The position numbers and the translations under genes were made by a program. Under the pieces are notes generated by a model, which had not been told where the DNA came from, did no database searches, and worked only from the letters and a program-made list of their open reading frames with translations. From Aequorivita sp. (GTDB taxonomy: Bacteria; Bacteroidota; Bacteroidia; Flavobacteriales; Flavobacteriaceae): a stretch of DNA of 58,599 bases. The stretch spans positions 1 through 58,599 of the forward strand of contig PAZL01000026.1 in NCBI GenBank assembly GCA_002715485.1, written 5' to 3'. Of this stretch, positions 1 through 58,599 are shown piece after piece (position 1 is the first letter of the stretch; every line of letters starts with the position of its first letter).

Positions 1-824
1 CACCAGCCTGCAAAACGGTTGAGGTTTTCATTATTTGCATGACGCTCGTGCACAAAGCACCCCCCGAGACTTCCCGGGCCGCTGTTCAAATATTTATAGG
101 TACACCAAACGGCAAAATCGGCTCCCGTTTCGTGCAAATTTGGCTGAATATTTCCAGCGCCATGTGCCAAATCGAAACCTACCATGCAATTGTACTTATG
201 GCCGAGTTCGGTTATTTTTTTTAGCGGAAAGGATTGCCCCGTGTAATAATTGGTACTGCCAATCATCAACAAGGCGATTTCGTTTCCGTGGTTTTTCATT
301 ATTTCCTCCAAATCCTCAAAGCGGCAAAGTTCTTCACCCTTTCTGGGTTTCCAAAGAATTAAACCATCTTTGGGGTTGACTCCGTGAAATTTTAATTGAC
401 TTTCAACGGCGTATTTATCACTTGGGAACGCATCGCTTTCCACCACAATTTTATATTTGGTTTTTGTAGGCTGGTAAAATGAAACCATCATTAAATGAAG
501 ATTGGTCGTCAATGTATTCATTACAACTACTTCTGAAGGTTTTGCGCCCACGATTTTTGCCATATTTTCTGTAAGGAATTCGTGGTACGGAAGCCAAGGA
601 TGTTTTCCTTCCACGTGGCCTTCAACGCCTAAGTTGGCCCAATCGGTAAGTTCTTCCTTTATATATTCTGAAGTGATTTTTGGCTGTAGCCCTAGTGAAT
701 TTCCGCAGAAGTAAATTAACTCTTCTCCAGAAGCATTTTTTGGAATATGGAATTTATTTCTGAAAGAGGCCAGAGCATCTTCTGCATCTTGCTTTTTTGC
801 GTATTCTAAAGAGTTTTGGAACAT
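1..824 (-). CDS. kynU: Kynureninase (5' part, runs off the left edge)
   Basis: PLP-dependent hydrolase that splits kynurenine to anthranilate and alanine (or 3-hydroxykynurenine to 3-hydroxyanthranilate) in tryptophan breakdown. The first 274 residues are present out of the usual roughly 420. Visible family blocks are YFCGNSLGLQP near residue 44, EGHVEGKHPWLPYHE, NTLTTNLHLMM, FDLAHGAGN and the cofactor-lysine segment WCTYKYLNSGPG just before the window edge. Translation starts at an ATG at 824. A TATTTTTG box (855-862, minus strand) lies about 30 bp upstream and could be the -7 element. The gene is cut only by the window, with no sign of disruption. Family assignment is secure from these motifs. 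Confidence 0.93.
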   Translation of the reverse strand, partial: MFQNSLEYAKKQDAEDALASFRNKFHIPKNASGEELIYFCGNSLGLQPKITSEYIKEELTDWANLGVEGHVEGKHPWLPYHEFLTENMAKIVGAKPSEVVVMNTLTTNLHLMMVSFYQPTKTKYKIVVESDAFPSDKYAVESQLKFHGVNPKDGLILWKPRKGEELCRFEDLEEIMKNHGNEIALLMIGSTNYYTGQSFPLKKITELGHKYNCMVGFDLAHGAGNIQPNLHETGADFAVWCTYKYLNSGPGSLGGCFVHERHANNENLNRFAGW

Positions 825-877
825 TTGGTTGTGTTGAATTTTATCGGCTTTTCACAAAAATAGGAATTAAAATTCGT

Positions 878-1579
878 TTAATTGGCTGTTTCTTTTTTAA
901 CCGAAATATTACTGAAATACAACTTAAAACCGCCAGTGCTATCCTTATGCATTTTTGCAATTTCAATTCCGTTGAAATTTTCATAATCTTCCCACGTAGT
1001 GCTCATAGAGGGAGCCTTTGTATTTCCCTTTCTATAGTTCCACTCCCTTATTTTGAAATTTTTGTCATAAAAAAAATCATAAGCATCGCCTGGTGTATAG
1101 CCGCCTTCGTTTCCGTAGACAATCGTCAATTGATTTAAAGTGTCCTTGGAAATTGGCGCAACGGCATTTTCTTTTTCCGAAAAAGTAATTCCTTCATCCC
1201 AAACCATTTGAAAAGGAGCCAATAGCCAATATTTATCGTTTATGAAGGCAGCGTCGGTTTTTAGGGTTAAACTGTCCATTTGTGAACGATTGTAGCTTAT
1301 GGTGTCTGCAGCAGAAAACATTGAAACAGCTCCTGTTTTTGGGTTCCAAATCCATGAACGGTCAAAATGGTTTTCACCGCGATCTACATTGAAAGTAAAA
1401 GCTATTTCTGAAACATTTTTCCAGTTTTCATAACCGTTGGCGTTTGCTATTTTATGCCTGATGTCTAAATTTTGAAGGGAATCTTTTTCTTTAATTAATT
1501 CAACTTCCTGAGATTTTTGGTTGTTATTACAGCTTAAAAGAACTAAAAATGCGGTCAGTATGGTATAAGTGATTTTCAT
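878..1579 (-). CDS. Hypothetical lipoprotein, 233 aa
   Basis: A short hydrophobic signal ends in a lipobox (VLLSC, Cys17), so the product is probably a lipid-anchored envelope protein. The mature part has many short beta-prone stretches with aromatic residues (WIWNPKTG, KYWLLAPFQMVWDEG, YDFFYDKNFKIREWNYRKG), and it ends near LYFSNISVKK. This pattern resembles Bacteroidota lipoproteins with a LolA-like antiparallel sheet (the DUF6503 type), but that is a guess from residue pattern. No enzymatic motif is visible. It is transcribed in the same direction as kynU with a 53-bp gap, so cotranscription is possible. Confidence 0.75.
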   Translation of the reverse strand: MKITYTILTAFLVLLSCNNNQKSQEVELIKEKDSLQNLDIRHKIANANGYENWKNVSEIAFTFNVDRGENHFDRSWIWNPKTGAVSMFSAADTISYNRSQMDSLTLKTDAAFINDKYWLLAPFQMVWDEGITFSEKENAVAPISKDTLNQLTIVYGNEGGYTPGDAYDFFYDKNFKIREWNYRKGNTKAPSMSTTWEDYENFNGIEIAKMHKDSTGGFKLYFSNISVKKETAN

Positions 1580-1671
1580 ATTAAGTATGTTTTCTGTAAA
1601 AGTAAAGAATACTTTTGGCTTTCATATTTTTTGTATTTTTATTGTATGCAACCAAGTTAACTCCCATTGCA

Positions 1672-1944
1672 ATGCGAGTGATTGATAATAAAGAAACTAA
1701 TAGATTCGAGGCTGAAGTTGATGGCCATAAAGCTTTTATTGAATATTCCGTGCAGCCAGGCATTTTATCATTAAACCATACGGAAGTTCCCAAAGAGCTT
1801 TCTGGACAGGGTCTAGCCAGCGAGATGACAGAGAAAGTTTTGTTGCAGATAGAGCTTCGCGGTTTAAAAGTAATTCCCGTTTGTCCATTTACAAAAAAAT
1901 ATATTGATAAACATCCCGAATGGAAATCTATTTTAGCAATATAA
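1672..1944 (+). CDS. Small GNAT N-acetyltransferase, YidJ type (90 aa)
   Basis: Small stand-alone acetyltransferase-fold protein of the COG2388/YidJ kind. The order is right: an N-terminal two-strand segment (RFEAEVDGHKAFIEYS), then HTEVPKELSGQGLASEM, which carries the acetyl-CoA pyrophosphate-binding G-Q-G-x-A pattern, then the final VCPFTKKYIDKHPEW block typical of this subfamily. The substrate is unknown. I chose the ATG at 1672 over an in-frame TTG at 1615, because the TTG overlaps a TACTTTTG -7 promoter box (1610-1617) and would add an unrelated hydrophobic leader. A bidirectional terminator follows immediately. Confidence 0.82.
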   Translation: MRVIDNKETNRFEAEVDGHKAFIEYSVQPGILSLNHTEVPKELSGQGLASEMTEKVLLQIELRGLKVIPVCPFTKKYIDKHPEWKSILAI

Positions 1945-1953
1945 TAAAATATA

Positions 1954-1988
1954 AAAAACCCTTTCAATTATTGTTGAAAGGGCTTTTT
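1954..1988. terminator. Bidirectional intrinsic terminator
   Basis: Perfect 9-bp stem CCCTTTCAA / TTGAAAGGG (1959-1967 and 1974-1982) with a 6-base loop. It is flanked by an A-run on the left and a T-run on the right, so it can act on both strands. It lies between the convergent GNAT gene and the small lipoprotein gene. Confidence 0.85.
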
Positions 1989-2010
1989 ATATAAAATATT
2001 TAAATTAAAA

Positions 2011-2142
2011 TTAATCTACTGCGTCTTCTACATCATCCGCAACATCTTCAATTTCGTCTCCAACTGTTTTGTTTTCGCGGCAACTTGTAAAGCTCGTAGC
2101 CATTAGTCCTGCTGCAAATAAAACTAAAAATACTTTTTTCAT
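2011..2142 (-). CDS. Small acidic lipoprotein, 43 aa
   Basis: Short ORF with a clear signal: MKKVFLVLFAAGLMATSFTSC, where the Cys at residue 21 sits in a loose lipobox. The mature part is only about 22 residues and very acidic (repeated E/D-D-V motifs ending in DAVD). The size and style fit the tiny entericidin-like or marker lipoproteins common in Bacteroidota, probably anchored at the envelope. The function is unknown. It shares direction and a 37-bp spacing with the membrane-protein gene upstream, and the bidirectional terminator at 1954-1988 follows its stop codon. The hydrophobic leader, lipobox and terminator support a real gene. Confidence 0.7.
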   Translation of the reverse strand: MKKVFLVLFAAGLMATSFTSCRENKTVGDEIEDVADDVEDAVD

Positions 2143-2179
2143 ATTAGATTGTTTTTAAGAGTTAATAATTTTTGTTTTC

Positions 2180-2338
2180 TTAAGGTCTGCGGCCCGTTGC
2201 CAATCGATATAAAATACCAATAATTGCTAAGACCAATAAAATGTGAATTAGGCTTCCAACGGCTTCACCGAAACCAAAATAACCTACTAGCCATCCAATA
2301 ATAAGGAGTACTACAATTAACCAAATGATGTCACCCAT
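2180..2338 (-). CDS. Lmo0937-like small membrane protein (52 aa)
   Basis: Two closely spaced hydrophobic helices: one after MGDIIWLIVVLLIIGWLVG and a second around IHILLVLAIIGILYRL. They are joined by a Gly-rich turn, and the protein ends in a basic GRRP tail. This matches the lmo0937/DUF5670 group of small inner-membrane proteins, often found next to stress-related genes; the biochemical role is unknown. I start at the ATG at 2338. Nine further in-frame codons upstream look like leader sequence without a better start. Confidence 0.75.
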   Translation of the reverse strand: MGDIIWLIVVLLIIGWLVGYFGFGEAVGSLIHILLVLAIIGILYRLATGRRP

Positions 2339-2496
2339 AATAATAGTTTTTAAAGTTAGTGTCATTAAAACTACGATAAAACCTTTCTTATATTAGGATA
2401 TTTAACCCATGTTTAACGAAATTATCAATAAAATGTCAATAATGTTATTAAATGTGTTTTTTGAGTTAATTGGCTATATTTGGAGAAAAGATACTA

Positions 2497-3318
2497 ATGA
2501 ATTATTCTGAAGAATTTGAAACCAATCGCAAAACCTGGAATTCTAAAGTGGCTGTTCATGCTGAGAGCGAATTTTACGATTTAGAAAATTTTATAAGCGG
2601 AAAATCATCATTACATAAATATGAAATTGAAGCTTTGGGGATTATTTCCGGAAAGCGTCTTTTGCATCTTCAGTGTCATTTTGGGCAGGATACGTTGAGT
2701 CTTGCAAGGCTGGGGGCTAAATGTACGGGGGTAGATATTTCTGATGAAGCAATCAAATTGGCAAAACAATTGAATGCGGAATTAAAACTTGATGCGGAAT
2801 TTGTTTGCTGCAACGTATTGGACACTTCAAAATATGTTTCAGAAAAGTTTGATATTATTTTTACAAGCTACGGAACGATTGGTTGGCTACCCGACTTAAA
2901 ACCATGGGCACAAATGATCACTGAAAGATTAAAACCCGGAGGTTTCCTTTATATTGTAGAATTTCACCCCATTGCTTGGATGTTCGATTATACCGTTTCA
3001 CCTCCAGAGATGAAATATGGCTACCAACAAAAAGAAGCTATATATGAAGAATATGAAGGAACGTATGCAAATAAAGATTCAAAAATAGTGAGTAAAGAAT
3101 ACGGTTGGAACCATAGTTTGGGTGAAGTAATTACAAGTCTTTCCGAAGCAGGTCTTCAAATTGAATATCTAAAAGAACATGATGCCTCTCCTTATAATAT
3201 TTTTCCAGGATTGGAAAAAAATAGGGAAGGGATGTTTGAGTTGGGAAACAAAATGTATCCATTGGTTTTTGAAGTGAAAGCAATTAAAAATTCCACACCC
3301 GAAGCTGTGGAATCTTGA
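2497..3318 (+). CDS. Class I SAM-dependent methyltransferase (273 aa)
   Basis: Rossmann-fold methyltransferase. The SAM-binding loop is a variant, LHLQCHFGQDTLSLARLG near residues 54-71, where HFGQD replaces the common GxGxG. It is followed by the acidic strand end GVDISDEAI and by motif IV-like IIFTSYGTIGWLPDL, then RLKPGGFLYIVEFHP. This variant is seen in a group of methyltransferases of unknown substrate in Bacteroidota. The ATG at 2497 is preferred over an upstream TTG. A TATATTTG promoter-like box lies at 2475-2482. It is monocistronic and convergent with msrA. Confidence 0.85.
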   Translation: MNYSEEFETNRKTWNSKVAVHAESEFYDLENFISGKSSLHKYEIEALGIISGKRLLHLQCHFGQDTLSLARLGAKCTGVDISDEAIKLAKQLNAELKLDAEFVCCNVLDTSKYVSEKFDIIFTSYGTIGWLPDLKPWAQMITERLKPGGFLYIVEFHPIAWMFDYTVSPPEMKYGYQQKEAIYEEYEGTYANKDSKIVSKEYGWNHSLGEVITSLSEAGLQIEYLKEHDASPYNIFPGLEKNREGMFELGNKMYPLVFEVKAIKNSTPEAVES

Positions 3319-3340
3319 TATTTTAAATATTTACTAAGAA

Positions 3341-4012
3341 TTAGTGCGTTGTCTCTTTTTTTAGCAACTCTGGAAACTTCTCTTTAAATCTATTTAAACG
3401 CGGAATAGAAACATTCTGAATATAAGGGTTTCCGGGATTGTTCCGTTCGTAGTTTTGATGGTATGCCTCAGCTTTCCAAAATTTTTGAAAAGGCAATACC
3501 TGTGCGGCAACTTTATCCCCACCCAGTTGTTTGTTTAAGGCAGCTACTTTTTCGTCAATAATCTTCTTTTCTTCATCATTTTGATAAAAAATAATAGAGC
3601 GGTATGACTTACCATGGTCGGGCCCCTGACCGTTTACTTGTGTAACATTTTGTGAACCGAAATACACATCAACCAACTGGCTAAAACTTACTATTTCTGG
3701 ATCATAAATAACCTCTACGGCTTCAGCGTGATCTGCGTGGTTTTCATATGTTGGATTTTTGGTTTCTCCGCCGCTGTATCCTGAAATAGCTTCCTTAACA
3801 CCATTCACACTTTCATAGATGGCTTCAACACACCAAAAACATCCGCTTGCAAAATATGCTTTTTTCAAACCATTCTCAGTTTCGGTCTGTACTGGGGTTT
3901 GCTCTTTTTGTGCTAAAGCCTCTGCTTGCTTGTTGCTTTTATTGGAAGGTTTGCATGCACCTTGGAGCGAGAAAAGAAAAATACTGGCAATGATAAATGT
4001 GGCCTTTTTCAT
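3341..4012 (-). CDS. msrA: Peptide-methionine (S)-S-oxide reductase, lipoprotein form
   Basis: Repairs methionine-S-sulfoxide in proteins. The catalytic signature GCFWC is at residues 57-61, with Cys58 the nucleophile, followed by the family blocks SGYSGGETKNPTYE, HAEAVEVIYDP and the C-terminal KAEAYHQNY. The MsrA domain covers residues about 50-215. An N-terminal hydrophobic segment ending in LQGAC (Cys20) plus a linker rich in Lys and Gln indicate export and lipid anchoring, so it likely acts in the periplasm on oxidised envelope proteins. No msrB is fused or adjacent. Confidence 0.95.
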   Translation of the reverse strand: MKKATFIIASIFLFSLQGACKPSNKSNKQAEALAQKEQTPVQTETENGLKKAYFASGCFWCVEAIYESVNGVKEAISGYSGGETKNPTYENHADHAEAVEVIYDPEIVSFSQLVDVYFGSQNVTQVNGQGPDHGKSYRSIIFYQNDEEKKIIDEKVAALNKQLGGDKVAAQVLPFQKFWKAEAYHQNYERNNPGNPYIQNVSIPRLNRFKEKFPELLKKETTH

Positions 4013-4073
4013 AATACTTATATTTTATTTTGAATTTTGTCTTCTTTAAACAATAAACCTTGCACTTAAAGTA

Positions 4074-4106
4074 CAAAAAAAGCCCTCACTATTTGTGAAG
4101 GCTTTG
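4074..4106 (-). terminator. Intrinsic terminator of the coiled-coil gene
   Basis: On the minus strand: AAAGCC-TCAC pairs with GTGA-GGCTTT (4079-4105, one C/A mismatch, 5-base loop), followed by a run of seven or more T. It sits 20 bp past the stop of the gene ending at 4127. Confidence 0.8.
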
Positions 4107-4126
4107 TTATAATTGATATTTGTTTA

Positions 4127-4909
4127 TTATTTAAGCTTGGCAAACTTAGCTTCCATTTTTTCACGCTCTTCGGCAGCTAAATCTGGATCAACTAAAATTC
4201 GGCCACTGTGCTCGTCAGTAATAATCTTTTTGCGACCAGCAATCTCCATTTGTACTTGTGGTGGAATGGTGAAGAAAGAACCTCCCGAAGCACCGCGCTC
4301 TACAGCAACAACAGCCAAACCGTTCTTAACGTTATTGCGGATGCGTTTATAGGCCTTTATAAGTCGAGGCTCAATTTGGGTTTCAAAATTTTCCGATTCC
4401 TTGATTAGCGTTTGCTCTTCTTTTTCGGTTTCTTTCAAGATTTCGTCAAGCTCATTTTGTTTATGCTTCAAATGCTCAGAGCGCTCGTCAAAACGTGCTT
4501 TTGTTTCTTCAATTACTTGATTTTTTTGCTCTATTTGTGCGCGATATTCTTTGATGTTTTTCTCGGCAAGCTGAATTTCAAGCTCCTGGAATTCAACTTC
4601 TTTGCTTAAAGAGTTATATTCACGATTGTTGCGAACGTTGTCCTGTTGCGCAGTATATTTTTTGATAAGTGATTTAGACTCTTCAATGTTGTTCTTCTTT
4701 TCCTTGATTTGGTCTTCAATTACCTCAAGGTCTGCCTTAAGCTTTTCCAAACGAGTGTTCATTCCTGCCACCTCGTCCTCAAGATCTTCCACTTCCAGCG
4801 GAAGTTCGCCACGAACGCTTCTTATTTCATCAATTCTGGAATCAATAAGCTGCAGATCATACAGTGCTCTTAACTTCTCTTCAACAGTAACTTCGGTTTT
4901 TGTTGCCAT
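4127..4909 (-). CDS. COG1579-type coiled-coil protein with a cysteine-less zinc-ribbon region
   Basis: Long coiled coil (residues about 10-185, rich in Glu, Lys and Leu) followed by the C-terminal domain of the COG1579/CdsZ family. In relatives this end holds a C4 zinc ribbon of the type CxxC...CxxC around a FxxIPPQ motif. Here the FFTIPPQVQMEI core and the SGRILVDP end are intact, but all four expected cysteines are replaced (RGASGGS, TDEHSG), so zinc binding looks lost. Relatives are thought to act with nucleic acids or membranes; the exact role is unclear. It sits 3 bp after the Nif3 gene, an arrangement common in Bacteroidota. Its own terminator is at 4074-4106. Confidence 0.85.
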   Translation of the reverse strand: MATKTEVTVEEKLRALYDLQLIDSRIDEIRSVRGELPLEVEDLEDEVAGMNTRLEKLKADLEVIEDQIKEKKNNIEESKSLIKKYTAQQDNVRNNREYNSLSKEVEFQELEIQLAEKNIKEYRAQIEQKNQVIEETKARFDERSEHLKHKQNELDEILKETEKEEQTLIKESENFETQIEPRLIKAYKRIRNNVKNGLAVVAVERGASGGSFFTIPPQVQMEIAGRKKIITDEHSGRILVDPDLAAEEREKMEAKFAKLK

Positions 4910-4912
4910 AAA

Positions 4913-6007
4913 TTATAAATAGCTAATAGGATTGGTATTTATTTGTGATAAAAGGACTGCAAAATTAGTAATTTTTTTCTTAAGGAAAGAATGTAAAAGG
5001 TCTTTTGTGTACTGTTCGCTTTCATAATGTCCAATATCTGCCAAAAGTATCGTGTTTTCGGCCTTAAAGAAATCATGATATTTAAAATCTGCTGAAATAA
5101 AAGCATCCGCACCTGTACTTTTTGCGGCTTCTATACCAAAACTTCCGCTTCCGCCGAGAACCGCCACCTTTTTAATTGGTTTTTGCAGCAATGTTGAGTG
5201 GCGCACACAATCTGTTTTCATGGTTTTTTTCAGAAATTTCAGAAACTCTTTTTCCTCCATTACTTTTTCCAATTCGCCAACCATTCCCATTCCCAAATGT
5301 TGGTTTTGGTTTTCAAGCGTGGTAATTTCATAAGCAACTTCTTCGTACGGATGCGCTTCAAACAAAGTTTTTAATATATTGCCTTGAAGATGTTTTGAAA
5401 ACGTAATACCAATCTGTGTTTCTTCCTCAAAATGAACTTCCCCTTTTTTACCAATTACAGGATTGGAGTCTTCATTGCCTTTAAAACTGCCGTTTCCCTC
5501 AATATTAAAACTACAGCTTTCATAGTTGCCAATATTGCCAGCACCAGCTGCGAAAAGGGCATTTCTGACTTTTTCAGCATCATTTGAAGGTACAAAAGTG
5601 ATGAGTTTTTTTATGGTTTCAGTTTTGGGAATTAAAACCGTTCTTTGTTTCAGTCCAAGCTTTTCGCAAATCATTGCATTCACGCCATTCCAAGCATTGT
5701 CTAGCGCAGTATGGTTTGAAAATATGGCGATATCGTGCTTTATTGCTTTTTGTACTACACGCTCAACATAGGTTTTGCCGGTAATTTTTTTCAATCCCGA
5801 GAAAATAATTGGGTGGAAACTAACAATGAGGTTGCAGTTTTTTTCAATTGCTTCATCTACCACTAATTCCAGTGTATCTAGCGTCACCAAAATTCCCGAA
5901 ACAGTTGCGTTGGCGTCGCCAACCAACAAACCTGTATTGTCAAAACCCTCGGAATAGGAGAGTGGCGAGAGTTCTTCAAGCAGTGCAATTACTTCTTTTA
6001 CCTTCAT
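4913..6007 (-). CDS. Nif3-like dinuclear metal centre protein (364 aa)
   Basis: Member of the DUF34/NIF3 family, hexameric toroids with a two-metal site whose physiological substrate is still debated (GTP cyclohydrolase I type 2-like hydrolase, or metal chaperone). The N-terminal half has SEGFDNTGLLVGD and the metal-site segment VSFHPIIFSGLKKI. The C-terminal half has VAVLGGSGSFGIEAA, DAFISADFKYHDF and ADIGHYESEQYT, which supply the other His and Glu ligands. The roughly 365-residue length implies the long form with the middle PII/CutA-like insert, seen as HPYEEVAYEI. It is probably cotranscribed with the coiled-coil gene downstream. Confidence 0.93.
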   Translation of the reverse strand: MKVKEVIALLEELSPLSYSEGFDNTGLLVGDANATVSGILVTLDTLELVVDEAIEKNCNLIVSFHPIIFSGLKKITGKTYVERVVQKAIKHDIAIFSNHTALDNAWNGVNAMICEKLGLKQRTVLIPKTETIKKLITFVPSNDAEKVRNALFAAGAGNIGNYESCSFNIEGNGSFKGNEDSNPVIGKKGEVHFEEETQIGITFSKHLQGNILKTLFEAHPYEEVAYEITTLENQNQHLGMGMVGELEKVMEEKEFLKFLKKTMKTDCVRHSTLLQKPIKKVAVLGGSGSFGIEAAKSTGADAFISADFKYHDFFKAENTILLADIGHYESEQYTKDLLHSFLKKKITNFAVLLSQINTNPISYL

Positions 6008-6110
6008 TTTTTACATTTTCAGTAAAGATAACAGTTTATGGAATTTTCAGGCGCTTCTATTTTTATTTTAAAGCAATCCTCAATTTCTGCGGAATTAGTA
6101 TTTTCGTTAA

Positions 6111-7112
6111 ATGAATTTTCTGCGGAAGTTATTATTTCCTTTTTCACTCTTGTACGGAGGTATTACTGCGCTTCGAAATTTGCTGTATAATAAAGGGTTT
6201 CTGAAAAGTAGCACCTATGATTTTCCAGTTATCTGCGTGGGAAACCTATCCACGGGCGGTACGGGAAAATCGCCAATGATTGAGCTTTTGGTTTCTTTTT
6301 TAAAAGACAACCATAAAATTGCAGTTTTGAGCCGGGGTTATAAACGAAAAACTTCAGGCTATCGCGAAGTTTCCACTACTAATGCTGTGGAAGAAGTAGG
6401 CGATGAGCCTCTTCAGTTTAAAAAGAAATTTCCGGAAATAGCAGTTGCTGTATGTGAAGATCGCAGAACGGGAATTGAAAAATTGCAAAATAAGGCAGAT
6501 GTAATTTTGCTTGACGATGCTTTTCAGCATAGAAAGGTAAAAGCTTCGTTGAATATTTTGCTCACATCTTTTGATGAACTGTATGCGGATGATTGTATGC
6601 TTCCCACGGGAAACTTACGGGAGCCAAAATTTGGAGCAAAACGGGCTGATGTGATTGTTGTTACTAAATGTCCCGAAAATATTTCTGATATTACAATTGA
6701 AGCTATAAAACGAAAGCTTAACCCGAAGCCGCAACAGGAAATTTATTTTTCAAAAATTGGCTATGCTTCCGAAATAAAAAACGCAAAAGATGAAAAACCG
6801 CTTTTATCTTTGAAAGACAAAGAATTCCTTTTGGTTACGGGCATTGCAAATCCAAAGCCTTTGATAGATTTTTTGCAGAAAGAAAGATTGAACTTTAAAG
6901 AAAAATCATTTCCGGACCATCATAATTTTAATTCCTCTGAGATTGAAGAATTAAAGAAACATCCTTTAATACTTACTACCGAAAAAGATTTTATGAGATT
7001 GGGAATGCTTTCAAACACAACGGAGATTTATTATTTGCCAATAAAAACCGTGATTTTAAACGGTGAAGAGGAAAAATTTAAGAGCTGTATAAAAAAAGCA
7101 ATAAAATTATAA
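6111..7112 (+). CDS. lpxK: Tetraacyldisaccharide 4'-kinase (lipid A synthesis)
   Basis: Inner-membrane kinase that phosphorylates the 4' position of the disaccharide lipid A precursor. It has an N-terminal membrane-associated helix (FPFSLLYGGITALRN), the P-loop GNLSTGGTGKSP at residues 44-55, LSRGYKRKTSGYREV, and the strongly conserved LLDDAFQHRKV and LPTGNLREP blocks. Length (333 aa) is normal. The gene starts 103 bp from the divergent Nif3 gene and ends 9 bp from the convergent histidine-kinase gene. Its presence confirms a Gram-negative envelope with lipid A. Confidence 0.96.
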   Translation: MNFLRKLLFPFSLLYGGITALRNLLYNKGFLKSSTYDFPVICVGNLSTGGTGKSPMIELLVSFLKDNHKIAVLSRGYKRKTSGYREVSTTNAVEEVGDEPLQFKKKFPEIAVAVCEDRRTGIEKLQNKADVILLDDAFQHRKVKASLNILLTSFDELYADDCMLPTGNLREPKFGAKRADVIVVTKCPENISDITIEAIKRKLNPKPQQEIYFSKIGYASEIKNAKDEKPLLSLKDKEFLLVTGIANPKPLIDFLQKERLNFKEKSFPDHHNFNSSEIEELKKHPLILTTEKDFMRLGMLSNTTEIYYLPIKTVILNGEEEKFKSCIKKAIKL

Positions 7113-7121
7113 ATGTTGTAA

Positions 7122-9368
7122 TTACTTCACCAAAAAATCATTGCTGCGCAACACTCTGTTTATCTTTTCAAAGAAATCTTCGGCATTGAAGGGTTTGGGG
7201 ATAAATTCGTTAAAACCTGCTTTGTAGAAGTCCTCCAAGTTTTCTTCAATGGTAATTGCGGTCAAAGCAATAATTGGCACTTTTTTATTGAATTCACGAA
7301 TTTTTTTGGTAGCCTCAATTCCACTTATTCCCGGCATATGGATGTCCATTAAGATTACGTCAAAATCTTGTTCTTTTGCGTACTTTATAGCGTCCATTCC
7401 ATTATCAACCACAGTACAGGCCATTTTTTTCTTTTCAAGAATTTTTTTGGTAATCATTTGGTTGATTTTGTTGTCTTCAACAATCATGACTGCCTTGTTT
7501 TCAAATATATCGTTGTCCAGCACTACCTCCATGTTTTTAGGATCGGTTATGTTGGTTTCAGACTCTGCGATGTCATAATTTATATTGAACCAAAACTTGG
7601 AGCCTTCCCCCAGTTTACTCTCCAAAAATATTTTGCTTCCCATGAGTTCCAAAAGATTTTTCACAATAGAAAGACCTAAGCCCGTGCCGCCATATTTTCG
7701 GTTTATTTGAAGCGAACCTTGTGAAAAGGATTCAAAAATGGTGTTTTGTTTCTTTTTTGAAATACCATCTCCAGTGTCTTCTACTTCAAAATGCACAACA
7801 ACTTTCTTGGCAGTTTTTTCTGCATTTTTCACTCTTACCCAAATGTCACCGTTTTCGGTAAACTTGATAGAATTGCTAATAAGATTGATGAGTATTTGGG
7901 AAATCTTCAATGAATCTCCCATCACTTCACTTGGTAAAGTTGGGTCGTATTCATAATGGACATTGTTATTTTTTGCCTCTGCAGATTTCTTTAAGGCAAT
8001 CAACACACCGTCTATTCGTTTTTTGAGATTGAAGGGGGCTTTTTCAATTTCTACCTTATTCGCCTCTAACTTATTGAGGTCTAGTATATTATTAATTAAC
8101 GATAACAAATATTCACCTGAAAATTTTAGTGAATTTAGATGTTCTTTTTGTTCGGGTTTCGGGTCTTCCTCTAAAAGTAGGTGCGTTAAACCGGTAACCG
8201 TGTACATAGGTGTCCGCAGTTCATGGGTAATGGTTGAAAGAAATTGCGCCTTGGCCTGCGATGCCTTTTCGGCATTTTCTTTTGCTTCCTGTAGTTCTGT
8301 GTTTTTGTCCTGTAGCAGTTCGTTTGCTTTTGCTCTTAAATTATTGTTTTTATAAAGTGAGAGTGTCAATAGTGATAGTATCAAAATTAAGGCAATGCTG
8401 AGCCAGCCAGTCAGTTTTCCAAAAAACAAAGATTTTTCCTGTTTGTTAAGGTCATCCTTTTGGTTTGCTATTATCTCATTCAAATCGCCAATTGCAGATT
8501 CTGCTTGAATTCCGCGTTCAATTGCTTTTAAATGAATTTGCCGGAGCGAATCCTTTCGGTTGAAGTAATATTTAAGCTCTTCCTCTGCTTTTGAATTCAT
8601 CTTTTCCGCAATCAATATCTGTGAATTAATACGATGGCTCTCCACAAGATATTTTTTAAAACTTTGCGAATATGAAATCTCTGATATTTTCTTTAGTAGC
8701 TGCCTTGCTTCTTGCAATGGCCGAGGGTATATTTCAGGGTTTATAAGTGAAAGCGCATCTGCAATACTGCTATATGCACCCACTTCTTGATATAATAAAC
8801 CTTGCTCTTGAAAACTTTCTGCAGCTGGTTTTAAAAACGAAATGGCTTTGTCATAATTGCCCAATCGAAGCTCTAATAGTCCTTTGCCATACAGAACATT
8901 AGCTTTACTTTTTTCATCATTAAGCTCAGTGTAGATTGAGTCAGCTTTGTTTAAGTATTTTGCGGCTATTTCAGTTTTACCATTTGAAACAAGAATAATC
9001 CCATAAAGATTATAAGCTTTTGCCAGCTTATAGAAATTTTTATAGGTCTCGCCGTTTTCAATTACCTTTTTTGTTTCATTAACGGCCTTATCAAAATATT
9101 CCAAATTATAATAAAGCTCTGCAATACTTAACTCTACATCTGGTTTATAACTTCTATATTTTGGAAGCATTGCCAGTTTGTTGGCATCATTTAGGTTTTT
9201 TACCGCTTCCATAAAATTTTCAGTCTCCAGGGCTTTGCTTGCTGAATACTGTAGCTGTTTTATGGTAACAATGGTATCCTTAATTTGCGCTGAAAGGGAA
9301 TTGACTGAAACCAGTAAACACAAAATAAGGGGCAAGAAAATCTTGTATTTTAAAATCAGTTGGCGCAT
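7122..9368 (-). CDS. TPR hybrid sensor histidine kinase / response regulator (748 aa)
   Basis: Domain order: signal peptide (1-27, ending SLSAQ), periplasmic tetratricopeptide-like helices (about 35-300), one transmembrane helix (about 318-340), coiled coil (342-375), dimerisation domain with the phospho-acceptor His382 in STITHELRTP, ATPase domain (N-box NLISN at 495-499, then DTGDGIS and GGTGLGLSIV), and a C-terminal receiver domain (EDNKIN at 631-636, phospho-acceptor Asp675 in MDIHMPG, Lys725). There is no DNA-binding output domain, so it must pass the signal to another protein by phosphotransfer. The input signal is unknown. It is last in a minus-strand run after gap. Confidence 0.93.
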   Translation of the reverse strand: MRQLILKYKIFLPLILCLLVSVNSLSAQIKDTIVTIKQLQYSASKALETENFMEAVKNLNDANKLAMLPKYRSYKPDVELSIAELYYNLEYFDKAVNETKKVIENGETYKNFYKLAKAYNLYGIILVSNGKTEIAAKYLNKADSIYTELNDEKSKANVLYGKGLLELRLGNYDKAISFLKPAAESFQEQGLLYQEVGAYSSIADALSLINPEIYPRPLQEARQLLKKISEISYSQSFKKYLVESHRINSQILIAEKMNSKAEEELKYYFNRKDSLRQIHLKAIERGIQAESAIGDLNEIIANQKDDLNKQEKSLFFGKLTGWLSIALILILSLLTLSLYKNNNLRAKANELLQDKNTELQEAKENAEKASQAKAQFLSTITHELRTPMYTVTGLTHLLLEEDPKPEQKEHLNSLKFSGEYLLSLINNILDLNKLEANKVEIEKAPFNLKKRIDGVLIALKKSAEAKNNNVHYEYDPTLPSEVMGDSLKISQILINLISNSIKFTENGDIWVRVKNAEKTAKKVVVHFEVEDTGDGISKKKQNTIFESFSQGSLQINRKYGGTGLGLSIVKNLLELMGSKIFLESKLGEGSKFWFNINYDIAESETNITDPKNMEVVLDNDIFENKAVMIVEDNKINQMITKKILEKKKMACTVVDNGMDAIKYAKEQDFDVILMDIHMPGISGIEATKKIREFNKKVPIIALTAITIEENLEDFYKAGFNEFIPKPFNAEDFFEKINRVLRSNDFLVK

Positions 9369-9397
9369 CGGTTAGTTTAAAAGGGCAATAAATATAG

Positions 9398-10396
9398 TTA
9401 TTTCACAGAAATTCTATCAATTAAATCAATAATTCTGGATGAATATCCAATTTCATTATCATACCATCCTATTATTTTTACCATCTTTCCTACAACTGAA
9501 GTCATTCCCGCATCAAAAATGCATGAATTTGTATTGCCTACTATATCTATGGAAACAATGGGATCTTCCGTATATTGAAGAATTCCAGCCAGTGAATTTT
9601 CCGAAGCATTTTTAAAAGCATTGTTTATCTCTTCAATTGAAACTTCTTTTTTAACATTTAGGGTTACGTCGGTCAAGGAACCATTCGGAACTGGAACACG
9701 GATTCCACAACCTCCGATTACTTCAGAAAGTTCTGGAAAGATTTTGGTCAAAGCCTTTGCGGCACCCGTAGTCGTGGGCACAATGGATTGTCCTGCAGCG
9801 CGTGCGCGGCGTAAGTCTCTGTGAGGTTGATCGTGCAAACTTTGGTCAGTGGTGTAAGAGTGGACCGTCGTGATATAGGCTTGTTCAATACCGCAAAGTT
9901 CGTTGATTATTTTTAGCATTGGCGCGGCATTATTGGTGGTGCAAGATGCGTTTGAAATAATCAAATCTTCAGAGGTGAGGATGTTATCATTTACGCCCAA
10001 CACGACAGTTTTTATATCATCTTCCAAAGGCGGAACTGAGAGTATTACCCTTTTTGCTCCGTTCTTTAAATGGTTCTCAAGTTGCTTTTTAGTTTTGAAT
10101 TTACCCGTGCATTCCACAACGATGTCAACATTTCTCCATGAAATATCTTCTATATTTTTTTCTGAAGAAAATTTCACATTTTTTCCCGCAATAGAAACTT
10201 CTCCTTCGGTATATGCAATATCTTCCTTCAAAACTCCGTGAATACTGTCGTATTTTAAAAGATGGCTTAATGTCTTGGTATCTGCAAGATCATTTACTGC
10301 TACAACTTCTATGGAAGGATGATGGAGCAATAGCCTAAAAACATTACGGCCAATACGGCCAAAACCATTGATGCCGACGGTTGTCTTTTTTTTCAT
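9398..10396 (-). CDS. gap: Glyceraldehyde-3-phosphate dehydrogenase, type I
   Basis: Converts glyceraldehyde-3-phosphate to 1,3-bisphosphoglycerate with NAD(P), in glycolysis or, in reverse, gluconeogenesis. It has the N-terminal Rossmann motif GINGFGRIGR (8-17), the acidic cofactor-specificity residue in AVNDLAD (Asp36), catalytic Cys152 in SNASCTTN and His179 in VHSYTTDQ. It ends with WYDNEIGYSSR. Length 332 aa is normal. The sequence is a rather divergent GapA-like form; many Flavobacteriia have two GAPDH genes, so this may be the second copy (inference). It lies 13 bp after lipA and 29 bp before the kinase gene, so it is probably in one transcript with both. Confidence 0.96.
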   Translation of the reverse strand: MKKKTTVGINGFGRIGRNVFRLLLHHPSIEVVAVNDLADTKTLSHLLKYDSIHGVLKEDIAYTEGEVSIAGKNVKFSSEKNIEDISWRNVDIVVECTGKFKTKKQLENHLKNGAKRVILSVPPLEDDIKTVVLGVNDNILTSEDLIISNASCTTNNAAPMLKIINELCGIEQAYITTVHSYTTDQSLHDQPHRDLRRARAAGQSIVPTTTGAAKALTKIFPELSEVIGGCGIRVPVPNGSLTDVTLNVKKEVSIEEINNAFKNASENSLAGILQYTEDPIVSIDIVGNTNSCIFDAGMTSVVGKMVKIIGWYDNEIGYSSRIIDLIDRISVK

Positions 10397-10409
10397 TTTC
10401 TGAAATTAA

Positions 10410-11282
10410 TTAGGTAAGATGCTTTTGCGCTTTGTATGAAGACCGCACCAAAGCACCACTTTCCACGTGGCGAAAGCCCATTTTCAAACCTATGGTTTCA
10501 TATTTTTTAAATTGTTCCGGAGTAATAAACTCCTTTACTGGAAGATGTTTTTTTGAAGGCTGCAAATATTGGCCAATAGTCAATACATCCAGCCCAACAT
10601 TGCGTAGATCTTCCATAGTCTGGATCACTTCATCTTCCAATTCTCCCAAGCCTAGCATAATTCCACTTTTTGTGCGGAGCTTACCGGTATTTTTTAAATA
10701 ATTCAAAACTTCAAGGCTACGCTCGTATTTCGCCTGTATTCTTACCTCGCGAGTCAACCGTTTTACAGTTTCCATATTATGGCTCACAATTTCTGGTCTC
10801 ACGGCAATAATGCGATCTATGTTTCGTGTATTTCCTTGAAAATCTGGAATTAAGGTTTCCAGTGTGGTTTCGGGGTTCATCCTGCGTATTGCCTTCACGG
10901 TTTCGGCCCAAATAATGGACCCCATATCTTTTATGTCATCACGGTCAACAGAGGTTATAACCGCGTGCTTTATCTTCATTAATTTAATGGAGCGTGCAAC
11001 TTTTTCAGGCTCATCCCAAGCAATTGTTTCTGGCCGGCCGGTCTTTACGCCGCAAAAACCACAGGAACGGGTGCAAATATTTCCTAAAATCATAAAGGTC
11101 GCAGTACCCTCGCCCCAACATTCACCCATATTAGGGCAGCTGCCAGAGGTGCATATCGTGTGTAGATTATACTTTTCAACTACCCCACGCAGTTCAGTAT
11201 ATTTTTTTCCTGTGGGAAGCTTAACGCGAATCCATTTTGGTTTTGGCGCGGGCTTTTGAATTTCCAAAGTTTCTGTGCTCAT
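10410..11282 (-). CDS. lipA: Lipoyl synthase (radical SAM)
   Basis: Inserts two sulfurs into octanoyl chains on the E2 and H subunits to make lipoyl cofactors. It has two iron-sulfur sites: the auxiliary cluster cysteines 44, 49 and 55 in [12 protein letters not shown], and the radical-SAM triad 70, 74 and 77 in [10 protein letters not shown]. The C-terminal RSSY motif that supplies the serine ligand of the auxiliary cluster is present (VRSSYKAQ). Length 290 aa is typical. No lipB is seen nearby. It lies 99 bp after the sigma factor and is followed closely by gap. Confidence 0.97.
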
Positions 11283-11381
11283 AAGGAAAACAAAAGTACG
11301 AAAAAAAGACCCCTAACCCCCAAATGGGAAACTCCATTTTTTTTGTAGGACTGGAATTAATTTTACTTTTAAAATTCTTTT

Positions 11382-11948
11382 TTACCCTTGCAACGTAATG
11401 ATTTCAGCTAGCAGTTTTCTTGCGCGAAGTAGTCTTACTTTTACATTGTTTAAAGGTTCTTTCAGAGCTTCGGAGATTTCATTATAGCTCATTTCCTGAA
11501 AGTACCGTAAGTTTATTACTTCCTGATAATGCGGTTTTAGTTGTTTTATATAACGTAAAAGCTCAGCCAAGTTTTGCTCCCGAATCAATTTATCTTCCGG
11601 AGTGGGTGAGTGGTCCACAATTTTCTGAACCTGCTCGTTGGAAGCATCTGTTGTATTGGAATAGATGGAAGCATTTTTTTTACGCGTTTTGTCTATTTGG
11701 ATGTTTTTTGAAATGGTAATAAGCCACGTTGAAAAGGTATAGTTTTCGTCAAAAGTCTCAATTTTGTCAAAAGCTTTTGCAAAGGTTTCAATGGTTATAT
11801 CTTCAGCTTCGTGCTCATTCCGTACTCTTTTCATTTGAAAACCGAATACTTCGTTCCAAAAATGATCTAACAGAAACTTGAAAGCGCCCTGCTTGCCTTT
11901 TTTTGCTTTATCAATATGTAGTGCTATTTCTTCTGAAGTTATTTCCAT
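11382..11948 (-). CDS. ECF-type RNA polymerase sigma factor (188 aa)
   Basis: Sigma-70 family factor with only regions 2 and 4. Region 2 (about residues 25-90) carries HEAEDITIETFAKAF and FSTWLITISKN; region 4 (about 130-185) carries YQEVINLRYFQEMSYNEI followed by a helix-turn-helix ending in RLLRARKLL. No anti-sigma gene is adjacent. Its start overlaps the end of the glycosyltransferase gene by 10 bp, so the two are cotranscribed and translationally coupled. Target promoters are unknown. Confidence 0.92.
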   Translation of the reverse strand: MEITSEEIALHIDKAKKGKQGAFKFLLDHFWNEVFGFQMKRVRNEHEAEDITIETFAKAFDKIETFDENYTFSTWLITISKNIQIDKTRKKNASIYSNTTDASNEQVQKIVDHSPTPEDKLIREQNLAELLRYIKQLKPHYQEVINLRYFQEMSYNEISEALKEPLNNVKVRLLRARKLLAEIITLQG

Positions 11949-13033
11949 CGCGAGTTTTTTTCGCCACTGTTGGAAATAAAGATACTTAATTGTGTGAAGA
12001 CTAAAAACAATTCATAAAAAGGAATAAACGGTACCAAATCCTTTTCTTTTAGCTTTTTTGCGGCATTTCCAATTATAATGTACTGAAAAACAAGGCGTAT
12101 AAAAATTATGGCCAACCCAAAATACCAGAATTCCGTAAACATTGTGGCTATTGCCAATAGCCAAAAAAATAATTTACTCAGGTAATAAGCTCCTAAAAGA
12201 AAGCGATGTTTGGGTTTATAGAGTTTAGCTGTTGAGTAGTGTCTCTTTTTTTGAAGGAGCCATTTTTTCTTTTTCTTCTTCGGAAGTGAATATGTAAATG
12301 CTTTTTCATCCGTACAGATAGCCACATTGTTTGCTGTAGCGGCTTCGTTCACAAAAAGGTCATCATCGCCCGATGGTATTTTGATGTGGCTCATAAAGCC
12401 ATTATTGTCATAATATAGGTTGCTGGTATAAGCTAAATTACGCCCCACGCCCATATAGGGATTTCCTGCTTTGGCATATGAAAAGTATTGAACTGCCGTC
12501 ATTAAAGTTTCAAAACGTATCATTTTGTTCAAAAATCCGGGCTGTTTTTCATAAGCGCCGTAGCCAAGAACCAATTGTTTTTCATCAGAAAAATTTGAAG
12601 CCATCAGTGTCAACCAATCATCGGAAGCTGGGTAACAATCGGCATCTGTGAAAATCAATCGCGTATTTTTTGCGCGTTTTATACCTAAAGTGAGGGCGTA
12701 TTTTTTGTTGGCCCAGAAGGCTTCGTTATTTTTTACATTCACAATCTGTATGCGTGGATCGTTCTCGGCAAAGCGTTCCATTACTTCCAAAGTTTCATCT
12801 ACCGAGGCATCGTTTATAAGAATGATTTCAAAGTTTGAATATTGCTGTTGCTGCCACAGTGGAATGTGTTTTTGAAGATTTTCAGCTTCATTTTTGGCAC
12901 ATATTATAAGGGAAACTGGATATTTCTCCGAAGTGGTTTTTTCTGATGTTTTTAAAAAAGCAAATTTCGAAAAGAGAAGGTAATAAGCACAGTTAATCAA
13001 CGCAACCGCGCCGAAAACGTAAAGTAGCACCAT
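11939..13033 (-). CDS. Membrane-bound GT2 family glycosyltransferase (364 aa)
   Basis: Family 2 glycosyltransferase with an N-terminal membrane helix (2-22), a cytosolic GT-A domain and two or three C-terminal membrane helices (about 285-355). Motifs are SLIICAKNEAENL, LINDASVDET, the metal-binding FTDADCYPA (DAD at 130-132), and the acceptor-site GDDDLFVNEA. An RH-containing stretch (KKRHYSTA) replaces the QxxRW motif of processive synthases. The likely role is making a surface polysaccharide or glycolipid; donor and acceptor cannot be read from the sequence. A perfect 12-bp palindrome TTACAATTGTAA (13040-13051) lies just upstream of the start. Confidence 0.9.
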   Translation of the reverse strand: MVLLYVFGAVALINCAYYLLFSKFAFLKTSEKTTSEKYPVSLIICAKNEAENLQKHIPLWQQQQYSNFEIILINDASVDETLEVMERFAENDPRIQIVNVKNNEAFWANKKYALTLGIKRAKNTRLIFTDADCYPASDDWLTLMASNFSDEKQLVLGYGAYEKQPGFLNKMIRFETLMTAVQYFSYAKAGNPYMGVGRNLAYTSNLYYDNNGFMSHIKIPSGDDDLFVNEAATANNVAICTDEKAFTYSLPKKKKKKWLLQKKRHYSTAKLYKPKHRFLLGAYYLSKLFFWLLAIATMFTEFWYFGLAIIFIRLVFQYIIIGNAAKKLKEKDLVPFIPFYELFLVFTQLSIFISNSGEKNSRWK

Positions 13034-13085
13034 AGGGATTTACAATTGTAATTTTGTGAATAAGGACGAAGTTTTTAATTAACAA

Positions 13086-13307
13086 TTAGTTGGAAGTTGC
13101 CTCTATTTTGTGGGTGTCTTCTTTACAAGTATCAAATTGATCTGGGGTTTTTCCGCAGAAACCGCATGATTCGCCTTCTTTATTTAAAAAAGGACTTTGG
13201 CTGGCACAGGTTCCGGCAAATTTACCATCCTTTTTGGCCCATAATTTTATGGCAATACCGGCAATGGCAAGTAATAATAAAGCTAATGTGATAAGTAAAA
13301 GTTTCAT
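13086..13307 (-). CDS. Small single-pass membrane protein with four cysteines (73 aa)
   Basis: One N-terminal transmembrane helix (residues 2-22) is followed by a short exported or cytosolic domain with Cys34, Cys48, Cys51 and Cys61. The CGFC pair at 48-51 resembles a redox or metal-binding site. Relatives in Flavobacteriia are annotated only as membrane or secreted protein. A TATTTTTG box (13325-13332, minus strand) lies close upstream. It precedes the glycosyltransferase gene by 52 bp in the same direction. Function unknown. Confidence 0.78.
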   Translation of the reverse strand: MKLLLITLALLLLAIAGIAIKLWAKKDGKFAGTCASQSPFLNKEGESCGFCGKTPDQFDTCKEDTHKIEATSN

Positions 13308-13343
13308 CTCAAATATTTAGGTAGCAAAAATACAATCTTTCTT

Positions 13344-13373
13344 TTTGTTGTGCTCAGATTTTAAGTATTTTTA
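13344..13373 (+). promoter_or_regulatory. Putative promoter of the fasciclin gene
   Basis: TTTG (13344-13347), 18-bp spacer, then TATTTTTA (13366-13373). It is one mismatch from the Bacteroidota consensus TTTG-N(17-23)-TAnnTTTG and lies 24 bp before the ATG at 13398. Confidence 0.45.
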
Positions 13374-13397
13374 GCCTCAATTTTAAATAATTTAACG

Positions 13398-14024
13398 ATG
13401 CTAAAACCTACCAGTTTTTTAATACTTTCCGTATTTGTCCTTCTTAGTTTTTCCTGTAAAAATGATACCCAAAATTCAGAAAAGATAGAATCTGAAACTG
13501 TTGCTGTTGATACTGCATCAGAACTTCCAAAGAATAGGGCTGCCAAAAAAGATTTGACACCACAGGACATTGCGGTTATTAAAAGTGTGATGGCTCGTGT
13601 TATGAATGATGGATATCTAAAAAGATTTGCAAGTTACCTTGTTACGGCAGAATTGACCGATCTACTTTCCAGTCAAGATGGTCCTTTCACTGTTTTTGGT
13701 CCCACCGATACCGCAATAGAATCCCTAGCTGATGAAAAGAGAAAGTTTTATTCAAATCCGGAAAACAAAGCGAAATTGGTAGAGATGTTGAAATCACATA
13801 TTGTTGAAGGAAACTTTGACAAAACAACTTTGATGCAAACCATTGCTAAAAGTGGCAATGCCAAATTAAAAACCTTGGCCGGTATTACTTTAACGATAAC
13901 AAAATCTGGTGAAGATCTCATAGTCACTGATGGAAAAGGTGTAAAGGCAGAAGTGATTAAAGGCAGTGTAGAAGGGTCAAATGGTTCGGTTTACGTTGTG
14001 GATGCTCTACTGAATGCCAATTAA
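13398..14024 (+). CDS. Fasciclin-domain lipoprotein (208 aa)
   Basis: Lipoprotein signal (LLSFSC) followed by a low-complexity linker and one FAS1 domain (about residues 60-207). FAS1 landmarks are DGPFTVFGPTDTAIESL, VEMLKSHIVEGNFD, KTLAGITLTI and GSVYVVDALL at the end. FAS1 domains mediate adhesion or binding at the cell surface, and this protein is likely anchored on the envelope. A proline- and lysine-containing stretch (ELPKNRAAKKDLTPQD) precedes the domain. It is convergent with murB; the two stops share the four bases TTAA at 14021-14024. Confidence 0.92.
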   Translation: MLKPTSFLILSVFVLLSFSCKNDTQNSEKIESETVAVDTASELPKNRAAKKDLTPQDIAVIKSVMARVMNDGYLKRFASYLVTAELTDLLSSQDGPFTVFGPTDTAIESLADEKRKFYSNPENKAKLVEMLKSHIVEGNFDKTTLMQTIAKSGNAKLKTLAGITLTITKSGEDLIVTDGKGVKAEVIKGSVEGSNGSVYVVDALLNAN

Positions 14025-15034
14025 AAAACGTTTACTTCCGGTTCAATAAAAATCCCGGTCATTTCCTTTACCTTTTTTTGGATTTCCATCGCGAGCTCCC
14101 AAAGTTGTTTTCCGCTCGCCTTACCATAATTTACAAGTACTAAGGCCTGGTTTTTATGTACTCCCGCATCACCAAAACGTTGGCCTTTAAACCCAGCTTT
14201 TTCGATGAGCCACCCCGCGGGAATCTTAAATTCAGTAGGTGAAACTTCGTAAAAAGGAGCCTCTGGAAAATTTCTGCGGAACTCTTGAAAAGTTTCAGCG
14301 TCCACTACCGGATTTTTGAAGAAACTGCCACTGTTTCCCAATATTTTAGGGTCTGGAAGTTTGGATTGGCGAATTGCAATTACTGCTTCTGAAATGTCTT
14401 TAATGGTAGGGGTTTCAATTTTTTTATCATTCAGTACTTTCTGAATATCGCCATAAGAAACACTGGTTTTGTGATTCTTTTTTGTCAATCGAAATGTAAC
14501 ACTCGTAATTATATATTTTCCTTTCGCTTCATTTTTAAAGATGGAGTTTCGGTATTCAAAAGCGCATTCGTCTTTTGTGAATTCCCGTTCCTTTAAAGTT
14601 TCTACTTCAATGGCGTTGGAACTTACAAAAGTATCTTTCAGCTCCACTCCGTAAGCACCAATATTTTGTATAGGAGCCGTGCCAACATTGCCTGGAATAA
14701 GCGAAAGGTTTTCCAAACCGCCAAAATCGCTCGCAATGCAATATTGAACAAACGCGTGCCAGTTTTCACCAGCCATTGCTTTTACAAAAACCTCGGTTTC
14801 GGTTTCTTTTAGGATTTCAATTCCTTTTAAATTTATATGAATAACAAAGGCATCCAAATCGCCCGTAAGAAGCATATTGCTTCCGCCGCCAAGAATAAAA
14901 AGTTCTTTGGAATTTTTCTCGGAAAGCGCCTGTTTTAATTCTTCGATACTTTCAACAGAAACAAAATAACGTGCAGTGCAATCTATGCCAAATGTATTGT
15001 AGTTTTTAAGCGATTTGTTTTCTTCAACCCGCAT
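14021..15034 (-). CDS. murB: UDP-N-acetylmuramate dehydrogenase
   Basis: FAD enzyme that reduces UDP-GlcNAc-enolpyruvate to UDP-MurNAc in peptidoglycan synthesis. It has the FAD-binding segment FILGGGSNMLLTGD, GGLENLSLIPGNVGTAPIQNIGAYG (split across residues about 115-140), the catalytic-region EYRNSIFKNE, then GNSGSFFKNPVV with the active-site Ser, and a C-terminal Glu near IEPEVNVF. Length 337 aa fits the long type I form. Its ATG overlaps the stop of the upstream aminotransferase gene by one base, so the two are translationally coupled. Confidence 0.97.
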   Translation of the reverse strand: MRVEENKSLKNYNTFGIDCTARYFVSVESIEELKQALSEKNSKELFILGGGSNMLLTGDLDAFVIHINLKGIEILKETETEVFVKAMAGENWHAFVQYCIASDFGGLENLSLIPGNVGTAPIQNIGAYGVELKDTFVSSNAIEVETLKEREFTKDECAFEYRNSIFKNEAKGKYIITSVTFRLTKKNHKTSVSYGDIQKVLNDKKIETPTIKDISEAVIAIRQSKLPDPKILGNSGSFFKNPVVDAETFQEFRRNFPEAPFYEVSPTEFKIPAGWLIEKAGFKGQRFGDAGVHKNQALVLVNYGKASGKQLWELAMEIQKKVKEMTGIFIEPEVNVF

Positions 15035-16224
15035 TAATCCTTGTATTTTTGAAGCGCAATTTTTAGAATTTCAACCGCTCTAATAAGGCTTTCCTTTTTT
15101 AAAACATATGCAATGCGCACTTGGTTAAGACCTACCCCGGGACTGGAATAAAAACCTGCAGCGGGCGCTACCATGATTGTTTCGCCATTGTCGTCAAATT
15201 CCTCCAAAAGCCATTGTGCAAAGGCATCACTATTTTTTACAGGAAGTTGTACTATACAATAAAAAGCACCCTTTGGCTCGCCAACTTGCACGCTCGGAAT
15301 TGCTTTAAGTGCCTCAACCAATGTGTTTCTTCTGTCCTGATACTCGGTAATTACTTCGTCAAAATAACTTTGAGGGGTCTGTAGTGCCGCCTCACTTGCA
15401 ATTTGCGCAAAGGTGGGTGGACTCAATCGGGCTTGTGCAAACTTTAAGGCTGTGGCAATAACCTGTTTGTTTTTCGAAACCAAACAACCAATTCGGGCGC
15501 CGCACATGCTGTATCTTTTTGAAACCGAATCGATAATGATTCCGTTCTCGGCCAAACTTGGCTCTTCAAGTATAGAGTAATGTTTGTAACCATCATAGGT
15601 AAACTCACGGTACACTTCATCTGCAACCAAAAACAAATCGTGTTTTTTTACAATTTGGGCCAAAGTCTGTATTTCCTCTTTTGAATAAAGATAGCCTGTA
15701 GGATTTCCAGGATTACAGATAAGGATAGCCTTGGTTTTTGGAGTGATAAGTTTTTCAAATTCTGAGATAGGGGGCAAGGCAAAATTGTCTTCAATCTTTG
15801 AAATTACCGGAACAATTTTTACATCAGATGCCGTTGCAAAGCCATTGTAATTTGCGTAAAATGGTTCAGTGATAATAATCTCATCTCCTGCATCGGCAAT
15901 GCTTCCCATTGCAAATAATAGTGCTTCACTTCCACCGGTTGTTACAATAATATCATTTGCTTCAACTGGTATGTTGTTTTTTTTGTAATAATTCGCAATT
16001 TTTTCACGGTATTCCTGCGAACCTTCAGAGCGGGTATAGGCAAGAATTTCCAAATGGTGGTGCGCCACGGCATCCATGGCTATCTCTGGCGATTTTATAT
16101 CGGGCTGGCCTATGTTAAGGTGGTATACGGTTTTGTTTGCTTTATAGGCTTTTTCGGCGTAGGGAACCAGCTTTCTAATAGGTGATTCCGGCATGTTCTT
16201 CCCTTTGTGTGAAACTGTCGGCAT
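15034..16224 (-). CDS. Class I PLP-dependent aminotransferase (396 aa)
   Basis: Fold-type I aminotransferase, AspC/AlaT-like. Motifs: NIGQPDIKSPE near the N-terminus, VTTGGSEALLFAMGS, CNPGNPTGYLYS, VADEVYREFTYDG, and the Schiff-base lysine in DSVSKRYSMCGARIG. The conserved C-terminal arginine that binds the substrate carboxylate is in VRIAYV. Exact substrate is not readable; aspartate or broad amino-acid specificity is likely. It is coupled to murB by a TAATG overlap, so the operon may tie amino-acid supply to cell-wall synthesis (inference). Confidence 0.93.
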   Translation of the reverse strand: MPTVSHKGKNMPESPIRKLVPYAEKAYKANKTVYHLNIGQPDIKSPEIAMDAVAHHHLEILAYTRSEGSQEYREKIANYYKKNNIPVEANDIIVTTGGSEALLFAMGSIADAGDEIIITEPFYANYNGFATASDVKIVPVISKIEDNFALPPISEFEKLITPKTKAILICNPGNPTGYLYSKEEIQTLAQIVKKHDLFLVADEVYREFTYDGYKHYSILEEPSLAENGIIIDSVSKRYSMCGARIGCLVSKNKQVIATALKFAQARLSPPTFAQIASEAALQTPQSYFDEVITEYQDRRNTLVEALKAIPSVQVGEPKGAFYCIVQLPVKNSDAFAQWLLEEFDDNGETIMVAPAAGFYSSPGVGLNQVRIAYVLKKESLIRAVEILKIALQKYKD

Positions 16225-16338
16225 AGTGAATTTGTTTATGGCAAAGTTGCAAAATATATTTTATAAAATCACGATGCCCCAAACAACATTCGGCTTTTTT
16301 TTATATCTTCAATTGTTCTCGAAGTAACTCTTAAAATT

Positions 16339-17667
16339 TTGCGTAAGGCCTTTGTATTTTTTTTGTTTTTTTGTTTCTCTGCTGTCCTAGGGGCACAAAC
16401 AGGTTTTTTTCTTCAGTCGAATAAAAAGAGGGATAAAATACCTTTTAAGCTTGTAAACAACTTACCAATAATTCAAATAGAAATCAACGGCACCCCGCTT
16501 TCCTTTATTCTAGATACTGGGGTGAAATCTACTATTCTATTTAGTTTGGAAGAGGCAGACAGCCTCCAGCTTCGCAATACTACTCCGGTTATGTTGCAGG
16601 GCCTTGGGGCAGGAGGGGCGGTAGAGGCCTTAAGAAGTTTAAACAATAAAGTAAAAGTGGGTGATGTCATAGATAATGATCATGATCTTTACATAATTTT
16701 TGATAGTACACTAAACTTCTCGCCCCGAATGGGCATACCGGTCCATGGTATTTTGGGAAATGAGTTTTTCCAGAATTTTATTGTGAAAATCAATTATACG
16801 GCTGAAGTCATAACTGTATATAACCCCAAGAAATACAACCTAAAGCCGTGCAAAAAATGTGAGGATTTGCCATTAAAGTTTGTAGGGGGCAAGCCATATA
16901 TTTCCTTACAAGTTGAATCTGAAAGCACAAAAGAAGATGTAACGCTTTTGGTAGATTCTGGCTCCAGCGATGTTATGTGGCTTTTTGATAAGGCAGATTT
17001 CATAAAAGAGTCACCTCCAAATTACTTTAAGGATTTCTTGGGCTTAGGATTAAGCGGTAATATTTTTGGAAAACGTGCAAGAATTCCTAAGCTGTCGGTA
17101 GGCAGTTTTCATTTAAATGAAGTTAACACATCGTTTCCGGAAGAAGAGGCAATTATCAAAGCGCGTAATTATGAAGAACGCGACGGTAGTGTGGGGGGAG
17201 GATTTTTAAGTAGGTTTACGGTTACATTTGATTATGTTAATCAAGTGGTTCGCTTTAAAAAAAACCGAAAGTTTAAAGAGCCTTTTAATTACAACATGAG
17301 CGGCCTTACCTTGGAGCACGAAGGCCTTGAACTTGTAAAAGAAGAGCGACAGGCAAATGTAAATACCAACAGAATAAACCAAAATGAAAGCCTCACCATG
17401 AATAGCATTTCCATTACAACAGAGGTGCATTTTTCTTTGGTTCCAAAATATGTAGTAGTAGACGTTCGCGAAGGTTCCCCTGCTGCAATTGCAGGTATTT
17501 TAAAAGGAGATGAGGTTTTAACCATAAACGGAAAACCTTGCTATCAGTATAAACTGTATGAATTGATTGAAATGTTCTCTTCAGATGAAGGCAGAAAAAT
17601 TTCGATGGAAATTAAAAGAGGAGATTATATAAATAAATTCAAATTCAATCTTAAAAGTGTATTCTAA
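16339..17667 (+). CDS. Exported protein with two retropepsin-like domains and a PDZ domain
   Basis: Signal peptide (1-19, ending VLGAQ). Two pepsin/retropepsin-like halves follow, each with the active-site triad pattern: LDTG at residues 58-61 and VDSG at 205-208. A C-terminal PDZ domain covers about 355-440 (VVDVREGSPAAIAGILKGDEVLTI). With both Asp motifs in one chain it could form an intramolecular active site like eukaryotic pepsins, whereas retropepsins need a dimer. It probably works in the periplasm. Translation starts at TTG; no ATG fits ahead of the signal peptide. It ends in a strong bidirectional terminator. Confidence 0.88.
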   Translation: MRKAFVFFLFFCFSAVLGAQTGFFLQSNKKRDKIPFKLVNNLPIIQIEINGTPLSFILDTGVKSTILFSLEEADSLQLRNTTPVMLQGLGAGGAVEALRSLNNKVKVGDVIDNDHDLYIIFDSTLNFSPRMGIPVHGILGNEFFQNFIVKINYTAEVITVYNPKKYNLKPCKKCEDLPLKFVGGKPYISLQVESESTKEDVTLLVDSGSSDVMWLFDKADFIKESPPNYFKDFLGLGLSGNIFGKRARIPKLSVGSFHLNEVNTSFPEEEAIIKARNYEERDGSVGGGFLSRFTVTFDYVNQVVRFKKNRKFKEPFNYNMSGLTLEHEGLELVKEERQANVNTNRINQNESLTMNSISITTEVHFSLVPKYVVVDVREGSPAAIAGILKGDEVLTINGKPCYQYKLYELIEMFSSDEGRKISMEIKRGDYINKFKFNLKSVF

Positions 17668-17670
17668 AAA

Positions 17671-17697
17671 AAAATCCGGTTACTAAAACCGGATTTT
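17671..17697. terminator. Bidirectional intrinsic terminator
   Basis: Perfect 11-bp stem AAAATCCGGTT / AACCGGATTTT with a 5-base loop, and A-runs and T-runs on the two sides. It serves both the PDZ-protein gene and the convergent DUF1573 gene. Confidence 0.9.
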
Positions 17698-17718
17698 CTT
17701 TTTTTTGAGTAATGTTTT

Positions 17719-18117
17719 CTAGCTTTTTTCTAGCACGCTACCAGTGGTATCGTTCATTACTTCACCCTTTATCTTTAAAGCCACCATAGGTTCGCTGGCG
17801 TTGGAATAGACTGTAACCGTTTTTCTGATTGGGCCCACACGGTTAGTGTCATACTTAACTTGGATAGTGCTACTTGCTCCAGGAGCAATAGGGCCATCTG
17901 GTTTTTTCGGGACTGTACAGCCACAGCTGGACTTTACATCACTAATAATAAGCGGGGCATCGCCAGTGTTAGTGAACTCAAATACGCGAACTCCGTCACT
18001 ACCCTTTTCGATAGAGCCATAATCCACGGTGTCTTCCTTGAAACTGATTTTTGCTTGTTGCGCCTGTGCGGCAAAACCGATAAAGGCAACAAGAGCCATT
18101 AGAGCTAATTTTTTCAT
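17719..18117 (-). CDS. Exported DUF1573 protein (132 aa)
   Basis: Signal peptide MKKLALMALVAFIGFAAQAQ, then one Ig-like DUF1573 domain (about 22-125). Family hallmarks are FEFTNTGDAPLIISDVKSSCGCT, with the conserved CGC, then GPIAPGASSTIQVKYD and RKTVTVYSN. This family is abundant in Bacteroidota and resembles periplasmic or cell-surface beta-sandwich (ASPM/SPD-2/Hydin-like) modules; the molecular role is unknown. I take the ATG at 18117 because it gives a clean signal peptide. A good promoter lies just upstream. Confidence 0.92.
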   Translation of the reverse strand: MKKLALMALVAFIGFAAQAQQAKISFKEDTVDYGSIEKGSDGVRVFEFTNTGDAPLIISDVKSSCGCTVPKKPDGPIAPGASSTIQVKYDTNRVGPIRKTVTVYSNASEPMVALKIKGEVMNDTTGSVLEKS

Positions 18118-18140
18118 GATTTTGTGTTTTTTAATGATTG

Positions 18141-18172
18141 CTAAAGTATATAACTTTTGAACAACAAGCAAA
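18141..18172 (-). promoter_or_regulatory. Putative promoter of the DUF1573 gene
   Basis: On the minus strand: TTTG (18172-18169), 20-bp spacer, TACTTTAG (18148-18141). It matches the Bacteroidota pattern TTTG-N(17-23)-TAnnTTTG with one change and lies 23 bp upstream of the ATG. Confidence 0.55.
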
Positions 18173-18246
18173 ATAACTTATTCACTTTTATTATCCTTTA
18201 GTTATAATTACTTTTGCAACTTATTACACAAATACCAGACCAAAGT

Positions 18247-20877
18247 ATGGCTTTAGAGGCAAAATATAATGCAAAACAAACTGAAAACAAGTGGTATAGC
18301 TACTGGATGGACAATAAATATTTCCATTCAGAAGTAGATGAGAGAACGCCATACACAATCGTTATTCCGCCGCCAAACGTTACCGGAGTGCTTCACATGG
18401 GCCATATGCTCAATAATACCCTGCAGGATGTTTTAATTCGCCGCGCCCGCTTAAAGGGCTTTAACGCCTGTTGGGTGCCAGGAACAGATCACGCTTCTAT
18501 CGCTACAGAGGCTAAGGTGGTTGCAAAACTGAAAGCCGAAGGTATTGACAAAGCAACCCTTTCTCGTGAAGAATTTCTGGAGCACGCCTGGGAGTGGACA
18601 CACAAACACGGCGGGATAATCCTAGAGCAGTTAAAGAAATTGGGAGCTTCCTGCGATTGGGAACGTACCAAGTTCACCATGGATGAAGATATGTCAGTCT
18701 CCGTGATAAAGGTATTTGTAGATTTATACCGAAAAGGCAGTATTTATCGTGGCTATAGAATGGTTAATTGGGACCCACAGGCCAAGACCACCCTTTCTGA
18801 TGAAGAGGTTATTTACGAAGAAAAACAAGGCAATCTCTATTACCTAAACTATAAAATTGAAGGTAGTGATGATACCTTGACAATCGCAACCACACGTCCC
18901 GAAACTATTCTGGGCGATACCGCAATCTGCATAAATCCAAATGACGAGCGCTTTGCACACCTTCGCGGTAAAAAGGCCATCGTTCCTGTTTGTAACCGTG
19001 TTATTCCTATTATTGAAGACGAGTATGTAGATGTAGAATTCGGTACGGGTTGTTTAAAGGTTACGCCCGCACACGATGAAAACGACAAGATGCTTGGCGA
19101 TAAGCACAATCTTGAAATTGTAGATATTCTCAATGACGATGGAACCTTAAATACTTTTGGCCTTCATTACGAAGGGAAAGACCGTTTCGTGGTGCGAAAG
19201 GAAATTGTAAAAGAACTGGAAGCAATGGGCGTAGTTGCAAAGATTGAAACCCATATGCACAAAGTTGGTACAAGCGAGCGTACGGGCGCCGTAATCGAGC
19301 CTAAACTCAGCGACCAATGGTTCCTAAAAATGAAAGAGCTTGCACAACCTGCTCTAGATGCCGTGCTGCAAAAAGAGGTTAACCTCGTTCCCGAAAAGTT
19401 CATAAACACCTATCGCCACTGGATGGAGAATGTCCGCGATTGGAACATATCCCGCCAACTCTGGTGGGGGCAGCAAATTCCCGCCTATTTTTATGGCGAT
19501 GGGAAAGAAGATTTCGTAGTTGCCGAAAATATTGAAGAAGCCCTAATACTCGCAAAAGAAAAGACCAATAACCAACAACTAACAACCAGCAACCTAAAAC
19601 AAGACCCAGATGCGCTAGACACTTGGTTCTCTTCCTGGCTGTGGCCCATCAGCGTTTTCAACGGAATCTTGGAGCCCGATAACAAAGAAATAAACTACTA
19701 CTACCCAACAAACGATCTGGTTACAGCACCTGAAATCCTTTTCTTTTGGGTAGCCAGAATGATCATTGCGGGTTATGAATACAGAAAAGAAAAGCCCTTC
19801 ACAAACGTTTACTTAACAGGGATTGTTCGCGACAAGCAGCGTCGTAAGATGAGCAAATCCCTCGGTAATTCGCCAGACCCCATAGATTTGATGGACACCT
19901 ACGGTGCAGATGGCGTGCGCGTAGGGATGCTTTTAAGCTCCCCTGCAGGTAATGATTTAATGTTTGACGAAGACCTCTGCAAGCAGGGGAGTGCCTTCGT
20001 AAACAAAATCTGGAACGCCTACCGTTTAATTGATGGGTGGGAAGTTGATTTGGAAAAAGAACAATCACAAAGCGACATCATAGCACTACAGTGGTATCGC
20101 AACAAATTCCAGAAAACACTTGCCGAAATTGAAGACCATTACAGCAAATACCGCATAAGCGATGCCTTGATGGCCACCTATAAACTCGTTTGGGACGATT
20201 TCTGTTCTTGGCTTTTGGAAATGGTAAAACCACCTTTTGGCGAAAAAATTTCAGAAAAAACCTATTTAGAAGTAATCTCCGTTTTAGAAGATAACTTAAA
20301 AATATTACACCCCTTCGTACCTTTCATTTCAGAAGAAATCTGGCAGCACATCACCCAGCGCGACATTTCCGAAGCCTTGATCATTGCCCAGTGGCCAAAA
20401 CAGCAAGCTTTTGATGAAACAATAATTAAAAACTTCGAGTTTGCTGCTGAAGTAATCTCAGGAATTAGAACCATCCGTAAAGAAAAAAACATTTCATTCA
20501 AAGATACAATCACCCTTTCAGTGCTTAACAATGATAGTGCTTCAAAGGAGTTTGATTCCGTAATTGAAAAACTCGGCAACATTTCATCCTTAAACTATAT
20601 TTCCGAAAAATTGGATGGCGCCCTCACGTTCCGCGTAAAGAGCAACGAGTACTTCATACCCATATCTGGCGCCATAAACGTAGAAGAAGAAATAGCAAAG
20701 CTTACCGAAGAACTTAAATACACCGAAGGTTTTTTAAAAAGCGTACAGGGCAAATTGAAAAACGAAAGATTCGTAAATAGTGCACCAGAAAAGGTAGTTG
20801 CTCTGGAAAAACAAAAGGAAGCAGATGCCCTTGCAAAGATTGAAACCCTAAAGGCCAGTCTGGACGGTTTGCGGTAA
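18247..20877 (+). CDS. valS: Valine--tRNA ligase
   Basis: Class I aminoacyl-tRNA synthetase that charges tRNA-Val. The class I HIGH-type signature is HMGHM in PPPNVTGVLHMGHM, and the second signature is KMSKS in RRKMSKSLGNSPDP. The editing domain lies between them (TTRPETILGDTAICINP), followed by the anticodon-binding helical domain and the ValS-type C-terminal coiled coil (about the last 70 residues, rich in Lys and Glu). The ATG at 18247 gives the normal 876 residues. A TACTTTTG box at 18209-18216 may be its -7 promoter element. The next 540 bp hold a minisatellite instead of a gene. Confidence 0.97.
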   Translation: MALEAKYNAKQTENKWYSYWMDNKYFHSEVDERTPYTIVIPPPNVTGVLHMGHMLNNTLQDVLIRRARLKGFNACWVPGTDHASIATEAKVVAKLKAEGIDKATLSREEFLEHAWEWTHKHGGIILEQLKKLGASCDWERTKFTMDEDMSVSVIKVFVDLYRKGSIYRGYRMVNWDPQAKTTLSDEEVIYEEKQGNLYYLNYKIEGSDDTLTIATTRPETILGDTAICINPNDERFAHLRGKKAIVPVCNRVIPIIEDEYVDVEFGTGCLKVTPAHDENDKMLGDKHNLEIVDILNDDGTLNTFGLHYEGKDRFVVRKEIVKELEAMGVVAKIETHMHKVGTSERTGAVIEPKLSDQWFLKMKELAQPALDAVLQKEVNLVPEKFINTYRHWMENVRDWNISRQLWWGQQIPAYFYGDGKEDFVVAENIEEALILAKEKTNNQQLTTSNLKQDPDALDTWFSSWLWPISVFNGILEPDNKEINYYYPTNDLVTAPEILFFWVARMIIAGYEYRKEKPFTNVYLTGIVRDKQRRKMSKSLGNSPDPIDLMDTYGADGVRVGMLLSSPAGNDLMFDEDLCKQGSAFVNKIWNAYRLIDGWEVDLEKEQSQSDIIALQWYRNKFQKTLAEIEDHYSKYRISDALMATYKLVWDDFCSWLLEMVKPPFGEKISEKTYLEVISVLEDNLKILHPFVPFISEEIWQHITQRDISEALIIAQWPKQQAFDETIIKNFEFAAEVISGIRTIRKEKNISFKDTITLSVLNNDSASKEFDSVIEKLGNISSLNYISEKLDGALTFRVKSNEYFIPISGAINVEEEIAKLTEELKYTEGFLKSVQGKLKNERFVNSAPEKVVALEKQKEADALAKIETLKASLDGLR

Positions 20878-20962
20878 ATTTTATTTTTTCTAAAAATCAG
20901 CGCTATTTTCAGAAAAGCCTGTAAAATCAATCATTAAGAAAGTATGTAAGATCTATTTTTAA

Positions 20963-21298
20963 ACGTGCACTTGCAACTATCAAACGTGCACTCGCAACTA
21001 TCAAACGTGCACTCGCAACTATCAAACGTGCACTCACAACTACCGAACGTACACTCGCAACTACCGAACGTGCACTCACAACTACCGAACGTACACTCGC
21101 AACTATCAAACGTGCACTCGCAACTATCGAACGTGCACTCATAACTACTGAACGTGCACTCATAACTACTCAACGTGCACTCACAACTACCGAACGTACA
21201 CTCACAACTACCGAACGTGCACTCACAACTACCAAACGTGCACTCACAACTAACGAACGTGCAATCCCAACTATCGAAGGTACAATTGCAACAACGGA
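20963..21298. repeat. 21-bp minisatellite, 16 head-to-tail units
   Basis: Sixteen consecutive 21-bp units with no insertions or deletions. The first 15 match the pattern ACGTrCACTyrCAACTAyCrA closely and the 16th (21278-21298) is degenerate. Most units contain the palindrome GTGCAC; units 5, 7 and 12 have GTACAC instead. The array lies in the 540-bp gap between valS and the next gene (20878-21415). I see no gene in the remaining DNA of that gap. Minus-strand frames stay open through about 11 units and would give a seven-residue repeat such as SCECTFD, but there is no ribosome-binding context or recognisable product. Confidence 0.97.
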
Positions 21299-21415
21299 AT
21301 GATTGTAAAGGCCTGTGCTATAACAGTTAAAAACTCTTAATTTGTTTTAAAGAGAGGTTAATTGCTTCGGCTGATGCAGCATTTACGTTTATCTTGCCTT
21401 TCAAATATCAAAATT

Positions 21416-21658
21416 ATGGACCAATCAAAGTATGAACAAATGGCAGGGATGCTTCACAAATTGGAAGACATCAAGAATAGCCAAAAAAGTATTATCGATA
21501 AAATCAACCACGTAATTACAGATCTTTTTCAGCATCCCGATAAAGACCTAGAAAAGGCAATGGAGGGCGCGCATGAGCGTGCGTCAGAAAATGTTGATAA
21601 AATCCGTGAAGCTATTGAGGAGTACGAAATAAAATTCAACAAGGCACAACAGGCCTGA
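21416..21658 (+). CDS. Small helical hypothetical protein (80 aa)
   Basis: Charged, almost entirely helix-forming protein (MDQSKYEQMAGMLHKLEDIK ... EAIEEYEIKFNKAQQA) without signal peptide, membrane segment or cysteine, so probably cytosolic. I do not recognise a family. The ATG at 21416 is preferred to an in-frame TTG or GTG further up because it opens directly on the amphipathic sequence. It abuts the stop of the convergent acyl-CoA-binding protein gene with zero spacing. Confidence 0.7.
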   Translation: MDQSKYEQMAGMLHKLEDIKNSQKSIIDKINHVITDLFQHPDKDLEKAMEGAHERASENVDKIREAIEEYEIKFNKAQQA

Positions 21659-21925
21659 TTATTTTCGGTACAAAAAGTATTGATTAACGGCCTCAATATA
21701 AAGTTGTTTGGCCTCATCTTCAGTTAAGCCCCGTGTTTGGAAAAGCGCATTGGTTTTAAATGCAGAAATGTGTGGTTTTCCTCCAGTAGGAATATCGGCG
21801 TCGTTCGTTGCGCGTTTATAGTACGCATACAGGCGCAATAGCACATCTGCCGGAAAGGGTTCCGTGTGTTCATTTATGCTCTTCACGGCATTCTTAAAAG
21901 CTATGTCAAGCTCTTCTGATGTCAT
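21659..21925 (-). CDS. Acyl-CoA-binding protein (ACBP) family, 88 aa
   Basis: Four-helix ACBP fold: SEELDIAFKNAVKSIN, then LLRLYAYYKRAT, the classic LYxxYKxAT motif of helix 2, then FKTNALFQTRGLTEDEAKQLYIEAVNQY for helices 3-4. ACBPs bind long-chain acyl-CoA esters in the cytosol and donate them to lipid enzymes. Family size (about 87 aa) matches. Its start overlaps the psd stop by one base (TAATG), placing it at the end of the cdsA-psd phospholipid cluster, which fits a role in acyl supply. Confidence 0.87.
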   Translation of the reverse strand: MTSEELDIAFKNAVKSINEHTEPFPADVLLRLYAYYKRATNDADIPTGGKPHISAFKTNALFQTRGLTEDEAKQLYIEAVNQYFLYRK

Positions 21926-22575
21926 TATTTTTCTGCAATTATGGAGATTCCACCTTTAACTTTTTGATTAAGAGTTACCTTAATCTTTGCATCAAGTGGA
22001 AGAAATACATCCACCCGCGACCCGAATTTTATAAACCCACTATCCGTAGCTTGCGCTACTTCTTGGCCCGCTTCGGCATAATTCACGATGCGTTTTGCCA
22101 TGGCGCCAGCAATTTGTCTAAACAGTACATCTCCAAATGTCTCGTTGTTTACCACAACAGTAGTACGTTCGTTTTCTTCAGAAGATTTAGGGTGCCACGC
22201 AACTAAAAATTTCCCTGGGTGATATTTGCTGTAAACCACTTTTCCACCTACAGGATAACGTGTAACGTGTACATTTATAGGGCTCATAAAAACTGAAACC
22301 TGCAATCTCTTATCGTTGAAATATTCCTTTTCAAAAACTTCCTCAATAACCACCACTTTTCCGTCTACAGAAGAAAGCACACGTTCAGGATGAACCAGAA
22401 AATTCCGTTTAGGATTTCTAAAAAACTGTAAAACCAAGAGCAAAAGAATAATCAGTGCAATGATAATTCCACCGCGAATGGTGGGATTTTCAACAAAAAC
22501 ATTTGCCAAAAGACTAAGGCCGATAACAACTACCAGCGCTGTAAATATAATTTTGAAACCTTCTTTATGAAACAT
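21925..22575 (-). CDS. psd: Phosphatidylserine decarboxylase (short, self-cleaving type)
   Basis: Makes phosphatidylethanolamine from phosphatidylserine. It has two N-terminal membrane helices (about 10-50), INVHVTRYPVGGKV in the catalytic core, and the C-terminal self-cleavage region SGFIKFGSRVDVFLP, where the Ser of the GS pair becomes the pyruvoyl group. The 216-residue length fits the short Bacteroidota/archaetidylserine-decarboxylase-like class. The ATG at 22575 is chosen over a TTG at 22584. It overlaps the end of cdsA by 11 bp and is coupled to the ACBP gene. Confidence 0.94.
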   Translation of the reverse strand: MFHKEGFKIIFTALVVVIGLSLLANVFVENPTIRGGIIIALIILLLLVLQFFRNPKRNFLVHPERVLSSVDGKVVVIEEVFEKEYFNDKRLQVSVFMSPINVHVTRYPVGGKVVYSKYHPGKFLVAWHPKSSEENERTTVVVNNETFGDVLFRQIAGAMAKRIVNYAEAGQEVAQATDSGFIKFGSRVDVFLPLDAKIKVTLNQKVKGGISIIAEK

Positions 22576-23398
22576 TGTCAACAATTAATAAAAATGCATA
22601 AACAAACGGACTGGCATAAATAATACTATCCAATCTGTCATATAAGCCGCCGTGTCCTGGCATGATAATACCGCTATCCTTAACACCTGCCTGCCTTTTA
22701 AATTTTGATTGAATTAAATCACCAATGGTACCAAATACAGAAACTATTATTGCCATAACTATCCATATCCACAGTGGGTACTTTTCTGCGTCCAGCGGAC
22801 TATAATTTTCCAATACCTTAAAGATAACAATTCCTGCTAAAAGAGCGCCCAGCATACCGCCTACAAACCCTTCAATGGTCTTCTTTGGTGATACGCGCTC
22901 CAACAGCTTGTTTTTTCCAAATTTTGACCCGATAAGATAGGCAAAGGTATCGTTGCTCCAGACCAAAATAAAAACTGCAACGATTAATTCGGGCATAAAC
23001 TTGCCGTCAATATTCATAACGGGTATAAGGGTAAGAAATATAAAACCACTAATAATGTAGAATATAACCGTGATGTATTTTTTCTTTTCAAACATTGGTA
23101 TTTTGCTCGTCCAGAGTACATCTTTTAAAAGATAAAGGTTTACAAAACCACTCAATATCAAAAAGAGATAGACTGCATTATCGGCAAAAACGTTATAACT
23201 TAAAAAATAAAAACCCGCAGCCAGTAGAAAATATGCAAGATAACTGGTGAGGTGAACCAGTTTTAAGTATTCACTTAAAGTAATAACTGCAAGTACAAAG
23301 AAAAGCCCCATAAACCATTCACGCGAAGTAAACATTGCAAAAATGATGATCGAAATGTATAATACGCCCGAAATGGTACGCACGAGAATTTCCTTCAT
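22565..23398 (-). CDS. cdsA: Phosphatidate cytidylyltransferase
   Basis: Integral membrane enzyme making CDP-diacylglycerol, the branch point of phospholipid synthesis. It has about seven or eight transmembrane helices and the CdsA signature region SPKKTIEGFVGGMLGAL, then IGDLIQSKFKRQAGVKDSG and PGHGGLYDRLDSI with the metal-binding acidic residues. I start at the ATG at 23398 (MKEILVRTIS); an upstream alternative would add an unrelated leader that overlaps the preceding gene. It is followed by psd (11-bp overlap). Confidence 0.95.
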   Translation of the reverse strand: MKEILVRTISGVLYISIIIFAMFTSREWFMGLFFVLAVITLSEYLKLVHLTSYLAYFLLAAGFYFLSYNVFADNAVYLFLILSGFVNLYLLKDVLWTSKIPMFEKKKYITVIFYIISGFIFLTLIPVMNIDGKFMPELIVAVFILVWSNDTFAYLIGSKFGKNKLLERVSPKKTIEGFVGGMLGALLAGIVIFKVLENYSPLDAEKYPLWIWIVMAIIVSVFGTIGDLIQSKFKRQAGVKDSGIIMPGHGGLYDRLDSIIYASPFVYAFLLIVDNVS

Positions 23399-23399
23399 A

Positions 23400-24014
23400 T
23401 TATAAGTCTTCCAGTAGCAACAAATATAGGTTTTTTGTGCTACTTCCATAACTCATAAAATCCTTTTCTTTTTCGGTTTCAAAGTCTTGAATGGTAGTAA
23501 TGTTACTCGGGATGTAACTGGAACTTTGGTTCTTTATGATTCGCAGCCCTTCGCTAATGGTGTCTACAATTTGGCTTGTAGTTGCAAGAATGATAACATT
23601 AAAAGGAAGTTCTTTTAGCTTTTTCTCCTTTATTTGGTTTGAAGAAAGCAATATAGATCCATTGTTTGCAATAAGCGATTCACACTTTGTGAGAAAAAAT
23701 TTTGAATCGGTATTTTTAACGAAGTTGAGATTGAATCCATCAAACTTTTGGCAAAGTTGATCATGTATACAGAAAACATCCTGCTCATACCAATCGTTTT
23801 CAATCATTATATTATCAAAGGCATCTATTACCTCTTCCCAGTTTTCACAATAAATAAACTTCCCGCCGTTATTCTTGAAATTATAAGTGAATTTTTCGTC
23901 TATAGGAAGTTTCTGTTCCGGGTAATAACTGCTGTGCTCGGCTTTCTCGGCTCTTTTGGCCTTCTCTTCCGATTTTTTATAATTAGGGTTTAAAAGTCTT
24001 TTGAATAGACTCAT
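23400..24014 (-). CDS. LUD-domain (LutC/YkgG-like) protein, 204 aa
   Basis: Cytosolic protein with the LUD fold shared by LutB/LutC lactate-utilisation proteins. The N-terminal 30 residues are basic and charged. The fold core includes FFLTKCESLIANNGSILLSSNQ and FNVIILATTSQIVDTISEGLRII. No LutA or LutB homologue or iron-sulfur motif is nearby, so this is a stand-alone LUD protein of unknown substrate, conserved next to ftsH and cdsA in Flavobacteriia. It ends 1 bp before the cdsA start. Confidence 0.82.
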   Translation of the reverse strand: MSLFKRLLNPNYKKSEEKAKRAEKAEHSSYYPEQKLPIDEKFTYNFKNNGGKFIYCENWEEVIDAFDNIMIENDWYEQDVFCIHDQLCQKFDGFNLNFVKNTDSKFFLTKCESLIANNGSILLSSNQIKEKKLKELPFNVIILATTSQIVDTISEGLRIIKNQSSSYIPSNITTIQDFETEKEKDFMSYGSSTKNLYLLLLEDL

Positions 24015-24128
24015 TAATAATGAATTGAGGAGTTCATATATACGTTAAACTTCAAATATATAAAATCTATACTGAAGTATTGTTACGTGCAAATTAAAGT
24101 TTAAACACAATACCAAAAATGGCAACAT

Positions 24129-26084
24129 TTAGCTTGTTGCCACTCTTGGTGCTTCTTCTGGCTTTTCGAAAGGACGATCTCCAAATATTTTTTGAAGATT
24201 GTCTTTAAATATTACTTCTTTTTCAAGAAGTACATTTGCCAATTCTGTCAACTTATCTTTATTTTCTTCCAAAAGTTTTACTGCACGTTGGTACTGACTT
24301 TCAATAAGTGCTGAAATTTCCTTGTCAATCAATTCAGCAGTTTTCTCACTGTATGGTTTAGAGAAGTTATATTCAGACTGGCCGCTGCTGTCATAATAGG
24401 TAAGATTTCCTATTTTATCATTCAAGCCGTAAATGGTTACCATTGCGCGTGCCTGTTTTGTTACTTTTTCAAGATCGCTCAATGCTCCGGTTGAAATTCT
24501 ATTAAAGATTACCTTTTCGGCAGCACGACCACCTAACGCGGCGCACATTTCATCGAGCATTTGCTCTGGATGAATTATCAGTCTTTCTTCCGGCAAATAC
24601 CATGCAGCTCCTAAAGATTGTCCACGCGGAACAATGGTGACTTTTACCAGAGGCGCAGCGTGCTCAAGCATCCAACTTACGGTTGCGTGGCCGGCTTCGT
24701 GAAATGCAATGGCGCGTTTTTCGTCCATTGTCATTATTTTGTTTTTCTTTTCCAACCCACCTACAATTCTATCTACGGCATCAAGAAAGTCTTGTCTTCC
24801 CACAGACTTTTTTCCATTTCGTGCGGCTATAAGCGCAGCTTCGTTACAAACATTTGCAATATCAGCTCCAGAGAAGCCTGGGGTTTGTTTTGAAAGGAAA
24901 TCTGTATCTAAATCTTCGTCCTTTTTGATAGGGCGCAAGTGAACCTCAAATATTTCTTTACGTTCACGCACGTCTGGTAAGTCTACATATATCTGTCTGT
25001 CAAAACGACCGGCACGCATCAGAGCCTTGTCCAAAACATCTGCACGGTTTGTTGCGGCAAGAACAATAACGTTTGTATTTGTGCCAAACCCGTCCATTTC
25101 GGTAAGCAGTTGGTTCAATGTGTTTTCACGTTCATCATTACTTCCGCTGAAATTATTTTTTCCACGGGCACGACCAATGGCATCTATCTCGTCAATAAAT
25201 ATAATAGCCGGACTTTTGTCCTTTGCCTGTTTAAAAAGATCTCGTACACGAGAAGCTCCTACACCCACAAACATTTCAACAAAATCTGAACCTGAAAGGG
25301 AAAAGAAAGGTACTTTTGCCTCACCCGCAACAGCTTTTGCCAATAAGGTTTTACCAGTTCCTGGAGGGCCTACCAACAAAGCACCTTTAGGAATTTTACC
25401 TCCCAATGAAGTGTATTTGTCTGGGTTTTTAAGAAAATCTACAATTTCCTGAACTTCCTCTTTTGCACCTTCCAAACCTGCAACATCCTTAAACGAAGTT
25501 TTTACATCCGTTTTTTCGTCAAAAAGTTTTGCTTTTGATTTCCCAATGTTAAAAAGTTGCCCGCCAGCACCACCGCCTGCGCCCGAAGACATTCTGCGCA
25601 TAATGAAAATCCAAATAGCAATAATGATGACGAATGGTAAAATACCCATTAAAATATCGCCCCAAACATTATTGTCTGTTTCAAAATTTAAAGGAGTGCT
25701 TAGACCGTTTTCAGACTTTATCTTCTGGAAATCTTCTTGAAATAGTTGAAGGTCACCAAATTCAAATTGATAATCAGGGTCATTTGGGCCAGGGGCCAAA
25801 AATGATGGAGTATTTCCTTTTTTGGAATGAACCTCTTTCTCCTTAGCGGCATCAGTAAGATAGACCTTGGCAATTTTTTTATTAATTACGTCTACTTTTT
25901 CAACGTCGCCATTTTTCAAAAACTCCTCAAACTTTGCTTGATTTGTTTTCTCGGGTTGCGACCAACTTCCGCCACCAAAAATCTGGATGCCAAAAAACAA
26001 TAGTATTATTGCCGCGTAAATCCAATAATAATTGGGTTTCGGTCTTTTAGATTCGTTCTTTTTATTTTTATTCTCGTCGGCCAT
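24129..26084 (-). CDS. ftsH: ATP-dependent membrane zinc protease FtsH
   Basis: Membrane-anchored AAA+ protease that degrades misfolded membrane proteins and short-lived regulators. Two transmembrane helices (about 20-36 and 147-162) flank a periplasmic domain. The AAA domain has Walker A GPPGTGKT at 239-246, Walker B IIFIDEIDAIGR and the second region of homology ATNRADVLDKALMRAGRFDR. The zinc site HEAGH is at 462-466. Length 651 aa is normal. It lies 15 bp after rsfS, so the two are in one transcript; the LUD-cdsA-psd-ACBP genes follow after 114 bp. Confidence 0.98.
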   Translation of the reverse strand: MADENKNKKNESKRPKPNYYWIYAAIILLFFGIQIFGGGSWSQPEKTNQAKFEEFLKNGDVEKVDVINKKIAKVYLTDAAKEKEVHSKKGNTPSFLAPGPNDPDYQFEFGDLQLFQEDFQKIKSENGLSTPLNFETDNNVWGDILMGILPFVIIIAIWIFIMRRMSSGAGGGAGGQLFNIGKSKAKLFDEKTDVKTSFKDVAGLEGAKEEVQEIVDFLKNPDKYTSLGGKIPKGALLVGPPGTGKTLLAKAVAGEAKVPFFSLSGSDFVEMFVGVGASRVRDLFKQAKDKSPAIIFIDEIDAIGRARGKNNFSGSNDERENTLNQLLTEMDGFGTNTNVIVLAATNRADVLDKALMRAGRFDRQIYVDLPDVRERKEIFEVHLRPIKKDEDLDTDFLSKQTPGFSGADIANVCNEAALIAARNGKKSVGRQDFLDAVDRIVGGLEKKNKIMTMDEKRAIAFHEAGHATVSWMLEHAAPLVKVTIVPRGQSLGAAWYLPEERLIIHPEQMLDEMCAALGGRAAEKVIFNRISTGALSDLEKVTKQARAMVTIYGLNDKIGNLTYYDSSGQSEYNFSKPYSEKTAELIDKEISALIESQYQRAVKLLEENKDKLTELANVLLEKEVIFKDNLQKIFGDRPFEKPEEAPRVATS

Positions 26085-26099
26085 AGGGCATTTTTCTTT

Positions 26100-26471
26100 T
26101 TAGTGTGTTGTTTCTATTTTAACCGATTTTGCATCGCCCCAAAGCCCTTCAATATCATAAAACTCACGAATGTGCTTTTGGAATACGTGTACCACAACGT
26201 GTACATAATCCATAAGTACCCATTCCGAGTTATCGCTGCCTTCAACGTGCCACGGTTTTTCCTTAAGTGCTTTGCTTACTGATTTTTGAACGGAATTTAC
26301 AATGGCATTAACCTGTGTGTTACTGGTACCATTGCATATTATAAAATAGTCACAAACGGTATTTTCTATATCTCTTAGGTCAAGAATTTCAATATCATTT
26401 CCTTTAACATCTTCAATCCCTCGTATTATTTGAGTAATAAGTTGATCTGTTCCTGCTTGTTTTTGCTGCAT
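26100..26471 (-). CDS. rsfS: Ribosomal silencing factor RsfS
   Basis: Binds uL14 and blocks joining of the ribosomal subunits in starved cells. The 123-residue protein shows the family blocks DIEILDLRD, CDYFIICNGTSNTQVNAI, WHVEGSDNSEWVLMDYVHVVVH and the C-terminal YDIEGLWGDAK. A TAACTTTG -7-like box (26504-26497, minus strand) precedes it. It heads the ftsH-containing cluster. It is divergent from birA. Confidence 0.95.
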   Translation of the reverse strand: MQQKQAGTDQLITQIIRGIEDVKGNDIEILDLRDIENTVCDYFIICNGTSNTQVNAIVNSVQKSVSKALKEKPWHVEGSDNSEWVLMDYVHVVVHVFQKHIREFYDIEGLWGDAKSVKIETTH

Positions 26472-26560
26472 TAATTATTTTTCTTTTCTATTGTGCAAAG
26501 TTATTACTTTTTTGTTTCTTGAAGCGCCTTAAAGGCGTAATACTAAACATAATTATTGTT

Positions 26561-27292
26561 TTGAACTTAATCAAACTTAATGCCATCGATTCTACCAATA
26601 CTTACTTGAAGCAATTGGCAAAAGAAATGCTTTTGCCAAATGAAACGGTAGTAGTGGCAGAAAACCAACTTGCTGGACGTGGACAAATGGGCAATGGGTG
26701 GTATTCCAAAGAGGGCGAAAGCCTTACATTCAGTATGTTTCAAACTTATGAAGGGTTGTTGGCTGAAGGTCAATTTATAATCTCTATGGCTGTTTCAATA
26801 GCAGTTGCGAAAGCTCTCAAAGAAATGAATGTTCCCCAAATATCTATTAAATGGCCAAACGACATATTGTCAGCCAATAAAAAAATTGGAGGTATTTTAA
26901 TTGAAAACGTACTTGATGGCAGGTTTGTGAAGTATTCAGTAATAGGACTTGGGCTGAATGTGAATGAAGTAGATTTTCCTAATTTGCCACAAGCAAGTTC
27001 ACTAAAGCTTCAAACGGGTAAAAATTTTCAGTTGGAAGAAGTACTTGATGCACTTCTAAAAAATATTTTCAAAAGCTTAAAAAATCTTTCTACAAGCGAA
27101 TTTTCAGAAATAAAACAACTTTTCCAAAACAATTTATTCCGAAAAGAAAAAATTTCGGTCTTTGAAACTCCCGAACGAGTGCGATTCAATGGAATAATAA
27201 AGGGAGTCTCAGACATCGGCGAACTTTTGGTGGAAACGGAAAATAATCCGTTGCAAAAATTCCAAATGAAAGAAGTGAAATTGATTTATTAA
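26561..27292 (+). CDS. birA: Biotin--[acetyl-CoA-carboxylase] ligase
   Basis: Activates biotin as biotinyl-AMP and attaches it to the carboxyl carrier protein. It lacks the N-terminal DNA-binding domain of enterobacterial BirA, so it is a ligase only. Motifs: IDSTNTYLK, the biotin-binding loop GRGQMGNGWYS, IKWPNDILSANKKIGGIL with the catalytic lysine, and GLGLNVN. No ATG fits: the reading frame starts at TTG 26561 (LNLIKLNAIDSTN), matching where relatives begin; a more distal TTG at 26519 would give a 14-residue longer leader. Its stop shares TTAA with the convergent SRPBCC gene. Confidence 0.92.
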   Translation: MNLIKLNAIDSTNTYLKQLAKEMLLPNETVVVAENQLAGRGQMGNGWYSKEGESLTFSMFQTYEGLLAEGQFIISMAVSIAVAKALKEMNVPQISIKWPNDILSANKKIGGILIENVLDGRFVKYSVIGLGLNVNEVDFPNLPQASSLKLQTGKNFQLEEVLDALLKNIFKSLKNLSTSEFSEIKQLFQNNLFRKEKISVFETPERVRFNGIIKGVSDIGELLVETENNPLQKFQMKEVKLIY

Positions 27293-27681
27293 ACCTCTTC
27301 CAAATTTGAAGCCAGTGTATCAATAAACTTTGAAATAGGCCCTTTCACCATCATTGCCATCATCGCATTGAACTCTCCTTCGAAAAGAAGTTCAACGGTT
27401 GAACTATTTTCAGAAACGTCTTCAATATTTCCCGTTAATGTGAACGGAATTTTATCGCTGATTGCTCCCAAAACCACTTTGTTCGGTTTTTCAACTTCTT
27501 TTACTTCCAACGCTATTTCGGGCATTCCCTTTAGAGCAAACACAAAAGATTTTTCACTTAAAACCTCAAATTTGCTAATGTTTTCTGGCATCAGGCTTTC
27601 AAAATTCTTTACATCGGCCAAAAAATCACAAAGTTCGGCTGCGGATTTTTGGGTGGTTACTTTTTTACTATTAAGTTTCAT
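27289..27681 (-). CDS. SRPBCC-fold (START-like) protein, 130 aa
   Basis: Small helix-grip protein of the SRPBCC/polyketide-cyclase-like superfamily. Recognisable features are the N-terminal strand then AELCDFLADVKNFESLMPENI, a beta-rich middle (FALKGMPEIALEVKEV, PNKVVLGAISDKIPFTLTGNI) and a long C-terminal helix FIDTLASNLEEV. Ligand unknown. It is 18 bp downstream of pyrE in the same direction, so it is likely cotranscribed. Its stop overlaps the birA stop by four bases. Confidence 0.82.
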   Translation of the reverse strand: MKLNSKKVTTQKSAAELCDFLADVKNFESLMPENISKFEVLSEKSFVFALKGMPEIALEVKEVEKPNKVVLGAISDKIPFTLTGNIEDVSENSSTVELLFEGEFNAMMAMMVKGPISKFIDTLASNLEEV

Positions 27682-27699
27682 AGTTTATTCATTTATTTT

Positions 27700-28341
27700 T
27701 TATTTCCCCCAACTTTCAGGATTCTCCCGCCATTCAGAAAGCAAAACAGCTTCCTCAGCATTTATATACCTTGATTTTTCGGCTTCTTCCAGCAACATTT
27801 CGTAATTGCTCAAAGTGTTTAATGTAACTTTTGCATTTTCAAAATTTTCTTCCGCGATATTAAAGCCATAGCTAAAAATAGCCATCATACCTTTTACGTG
27901 CGCATTTGCTTCCTTTAAGGCTTCAACGGCCATTAAGCTGCTTTTTCCGGTGCTTATCAAATCTTCCACGACTACCACGCTGGTATTGGGTTCTAAATGA
28001 CCCTCAATTTTATTTTGTCTTCCGTGGCCTTTTGCTTCAGGACGCACGTAGCAAAACGGCACATTTAAATAGTCAGCTACCAAGGCCCCCATCCCGATGG
28101 CTCCAGTAGCAACGCCAGCAATCATTTCGGGCCTTCCGTAGAGTTCCTCAATCTGTTTTGCGAGGTTCTCGCGAATGTAGTTGCGAATCATTGGGTAGGA
28201 AAGGGTAATGCGGTTGTCGCAATAAATTGGAGATTTCCATCCCGATGCCCATGTAAAAGGGTTTTGTGGTTGCAATTTAATTGCATTAATTTGCAATAGT
28301 AACGCAGCGGTTTTTTGCGCCGTTTCTTTGTTTAATATCAT
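27700..28341 (-). CDS. pyrE: Orotate phosphoribosyltransferase
   Basis: Fifth step of de novo pyrimidine synthesis: orotate plus PRPP to orotidine monophosphate. It has the KSPIYCDNR segment, the flexible catalytic-loop region YVRPEAKGHGRQNKIEG and the PRPP-binding motif VVVVEDLISTGKSS. Length from the ATG at 28341 is 213 residues. The ATG is only five bases after a TACATTTG -7-like box (28353-28346, minus strand), which suggests a leaderless or near-leaderless mRNA (inference). It is divergent from the Nudix gene with 7 bp between the start codons. Confidence 0.96.
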   Translation of the reverse strand: MILNKETAQKTAALLLQINAIKLQPQNPFTWASGWKSPIYCDNRITLSYPMIRNYIRENLAKQIEELYGRPEMIAGVATGAIGMGALVADYLNVPFCYVRPEAKGHGRQNKIEGHLEPNTSVVVVEDLISTGKSSLMAVEALKEANAHVKGMMAIFSYGFNIAEENFENAKVTLNTLSNYEMLLEEAEKSRYINAEEAVLLSEWRENPESWGK

Positions 28342-28348
28342 TGTGCAA

Positions 28349-28978
28349 ATGTATAAAGTTTTTGTAAAAGAAATTCCCATAATTCTTTCCACGGAAAAAA
28401 ATATTGGGGAGCATTATACTACCATCCCTTTAAAACAAGCACGTTTTAAAAAATTGGTGAAAAAAATAAACAACGGCGAACTGCTCTATGTAAATCTTTA
28501 CCACAAGAATGCCGAAAAGCTGGAACGTTTTCTTAGAAAGAAAATAAAAGTGGTGGAGGCTGCTGGCGGACTGGTTTATAACAGCAAAAAGGAAATTCTT
28601 TTTATAAGAAGGAACAAAAAATGGGACCTTCCCAAAGGGAAAATCGAAAAAGGTGAAACCCATCGTGAAGCAGCCATAAGGGAGGTTATCGAGGAAACTG
28701 GCGTAAAGGACCTTGAGATTCGCGAATTTTTAATGACCACTTACCACGTATTCACACGCAATGATAAATTCAGGCTGAAAATTACGTATTGGTACGAAAT
28801 GTTCAGCGATTACGACGGGCCGTTAATTCCTGAGCCCGAAGAAGGCATCAAAAAAGTGAAATGGAAGGATTTTGAAAAATCACAGAAAGCCCTTCAGGAT
28901 TCTTACGAAAATATTAAACTCTTATTTCCAAAAGAATATTTAACCACCCACCCGAACGATAGGATAACGAAGGTGTGA
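28349..28978 (+). CDS. Nudix hydrolase (209 aa)
   Basis: Nucleotide-diphosphate-type hydrolase. The Nudix box is complete: GKIEKGETHREAAIREV continuing directly into IEETGV, preceded by the strand AAGGLVYNSKKEILFIRR. An N-terminal extension of about 70 residues (MYKVFVKEIPIILSTEK...) precedes the Nudix domain and is shared by a Bacteroidota subgroup. Substrate unknown. The ATG at 28349 is preferred to a start 21 bp earlier, inside pyrE. Its 3' end overlaps the convergent peptidase gene by 39 bp. Confidence 0.9.
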   Translation: MYKVFVKEIPIILSTEKNIGEHYTTIPLKQARFKKLVKKINNGELLYVNLYHKNAEKLERFLRKKIKVVEAAGGLVYNSKKEILFIRRNKKWDLPKGKIEKGETHREAAIREVIEETGVKDLEIREFLMTTYHVFTRNDKFRLKITYWYEMFSDYDGPLIPEPEEGIKKVKWKDFEKSQKALQDSYENIKLLFPKEYLTTHPNDRITKV

Positions 28979-30688
28979 TTTTTCATAGTAGGGCGATTGT
29001 TTATGAATCCAGTCTAACTGTGCATACCAGTTATTTGCAAATGCTGGATCTGTTTTCTTTTTGGTTTCGAATTCTTTTTTTAGCTCAGGATTTTCATTGA
29101 GAAATTTTTCAGCCATATCTTCCCAAACGTAGGGTGAAAAACCTTCTTTCTGCTGCAGGATTGCATCAAAAAAATTCCAATTGAAAAATGAATCGGGCGC
29201 AGCTGGCTCCAACGTTTCCAATAAATAACGTACACCCGGTTGTTGCGTATTTATCAGAACATCACCTGCATTAATGGAAACATTTTCTGTGTTTTTTGAT
29301 ACTTCTGTATTGTAATGAAGATAATGTCCCTCAAATGGATTTTTAACAGTTTCAAAATTTTTAATGTGATACACTTCCGCAGTAATTGTTGTGTCCTTTA
29401 AAAATGCTGAAAATTCAATTTTGTTCAATTTCAAGAGTTCAATAATATTCCAATACCCTTTCGGAACAATATATGCCGAAGGAATGGTAACGGAATCCGT
29501 TGCCTTAAAATGATTATAATATGTAACGTCTTTTGTAAAAGGTTTATCGCGGAAATATTTTAAGCGGTCTGCGCCTGTAATTTTGCTCGGAATCATTTTT
29601 CCTTCAAAACCTTTAAATTTTAATGTCGAAGTTTTTGAAGAGTCAACTTTCCACGAAAGTGGATAATAGTTTCCCACTTTGTATTTTTCCAAAGCATTTT
29701 TGCGAAGCGCTTTTATTTTTTCGGCATCTTTATCTACTATTTCTATAAATGTTTTCATCAATTCATAAGTGCCTTCAACCCTCTGTTTGTAGGGTTTTAG
29801 CATATGCGTTTCTACTATCAATCCCAAAACGTTGAATAGTGTAGTGTAGCCGCTGGAATATCGTGGTGAATCCATAAATTGCGTAAAACCCTTTTCCGGC
29901 ACTTGGTTAAAAACATTTACATAGGGAGTAATATCCCAATCTTTTTGATGTAGTGAATCTTCGAATTGCGGCATCAAAGAATTGTGCAAATAAGTACCCA
30001 AAGCTCCGCCCAGTTTATCGTGCTGCGTAAAGAGATGCGTGAGTACATATTGATAATCAGCACCGTTGCTAACGTGGTTATCGATAAACAAATCTGGGTT
30101 CAACCAATGAAAAATTTCGGCGAAAGCACGGGCATTTTTGGTGTCATTTTTTATAAAATCACGGTTTAGATCATAGTTTCGGGCATTTCCTCGAAAACCG
30201 TATTCCTCGGGCCCGTTTTGGTTTGTTCTACTTGTTCTATTTCTATTTAAAGCCCCGCCAATGTTGTAAACTGGAATTGTTGCTATAATTGTATTATGCG
30301 GAGCTGTGATTTTATTTTCGGCAAAATCTCTAAAAAGAAGCATCGTTGCGTCAATCCCGTCGGGTTCTCCTGGGTGAATTCCGTTGTTTATAAGTAATAG
30401 GTTTTTTCCGTTTTTAGAAAAGTTCTCTTTTGAATGTTTTTTAATTTGTGGATCAAAAATGACGAGATGCAGAGGCAAACCACTATCAGTCTGGCCCATT
30501 TCAAAAACAGTAATGGAGGGAAATTTCTTTTCCAGTGCTAGGTAATACGCGATTACTTCTTCATAAGTTGCGGTTTTTAAACCCTTTGAAGTTTCATAAG
30601 TTGTGGTTAAAGTTTGGGCCGAAATGCTTTGTGTGGTGAAACAAAACAGGGCACAAAGCAAGCTGAAATATAGTAGTGATTTTTTCAT
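28940..30688 (-). CDS. Exported M14 zinc carboxypeptidase (582 aa)
   Basis: Signal peptide (about 1-24, ending SISAQ) and an M14 metallocarboxypeptidase domain (about 40-330). Zinc ligands: His and Glu of GIHPGEPDG and His of FIDNHVSNGADYQ. Substrate-site arginines are in NRNRTSRTN, and the catalytic Glu is in LIVETHML. The last 230 residues are beta-rich and unrecognised. It likely acts in the periplasm or outside on peptides or peptidoglycan-derived stems. The start at 30688 (ATG) is preferred to a TTG one codon earlier. It overlaps the Nudix gene 3' end by 39 bp. Confidence 0.92.
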   Translation of the reverse strand: MKKSLLYFSLLCALFCFTTQSISAQTLTTTYETSKGLKTATYEEVIAYYLALEKKFPSITVFEMGQTDSGLPLHLVIFDPQIKKHSKENFSKNGKNLLLINNGIHPGEPDGIDATMLLFRDFAENKITAPHNTIIATIPVYNIGGALNRNRTSRTNQNGPEEYGFRGNARNYDLNRDFIKNDTKNARAFAEIFHWLNPDLFIDNHVSNGADYQYVLTHLFTQHDKLGGALGTYLHNSLMPQFEDSLHQKDWDITPYVNVFNQVPEKGFTQFMDSPRYSSGYTTLFNVLGLIVETHMLKPYKQRVEGTYELMKTFIEIVDKDAEKIKALRKNALEKYKVGNYYPLSWKVDSSKTSTLKFKGFEGKMIPSKITGADRLKYFRDKPFTKDVTYYNHFKATDSVTIPSAYIVPKGYWNIIELLKLNKIEFSAFLKDTTITAEVYHIKNFETVKNPFEGHYLHYNTEVSKNTENVSINAGDVLINTQQPGVRYLLETLEPAAPDSFFNWNFFDAILQQKEGFSPYVWEDMAEKFLNENPELKKEFETKKKTDPAFANNWYAQLDWIHKQSPYYEKSHLRYPIVRVGG

Positions 30689-30758
30689 CAAAAATTATAT
30701 TCACAAATATAGCAAAGTGATAAAAACATTTTGAGGCTCTGGTACCTTAAAAATCATA

Positions 30759-30790
30759 AAAAAACCCCACAAAGGTTTGTGGGGTTTTTT
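30759..30790 (-). terminator. Intrinsic terminator after rho
   Basis: Stem CCCCACAA / TTGTGGGG (30765-30772 and 30777-30784) with a 4-base loop, flanked by A6 and T6 tracts, so it could work on both strands. It lies 18 bp beyond the rho stop codon on the minus strand. Confidence 0.88.
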
Positions 30791-30807
30791 ATTTATTTGA
30801 AAAAGTT

Positions 30808-32523
30808 TTAACCATTCATCGATATTAAGAACTCTTCGTTGTTACGGGTTTGCTTTATTCTGTCGTTTATGAACTCCATGGCTTCCACAGGGTTCATATC
30901 CGCTAAATATTTGCGCAATACCCACATTCTTTGAATTGTGTTTTCGTCAAGCAACAAGTCGTCACGACGCGTACTTGAAGAAGTAAGATCAATAGCGGGG
31001 AAAATTCTTCGGTTGGAAATTTTTCTATCCAACTGAAGTTCCATGTTACCAGTTCCTTTGAATTCCTCAAAAATAACCTCGTCCATTTTAGAACCCGTTT
31101 CGGTCAAAGCTGTAGCAATGATGCTCAAAGAACCGCCATTTTCAATGTTTCGTGCTGCACCGAAGAATCGTTTTGGTTTGTGAAGCGCATTAGCATCCAC
31201 ACCACCGCTCAATATTTTACCACTCGCTGGCTGAACTGTGTTATAGGCTCGTGCCAAACGTGTAATGGAATCCAAAAGAATTACCACATCGTGGCCACAT
31301 TCTACCAAACGTTTTGCTTTGTCGATTACGATATTTGCAACACGAACGTGCTCGCTGGCTTCTTTATCAAAGGTGGAAGCAACCACTTCGCCGCGAACGT
31401 TTCGTTGCATATCGGTAACTTCCTCAGGACGTTCATCAATTAAAAGTACAATTTGGTAAACTTCCGGATGGTTTGCAGCTATTGCATTTGCAATATCTTT
31501 CAACAACATTGTCTTACCCGTTTTTGGCTGTGAAACAATCATGCCTCGCTGTCCTTTTCCGATAGGTGCAAAAAGATCGATAATTCTAGTTGAAATAGTG
31601 CTCTGCTTATCTGCAAGGTTAAATTTCTCCTGTGGAAAAAGCGGCGTTAAATGTTCAAAAGAAACACGGTCTCGAACCACATTTGGGTTCAAACCGTTTA
31701 TTTTATTCACTTTAATTAAAGGGAAATATTTTTCGCCTTCTTTGGGCGGGCGCACCTCGCCCAAAACTGTGTCTCCAGTCTTTAATCCAAAAAGACGAAT
31801 CTGTGATTGCGATACATAAATATCATCTGGCGATGAAAGATAATTATAGTCACTGGAACGCAAAAAGCCATAGCCATCCTGCATTATGTCCAGCACACCT
31901 TCGCTTTCAATTATACCATCAAATTCATAGTCTGGCTCACGATAGCGGTTTCGGGAATCTTTGTTTCCGTTACTTCTGTTATCATGCACATTGCCGTCTT
32001 TCTGCTTGTGGTTTTGATGTTTTTGACGGTTGTCAGAGTTATTATTGTCGTTACGTTGGTTTTTCTGGCGGTTGTCATTATTGTTGGAATTAGACTTTTG
32101 GTGTTGCGGTTTTTTATCGCTCTCCTTTTTGTCATTTTTGTCATTCCTGTCTTTGTCATTTCTGTCATTTGCAGAACGCTTATCATCTGCAGGCTTTTTG
32201 TCATCATCACTTTTTTTCTCGTGATGTTTCTTTTGGGGCTGAGGTTTTTTGTTCCTATTGTCGTTTTTCTGCGGACGAGGTTTTTGATCTTTTTTCGGAT
32301 TGTCATTTGAAGAAGATGTTTTTTCCTCTTTTTTGGTTTCCGAAGAAGTCTCTTCTGCTTTAATAACTGCTTTTACAGCCTTTGGATTAGCGGCTTGGTA
32401 ATCGAGAATTTGATAAACCAAGTCTAATTTTTTTTGAGTGCGATATTTCGGCACGTTAAGCTCTTTGGCTATTTCCTGAAGTTCAGGTAGCTTTTTTTCT
32501 TTTAATTCTGAAATTTCAAACAT
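30808..32523 (-). CDS. rho: Transcription termination factor Rho with long disordered insert
   Basis: Hexameric RNA helicase that terminates transcription. The N-terminal SAP-like helical domain (1-50) is separated from the cold-shock-type RNA-binding domain (about 200-275, [14 protein letters not shown]) by an insert of roughly 145 residues made almost only of Lys, Asn, Asp, Gln, Arg and Ser (about 52-196). The ATPase part has Walker A QPKTGKT near 332-338 and the Rho blocks [28 protein letters not shown] and [15 protein letters not shown]. Length 571 aa against 419 in E. coli is due to the insert. Such inserts are known in Bacteroidota Rho and have been linked to phase separation. The 203-bp upstream region probably holds its leader. 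Confidence 0.96.
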
Positions 32524-32725
32524 GTAGAATATACTGTTGTTAATGTTGATACAAATGTGTTCCTTTTGAGAAGGTAAGTACGTTGAAAATTTTTTCGAAG
32601 ACTAAGTAACCTTGATTGAGTTGGTTACGAATTGTTACTGCAATAATACAACAATAAATTAAAAACCACCGTTATTTTTTTTAAAAAGAAACAGTATTTT
32701 TGCTGCGTAATTGAGTTTTAATAAA

Positions 32726-33136
32726 ATGATTCAACGCATTCAGACCATTTATTTAGTTATTTCAGCCATTATAATGGGGGCCTTGTTTATGTGGTTTCCC
32801 GTGGTGCTGGGCAAGGATGGCTCTGTAATTATGGAGCGTAGCGAGCCTTTGTTGTTCGGGTTGATATTTGTTTCCATTGCATTGGCAATTATTTCAATTT
32901 TAAGTTTCAAAAAACGGCAAACACAGTTTGTGCTTAACCGTTTGAACATCATATCAAACTTTGTATTACTGGGAGTTTTCGTTTACAGATTGCTAACTTT
33001 ATCCGGAGAAACAATTGTTTCAGAGAAGGGTATTGGGGTGCTTTTTCCCATCATTTCTATCGTATTTTTAGTGCTGGCCAATAAGGCCATAAAAAGGGAT
33101 GAGGACCTCGTAAAATCTGTTGATCGTTTGCGATAA
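32726..33136 (+). CDS. DUF4293 four-helix membrane protein (136 aa)
   Basis: Begins MIQRIQTIYL, the typical DUF4293 start, and has four transmembrane helices (about 7-27, 43-63, 75-95, 106-126) with a short charged C-terminal tail. It is a Bacteroidota-specific family of unknown function, often beside rho as here (divergent). A TATTTTTG box at 32695-32702 lies just upstream and may be the -7 element. The ATG at 32726 matches the family start better than the TTG-type start 15 bp earlier. Confidence 0.88.
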   Translation: MIQRIQTIYLVISAIIMGALFMWFPVVLGKDGSVIMERSEPLLFGLIFVSIALAIISILSFKKRQTQFVLNRLNIISNFVLLGVFVYRLLTLSGETIVSEKGIGVLFPIISIVFLVLANKAIKRDEDLVKSVDRLR

Positions 33137-33161
33137 ACCAATCTTGGTATATTAGTGCAAG

Positions 33162-33194
33162 ACCCCTAAAGTATGCCAACTTTGGGGGTTTTTT
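33162..33194 (+). terminator. Intrinsic terminator after the DUF4293 gene
   Basis: Stem ACCCCTAAAGT / ACTTTGGGGGT (33162-33172 and 33179-33189, one C/G-register slip) followed by a T-run. A separate 7-bp dyad TTGACCT-N10-AGGTCAA lies at 33210-33233, possibly an operator. Confidence 0.75.
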
Positions 33195-33276
33195 GTTTTC
33201 TGGCTCTTATTGACCTATATAATGTAAGGTCAAAATATAGCTGTGTTAGAAATAGATTTACAGAAGCTACTAAAAT

Positions 33277-33768
33277 CTATTTTTCAAACTCAATAACCTC
33301 TAAATTTTGAATTTTTTCCCCATCAATTTCAAAACGTAACATTGTTCGTGCTTTTTGAAAACCGTGTTTGCCAACCGCACCGGGATTCATATGAAGCAAT
33401 TTTGTGGTTTTATCTGGCATCACTTTTAGAATATGGGAATGCCCACAGATAAAAATTTTTGGTGGATTTGAATAAATTTCCTGCCGGATTGACGGATTGT
33501 ACCTTCCCGGATAACCGCCAATGTGCGTTATCCAAACGTCAACCTCTTCGCACATAAAACGGTTGTGAAGCGGAAATTCCATCCGCGCTTCTGTGTTGTC
33601 TATATTTCCATAAACTGCGCGAAGCGGCTTCAATTTTTTTATTGCGTCAGTAACCGAAAGATCACCAATATCTCCGGCATGCCAAACTTCATCAGCCTGT
33701 TTTACGTATTTCAGGATTTTTTCGTCAATATAGCTGTGCGTGTCACTAAGGAGTAATATTTTTTTCAA
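33277..33768 (-). CDS. YfcE/MJ0936-type metallophosphoesterase (163 aa)
   Basis: Calcineurin-like phosphodiesterase. Metal-binding motifs in order: LLLSDTHS, HAGDIGD, VYGNID, THIGG and CGHSHI. The single-domain size fits the YfcE family, which cleaves phosphodiester model substrates; the natural substrate is unknown. The start codon is TTG at 33768 (MKKILLLSDTH when read as Met). It is convergent with the DUF4293 gene and divergent from truA. Confidence 0.92.
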   Translation of the reverse strand: MKKILLLSDTHSYIDEKILKYVKQADEVWHAGDIGDLSVTDAIKKLKPLRAVYGNIDNTEARMEFPLHNRFMCEEVDVWITHIGGYPGRYNPSIRQEIYSNPPKIFICGHSHILKVMPDKTTKLLHMNPGAVGKHGFQKARTMLRFEIDGEKIQNLEVIEFEK

Positions 33769-33909
33769 GTTTGAATTATTATAGTAAGGATTGACTGTTT
33801 TTCAAAACACCTAAAATGCTTCTATGGCGAAGGTATTAAGTTTTTCAAAGTTATAGCAGAAATGCTGGTCTGTAAATTGTAATTTTGTCGATTCTGAAAA
33901 AAAATCCAA

Positions 33910-34653
33910 GTGCGATATTTTATAGAAATAGCCTATAACGGAAAAAATTATTTTGGATGGCAGCGCCAGCCCGAACAGATTACCGTACAGCAAATATTGG
34001 AGGAAACCATTTCAACATTACTTCGGGCGGAAATAAAAATCACCGGAGCCGGTAGAACCGATACGGGCGTACACGCCAAACAGCTCTTTGCACATTTCGA
34101 TTTTGATGAAATTGAAAATTTTGATGAATTTATTTTTAGAATGAATTCCTTTCTTCCAAAGGATATTTCAGTAAAAAATATTTTTGAAGTAAAAGATAAT
34201 AAACATGCACGTTTTGATGCAGTGGAACGGGAATACGAATACGTTATTTCGCTCGGCAAAGACCCTTTCAGTCAAGATTTTACCTTTCAGATTCACAATG
34301 TGCCAAATGTAGCTTTAATGAACCAGGCCGCTGAAATGCTATTGGCCCATAGAGATTTTCAATGCTTTTCACGATCCAAAACCGATGTAAAAACGTACAA
34401 TTGCACCATCGTAAAAGCATTTTGGGAAGCTAAGGATAATAGACTTATTTTTACCATTGCCGCAGACCGATTTCTTCGGAATATGGTTCGCGCAATTGTT
34501 GGGACGCTTTTGGATGTGGGTTATGGAAAAACTACATTGGAAGATTTTAAAGCAATACTGAAAAGTAAAAGTAGAGAAGAAGCGGGAGCATCCGCACCTG
34601 CACACGGGCTGTATTTAACGAAAGTTATTTACCCCGATAACATAAAAGCATAA
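33910..34653 (+). CDS. truA: tRNA pseudouridine(38-40) synthase
   Basis: Converts uridines 38-40 in the tRNA anticodon arm to pseudouridine. The catalytic aspartate is in AGRTDTGVHA; other family blocks are YNGKNYFGWQRQP near the N-terminus, RFDAVEREYEYVI, and RFLRNMVRAIVGTLLDVG near the C-terminus. Length 247 aa is normal. Translation starts at GTG. A TAATTTTG box at 33880-33887 may be its promoter -7 element. Its stop overlaps the next ATG by one base (TAATG). Confidence 0.96.
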   Translation: MRYFIEIAYNGKNYFGWQRQPEQITVQQILEETISTLLRAEIKITGAGRTDTGVHAKQLFAHFDFDEIENFDEFIFRMNSFLPKDISVKNIFEVKDNKHARFDAVEREYEYVISLGKDPFSQDFTFQIHNVPNVALMNQAAEMLLAHRDFQCFSRSKTDVKTYNCTIVKAFWEAKDNRLIFTIAADRFLRNMVRAIVGTLLDVGYGKTTLEDFKAILKSKSREEAGASAPAHGLYLTKVIYPDNIKA

Positions 34654-36419
34654 TGGCAGAAACCACAGGAAACGCATTCGATTTTAAGCTTTTTAAGCGA
34701 TTGCTGGCTTTTACAAAGCCGTACCGCGGGGTATTTTATTTTGTAGCATTTGCAGCAATTGTCATGTCCGGGCTTGCCGTGCTACGTCCATATCTTTTGG
34801 AATTGGCCATAGATAATTCTATGGTTCCCAAAGATGGCGACGGATTTTTGAAGTACATCATTTTAATGGTTGTTGTACTTATGTTGGAAGTGATTTTCCA
34901 ATTCGCCTTCATATTTTACACCAACTGGCTTGGGCAAAGCGTAATCCGCGATATGCGCCAAAAACTCTTCCGCTTGATGATGAGCTTCAAGATGAAATAT
35001 TTTGATAAGAGCGCCGTAGGAAGGTTGACTACTCGTGCGGTAAACGATGTGGAAACCATATCCAGTATTTTCAGTGAAGGTTTGTTTATGATTATTAGTG
35101 ATTTGCTAAAAATGCTTGTTATTGCTGGTTTTATGCTTTACCAAAGTTGGCGATTGTCGTTGATAGTTTTTATTGTTTTGCCTTTTATCTTGTATGCAAC
35201 ACGTGTTTTTCAAAAAGCGATGAAAGTTGCATTTGAAGATGTTCGTAATCAGGTTGCAAACCTGAACACCTTTGTTCAGGAGCGTATTACCGGAATGAAA
35301 ATAGTTCAGATTTTCACCCGTGAAAAAACAGAATACGAGCGCTTTCAGGAAATAAATAAGGACCACAGAAAAGCGTGGATAAAAACGGTTTGGTATAACT
35401 CTATTTTCTTCCCTATTGCTGAAACTGCCGGGGCCGTAGCTACCGGTTTGGTGGTTTGGTACGGAGGCCTTAACATCATAGGCGGTGGCTTTGTTACACT
35501 GGGTATTATTACGGCATTCATACAGTATGCTGAAATGCTCTTCAGGCCACTAAGGCAGATTGCCGATAAGTTTAACACGCTACAAATGGGGATGGTGGCC
35601 GCAAATCGTGTTTTCGGTATTCTCGATACCAAATCGCACATCGCTGATACCGGGACAGTTGATTATACCAGTACCAATGGTGAGATTGAATTCAAAAATG
35701 TACACTTTGGATATAACGAAGACGAAGAAGTAATAAAGGGGATTTCTTTTAAGGCAAACCCCGGTGAAACCGTTGCTATTGTTGGCGCTACCGGTGCTGG
35801 AAAAAGTACGATTATTAATCTTTTGAATCGTTTTTACGAAATAAACAGTGGCGATATTTTAATAGATGGAATTTCTTTAAAGGATTACAAACTGGCATCA
35901 CTTCGGGGGCAGATAGCTGTGGTCTTGCAGGATGTGTTCCTATTTGCGGATTCAATTTTAAATAATATTACACTCAGCAACCCAAACATTTCCGAAGAGG
36001 AGGTAATAGCGGCAGCAAAGGAAATAGGTGTCCATAAATTCATTCAATCGCTTCCCGATGGCTATCATTATAATGTGAAGGAACGTGGCAGTATGCTTTC
36101 GTCAGGACAGCGGCAGCTCATATCATTTTTGCGTGCCTATGTTAGCAAGCCGAGCATTTTGGTTCTGGACGAAGCTACTTCTTCCGTAGATACTTATTCA
36201 GAGGAATTGATTCAAACAGCTACCGATAAAATTACAAAAGGCCGAACTTCTATTGTTATTGCACATCGTTTGGCTACTATCAAAAAGGCAGATAAAATTA
36301 TTGTGATGGATGCTGGGAAAATTGTGGAAGAAGGAACGCACAAAGAGTTGCTAAAATTGGAAAACGGTCTCTACAAGAATCTTTACGAAGTACAGTTTAT
36401 GGCAGAAGAAGCTATTTAA
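34653..36419 (+). CDS. ABC exporter half-transporter (MsbA-like), 588 aa
   Basis: Six-helix membrane domain (about 25-305) fused to a nucleotide-binding domain. The latter has Walker A GATGAGKST, Q-loop VLQDVFLF, signature LSSGQRQL, Walker B ILVLDEATSS and H-loop IAHRLATI. It acts as a homodimer or as one half of a heterodimer to export lipids or small hydrophobic molecules; MsbA-type lipid flipping is possible but the substrate is not readable. It is translationally coupled to truA. Its stop is 2 bp from the convergent cdaA stop. Confidence 0.94.
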   Translation: MAETTGNAFDFKLFKRLLAFTKPYRGVFYFVAFAAIVMSGLAVLRPYLLELAIDNSMVPKDGDGFLKYIILMVVVLMLEVIFQFAFIFYTNWLGQSVIRDMRQKLFRLMMSFKMKYFDKSAVGRLTTRAVNDVETISSIFSEGLFMIISDLLKMLVIAGFMLYQSWRLSLIVFIVLPFILYATRVFQKAMKVAFEDVRNQVANLNTFVQERITGMKIVQIFTREKTEYERFQEINKDHRKAWIKTVWYNSIFFPIAETAGAVATGLVVWYGGLNIIGGGFVTLGIITAFIQYAEMLFRPLRQIADKFNTLQMGMVAANRVFGILDTKSHIADTGTVDYTSTNGEIEFKNVHFGYNEDEEVIKGISFKANPGETVAIVGATGAGKSTIINLLNRFYEINSGDILIDGISLKDYKLASLRGQIAVVLQDVFLFADSILNNITLSNPNISEEEVIAAAKEIGVHKFIQSLPDGYHYNVKERGSMLSSGQRQLISFLRAYVSKPSILVLDEATSSVDTYSEELIQTATDKITKGRTSIVIAHRLATIKKADKIIVMDAGKIVEEGTHKELLKLENGLYKNLYEVQFMAEEAI

Positions 36420-36421
36420 CC

Positions 36422-37192
36422 CTAACTTAAATCTTTCTTTAGAATTTTAAATAATTCATCGGTGTCTTCAAAAAGCACAAAATCGCCATCTTTTAAATAT
36501 GAAATCTGACCGTTTTCTTCGGAAACAACCAAACAAACCGCATCAGTCTTTTCAGTAATACCCACAGCCGCACGATGCCGAAGCCCAAATCGCAAAGGAA
36601 TCTTTCTATCGTTTGAAACTGGTAAAATAACTCGGGTTGCCGTAATTCTATTCTCCTCTATAATCATAGCGCCGTCGTGCAAAGGACTGTTCTTGAAAAA
36701 AATACTTTCAATAATGGGTTGGTTTACTTCCAGATTCATTTCATCACCAGTGTTTTTAACAAAATCAAGACTGTTGTTTCGCTGGAGAACAATTAGCGCT
36801 CCTGTGTGTGAAGAAGACATTTTTTTGCAGGCCGCTATAATTCCTTCCAAATTGGTTTTAAGCCCTTCATTTCCTGAAAATTTAAACTGTTTCAGAAACC
36901 TTCGCCTCGCATTGAAATTCGTAGAGCCCAACATCAACAAAAACTTCCTGATTTCGGGCTGGAAAACTACCACCAATGCAAACATACCAACACCTAAAAA
37001 ACCGCCGAGAATCTTGCTTAAAAGCTCCATTTCCAAAAGTTGGGTAACTACGTAAATGGCATAAACGATGATAATTCCCACCAGAATATTAATGGCAACT
37101 GTGCCTTTTACCAAATTATAGAGATAATACAGCAGGAATGCCACCAGCACAATATCTACAATATCTATAATTCGAATGTCGAGAAAATCCAA
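36422..37192 (-). CDS. cdaA: Diadenylate cyclase (CdaA type)
   Basis: Makes cyclic di-AMP from two ATP. Three N-terminal transmembrane helices (about 10-82), a short coiled linker, then the DAC domain with both catalytic motifs: DGAMII and RHRAAVG. It sits with folP upstream on the same strand, as in many Bacteroidota. The start is TTG at 37192 (MDFLDIRIIDIV when read as Met); no ATG is available in the right place. c-di-AMP in this group regulates osmolyte and K+ balance. Confidence 0.95.
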   Translation of the reverse strand: MDFLDIRIIDIVDIVLVAFLLYYLYNLVKGTVAINILVGIIIVYAIYVVTQLLEMELLSKILGGFLGVGMFALVVVFQPEIRKFLLMLGSTNFNARRRFLKQFKFSGNEGLKTNLEGIIAACKKMSSSHTGALIVLQRNNSLDFVKNTGDEMNLEVNQPIIESIFFKNSPLHDGAMIIEENRITATRVILPVSNDRKIPLRFGLRHRAAVGITEKTDAVCLVVSEENGQISYLKDGDFVLFEDTDELFKILKKDLS

Positions 37193-37242
37193 GGGTGTGC
37201 GTTTTTTTGTAAAAGTACTTTAAAAATTTTAATGGATTGCCG

Positions 37243-38070
37243 TCAAGATTTTAGGTTTTCAAACAATTTTACACATTCCACGGCTTCTTTTACATCGTGC
37301 ACCCTTAAGATGGATGCACCTTTTAAAAGCGCGATTGTATTTAGGGAAGTGGTTCCGTTCAATGCATTTTCTGCGGAAGTATCCAACGTTTTGTAAATCA
37401 TGGATTTTCGGGAAATACCCGCTAAAATTGGAACGTCCAAATTTTGAAAAAGCTCCAGATTATTCAAAAGCTGAAAACTTTGTTGTCGGGTTTTGGCAAA
37501 GCCAAAACCCGGATCGGCAATGATATCGTTGATGCCTTCCGATTTAGCAAGCGCTATTTTTTCAGCTAAATCTTTTAATACATCAATGGTTACATTTTTA
37601 TATTTGGTAAGTTTTGCCATCGTTTTTGGGTTACCGCGCATGTGCATCAAAATATACGGCACCTTCAGTTTTGCAACAACTTTATACATTTCAGCATCCA
37701 AAGTTCCACCGGAAACATCATTAACAATCGCTGCTCCAGCTTCCACGGCTTTTTTTGCAACTTTGCTTCGGAAAGTGTCTACGGAAATCAACGCTTGTGG
37801 AAAACTTTTCAGAATAGTTTCAATTGCTCCAGCAGCTCTTTCAATCTCATCTTTTTCTGAAACTTCCTCAGCACCCGGGCGTGTACTGTAACCGCCCACA
37901 TCCAAAAATGTAGCGCCTTCCGAAAGCAATTTTTCGGCTTGCTTCAAAATTTCCTTTTCTGAAAAAGTTTTTCCGCCGTCATAAAACGAATCTGGCGTAA
38001 TATTTATAATGCCCATCACTTTGGGCTTGGAAAGGTCTATGAGTTGGCCTCGGCAATTAAGGGTCTGCAA
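37243..38070 (-). CDS. folP: Dihydropteroate synthase
   Basis: Condenses p-aminobenzoate with dihydropterin pyrophosphate in folate synthesis; the target of sulfonamides. It has the pterin-binding blocks MGIINITPDSFYDGG, FLDVGGYSTRPGAEEV, VNDVSGG and DPGFGFAKT, plus the C-terminal LRVHDVKEA. Length 275 aa is typical. It is read from a TTG start at 38070. The cdaA gene follows after 50 bp. Divergent from the DUF1599 gene with 54 bp between starts. Confidence 0.96.
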   Translation of the reverse strand: MQTLNCRGQLIDLSKPKVMGIINITPDSFYDGGKTFSEKEILKQAEKLLSEGATFLDVGGYSTRPGAEEVSEKDEIERAAGAIETILKSFPQALISVDTFRSKVAKKAVEAGAAIVNDVSGGTLDAEMYKVVAKLKVPYILMHMRGNPKTMAKLTKYKNVTIDVLKDLAEKIALAKSEGINDIIADPGFGFAKTRQQSFQLLNNLELFQNLDVPILAGISRKSMIYKTLDTSAENALNGTTSLNTIALLKGASILRVHDVKEAVECVKLFENLKS

Positions 38071-38124
38071 TTTTTTAAATTGATATATTTAAGCGAAATT
38101 TACGCAAAATCTTAGACATCACTA

Positions 38125-38679
38125 ATGGCCGATACTTCAAATCAATATAACGACCAGATTGAAAAATGCAGGGAGCTGTTTATCAAGAAAATGCACGATT
38201 ACGGAAGCGCATGGCGCATTCTCAGACTTCCATCCCTTACTGACCAAATTTTTATAAAGGCACAGCGCATTCGCGGTTTGCAGCAAAATGCCGAGCAAAA
38301 AATTCAAGAGGACGAAACCAGCGAGTTTATCGGGATTGTAAATTATTCTATTATGGCATTGATTCAATTGGATAAAGGTGTGGTAGAGCAGCCCGATCTT
38401 TCATTAGAGGAAGCTACCCAACTTTACGATGAACAAGTTGCTAAAACAAAACAATTAATGATGGATAAAAACCACGATTATGGCGAGGCGTGGCGTGATA
38501 TGCGGGTAAGTTCGTTAACAGATTTGATTCTTCAGAAATTGCTGCGCGTGAAACAGATTGAAAATAATAGTGGGAAAACCTTGGTGTCCGAAGGTATTGA
38601 TGCAAATTATCAGGATATGATAAATTATGCGATTTTCGCATTGATCCATTTGGAGGAAGGAAAAGAGAATAAAAAATAA
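38125..38679 (+). CDS. DUF1599 protein with two tandem copies of the domain (184 aa)
   Basis: Two homologous halves, about residues 8-85 and 96-178. Each has the same layout: KMHDYGSAWRILRLPSLTDQ in the first and KNHDYGEAWRDMRVSSLTDL in the second, then a long helix and a final INYAIxALI-type segment. The repeated HDYG and AWR motifs are the family hallmark. Function unknown, but the all-alpha pattern recalls nucleotide pyrophosphohydrolase-like bundles (weak inference). It heads the plus-strand run DoxX, permease, thioredoxin-like, tpiA, prmA, clpS. Confidence 0.9.
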   Translation: MADTSNQYNDQIEKCRELFIKKMHDYGSAWRILRLPSLTDQIFIKAQRIRGLQQNAEQKIQEDETSEFIGIVNYSIMALIQLDKGVVEQPDLSLEEATQLYDEQVAKTKQLMMDKNHDYGEAWRDMRVSSLTDLILQKLLRVKQIENNSGKTLVSEGIDANYQDMINYAIFALIHLEEGKENKK

Positions 38680-38689
38680 AATATAGAGC

Positions 38690-40408
38690 ATGAAAATATT
38701 AGTCGGAATATCAAGAATAATAGTAGGCGTACTTTTTATAATAAGCGGATTGATAAAACTGAACGACCCCGTTGGTTTTTCATTTAAATTGAAAGACTAC
38801 TTCGCGCCGGAAGTTTTAGACCTTGGATTCTTGGTTCCGTATGCTTTACTGATTGCAATTTTTGTCGTGATTTTTGAAGTTCTCCTGGGCGTTGCGCTGC
38901 TTTTGGGTTACCTGAAAAGGTTTACGCTTTGGTCGCTATTGCTTATGATTGTATTTTTCACGTTTCTTACATTTTACTCTGCATATTTCAACAAAGTAAC
39001 CGATTGCGGTTGTTTTGGGGATGCAATAAAGCTTACACCTTGGGAATCTTTCACAAAAGATATCGTACTACTGGTTTTGATTTTGATTCTATTTGTGGGA
39101 AAAAATTATATACAGCCATTTTTTACTAAAGGCACGCGCAGCATACTCATATTTGCATCTTTCGTTTTCTGTCTCGGAATCACGTATTATGTTTTGCTGC
39201 ACTTGCCAATTATAGATTTTCGTCCGTATAAAATTGGTGCAAATATTAAGGAGGGAATGACCGTTCCCGAAGATGCACCTGGCCCTATTTATGAATACCA
39301 GTGGAAATTCAATGTCAATGGCGAAGAAAAAACAATAACCACTAACGGCGAATATCCGCAAGTTGATGGCGAATTGATAAGTACCGAAACCGAAATGATA
39401 CAGGAAGGCTATACGCCACCAATCCACGATTTCACGATGGAACGTGATGGTGAGGATTATACTCAGCAATTTTTAAACGAAGAAAATTTGGTAGTGGTGA
39501 TAGCCTATAGTTTAGGAAATACAGAAAAGGACGGCTATATTCCCATAAAGGAAGTAACCGATAAAGCCATAAAAAATGGTTACAACGTGATAGGATTATC
39601 AGCTTCCTCACAAGAAATGACCGAGGCTTTAACCGAAAAATACAAATTGAATTTCAACTTTTATTTCTGTGATGAAACTACGCTGAAAACCATTGTGCGT
39701 AGCAATCCAGGTATTTTGGAACTGGACAATGGAACAATCAAACAAAAGCTTCACTGGAACGACGCTACAAAATTAGAGCTTCCTGTTGTTGAAAATGCAA
39801 AACCAAAACTTGATTTATCCTTAAAGCAACGTTTGGATAGCATAGCTGTGCTAGACCAAAAATATCGTGCGCTAATGCAGACAAAATCTTTGGAAGAAAG
39901 AAAAAAATTGGGTGAAAGTATGGGGCTTTCCGAAGCAGAATATAGTGGCGATTTGGTAAAAATGCAAAGTGTTTCGGACAGTGTAAATATGATTTTTATT
40001 GAAAAATATTTTATTCAAAAAGGTTATCCGGGCAAATCTGTAGTTGGCGAAGAATCAAGCTTGGTTGCGTGGAATGTTTTACAACACAATCCAGATAAGA
40101 TACCACTTTATTTACCGTTGGTAAAAAAAGCTGCTGATAACGGGGAAATTCCAAAAACTTCAGCAGCAATGATGGAAGACCGTTATTTGATGACGGATGG
40201 CAAACCACAAATTTATGGTACCCAAGGAATGACGTTTGACGATGCCCGTGGCTCTTTTATTTGGCCCATTGAAAACCCCGAAAAGGTAAATGAAAGAAGA
40301 AAAGAAGCTGGTTTTGACGAAACCATTGAAGAATATGCCAAAATCCTTTTTGGTGATGACTTTGTATATGAGTCTCGTACTATCGAACAAGTAAGCCAAC
40401 AACAATAG
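38690..40408 (+). CDS. DoxX-like membrane protein fused to a thioredoxin-fold-like domain (BT_3928 family)
   Basis: N-terminal DoxX-type four-helix membrane region (about 1-150: SGLIKLNDPVGFSFKLKDYF, TDCGCFGDAIKLTPWESF). It is followed by a soluble region of about 400 residues that includes a thioredoxin-like stretch (NEENLVVVIAYSLGNTEKDG, GYNVIGLSASSQEMTEAL) without the CxxC pair. This matches the Bacteroidota BT_3928 family of unknown function. The DCGC near the fourth helix is conserved in relatives. It is followed without spacing by the permease gene and probably acts in the membrane in redox or transport processes (inference). Confidence 0.85.
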   Translation: MKILVGISRIIVGVLFIISGLIKLNDPVGFSFKLKDYFAPEVLDLGFLVPYALLIAIFVVIFEVLLGVALLLGYLKRFTLWSLLLMIVFFTFLTFYSAYFNKVTDCGCFGDAIKLTPWESFTKDIVLLVLILILFVGKNYIQPFFTKGTRSILIFASFVFCLGITYYVLLHLPIIDFRPYKIGANIKEGMTVPEDAPGPIYEYQWKFNVNGEEKTITTNGEYPQVDGELISTETEMIQEGYTPPIHDFTMERDGEDYTQQFLNEENLVVVIAYSLGNTEKDGYIPIKEVTDKAIKNGYNVIGLSASSQEMTEALTEKYKLNFNFYFCDETTLKTIVRSNPGILELDNGTIKQKLHWNDATKLELPVVENAKPKLDLSLKQRLDSIAVLDQKYRALMQTKSLEERKKLGESMGLSEAEYSGDLVKMQSVSDSVNMIFIEKYFIQKGYPGKSVVGEESSLVAWNVLQHNPDKIPLYLPLVKKAADNGEIPKTSAAMMEDRYLMTDGKPQIYGTQGMTFDDARGSFIWPIENPEKVNERRKEAGFDETIEEYAKILFGDDFVYESRTIEQVSQQQ

Positions 40409-41485
40409 ATGGCGGGTTACATCCTTCAAAAAATAGGCTATGCATTGCTCACCTTGTTTGGGGTTGTGACCGTGATTTTTTTACTTTTTACAATCCTTCC
40501 CGGCGATCCCGCGCGGATGATGTTGGGCCAAAACGAAACCGCGGAACAACTTGCCGTGGTAAAAAAGAAATATGGTTTTGATCAACCAGCTTCAGTCCAA
40601 TATATTCGTTATTTGAACGATTTATCGCCTATATCTTTTCACAGTAAAAATTCCAAAGATTATACTTTTCTTTCCGAAGGAAAGTACAATGCTGTAAAAT
40701 TATTTTCTATCGGAAATACCAACGTAGTATTAAAAACACCTTATTTACGCGAATCTTTTCAAAAGAATGGAAAGGAGGTTAGTGAAGTGATCGCAGAAAC
40801 GCTTCCAAATACCTTTATTTTGGCAATTTCGGCAATTGTAATCGCAATGCTGATAGGGGTTTTACTCGGCATCATTTCGGTTCTTTTTAAAGACGGATTT
40901 ATAGATAAAGCAATTCAATTGATAAGTACCTTGGGGATGAGCGTTCCCTCGTTTTTCAGTGCTATTATCTTTGCTTGGATTTTTGGCTTTTTGCTTCACG
41001 AATACACAAATTTAAATATGACAGGGAGCCTTTATGAAGTTGATGATTTCGGGAATGGCAAATATATTCAATGGAAAAACTTGATACTTCCTGCAATTGT
41101 TTTGGGCATTCGCCCGCTTGCTGTTGTGAGCCAATTAATGCGAAATTCATTGCTTGAGGTTTTAAACCAGGATTACATTCGCACCGCAAAAGCAAAAGGG
41201 CTTTCTTTCAATCAAATTATAAAAAGGCATGCGTTAAAAAATTCACTCAATCCGGTAGTTACGGCTATTTCAGGATGGTTTGCAAGTATGCTTGCGGGAG
41301 CGGTATTTGTTGAGTACATTTTTGGGTGGAACGGTTTGGGAAAAGAAATTGTAAACGCGCTGAATACACTAGATTTACCTGTAATTATGGGATCCGTTTT
41401 GGTAATTGCGACATTGTTTATTTTAATCAATATTTTTGTGGATATAATTTACGGTTGGCTCGACCCGAAGATTAGTAGGCAATAG
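40409..41485 (+). CDS. ABC transporter permease, DppB/OppB type (358 aa)
   Basis: Membrane component of a binding-protein-dependent dipeptide or oligopeptide-type importer. It has an N-terminal helix followed by FTILPGDPARMMLGQNETAE, and the EAA-type coupling region AKGLSFNQIIKRHALKNSL, ending with VEYIFGWNGLGKEI. Only this permease is present: no DppC partner, ATPase or substrate-binding protein lies in the window. Such isolated permeases at this site are common in Bacteroidota, where partners sit elsewhere (established pattern; the partner here is unknown). Its ATG begins at the base after the preceding stop codon. Confidence 0.93.
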   Translation: MAGYILQKIGYALLTLFGVVTVIFLLFTILPGDPARMMLGQNETAEQLAVVKKKYGFDQPASVQYIRYLNDLSPISFHSKNSKDYTFLSEGKYNAVKLFSIGNTNVVLKTPYLRESFQKNGKEVSEVIAETLPNTFILAISAIVIAMLIGVLLGIISVLFKDGFIDKAIQLISTLGMSVPSFFSAIIFAWIFGFLLHEYTNLNMTGSLYEVDDFGNGKYIQWKNLILPAIVLGIRPLAVVSQLMRNSLLEVLNQDYIRTAKAKGLSFNQIIKRHALKNSLNPVVTAISGWFASMLAGAVFVEYIFGWNGLGKEIVNALNTLDLPVIMGSVLVIATLFILINIFVDIIYGWLDPKISRQ

Positions 41486-41526
41486 CAGTTATCAGAATAT
41501 TTTCAACAGTAACAAAATTCAAAATC

Positions 41527-42003
41527 ATGAAAACATTAATGGTCTTACTTTTACTTGTAAGCTTTGTACAGGCTCAGGAAAAATCCTTTTCCGAGGCTGC
41601 TCTGAACGAAAAATTTCTTTCTGAAAATAATGTTGAAATAAATTTTTCAGAAATACTTCAACAGTACAAAGGGAAAACTATTTTTATAGATATTTGGGCC
41701 AGTTGGTGCAAGGACTGTATCGTGGGAATGCCGAAGGTGCAAAAGCTTCGTGAAGAAAATCCTCAAGTTGTATTCCTGTTCCTTTCGTTGGATAAAGAAA
41801 CGGAGAGCTGGAAACACGGAATTGAAAAATACGGTGTTGTTGGCGAAAATTATTTTATCCCTGCCGGATGGAAGGGTGATTTTTGTTCCTCTATAGATTT
41901 AGATTGGATTCCCAGATATATGATTGTGAATTCCGAAGGCGAAATCAGCCTTTACAAAGCCATTGAAACGAATGATGAAAATCTTATAAAAGCATTGAAA
42001 TGA
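41527..42003 (+). CDS. Exported TlpA/ResA-type thioredoxin-like protein (158 aa)
   Basis: N-terminal signal peptide (MKTLMVLLLLVSFVQAQ) and a thioredoxin fold with the redox motif WASWCKDC (Cys pair in CKDC), then MPKVQKLREENP and the cis-proline region DLDWIPRYMIV. It likely reduces or oxidises disulfides in the periplasm. The CKDC center is a known variant in Bacteroidota. Its last four bases overlap the tpiA start (ATGA), so translation is coupled to tpiA. Confidence 0.9.
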   Translation: MKTLMVLLLLVSFVQAQEKSFSEAALNEKFLSENNVEINFSEILQQYKGKTIFIDIWASWCKDCIVGMPKVQKLREENPQVVFLFLSLDKETESWKHGIEKYGVVGENYFIPAGWKGDFCSSIDLDWIPRYMIVNSEGEISLYKAIETNDENLIKALK

Positions 42004-42749
42004 GAAAAAAAATAGTAGCTGGAAATTGGAAAATGAACAATGATTTGGCCGAAACCGAAATGTTTTTGGTAGAATTGAAAAAGCAGGTATTTCCAGAAGA
42101 TGTGGTAGTAATGATCGCCCCACCTTTTACAAATTTAAACCACACTTTCCGATCTTTACGCGAGCACCCTGTGGTACTTGTCGCCCAGAATATGCACCAG
42201 AGCAATGAAGGCGCTTTTACTGGTGAAATCTCAGCAAAAATGCTGAAAAGCGTAGGGGCAAACACCGTTATTTTAGGTCACAGCGAGCGCCGTGCGTATT
42301 TTAACGAAGACAGTGCCATACTTGCTGAAAAAGTGAATACGGCCCTTAAAAATGAAATGACCGTTATTTTCTGTATTGGTGAGGAATTGGATGACAGAAA
42401 GAAAGGAAACCATTTTGAATTAATAAAAACACAGCTTTTCGAAGGCCTCTTCCATATTTCAAATGGTGCTTGGGAAAATATCATCATTGCTTATGAACCG
42501 GTCTGGGCCATTGGAACCGGTGAAACTGCAAGCCCAGAGCAGGCGCAGGAAATGCACAATTTTATAAGAAAAACTATTGCTGAAAATTATTCCAAAGCAA
42601 TAGCCGATGAGGTTTCAATTCTTTACGGCGGAAGTGTAAAACCAGACAATGCATCTGAAATCTTTGGGCAAAATGATGTTGACGGAGGCTTGATTGGAGG
42701 GGCTTCGCTAAAAGTTGATAGTTTTATGAAGATTGTAAATTCATTTTAA
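42000..42749 (+). CDS. tpiA: Triosephosphate isomerase
   Basis: Interconverts dihydroxyacetone phosphate and glyceraldehyde-3-phosphate. Catalytic Lys11 in GNWKMN, catalytic His in ILGHSERR, catalytic Glu in AYEPVWAIGTG, and phosphate-binding loop LYGGSVKP. Length 249 aa is standard. Start overlaps the thioredoxin-like gene stop by four bases and its stop overlaps the prmA start by one base, so the three are tightly coupled. Confidence 0.98.
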   Translation: MRKKIVAGNWKMNNDLAETEMFLVELKKQVFPEDVVVMIAPPFTNLNHTFRSLREHPVVLVAQNMHQSNEGAFTGEISAKMLKSVGANTVILGHSERRAYFNEDSAILAEKVNTALKNEMTVIFCIGEELDDRKKGNHFELIKTQLFEGLFHISNGAWENIIIAYEPVWAIGTGETASPEQAQEMHNFIRKTIAENYSKAIADEVSILYGGSVKPDNASEIFGQNDVDGGLIGGASLKVDSFMKIVNSF

Positions 42750-43582
42750 TGTCACAGATTTATATTGGTTACGATTTTAAAGTGAATCCGCTCCAGCCAG
42801 GAACCGAAATACTGATTGCCGAGTTGGGATATGTGGGTTTTGAAAGTTTCGTTGAAACCGAGAAAGGGGTTACGGCTTATATTCAAAAGGAAGAATGGAA
42901 GCCAAATATTTTGGAAGACATTCATATTTTAAATTCTGAGGAGTTCAAAATAGAATACGTCTTTTCAGAAATTGAACAAATCAACTGGAATTCTGAGTGG
43001 GAAAAAAACTTTGACCCTATTGAAGTTGACGGAAAATGTACCGTCCGCGCGCCATTTCACTCCATTAAAAATTTTGAATACGAAATAGTAATCGAGCCTA
43101 AAATGTCCTTCGGAACCGGCCATCACGAGACTACTTTTATGATGCTCCAGTTTATTTTGGAAAACAATTATGAGGGAAAAACAGTGCTAGATATGGGTTG
43201 CGGAACTGCTGTTTTGGCAATTTTGGCCGAAATGCGTGGCGCCTCAAAACTGGATGCTATTGATATTGATGAGTGGTGTTTTGAGAATTCGTTGGAAAAT
43301 ATACAAAGAAACAATTGCGATAATATTTCAGTATTTCTAGGGGATGCTTCTTTACTGGTTGAAAAAAAATACGATATCATTATCGCCAACATCAACAGAA
43401 ACATTCTTTTGAACGATATGGAGGCTTACAGAAAATGTTTGGATAAGGACGGCGAACTTTACCTCAGTGGATTTTATAATGAAGATTTGCCGATTATTAA
43501 AGAAGCTTGCAATAATCTGGGTTTTACCTTCGTTGAAAACAAGGAGAAAAACAAATGGGTTGCGGCTAAGTTTAAAATTTAG
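42749..43582 (+). CDS. prmA: Ribosomal protein L11 methyltransferase
   Basis: Trimethylates ribosomal protein L11. It has the N-terminal substrate-recognition region (about 1-110) and a class I SAM domain with the strong PrmA signature MSFGTGHHETT, the SAM loop DMGCGTAVLAIL and the DIDEWC acidic strand, then the NPPY-type site as NINRNIL. Length 277 aa fits. It is coupled to tpiA and is followed 38 bp later by clpS. Confidence 0.95.
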   Translation: MSQIYIGYDFKVNPLQPGTEILIAELGYVGFESFVETEKGVTAYIQKEEWKPNILEDIHILNSEEFKIEYVFSEIEQINWNSEWEKNFDPIEVDGKCTVRAPFHSIKNFEYEIVIEPKMSFGTGHHETTFMMLQFILENNYEGKTVLDMGCGTAVLAILAEMRGASKLDAIDIDEWCFENSLENIQRNNCDNISVFLGDASLLVEKKYDIIIANINRNILLNDMEAYRKCLDKDGELYLSGFYNEDLPIIKEACNNLGFTFVENKEKNKWVAAKFKI

Positions 43583-43620
43583 TAAATTTCATTTGTTTTA
43601 GGAATTTTACAAACGATAGT

Positions 43621-43896
43621 ATGAGTACCAGAGAAAAAATCCAAGAAGATGTAGAGTTTGCAGAAAAGGAAAGCAATCTCAATGAAATTGTGCTTTACAA
43701 TGATGATGTAAACACTTTTGACCACGTAATTAATAGTTTAATCTTTGCTTGCGAACATACGCCAGAACAGGCGGAACAGTGCTCCATCATTGTTCATTAT
43801 AAAGGAAAATGTACTGTAAAAACAGGTGAGTTCAACGAATTAAAACCGCGGTGCACTATGCTATTGGAAGCTGGATTGAGTGCAGAAATTATTTAA
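43621..43896 (+). CDS. clpS: ClpS adaptor for ClpAP/ClpCP proteases
   Basis: N-end rule adaptor that delivers substrates to Clp. The NDDVNTFDHVINSL segment (about 24-37) forms the N-degron pocket, followed by the HTPEQAEQCSIIVHYKGKC region. The final residues LEAGLSAEI match the family. 91 aa. It is last in the plus-strand run from DUF1599. Its stop shares TTAA (43893-43896) with the convergent small membrane-protein gene. Confidence 0.95.
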   Translation: MSTREKIQEDVEFAEKESNLNEIVLYNDDVNTFDHVINSLIFACEHTPEQAEQCSIIVHYKGKCTVKTGEFNELKPRCTMLLEAGLSAEII

Positions 43897-44051
43897 AACC
43901 ACTCAAAGTACAATCCGGAAACAATTACGCCTATTATTAAAATAATAAGTACGGTAATTATGAAACCCGCTCCGAACCGGGTTTTTTTATTGTCCTGAAG
44001 TATATAGTCTTTTTCTTTTTCGTTATCAGAATCTTTTACGATTTTAGTCAT
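43893..44051 (-). CDS. Small single-pass membrane protein, 52 aa
   Basis: Short ORF with a charged N-terminus (MTKIVKDSDNEKEKDY) and one hydrophobic helix (residues about 28-45, GFIITVLIILIIGVIVSG), ending YFEWF. I do not recognise it; this type of charged-then-helix small protein is common in Bacteroidota annotation. Convergent with clpS, sharing the four-base TTAA. The tRNA-Arg terminator lies about 70 bp upstream. The amphipathic composition and clean open frame support a gene, but it is not proven. Confidence 0.6.
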   Translation of the reverse strand: MTKIVKDSDNEKEKDYILQDNKKTRFGAGFIITVLIILIIGVIVSGLYFEWF

Positions 44052-44120
44052 TTTTAGATAGTTTTAATAAGTCCAAAATACTTAAAAAATCTGGAATTTT
44101 CGTGAAAATTAAGCCATAAA

Positions 44121-44148
44121 AAAACCACGTTTTACAAAACGTGGTTTT
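44121..44148 (-). terminator. Intrinsic terminator after tRNA-Arg
   Basis: Perfect 12-bp stem AAAACCACGTTT / AAACGTGGTTTT (44121-44132 and 44137-44148) with a TACA loop, plus A/T runs. On the minus strand it lies 8 bases past the 3' end of tRNA-Arg. Confidence 0.88.
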
Positions 44149-44155
44149 TTACTTG

Positions 44156-44229
44156 TGACCTCGCCAGGATTCAAACCTGGAACCTTCTGAGCCGTAATCA
44201 GATGCGCTATTCAGTTGCGCCACGAGGCC
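44156..44229 (-). tRNA. tRNA-Arg (anticodon ACG)
   Basis: Clean 74-nt cloverleaf on the minus strand. Acceptor stem GGCCTCG / CGAGGTC (one G-U pair), anticodon arm TCTGA-TTACGGC-TCAGA with anticodon ACG, T-arm CCAGG-TTTGAATC-CTGG, discriminator A. The terminal CCA is not encoded. The ACG anticodon is expected to be edited to ICG to read CGU, CGC and CGA. Confidence 0.96.
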
Positions 44230-44255
44230 GTAATATATTTTGCTTTAAGCGGGTG

Positions 44256-44287
44256 CAAATATATTTCTTTTTAAATTGCAAGACAAA
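44256..44287 (-). promoter_or_regulatory. Promoter of tRNA-Arg
   Basis: On the minus strand: TTTG (44287-44284), 20-bp spacer, TATATTTG (44263-44256). This is an exact match to the Bacteroidota consensus TTTG-N(17-23)-TAnnTTTG, about 26 bp upstream of the tRNA 5' end. Confidence 0.65.
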
Positions 44288-44303
44288 TTAATGCCAGTAA
44301 AAA

Positions 44304-44816
44304 ATGAATTTATCTGAATATATTCGAAATATTGAAAATTTCCCCAAGTCCGGAGTTAATTTTAAAGACATAACACCATTACTTGCAAATAGTGACGCGG
44401 TTGAACATTGTCTTCAGCAATTATTAGCTTTGGTAGGAGGTAAAAAAATTGACAAAGTAGCAGCTATTGAATCTCGTGGATTTTTCTTTGGAACACTTCT
44501 GGCCCAAAAACTCAATGCAGGATTTGTACCCATAAGAAAACCAGGTAAGCTTCCTTATAAAACCTTAAAAGAGCCATATCAGCTGGAATATGGACTTGAC
44601 GCTCTCGAAATTCATGAAGATGCAATTAAAAAAGGGGAGCGTGTGCTTTTGCACGACGATGTTTTGGCAACTGGTGGGACGGCAAGGGCTGCGTGTAATT
44701 TAATTGAACAGTTGGGTGGGGAAATTGTACAATGCAATTTTCTGCTCGAACTTGAATTTTTAAACGGAACTAAAAAATTGAGCAGTCATTCCGTAAAATC
44801 ACTTTTAAAATATTAA
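44304..44816 (+). CDS. apt: Adenine phosphoribosyltransferase
   Basis: Salvages adenine to AMP using PRPP. Motifs: NFPKSGVNFKDITPLL near the N-terminus, AIESRGFFFGTLLAQ, FVPIRKPGKLPYKT, and the PRPP site VLLHDDVLATGGTARA. Length 170 aa is normal. Its promoter region overlaps that of the divergent tRNA-Arg gene. Its stop shares TTAA with the convergent small gene at 44813. Confidence 0.96.
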   Translation: MNLSEYIRNIENFPKSGVNFKDITPLLANSDAVEHCLQQLLALVGGKKIDKVAAIESRGFFFGTLLAQKLNAGFVPIRKPGKLPYKTLKEPYQLEYGLDALEIHEDAIKKGERVLLHDDVLATGGTARAACNLIEQLGGEIVQCNFLLELEFLNGTKKLSSHSVKSLLKY

Positions 44817-44965
44817 TCCAAAGCATTTTTTGTGACCCACAATTTATAGGCAAATATTGCCATTTGAAACTTTGAGGCCTTTGATAGATCTACTCCTTTT
44901 TTTGTAAAGCTGGGAAGCAACTTGCTATTCACTTTTGAAAGGAATTTAAATAACTTCTTCTTCAT
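44813..44965 (-). CDS. Conserved small basic protein (50 aa)
   Basis: Short basic protein (MKKKLFKFLSKVNSKLLPSF ... WVTKNALD). The LSKASKFQMAIFAYKLWVTKNAL end is characteristic of a short Flavobacteriia family, some members of which carry the label SsrA-binding protein in databases. That label is doubtful at this length, because true SmpB is about 150 residues. No signal peptide; positively charged and partly amphipathic. Convergent with apt, sharing the four-base TTAA. Function unknown. Confidence 0.65.
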   Translation of the reverse strand: MKKKLFKFLSKVNSKLLPSFTKKGVDLSKASKFQMAIFAYKLWVTKNALD

Positions 44966-45031
44966 ATTTGTCTAAGTATAATATGAATTTAGGCATTTAA
45001 TAATAAAATGTTTTTAAAGTGATGTTAAAAC

Positions 45032-45904
45032 CTATTCCACACTTTTCATAATTGTGTGCTGTTTGTCAACAGATATGGCGATATTCTTTATAATATCTTG
45101 GCCATTTCCGAATGATGATTTAGAAACCGAGCCGTTTCGATTGTCTATGGTAATGGAAATCCGGGTTATTTCGTTTCTTTCATTTCGCTCTAATTTATTA
45201 TAACTAAAAGAAACACCTTCCGCATCATATTTTTTTTGGAGTTCCAAAAGTTCTGAATCTGTAGTTTTTTTCGTTATTAAGTTTGAAGAACCGTTAGATG
45301 AACTGTTTATTTGTGAATGATTATTTAACATTTGAAGGCTATCTCTTCTACGCTGCATGCGCTCTTTCATTTCAGTCCTTCTCTCCGCCATATCCTTTTC
45401 CATTTGCGCCATCCTTTGTTTCATTGCTGCGCTGCGGGCATCAAAAGAATTTTCATTATTGTCTGAAATTTGACCGCTATTTCCTTGGCTTATAAATGCT
45501 TGATTTGAATTCCCTGTGCTTTTGACCGAAATGTGATTGTTATCTGAAACAATTATTATATCATTTATGGGGTTCTTGCTGCTTACGCTGTACTTTCCAG
45601 AATTATTGCTTTTATCCTTATAGCCAATTGTGATAGATATAATCTCAGAATTATCATTGTACACTATATCTGAGTACTCAAAGCCTAAACCTTCTTCTGT
45701 CATTTGTCTTTTGATTTTTTCGAGCTCTTCAAGAGTTGTATCTTTAGTTATTTTAATGGTTTTTTGTTCGCCTTTAACTAAATCTATAGTATAAGTCTGC
45801 GAAATTGTATTGCTTTCATTGAACGAAAAAAACACAAAAGCAAAAAGTATCAAAACAGAGGAAAATGAAATTTTTTGGACAGATCTCTTAATATTTGTTT
45901 CCAT
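45032..45904 (-). CDS. Exported protein with a duplicated M56/BlaR1-type C-terminal domain
   Basis: One N-terminal hydrophobic segment (about 11-28) followed by two copies of the same domain, residues about 50-125 and 209-285. Each has the pattern charged start, helix (TTLEELEKIKRQMTEEGLGF in the first; TTDSELLELQKKYDAEGVSF in the second), two strands ending in ITIxxxx, then a final strand IxNIxIxVD-like. The same domain is commonly found at the C-terminus of M56/BlaR1-like sensor proteins in Bacteroidota (recognised from pattern). The two copies are joined by a Met/Arg/Glu-rich helix (158-190). There is no peptidase or other enzymatic motif. Function unknown; possibly a periplasmic sensing or binding module. 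Confidence 0.78.
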   Translation of the reverse strand: METNIKRSVQKISFSSVLILFAFVFFSFNESNTISQTYTIDLVKGEQKTIKITKDTTLEELEKIKRQMTEEGLGFEYSDIVYNDNSEIISITIGYKDKSNNSGKYSVSSKNPINDIIIVSDNNHISVKSTGNSNQAFISQGNSGQISDNNENSFDARSAAMKQRMAQMEKDMAERRTEMKERMQRRRDSLQMLNNHSQINSSSNGSSNLITKKTTDSELLELQKKYDAEGVSFSYNKLERNERNEITRISITIDNRNGSVSKSSFGNGQDIIKNIAISVDKQHTIMKSVE

Positions 45905-46038
45905 GATTTTAATTATTAAAAATTAATTTAAGATTTAGAATTGGGGTTTTAAAGCAAGGTGTAATTAAGAGGGGATAGTAACAAATATACAATTAATTCT
46001 TTGGTGCATTTAGTATCTTCGCTGCATTAATATTTTCT

Positions 46039-46992
46039 ATGGATTATCTATTTGTATTTTTAGGATTAGTATTGTTGGTGGTAGGGGGAGAATTTTTGGT
46101 GCGGTCTTCCGTGGCGCTCTCTTTTAAACTTCACCTATCAAAAATGGTCATTGGCCTTACTGTGGTATCTTTTGCTACTTCTGCTCCCGAGCTTTTGGTA
46201 AGTTTACAGGCAGCGCTCAATGGTTTTTCTGATATTTCTTTGGGAAATGTGATAGGCTCAAACATCGCAAATATAGGCTTGGTCTTAGGCATAACTGCAA
46301 TTATTTCACCTTTGGCGATTGATAAGGATTTCTATAAACTTAATTGGCCGGTAATGATGGTGCTTTCCATAATACTATATTTTATTTTGAAAAGTGGCTT
46401 ACAAATTTCCCGTTCAGAGGGAGTGGCCTTATTACTAGTTCTTTTTGTATACCTATATATATTAATAGTAAGAGCCAAAAAACAACGAGCAACCCAACCT
46501 GTAGATGATAATATAGACGAAGGCTTGTCAAAAGCTTCAAATTTTAAGATTGGAATATGGTTGTTGATAGGGGGTGTGGCACTCTACGGAGGGAGTGAGC
46601 TGCTCGTAAGTGGCGCTGTATCGCTAGCTGAAGGTTTTGGAGTAAGTGAAAGAGTGATTGCTGTTACAATGATTGCGGTGGGCACAAGTATTCCAGAGCT
46701 TGCGGCGTCGGTAATTGCTGCACTTAAAAAGGAAAAGGCCATTTCTCTTGGAAATTTGATTGGTTCAAACATATTTAATATTTCTTCAGTTTTAGGACTT
46801 ACAGCCATTATTCAGCCAATTGCTGTAAAAAGTTCAGAAGTTTTAACCAACGACATCTTTTGGATGATTGGTTTTGCCGCAGTTTTGGTTCCATTGGCCT
46901 TTCTTCCCAAGAAATTTGAATTGGGTAGAAAAAGAGGATTATTCCTTTTTCTTGCCTATGTAATTTTTATAGGTCTAACTATTGTTAGTTAG
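46039..46992 (+). CDS. Calcium/sodium antiporter (CaCA family, YrbG-like)
   Basis: Membrane exchanger with ten predicted helices arranged as two inverted repeats. Each half carries the alpha-repeat motifs: FATSAPELLVSL with GNVIGSNIANIGLV in the first half, and VGTSIPELAAS with GNLIGSNIFNISSVLG in the second. The acidic residues in SAPE and SIPE coordinate the cation. A cytoplasmic loop (about 148-165) joins the halves. It likely exports Ca2+ in exchange for Na+ or H+. Confidence 0.94.
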   Translation: MDYLFVFLGLVLLVVGGEFLVRSSVALSFKLHLSKMVIGLTVVSFATSAPELLVSLQAALNGFSDISLGNVIGSNIANIGLVLGITAIISPLAIDKDFYKLNWPVMMVLSIILYFILKSGLQISRSEGVALLLVLFVYLYILIVRAKKQRATQPVDDNIDEGLSKASNFKIGIWLLIGGVALYGGSELLVSGAVSLAEGFGVSERVIAVTMIAVGTSIPELAASVIAALKKEKAISLGNLIGSNIFNISSVLGLTAIIQPIAVKSSEVLTNDIFWMIGFAAVLVPLAFLPKKFELGRKRGLFLFLAYVIFIGLTIVS

Positions 46993-47128
46993 AATTTTTA
47001 TAAAATGCCCTAAAATTTAGGGGGTGTTCACAACTTTTTTGATTATTTTGATAATTTTAGGTTTTTAAAATAGGGGGTACATCTTAAATTTTTATACATT
47101 TGCGCTTTCAAACCCTAAAAATAATACA

Positions 47129-49315
47129 ATGTCCACATTAAGATTTGAAGCAATTAAGGAAACCTTTAAAAGAACTCCTGTATCAGTTGAAGAACCAGTA
47201 AGACGATCCGAAATATTCGGAAAAAACGTTTTTAACGAAGCTGCAATGAGGCAGTATCTTACAAAAGATTCTTTTAAGAGTGTAATGGATGCCATTGAAA
47301 ATGGCTCTAAAATTGAACGACACATTGCCGACCATATTTCTACGGGAATGAAGGAATGGGCAATTGCAAAAGGTGCAACACATTATACGCACTGGTTCCA
47401 GCCGTTAACTGGTGCGACTGCCGAAAAACATGACGCATTTTTTGAAACCATGGAGAATGGCCAGGCAATAGAAAAATTTGGTGGTGGACAATTAGTACAG
47501 CAAGAGCCCGATGCATCCAGTTTCCCAAACGGTGGAATTAGAAACACTTTTGAGGCTAGAGGATATACGGCTTGGGATCCTACTTCGCCAGCTTTCATTT
47601 ATGGGACTACTCTATGTATTCCAACTGTTTTTGTTGCTTATACGGGTGAGGCACTGGATTACAAAACCCCATTGCTTAGGGCATTGCAAACTATTGATAA
47701 TGCAGCGACTGCTGTGGCAAAATATTTTGATAAAAACGTTACTAAGGTGAATGCCACCTTAGGATGGGAGCAAGAATATTTTCTTATTGATAGTGCTTTG
47801 GCGGCGTCAAGGCCAGATATTTCTTTAGCGGGAAGAACGCTTTTAGGACATTCTTCTGCAAAGGGGCAGCAATTAGATGACCACTATTTTGGTTCCATTC
47901 CTTCGCGCGTGCTTAACTTTATGCGCCATTTGGAAACAGAGTGTATGCTTTTGGGTATTCCTGTAAAAACCCGTCACAATGAAGTTGCTCCCAATCAATT
48001 TGAGTTGGCCCCAATTTTTGAGGAAACAAATTTGGCTGTAGATCACAACTCATTACTAATGGACTTGATGCATAAAATTGCTGATAAACATAATTTTAAG
48101 GTGTTGTTTCACGAGAAGCCTTTTGCAAACGTAAATGGAAGCGGAAAACATAACAATTGGTCTTTGGCAACCGATACCGGGGTTAATCTCTTAGGCCCTG
48201 GCAGTACGCCGATGAAAAACCTTCAGTTTTTAACATTCTTCATTAATACTTTAAAAGCGGTAAATGAATATGAGGAATTACTTCGTGCTTCTATAGCAAG
48301 TGCAAGTAATGACCACCGTTTGGGGGCCAATGAAGCTCCACCGGCAATCATTTCGGCATTTATTGGTTCGCAATTAACCGAGGTTTTGGACGAACTTGAA
48401 AAAGTAACTAGCGGCAAACTTTCTCCACAAGAGAAAACGGATTTAAAATTGAACGTGGTTGGTAAAATACCAGAGATTCTATTGGATAACACAGACCGTA
48501 ACCGGACTTCGCCTTTCGCTTTTACGGGTAATAAATTTGAGTTTCGCGCAGTGGGCTCTACCGCAAATTGCGCTAACCCAATGACTGTACTTAATGCGAT
48601 TGTGGCAAAGCAGCTAATTGATTTTAAAACGGAGGTTGATACTTTGATTAAAGACAAGAAGATGAAGAAAGATGATGCCATCTTCAATGTCTTGAAAGAG
48701 TACATTAAGGATTCCAAGCGTATTCGTTTTGAAGGAGATGGTTATGGTGAAGCTTGGGAGAAAGAAGCTAAAAAACGAGGGTTAAGTAATCATAAAACTA
48801 CCCCGCAGGCTCTAAAAGCTAAAATTTCAAAAAAAACTATCTCACTTTTTGAAGATCTGGGCATAATGAGTAAGGTGGAGCTTGAGGCGCGTTATGAAAT
48901 TGAAATGGAAGACTACGCCATGCGCATCCAGATAGAGGGGCGTATTTTGGGCGATATAGCGAGAAACCACGTGATACCTACCGCAATCAGATATCAAAAT
49001 ATTTTGATTGAAAATGTTGAGGGACTAAAAAATATCTACGGAACCGATTTCAAAAAATTAGCTGGAGAGCAATTACAACTCATTGAGCAAATAAGCGAAC
49101 ATATAGCAAAAATAAACAAGGGAATAACCGATATGATTGAGGCTCGTAAAAAAGCAAATAAAATTGAAGATGCCGAAAAAAGAGCTGTTGCTTATTGTGA
49201 TGATGTAAAACCATTTTTCCAAGTTATTCGTTATCATTGCGACAAACTAGAATTATTGGTAGATGATGAAATTTGGCCGTTAACCAAGTATAGAGAGCTA
49301 TTGTTTACAAAATAA
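47129..49315 (+). CDS. glnN: Glutamine synthetase, type III
   Basis: Large GSIII enzyme (728 aa), which makes glutamine from glutamate and ammonia. It is characteristic of Bacteroidota and differs from the 450-residue GSI. Conserved parts are THWFQPLTGATAEKHDAF near residues 90-107, GWEQEYFLID with active-site acidic residues, RHNEVAPNQFELAPIFEE, and NGSGKHNNWSLAT. A coiled C-terminal helical region follows. A TACATTTG box at 47095-47102 lies 26 bp before the ATG and may be its -7 element. It is followed by three hairpin terminators that insulate it from the curli operon. Confidence 0.97.
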   Translation: MSTLRFEAIKETFKRTPVSVEEPVRRSEIFGKNVFNEAAMRQYLTKDSFKSVMDAIENGSKIERHIADHISTGMKEWAIAKGATHYTHWFQPLTGATAEKHDAFFETMENGQAIEKFGGGQLVQQEPDASSFPNGGIRNTFEARGYTAWDPTSPAFIYGTTLCIPTVFVAYTGEALDYKTPLLRALQTIDNAATAVAKYFDKNVTKVNATLGWEQEYFLIDSALAASRPDISLAGRTLLGHSSAKGQQLDDHYFGSIPSRVLNFMRHLETECMLLGIPVKTRHNEVAPNQFELAPIFEETNLAVDHNSLLMDLMHKIADKHNFKVLFHEKPFANVNGSGKHNNWSLATDTGVNLLGPGSTPMKNLQFLTFFINTLKAVNEYEELLRASIASASNDHRLGANEAPPAIISAFIGSQLTEVLDELEKVTSGKLSPQEKTDLKLNVVGKIPEILLDNTDRNRTSPFAFTGNKFEFRAVGSTANCANPMTVLNAIVAKQLIDFKTEVDTLIKDKKMKKDDAIFNVLKEYIKDSKRIRFEGDGYGEAWEKEAKKRGLSNHKTTPQALKAKISKKTISLFEDLGIMSKVELEARYEIEMEDYAMRIQIEGRILGDIARNHVIPTAIRYQNILIENVEGLKNIYGTDFKKLAGEQLQLIEQISEHIAKINKGITDMIEARKKANKIEDAEKRAVAYCDDVKPFFQVIRYHCDKLELLVDDEIWPLTKYRELLFTK

Positions 49316-49343
49316 TTTTAACAAAAAATTAACAAATTATGTT

Positions 49344-49377
49344 AAAAACCGATTAAATGTACTTAATCGGTTTTTTT
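49344..49377 (+). terminator. Terminator 1 after glnN
   Basis: Stem ACCGATTAA / TTAATCGGT (49348-49356 and 49363-49371) extended by A/T pairs, loop ATGTAC, followed by T7. Classic intrinsic terminator 30 bp after glnN. Confidence 0.88.
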
Positions 49378-49393
49378 ATATTTTTCATCTATA

Positions 49394-49427
49394 AAAAAGG
49401 GTTTTTCATATAGGAAAAACCCTTTTT
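49394..49427. terminator. Second terminator-like hairpin
   Basis: Perfect 14-bp stem AAAAAGGGTTTTTC / GAAAAACCCTTTTT (49394-49407 and 49414-49427), loop ATATAG. It has A and T arms on both sides and could serve either strand. Confidence 0.75.
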
Positions 49428-49431
49428 GGAT

Positions 49432-49453
49432 AGGGGGATTTCCCCCTTTTTTC
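49432..49453 (+). terminator. Third terminator-like hairpin
   Basis: GC-only core AGGGGG / CCCCCT (49432-49437 and 49442-49447) with a 4-base loop, followed by T6. It ends the cluster of three hairpins. Confidence 0.65.
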
Positions 49454-49827
49454 CTTAACGGGTGTGAGTAGGCTTGTATAATTGCTTTTTTTGTTGCATC
49501 TTTGAATTGTAATTGATTGATAGTGATGTCAAAAAATTACTTCTCCTCAAAAATTGTTAAATAACAAACCTAATCCCCTTAGTTTCTTTTGAAATTGTTA
49601 GTTGTTTTAATCAATTAATAATTTAAAGAGTTATTTAAAATTTAAAGCCACGTCTCTTGGATAAATGTTTTAACCTTAAGACATTTTAAAGACATTCTGA
49701 AACTATCCCCATAATAAAAAGTTGACAAATCATGATTTAATGATCTGTCAGAAAGACTAAGGAAGCAATTCCTTGCCAAACATAGAATATTTTTTTAACC
49801 AAATATTAATCTTTAAATCTTTTAATT
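49454..49827 (+). promoter_or_regulatory. Leader/regulatory region upstream of the curli operon
   Basis: AT-rich, no ORF of note. No exact TTTG-N(17-23)-TAnnTTTG promoter is seen, so a different sigma factor or an activator may be used (inference). A dyad at 49723-49750 pairs TGACA-ATCAT with ATGAT-TGTCA (one mismatch pair, loop GATTTA). A short hairpin AAGGAA-gcaa-TTCCTT lies at 49759-49774. Both are within about 105 bp of the csgA-like start and could be an operator or a 5' UTR structure. Confidence 0.5.
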
Positions 49828-51171
49828 ATGAAAAAAGTAGTTTTATGCGCATTGGCGCTAATGGGGGGGACAGCGATGTTCGCTCAGTTCAATACAAGTA
49901 CAGTTACACAAACTGGACTTTTGAACGTTAATGGAACACTACAGGGGGGACTAATGAATAATTCCGATGTAGACCAAACTGGTAATTTAAACCTTAATGG
50001 TACCCTGCAATTAGGCGACTATAATGATTCTGACACAGATCAAACAGGGAATCTTAACCTTGCCGGTACTGCCCAATTGGGTAACCGCAACGAGGCAACC
50101 ACATTACAGGTAGGCAACCTTAATGCTTCGGGTACATTGCAGGTGGGTAACCGCAACGATGCCACTACATGGCAGGTTGGTAATCTTAACCTAAGTACTA
50201 CTTCGCAAATAGGAAACAGAAATGGGTCTTTTGTATGGCAAGAAGGCAACCGTAATGAGTCTGACGTAGATCAAACAGGAAATCGTAATGATTCTTATGT
50301 GGACCAGTGGGGTAACCGAAACAGTAGTGATGTTGATCAAGACGGAAACCGTAATGCTTCTGAAGTAGAACAATGGGGTAACAGAAATACTTCTATTGTT
50401 GATCAAGACGGAAATCGCAACGATGCTGATTTGTTCCAATTGGGCAACCGTAACTTTTCTGAAGTTTATCAGGATGGTAACAACAACCTTGCAACAACAG
50501 ATCAAATAGGTAACCGTAACTACTCTGGAGTTGGCCAATTTGGTAACCGTAACGAAAGTGATGTTGACCAAACTGGTAACAGAAACGGATCTTCTGTTAT
50601 TCAAGATGGAAACCGCAACGAAGCTGATACAGACCAAATGGGTAATAGAAACAGTTCTTCTATTTTACAAGTAGGTAATCGTAATGATGCTAGAACTAAT
50701 CAAGTAGGAAATGACAATGTTTCTATAGTAGAGCAAATAGGTAACCGTAACGAAAGTGATGTTGATCAATATGGAAACGACAACTGGGCTGGAACAGGTC
50801 AGTACGGTAACCGTAATGAGAGCACTACCTTCCAATTGGGAGATGATAACTATGCTTTGACAATCCAAGATGGTAATGATAACGTTAGTTACACTGGTCA
50901 AATAGGTTTCTTGAATGATTCTGAAGTATACCAAGTAGGTAACAGCAACTTTAACGCTGTGGGACAAATTGGTTTAGGCAATTATTCTCTAGTTGAGCAA
51001 TACGGAAATAGCAACATCAGCCTTGTTGGTCAAGCTGGAATAGGACATTACAGTCATAACTTGCAAGTTGGTAATGGTAACTTTAGCTTAGTAGGCCAAT
51101 TAGGTGTTGGTAACTGGAGTGATGTTCATCAATTTGGTAACGGTAACGTAGATGTAACTTTGCAAAACTAA
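49828..51171 (+). CDS. csgA: CsgA-like major curlin subunit with 38 regular 11-residue units
   Basis: Secreted functional-amyloid subunit that forms cell-surface fibres. The signal peptide (1-19) ends TAMFA, giving Gln20 as the likely first mature residue. After a short spacer to residue 27 there are 38 consecutive units of exactly 11 residues, with no insertion or deletion (28-445), and a final QN. The consensus is Q-x-G-x-x-N-x-x-x-x-x. Gln at unit position 1 is 38/38, Gly at 3 is 38/38, Asn at 6 is 37/38 (His in unit 35). Half of the units carry GNRN. Each unit should give one strand of a beta-solenoid; E. coli CsgA has only five 22-residue repeats. Units 1-9 are Leu/Thr-rich, 10-28 charged, 29-38 Gly/aromatic. 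Confidence 0.93.
   Translation: MKKVVLCALALMGGTAMFAQFNTSTVTQTGLLNVNGTLQGGLMNNSDVDQTGNLNLNGTLQLGDYNDSDTDQTGNLNLAGTAQLGNRNEATTLQVGNLNASGTLQVGNRNDATTWQVGNLNLSTTSQIGNRNGSFVWQEGNRNESDVDQTGNRNDSYVDQWGNRNSSDVDQDGNRNASEVEQWGNRNTSIVDQDGNRNDADLFQLGNRNFSEVYQDGNNNLATTDQIGNRNYSGVGQFGNRNESDVDQTGNRNGSSVIQDGNRNEADTDQMGNRNSSSILQVGNRNDARTNQVGNDNVSIVEQIGNRNESDVDQYGNDNWAGTGQYGNRNESTTFQLGDDNYALTIQDGNDNVSYTGQIGFLNDSEVYQVGNSNFNAVGQIGLGNYSLVEQYGNSNISLVGQAGIGHYSHNLQVGNGNFSLVGQLGVGNWSDVHQFGNGNVDVTLQN
49909..51162 (+). repeat. 33-bp coding repeat array (38 units) of the csgA-like gene
   Basis: DNA encoding the 38 eleven-residue units; each unit is 33 bp and unit k begins at 49909 + 33(k-1). Nucleotide identity between units is partial, because synonymous codons vary, so the protein pattern is conserved better than the DNA. 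Confidence 0.9.
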
Positions 51172-51226
51172 AAATTATTCAAGAATATATTTAGATATTC
51201 AATTTTTAGAAAATAGTAAATTAAGT

Positions 51227-51259
51227 AGTATAAGAGCATCTAACCCATGCTCTTATACT
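51227..51259 (+). terminator. Hairpin between the csgA-like and csgB-like genes
   Basis: Perfect 13-bp stem AGTATAAGAGCAT / ATGCTCTTATACT, loop CTAACCC, followed by TCTTTATAAAG. It lies 55 bp after the csgA-like stop, so it is a partial terminator or 3' mRNA stabiliser that would raise subunit mRNA over the downstream assembly genes (inference). Confidence 0.75.
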
Positions 51260-51380
51260 TCTTTATAAAGAAAGGTCATTTCCTGCCATTAGTAAGGGAG
51301 TTAGAAAATTAATAGCGTTTTTATTATTATTTTCCTAAAAAAAGCAATAACTTAACTAACCTTAAAAAGAAAGAAAAGAG

Positions 51381-51893
51381 ATGAAAACTTTAAAAGCCAT
51401 AATAATAGTACTCGTTTTTATAGCGTTAGTGAATGTATCTCATGCGCAAACATATTTGGGAGATAATACAACTTCATTGGAAAATCTTCAAAAGACAACT
51501 TCACTATTCAATATTGTCGCTTCACAAAATGTACCTCCAGCTGATGTAAACAATAGTATCCGTGTTCAGCAAATAGGAAATAACAATACTTCTTTTTCTA
51601 GTACAACATCAAATTATAGCGATATTTCCTTATCTCAACTTGGAAATAGCAACGATATATATCTTAATGTTTCTGCAAATAGAATATCAGAAGATGTTAT
51701 CCAGGTTGGTAATAACCATAATTTTATAGATATGGACAATGCCGGCAGACAAAACCATTCCGCAAATATTTTGCAATTTGGAACAAATCAGAATTTGATT
51801 TTACTAGGAGGTCAAAATTCAATTTCGAATAATATGATAGTATCCATGCAAGGCAAAAATCAGACGATTATTGTTCGCAACTTAAATAATTAA
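51381..51893 (+). CDS. csgB: Minor curlin / CsgB-like protein (170 aa)
   Basis: Signal peptide (about 1-22, ending SHAQ) and a less regular set of curlin repeats with the Q-x-G-x-x-N pattern: VQQIGNNNTS, LSQLGNSND, VIQVGNNHN, ILQFGTNQN. There is an N-terminal non-repeat region of about 50 residues. By position and irregular repeats it is the best candidate for the CsgB-like nucleator that templates the major subunit (inference; it could instead be a capping subunit). Followed after 4 bp by the CsgE-like gene. Confidence 0.82.
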   Translation: MKTLKAIIIVLVFIALVNVSHAQTYLGDNTTSLENLQKTTSLFNIVASQNVPPADVNNSIRVQQIGNNNTSFSSTTSNYSDISLSQLGNSNDIYLNVSANRISEDVIQVGNNHNFIDMDNAGRQNHSANILQFGTNQNLILLGGQNSISNNMIVSMQGKNQTIIVRNLNN

Positions 51894-51897
51894 GATT

Positions 51898-52692
51898 TTG
51901 TTTAAAATTTTTCAACATAGCATAGCATTATTCATATGCTTAGTGTTAACTTCCAATATAGTCTTTTCCCAGATATATAATACTGAGGTTGAAGCTAAAA
52001 TTAACATGGAAAAAAATGGTGATATGTACAAGATTACTGGCTCTGCAGTAAATAAAACAGCATCAAATCAAAGTTTGCGATACGTACTTTCTGTCATAAA
52101 AAATGATCCAAATAATTCTAACACTTCAAAAAATGATCAAAGCGGGAGATTTATTTTAGAAATTGGACAAAAAAAGAATCTTTCCTCCACCACAATTAAC
52201 GTAGACGATAAGGATAGGGTTATTATTCTTCTATTACTTTATGATGAAGTGGATAAGCCCCTTGGGATGGATCGAGTTGTGATTAATGGGACAGAAGAAG
52301 ATATTGAAAAGGAAAGGCTTAAAATTGTGGAAAGTGAACAAGCGGTAAATGTTTCTCCAGATGCAATAAACAAGGCCGAAGATGGTGTAATTTTAAGGGG
52401 GATTGTAACAGAAGAAACCAAAACTAAGCCTGGCAGGGATTTTTATAGAATGTTCTACTCATTATACACTACAAATAACATAAATGGCGAGGAAATAGTA
52501 AACATCAAAGAAACGTTGTCATTGAACAACAATACTAAGATTGAAATCTCTGTAGCTAATGAAACAGTATTGGAATTTTTTGTACGGCCTCAAGAAGAAT
52601 ATTTAAAGACAATGTCTGAGGTCGCTATTAAAAGAGTATATTGGTATTTACAAAAGTATAAGGAGAACAAAAACATTCAAAAGCATTATTGA
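51898..52692 (+). CDS. csgE: CsgH-like region fused to CsgE chaperone domain (264 aa)
   Basis: Curli secretion chaperone that guides unfolded subunits to the CsgG pore. Signal peptide (about 1-24, ending VFSQ). Residues 160-256 form the CsgE domain: GVILRGIVTEETKTKPGRDF aligns with the E. coli GLLTNHTVSSIGHDF block, and FFVRPQEEYLKTMSEVAI with its C-terminal region. Residues 26-131 are a beta-rich domain with SVIKNDPNNS, QSGRFILEIGQKKNLSSTTI, resembling CsgH, an alphaproteobacterial curli protein (moderate confidence). Fusion of the two is unusual. Translation starts at TTG, 4 bp after the CsgB-like stop; no ATG precedes the signal peptide. Confidence 0.85.
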   Translation: MFKIFQHSIALFICLVLTSNIVFSQIYNTEVEAKINMEKNGDMYKITGSAVNKTASNQSLRYVLSVIKNDPNNSNTSKNDQSGRFILEIGQKKNLSSTTINVDDKDRVIILLLLYDEVDKPLGMDRVVINGTEEDIEKERLKIVESEQAVNVSPDAINKAEDGVILRGIVTEETKTKPGRDFYRMFYSLYTTNNINGEEIVNIKETLSLNNNTKIEISVANETVLEFFVRPQEEYLKTMSEVAIKRVYWYLQKYKENKNIQKHY

Positions 52693-52803
52693 GTAAAATC
52701 AAATTTTAAAATGTACTCTTTAGTGGGTTTGAATTTTAGTGGATGTTCCTAAAATGTCTGTTTTTCTCTCTTTATTGATAATTTAGTTTTAAAAACAAAA
52801 AAC

Positions 52804-53178
52804 ATGAAAGCTTTTTTACTATTCTTATTTATAACCGTTTCTTCATACTGTGTGGGGCAACAATTAGTTTACAAGCCAATAAACCCAGCATTTGTAGGTG
52901 GAGAACCCTTTAATTATTCTTGGTTGCTAAATTCGGCTAATTCCCAAAATTCGTTTGAAGATTCAAAATTTGATGCATTTGATAAACTTGACGGTTTTAA
53001 CAATGGTCTTGATAATAAATTTGGCAATAGTGGTTTTGGTAATGATAATTTGCCCCCTAATGGAACCTCAATTAGCGGAGATTTTCAATATGAGGTTTTT
53101 GAGTCATCCAACGGATTGGTAATAAATGTTTTAAATATTGTAACTGGCGAGGCTACACAGATAATCATCCCAAATTAA
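52804..53178 (+). CDS. csgF: Curli assembly protein CsgF (124 aa)
   Basis: Accessory protein that docks in the CsgG channel on the outer face and presents nucleator. Signal peptide ends VGQ, and mature QQLVYKPINPAFVGGEPFN matches the conserved N-terminal CsgF segment that plugs CsgG (E. coli: RNPNFGGNPNNGAFLLNSA). WLLNSANSQNSFED continues that match. A flexible Asn/Gly/Asp-rich linker (55-80) is followed by a beta-rich end SGDFQYEVFESSNGLVINVL. Size close to E. coli CsgF (138 aa). It precedes csgG by 7 bp. Confidence 0.92.
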   Translation: MKAFLLFLFITVSSYCVGQQLVYKPINPAFVGGEPFNYSWLLNSANSQNSFEDSKFDAFDKLDGFNNGLDNKFGNSGFGNDNLPPNGTSISGDFQYEVFESSNGLVINVLNIVTGEATQIIIPN

Positions 53179-53185
53179 AATCAAC

Positions 53186-54595
53186 ATGAAGAATACGCTT
53201 ACAAAGTTATGTATTGCAACTATCTCTTTTTTTTTGTGGGGTTGTGGAGCATATTTTAATCAACCTGTAGGGCCGCAAGATGCACGGATAGGTGAAATTA
53301 CCCAACAAACTAAAACACTCTATTCACTTCCGGAACCTGCAGAGCCTATTATTGCTGGTGTTTATAACTTTAAAGATCAAACTGGCCAATACAAAAATAT
53401 AGAAACAGGAAGTACCTTTAGTACAGCCGTTACACAAGGTGCTACTACAATTTTAATTAAAGCACTTGAGGATTCAAAGTGGTTCAGACCCATTGAACGT
53501 GAAAATATTAGCAACCTTTTGAATGAGCGAAACATCATCAGAAGCACTCGCGAAGAGTATAGAAAGGCTGATGACCAAACCCCTACACGTTTGACCCCAT
53601 TATTATTTGCTGGAGTACTACTAGAAGGGGGCATTGTGTCCTATGACTCCAATATACTTACTGGAGGTGCAGGAGCTAGATATTTTGGAACAGGAGCTTC
53701 TACTCAATACAGGCAAGACCGTATAACGGTTTATTTAAGAGCTGTGTCCACTAATACCGGTGAGGTATTAAAAACCGTGTATGTTTCAAAAACTATACTT
53801 TCTCAAGCCGTTGACGTTAGCTTGTTCAAATATGTTAATTTTCAACGTTTACTTGAGGTAGAAACTGGGTTTACCAAAAACGAACCTGCACAAATGGCAG
53901 TTCAGGAAGCAATTGAAAAATCTGTTGAAATGCTGATTGTGGAAGGAATAAAAGACAGGCTTTGGTCCACTCGGGATGGTGAAGAAAAGAATAAGGAAAT
54001 TGTAGATGCCTACTTAAATGAAAAGGAAGAGGAGGAATCTACAGGTCTTTATGAAAGAAGATTTTTGAATTATGATTTCAGGAATACGCTTTATGCAAAT
54101 TTTGGAACCGCCCTTGTTGATGGTGATTATGAAACGGGAGTGCTAGATTATAAGGCTGGGCTGGGATATAAATATAATATCATTCCCGAATTGAGCATTA
54201 ACGGCGATTTTCAGATATTTAAATTAAATAGTACACCCGAAATCAATCATTGGTGGGCCAGCGAAAGTTTGATTGTTGAATACAACATGCTCCCTTACGA
54301 TAGAGTATCCCCTTTGTTTTTTGTAGGTCCCGGAGTCCTACATTTTGTAGATGATAGCGGGTTCTTGTACCTACAGAAATGGGACACATTTTTTAATATG
54401 AAATTTGGCGCAGGCCTTCAATACCGTGTTTCAAAAAGAATTTCATTTGAACTCAGCGGGGAATGGAATGTTACTTTTACAGATAAAATTGACAATACGC
54501 CAAGGGGTAGAAGAGATGATTATTACTATACCTTTGGTCTTGGTCTTAACTATCATTTTAATTCAACAAAATCGAACATAAGGACTAATGAATAA
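53186..54595 (+). CDS. csgG: CsgG curli secretion channel with a C-terminal beta-barrel domain (469 aa)
   Basis: Outer-membrane lipoprotein pore for amyloid subunits. Lipobox WGC at Cys20. Residues 20-262 align almost without gaps to E. coli CsgG (for example NLLNERNIIR, GGAGARYFGTGA, TGEVLKTVYVSKTIL, YVNFQRLLEVETGFT-NEP), so the pore domain is complete. The E. coli eyelet Phe56 is kept (Phe78), but the Asn55 position is Thr77 and the Tyr51 region reads NIE (71-73) with one extra residue. Residues about 300-458 are an additional domain with alternating hydrophobic strands ending in aromatic residues and LGLNYHF, like an 8-strand OmpA-type barrel. The E. coli protein is 277 aa. The next gene overlaps by 8 bp. 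Confidence 0.93.
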   Translation: MKNTLTKLCIATISFFLWGCGAYFNQPVGPQDARIGEITQQTKTLYSLPEPAEPIIAGVYNFKDQTGQYKNIETGSTFSTAVTQGATTILIKALEDSKWFRPIERENISNLLNERNIIRSTREEYRKADDQTPTRLTPLLFAGVLLEGGIVSYDSNILTGGAGARYFGTGASTQYRQDRITVYLRAVSTNTGEVLKTVYVSKTILSQAVDVSLFKYVNFQRLLEVETGFTKNEPAQMAVQEAIEKSVEMLIVEGIKDRLWSTRDGEEKNKEIVDAYLNEKEEEESTGLYERRFLNYDFRNTLYANFGTALVDGDYETGVLDYKAGLGYKYNIIPELSINGDFQIFKLNSTPEINHWWASESLIVEYNMLPYDRVSPLFFVGPGVLHFVDDSGFLYLQKWDTFFNMKFGAGLQYRVSKRISFELSGEWNVTFTDKIDNTPRGRRDDYYYTFGLGLNYHFNSTKSNIRTNE

Positions 54596-56099
54596 ATCCA
54601 TGATGATGAAACGCTTTTCTAAATATATAACCCTTGTTTTTTTCTTGACCGTCCTGTTTTCTTGTAACGAGGATAGAATAAATGAAAATGATTTTGGAAC
54701 CATAACGGGAATCGTTGTGGTAGAAGGTACTAATGAGCCCCTTGAAAACGTCAGGATTTCTACTAGTCCTGTTACAAGCACTGTTTTTACAGATGTAGCG
54801 GGAAAATTCAAGATAGAAAACGTGCCGGCGGGAGAATATTCAGTTGCTGCTAGGCTTGATGGATTTCTTGCTAGGTATGAGCCGGCCACTGTCATATATA
54901 ATACCTCTGTAAATGTTATTTTTGAAATGGAGATATCTACAGCGAATAATAGGCCGCCCAGCACTCCTGCTTTGATTAAGCCTGCTGAAAATGAAGTATT
55001 GGAGAGTACCGAAGCTTTATTTGAATGGAGCTCTACTGATCCAGAAGGAGATCCGATTACTTTCTCACTTGAGCTAAGAAATGATCAGGACGAAGAGGTG
55101 CTATTATTTGAAGATATTACTGACTCTACCTACGTATATTCTGATTTGATGCTTGGAGCACAGTATTTTTGGCAGATAACTGCTACTGATGATATCAATC
55201 CTCCGGTCTTGAGCCCAGTAGGAACTTTTAAGGTTAAACCTGCTCCTGTAGAAAATAGATTTTTGTTTGTTCGTAATATAAACGGAAATAATGTTATTTT
55301 TTCTGCGGATGAAGATGGTAATGAATTTCAATTGACTTCTGAAAATACAAATAGTTTCAGACCAAGAAGAAATGTTGCTGCTAATAGAATTGCCTACCTA
55401 CAAACAACCGGGGCGCAGGCAGACATTTATACGATGAAGCGAGATGGTACCGATAAGGTTAAAGTAACTTCCAATGTAAGGCCCAATGGTTTTGACTTAA
55501 ATGAAATAAACATTGACTGGCCAGAAAATAGCGATCGTATTTACTTTCCAAATATGGATAAATTGTATCAAATTAGATCAAACGGTCAAAACCTTAATCT
55601 GGTTTACCAAACACCAGATGGTTCTTTAATTTCTGAAATGGCCGTTAGCGAAAATGCTAATTTGATAGTACTCAAGACAAATGACTTGAATGGGTATAAT
55701 GTTTCTTTTATTACCATTACCAAAAACGGAAATCTTATTGATACTTTACTATCAGGTCTTCCGGGTGGTGCTAGCGGTCTTGATTTATCTGTTGATAATA
55801 ATAGTATTGTTTATTCCTATGATATTTCTGAATTTCAAAGTAATGACTATAGAAGGCTGAACTCTCGAATCTTTACCTATAATATATCAACTGGTGGTGA
55901 ACCTGATGATATTTCAAATGAAAAACCAAACGGCACCAATGATTTGGACCCAATATTTGCCCCTAATGAAGCGCTTGTAATTTACACCAATACTTCTAAC
56001 GACGGTATTTCTCAAAAGAACGTTTATAGCCTTGAAATAGGTGTGGATGAAACGCGAAGCCTACTTTACACTGATGCTTTTATGCCCGATTGGGAATAA
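54588..56099 (+). CDS. Multidomain surface lipoprotein of the curli operon
   Basis: Lipoprotein signal ending in VLFSC (Cys26 from the first ATG at 54588; three more ATGs at 54600-54606 are alternatives, so the true start is uncertain). Domain order: carboxypeptidase-regulatory-like beta-sandwich (about 37-116, TGIVVVEGTNEPLENVRIST, TDVAGKFKIENVPAGEYSV), Fn3-like domain (about 120-217, PPSTPALIKPAENE, GAQYFWQITATDDINPP), and a TolB/WD40-like propeller (about 225-503, with PD40-type strands such as DIYTMKRDGTDKVKVTS). No catalytic motif. The 8-bp overlap with csgG suggests a curli-related role: anchoring, presenting or binding fibres at the surface (inference). Confidence 0.85.
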   Translation: MNKSMMMKRFSKYITLVFFLTVLFSCNEDRINENDFGTITGIVVVEGTNEPLENVRISTSPVTSTVFTDVAGKFKIENVPAGEYSVAARLDGFLARYEPATVIYNTSVNVIFEMEISTANNRPPSTPALIKPAENEVLESTEALFEWSSTDPEGDPITFSLELRNDQDEEVLLFEDITDSTYVYSDLMLGAQYFWQITATDDINPPVLSPVGTFKVKPAPVENRFLFVRNINGNNVIFSADEDGNEFQLTSENTNSFRPRRNVAANRIAYLQTTGAQADIYTMKRDGTDKVKVTSNVRPNGFDLNEINIDWPENSDRIYFPNMDKLYQIRSNGQNLNLVYQTPDGSLISEMAVSENANLIVLKTNDLNGYNVSFITITKNGNLIDTLLSGLPGGASGLDLSVDNNSIVYSYDISEFQSNDYRRLNSRIFTYNISTGGEPDDISNEKPNGTNDLDPIFAPNEALVIYTNTSNDGISQKNVYSLEIGVDETRSLLYTDAFMPDWE

Positions 56100-56123
56100 T
56101 ATTATAAAATATTAAAAACCCTG

Positions 56124-56150
56124 AAAGCCCACCTTTGTGGGCTTTTTTTT
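56124..56150 (+). terminator. Terminator of the curli operon
   Basis: Perfect 9-bp stem AAAGCCCAC / GTGGGCTTT, loop CTTT, followed by T-run. Ends the operon 25 bp after the lipoprotein stop. Part of the hairpin also supplies the -33 element of the purM promoter. Confidence 0.9.
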
Positions 56151-56164
56151 AATCCGTACTTTTG
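56134..56164 (+). promoter_or_regulatory. Promoter of purM, overlapping the curli terminator
   Basis: TTTG (56134-56137), 19-bp spacer, TACTTTTG (56157-56164): exact consensus match. The TTTG lies in the loop and first base of the preceding terminator hairpin. The purM ATG is 17 bp downstream. Confidence 0.65.
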
Positions 56165-56181
56165 TGCCATAATATTATAAA

Positions 56182-57360
56182 ATGAGTAAAGAAGTTTCAA
56201 AACGTTACGAACAACGTGGTGTATCTGCAGGGAAGGAAGACGTACATAATGCTATTAAAAATGTAGATAAAGGTCTTTTCCCAAAGGCATTCTGCAAAAT
56301 AGTACCTGATTATCTAACGGGTAATGCTGATTATTGCTTAATAATGCACGCTGATGGAGCAGGTACCAAATCTTCTTTAGCCTATGCGTATTGGAAAGAA
56401 ACTGGTGATCTTTCCGTTTGGAAAGGCATTGCGCAAGATGCACTTATTATGAATATTGATGATCTTCTTTGCGTAGGGGCCGTTGATAATATAATGCTTT
56501 CTTCTACCATTGGTAGAAATAAAAACCTAATTCCAGGTGAGGTTATTTCAGCAATTATTAATGGTACCGAAGAATTGATATCCGAAATGAGACAATACGG
56601 CGTTACCATTCATTCAACCGGTGGAGAGACCGCCGATGTGGGCGATTTAGTGCGTACTATTATCGTAGATTCCACGGTAACGGCACGAATGAAACGCAGT
56701 GCGGTTGTGGACAATGCAAATATTAAACCGGGTGACGTAATTGTTGGTTTAGCTTCTTTTGGACAAGCTACTTATGAAAAGGAATACAACGGAGGTATGG
56801 GGAGCAATGGATTGACATCGGCTAGGCACGATGTTTTTGATAATTACTTAGCACAAAAATATCCAGAAACATTTGACTCATCAGTTCCAAAAGAACTTGT
56901 TTATTCAGGATCAAAAAAATTGGATGATTCAATTGCTGATAGTCCTTTGAATGCCGGAAAACTGTTGCTATCGCCCACTCGAACCTATGCGCCTATCATT
57001 AAAAAGATTCTTTCACAATTCAGTAATAAAGAAATCCATGGAATGGTGCACTGTAGTGGTGGCGCACAGACTAAGATTCTTCACTTTATTGAAAATCTTC
57101 ATATTATAAAGGATAATTTATTTGAAGTGCCGCCGCTATTCAAACTTATACAGGCTGAAAGTGGCACAGATTGGAAGGAAATGTACCAGGTTTTTAATAT
57201 GGGACACCGGATGGAGCTATACGTTCCCGAAGAAATTGCTGAAAACATTATTGAAATTTCAAAATCCTTTGATGTTGATGCGCAGATTGTGGGAAGGGTA
57301 GAAGCCGCTTCTTCCAAACAGCTTACTATTAAATCTGCAATGGGAGAATTTTTATATTGA
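56182..57360 (+). CDS. purM: Phosphoribosylformylglycinamidine cyclo-ligase (AIR synthetase)
   Basis: Fifth step of de novo purine synthesis: FGAM to AIR with ATP. Contains the N-terminal RYEQRGVSAGKEDVHNAI, the ATP-site IMHADGAGTKSSLAY, DDLLCVGAVDNIMLSSTIG, GGETADVGDLV, and the C-terminal half with GLASFGQATYEKEYNGGMGSNG (split positions) and HCSGGAQTKIL. At 392 aa it is the long form seen in Bacteroidota (about 345 in E. coli). It is served by the promoter that overlaps the curli terminator. Confidence 0.95.
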   Translation: MSKEVSKRYEQRGVSAGKEDVHNAIKNVDKGLFPKAFCKIVPDYLTGNADYCLIMHADGAGTKSSLAYAYWKETGDLSVWKGIAQDALIMNIDDLLCVGAVDNIMLSSTIGRNKNLIPGEVISAIINGTEELISEMRQYGVTIHSTGGETADVGDLVRTIIVDSTVTARMKRSAVVDNANIKPGDVIVGLASFGQATYEKEYNGGMGSNGLTSARHDVFDNYLAQKYPETFDSSVPKELVYSGSKKLDDSIADSPLNAGKLLLSPTRTYAPIIKKILSQFSNKEIHGMVHCSGGAQTKILHFIENLHIIKDNLFEVPPLFKLIQAESGTDWKEMYQVFNMGHRMELYVPEEIAENIIEISKSFDVDAQIVGRVEAASSKQLTIKSAMGEFLY

Positions 57361-57425
57361 TATTTTGGATTATATTCGTGATTGATTTTGAGCCATGTAC
57401 TATGGTGGCCCACAATTACTAGCGG

Positions 57426-58157
57426 ATGCCAAAGAAGATTTTCTTTAAAAACTACAAAATAGGATTGGGGGTTTTAGCCATTTTTTTTATTGTAGCAAGT
57501 ATAGTCATTCACTCCTTTCACAATTATTCTTTGTTTCGCTTACTGCGCGGAATAATATGTTATACAGCCCTAGTTTACGTATTAATTGCGCACGGAAAAA
57601 ACATTCAAAAATGGTTGGTGGGTTTTCTTTTCTTTTATGGGGCATCCAGCGTTACAACAGTTTGGTATGAAAACAGTACTATGGCTAGTGTTTCTATGAT
57701 ACTGAACTTCTTGGCGTTTTTGATGCTGCTTTGGTATATTGTTCCCAAATTCACATTTAAGAAAATCTCAAAAGCATTTACGCTCCTCATAGTTTTAATG
57801 TTGCTTTTGAATGGGTATTTGTTTTTACAATTTGTTGAACTAATGAAGGAAATGACTTTGAATTATACCCAATATATATTTATGGTTTTAAGTGCTTTTT
57901 GTGGTATTTTATTGGCTTTCATGGCACTGTTCTACAATCATTATTTTAATTCCAAACTGTCCATGGGCTTTACGCTTTTGGTTTTTTTGATCATTTTTGC
58001 GGAGATATTTAGGGGTATAGGTTATTATGACCTAGCATACAGCACTCTGTTTGTTTATTTGGCAAGGATATTTTTAGTGCTTAGTGTTTATACGCTTGTG
58101 CATTTTTCTTTTTTGGATTTAAAAAATGTAAAAGTTTCAAAAACTGCTGCTCCTTGA
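57426..58157 (+). CDS. Multipass membrane protein of unknown function (243 aa)
   Basis: Seven or eight hydrophobic helices along nearly the whole length (for example GVLAIFFIVASIVIHSF, FTLLIVLMLLLNGYLFL, MGFTLLVFLIIFAEIF), short loops, basic N-terminus and a soluble C-terminal tail of about 12 residues. I recognise no family with confidence; the layout recalls 7TM signal-type or lysoplasmalogenase-like membrane proteins but without their motifs. It lies between purM and prfA with a 65-bp gap before it and 80 bp after it. Confidence 0.75.
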   Translation: MPKKIFFKNYKIGLGVLAIFFIVASIVIHSFHNYSLFRLLRGIICYTALVYVLIAHGKNIQKWLVGFLFFYGASSVTTVWYENSTMASVSMILNFLAFLMLLWYIVPKFTFKKISKAFTLLIVLMLLLNGYLFLQFVELMKEMTLNYTQYIFMVLSAFCGILLAFMALFYNHYFNSKLSMGFTLLVFLIIFAEIFRGIGYYDLAYSTLFVYLARIFLVLSVYTLVHFSFLDLKNVKVSKTAAP

Positions 58158-58237
58158 AATTTTTATAGATCGAGCCCTTCTACAAGCGCTTCCATTCCCT
58201 TAAAAAATTGTAAATTTGCACCCATTATAAAATATAT

Positions 58238-58599
58238 ATGTTAGACAGGCTTCAAATAATAAAACAACGTTTTGACGAGGTGAGCGACCTTATTATTCAA
58301 CCCGATATTATCAGTGACCAAAAGCGGTATATACAGTTGAACAAAGAGTATAAAGACCTACGGGTACTGATGGACAAACGTTCCGAATTTCTAGAACTTA
58401 CCAATAATATAAACGAAGCAGAAGAAATAATAGACGATGGCAGCGATGCCGAAATGGTAGAAATGGCAAAGCTACAGATGGAGGAAGCAAAGGAGCGTCT
58501 GCCGAAACTGGAAGAAGAAATTAAATTTCTTTTAGTGCCGAAAGACCCCGAAGATGCCAAAAATGCCGTGATGGAGATAAGGGCCGGAACGGGTGGTGA
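58238..58599 (+). CDS. prfA: Peptide chain release factor 1 (5' part, runs off the right edge)
   Basis: Recognises UAA and UAG stop codons. The first 120 residues are present: N-terminal helical domain ([18 protein letters not shown] ... [19 protein letters not shown]) and the start of the core domain, ending in MEIRAGTGG, which leads directly into the conserved DEA-type segment of RF1. The PxT anticodon and GGQ motifs lie beyond the window. Start is ATG at 58238. A TAAATTTG box at 58211-58218 may be the -7 element. Confidence 0.92.

Follow-up and report, generated by a model that had tools for sequence, protein, structure and literature searches.

A curli-type operon of Aequorivita sp. with a CsgH-like/CsgE fusion, a predicted barrel on CsgG and a terminal lipoprotein

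The csg operon and its curlins

The window, meaning the whole 58,599-nucleotide stretch of Aequorivita sp. contig PAZL01000026.1 that was analyzed, contains six head-to-tail genes on the + strand at 49828-56099, and all six reading frames are open. In order, they encode a major curlin, a putative minor curlin, a CsgH-like/CsgE fusion, CsgF, a CsgG channel subunit and a terminal lipoprotein. The operon lies between a type III glutamine synthetase gene and a PurM-like (AIRS) gene, and a single CsgG locus and a single curlin locus were detected in the genome (2.8 Mb, 70 contigs, ~90% complete). A six-gene curli-type operon had been proposed in a sequence-only reading of this DNA. The gene coordinates and Pfam families bear it out, with curlin, CsgE, CsgF and CsgG assigned above the Pfam cut-off. 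That reading had staked itself on profile searches for CsgE, CsgF and CsgG, and all three matched (1.8e-13, 4.4e-21 and 2.2e-64, respectively). It had also placed no CsgD-type activator nearby, and no Pfam match to a LuxR/CsgD-type activator was found among the 11 neighboring ORFs scanned, two of which had no Pfam family. The pattern TAnnTTTG, which we take to be the Bacteroidota promoter motif, had no match upstream of the major curlin gene or in two of the internal gaps. That the curlins or the lipoprotein leave by type IX secretion was rejected, as none of the six products gave a type IX sorting domain at a Pfam E of 1. Elsewhere in the window, a single ORF at 38690-40408 carries MauE/DoxX and DUF6624 domains and is part of a row that also contains thioredoxin-like, TIM and PrmA genes.

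The major curlin (CsgA-like; 49828..51171, + strand, 447 aa) matched the Pfam family Curlin_rpt in 16 stretches (2.2e-49). Its QxGxxN/H motif occurs 38 times without a break, at a constant distance of 11 residues over all 37 intervals, which would correspond to about 19 strand-turn-strand rungs. The curlin signal peptide was identified by eye in the translation. The minor curlin (CsgB-like, a candidate nucleator; 51381..51893, + strand, 170 aa) contains three QxGxxN/H motifs at a spacing of 22 residues and scored below the Pfam cut-off (E 0.0095; 16.3 bits against 20.7). The curlin assignment of the sequence-only reading was thus upheld by profile search for the major curlin, while the minor one fell short of the threshold; curlin-like ORFs occupy the same place in relatives. 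An additional curlin-like ORF of 1041 aa was observed upstream of the operon in Luteirhabdus pelagi (locus L018, 2838-5963).

Between the two curlin genes, a perfect 13 bp stem with a 7-nt loop is located at 51227..51259 (+ strand). Of 79 loci, counting the window, 44 had a perfect stem of at least 9 bp between their last two curlin genes, compared to no stems in a control with one shuffle per gap, run on gaps of at least 40 bases. The stem at 51227..51259 is a candidate element for processing or stabilizing the RNA or for partial termination, and its place in the curlin-curlin gap may serve to set the CsgA:CsgB ratio.

Conservation and domain architecture

Two sets of loci were compared. The gene-order set comprised the window and 79 relatives, which were best hits to the barrel-bearing CsgG. 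The order curlin(s)-csgH and csgE-csgF-csgG-lipoprotein was found in 78 of these 80 loci, and the two exceptions were cut by contig ends (L066 begins inside csgG and L074 ends 60 bases past it). This order is kept across genera at about 48-70% CsgG identity. The phylum sample consisted of 296 genomes searched for CsgF only, of which 37 matched, 32 of them above the cut-off. The 31 above-cut-off matches besides the window were taken, the five sub-cut-off matches being left out, and 28 had a csg locus; L235-L237, which were weak CsgF hits, had none and are outside the 28. Among 27 genomes of the same genus as the window, six gave no CsgG match, one gave a fragment and two gave full-length hits with a stop codon; with six lacking a match, the curli system is dispensable. 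Locus L032 showed two successive sets of csgH-E, csgF, csgG and lipoprotein genes, the second lipoprotein gene being truncated where the locus ends. Plasmids of Spirosoma, Hymenobacter and Salinibacter (L010, L011 and L012) also carried loci of this type. On the Hymenobacter plasmid, csgG is separated from the lipoprotein gene by transposase genes, and the Salinibacter plasmid locus has a standalone gene annotated csgH.

The third gene (51898..52692, + strand, TTG start) encodes 264 aa with a signal peptide, a CsgC/CsgH-like region at residues ~33-112 and a CsgE domain at 166-261, and its CsgH/E profile matched CsgE 2na4 at 3.5e-6. The sequence-only reading had described this product as a CsgE-type chaperone; the CsgE part stands, and the protein is more than a plain CsgE because of the N-terminal CsgH-like domain. 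Residues 33-112 matched NCBIfam CsgH at 5.7e-8 (32.7 bits; cut-off 35) and Pfam CsgC at 0.0016, below the cut-off. Against solved CsgC the value was 0.19, and a viral envelope glycoprotein ranked better (0.11); the viral matches to this profile, at 0.11 and above, were taken as chance. Among 42 aligned fusion rows (window included), Pfam CsgE was found in all 42 and NCBIfam CsgH in 32 at 0.001. Cysteine was absent from the CsgH-like part in 42/42 rows, leaving the CxC and distant-pair patterns by which PMC4838910, in its accessible text, sorts CsgC from CsgH without a match. For this reason, the domain is named CsgH-like and is kept out of CsgH proper. In the phylum sample, the fusion was present in all ten loci belonging to the window's family or to a second family of the same order, and it went undetected in the other 18 of 28, where a diverged domain could escape detection. 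Two of the 28 have a separate csgH, which was recovered with a profile built from the domain of the window protein and its relatives.

The fourth gene encodes CsgF (52804..53178, + strand, 124 aa). The fifth encodes the CsgG lipoprotein channel subunit (53186..54595, + strand, 469 aa), in which the CsgG domain spans residues 48-262 and residues 39-285 align with CsgG of known structure (E 1.4e-63). Behind this core, the model predicts an eight-stranded outer-membrane barrel at 300-458. Mean pLDDT over residues 301-460 was 81-94 in 13 of 16 ten-residue blocks and 56-75 in the remaining three; the channel part was poorly modelled as a monomer (mean pLDDT 69.9). In Foldseek, the front of the protein matched CsgG (6.7e-16), and OmpA and NspA (NspA TM 0.80 on the target) were matched by the back. 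Among the profiles, NCBIfam PorG matched below its cut-off (1.1e-7), and Pfam OMP_b-brl gave 26.8 bits for the window protein (cut-off 28.7) and was found at 0.001 in 35 of 48 aligned CsgG rows. The barrel was on CsgG in 27 of the 28 phylum-sample loci, the remaining locus running off the fetched edge, and since those loci were chosen on CsgF alone, the barrel in that sample is not a selection artefact. The match to an Azospirillum plasmid CsgG was confined to the CsgG core (4-271 of 447). In the model, the eight strands place both barrel ends in the periplasm, where the C-terminal region of E. coli CsgG also lies according to the accessible text of PMC12822426. By our assignment of inside and outside, the last outer loop is the most conserved (mean top-residue share 0.64 vs. 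0.23-0.51 in the other three) and could be a docking site.

The terminal gene (54588..56099, + strand) encodes a 503 aa lipoprotein with a CNED signal, a CarboxypepD_reg domain (Pfam, 9.2e-12), an fn3-like region and a TolB-like beta-propeller. CarboxypepD_reg was found in 44/44 aligned rows and fn3 in 19/44 at 0.001. The propeller was confidently predicted (mean pLDDT 90.4), and TolB was its best bacterial fold match. NED directly follows the lipid cysteine in the window protein. Among rows longer than 450 aa (78 with the window, two shorter rows excluded), the start was CSED in 35 and CSEE in 28, and 76 had an acid at both +3 and +4. This start resembles the surface-lipoprotein export signal of Bacteroidota, given as SDDFE for F. 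johnsoniae in the accessible text of PMC5080379. Under a uniform lipobox rule, at least two acidic residues at +2 to +6 occurred in 62/66 terminal lipoproteins, 0/64 CsgG proteins and 27/67 flanking lipoprotein-like ORFs; the acidic signal is enriched in the terminal lipoprotein, yet the background also shows it often. Of the 28 phylum-sample loci, 23 had a match to the lipoprotein, 15 at 493-554 aa and eight at 83-260 aa; of the short matches, L216 was cut at the edge and L208, L209 and L227 were complete short ORFs. It was missing from L213, L221 and L222 with several kb in view. Taken together, the fusions and the added lipoprotein announced by the sequence-only reading can now be specified: CsgE bears a CsgH-like domain, CsgG a predicted eight-stranded barrel, and the lipoprotein an export-type signal.

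An A10 tract between csgH and csgE in Flavobacterium

Unlike the plain in-frame CsgH-like/CsgE fusion of the window's species, 12 loci among the 80, each bearing the name Flavobacterium, carry csgH and csgE as separate ORFs in different frames, and no signal peptide was seen on the separate csgE in these 12. The genus of one of them (L075, Flavobacterium sp. Leaf82) was sampled further. Among its 249 genomes, 59 matched the fused protein, 26 of them with two half-covering matches; we added loci from 25 of these 26 (the other being the genome of L075) and from 15 of the 33 with one match. In total, 194 loci were examined. A neighboring csgH/csgE pair was present in 172 of them (22 without), and these yielded 138 distinct junctions, of which 107 keep the frame and 31 do not. 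Merging identical junctions reduced 38 out-of-frame loci to these 31, and the same species can recur in both collections. The out-of-frame A10 loci include L048, L055, L074, L075, L077-L079, L081, L082, L084, L090, L091 and L137-L161.

All 31 out-of-frame junctions share an exact A10 run, an identical -1 offset and a G as the base after the run; the other wrong frame was never seen. The CsgH frame meets a stop within three codons past the EKKK/QKKK block in 29 of them. Plain decay of csgE in Flavobacterium was rejected, as the CsgE domain was free of stops in 32/32 distinct sequences from out-of-frame species, with a mean pN of 0.176 against a pS of 0.685. Median dN/dS for CsgE was 0.09 in these species vs. 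0.16 in 15 fused Flavobacterium-type sequences without the tract, the medians covering only pairs with dS 0.05-2 (240 for CsgE), since many other pairs were saturated. CsgE in the out-of-frame Flavobacterium is under purifying selection.

The heptamer A_AAA_AAG is a strong -1 site, and the simplest reading of the A10 junctions is that they suggest programmed frameshifting or slippage. An A10 run by itself does not imply a shift, because seven in-frame junction stretches hold one too. Downstream RNA structure was judged not convincing as a stimulator (mean z -0.97 with single-base shuffles, 12/31 below -1.5). The main alternative is random phase variation of the A tract, which does mutate, as the tree needs seven changes for A10 and three for A11 (long branches flagged as unsure). 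Three A11 junctions, all in frame, sit at three separate places on the tree. However, every out-of-frame junction is A10, never in the other wrong frame, against these three in-frame A11 cases, and phase variation is less likely than programmed slippage. With programmed slippage, some ribosomes or transcripts would end after the CsgH-like part at A10, and others would shift by -1 and yield the CsgH-like/CsgE fusion. One gene would thereby determine how much anti-amyloid chaperone is free relative to the pore-gating chaperone.

Proposed mechanism and relation to known curli systems

Mechanistic work on curli centers on E. coli. The window shares with the E. coli csgBAC/csgDEFG system CsgG, CsgF, CsgE, a CsgA-type and a candidate CsgB-type curlin and a putative CsgC-like domain. 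It differs in being a single cluster in one direction with no CsgD-type match in the scanned neighbors, in the fusion of the CsgC/H-like domain to CsgE, in the extra barrel on CsgG and in the extra lipoprotein. The 38 motif repeats of its curlin compare with five in E. coli CsgA, as given in the portions of the literature available. Curli were already established in Bacteroidota, as the sequence-only reading had said: the accessible parts of PMC3521004 and PMC12822426 report such loci, and the window operon is one of them. According to the same portion of PMC3521004, all Bacteroidetes genera lack csgC. The CsgH chaperones of PMC4838910 belong, as the window domain probably does, to the CsgC-like family, and its available text mentions a Bacteroidetes sub-family; the window domain differs in being free of cysteine and in forming the N-terminal half of a CsgE protein, and neither "fused" nor "fusion" appears anywhere in that paper. 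The predicted fold of CsgG residues 300-458 is like that of OmpA/NspA-type eight-stranded barrels, with a sub-threshold profile match to PorG of the type IX system; the window barrel differs in being fused to a channel subunit, in an operon whose products carry no type IX sorting domain. Neither the CsgE fusion nor the CsgG barrel nor the lipoprotein is mentioned in the accessible texts of PMC3521004 and PMC12822426. No description of these or of the csgE frameshift was found there, in the accessible texts of PMC4838910, PMC5135000, PMC10192328, PMC5080379 and PMC9581022, or in titles and abstract openings, a scope in which subscription journals are largely not included. This is a known kind of system, whose architecture here forms a distinct variant of the Bacteroidota.

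The analysis establishes which genes are present, their domain make-up, their conserved order, the lipoprotein signal and the predicted folds. Our main reading, to which we assign a probability of roughly 0.87, is that the window holds a complete Bacteroidota-type curli (type VIII) secretion and assembly operon. By homology, the curlins would cross the inner membrane via Sec, the fused CsgH-like/CsgE protein would keep them unfolded and deliver them to a CsgG nonamer, and they would exit through CsgG, with CsgF and the CsgB-like curlin starting fibre growth on the cell surface. Each of the nine CsgG subunits would bear its own small barrel, so that nine barrels would ring the pore, and the chaperone-gate fusion would hold the anti-amyloid domain at the pore mouth. 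Judging from its position and signal, the lipoprotein may be flipped to the cell surface, where it may anchor fibres or aid assembly beside CsgF.

An operon that is decaying or silent, with no fibre made, would agree with the missing, fragmentary and stop-containing CsgG hits in same-genus genomes. All six window genes are open, however, and the whole gene order is conserved across genera, which makes this very improbable. We give equally little credence to a CsgG-type channel exporting a structural, non-amyloid repeat protein such as a stable solenoid adhesin: given its unbroken 11-residue motif, a single extended beta-solenoid is a conceivable fold for the 447-aa protein, but the operon also encodes CsgE, CsgF, a CsgH-like domain and another, putative curlin. 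The doubt is larger for the last gene. It could encode an unrelated neighbor or a periplasmic TolB-like protein in place of a surface curli factor, and the TolB match of the propeller, the similar acidic start of many flanking ORFs and the three phylum-sample loci without it point that way. We regard this as unlikely, given its match within most CsgF-selected loci and the acidic signal in nearly all terminal lipoprotein rows.

Beyond the main reading of a curli operon, we consider it fairly probable, from the sequences compared, that in a large part of Flavobacterium recoding at A10 (frame A_AAA_AAG) sets the ratio of free CsgH-like protein to CsgH-like/CsgE fusion and that, there and in the window, each CsgG pore would have CsgH-like domains and satellite barrels, nine of each. 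Should this layout of the Bacteroidota prove correct, chaperone and barrel ring would both be built into the pore, with a surface lipoprotein as a frequent part. This would provide new handles on the gating and anchoring of amyloid export in a widespread phylum, and in Flavobacterium the A10 tract would be a further element, with recoding setting the dosage of the chaperone.
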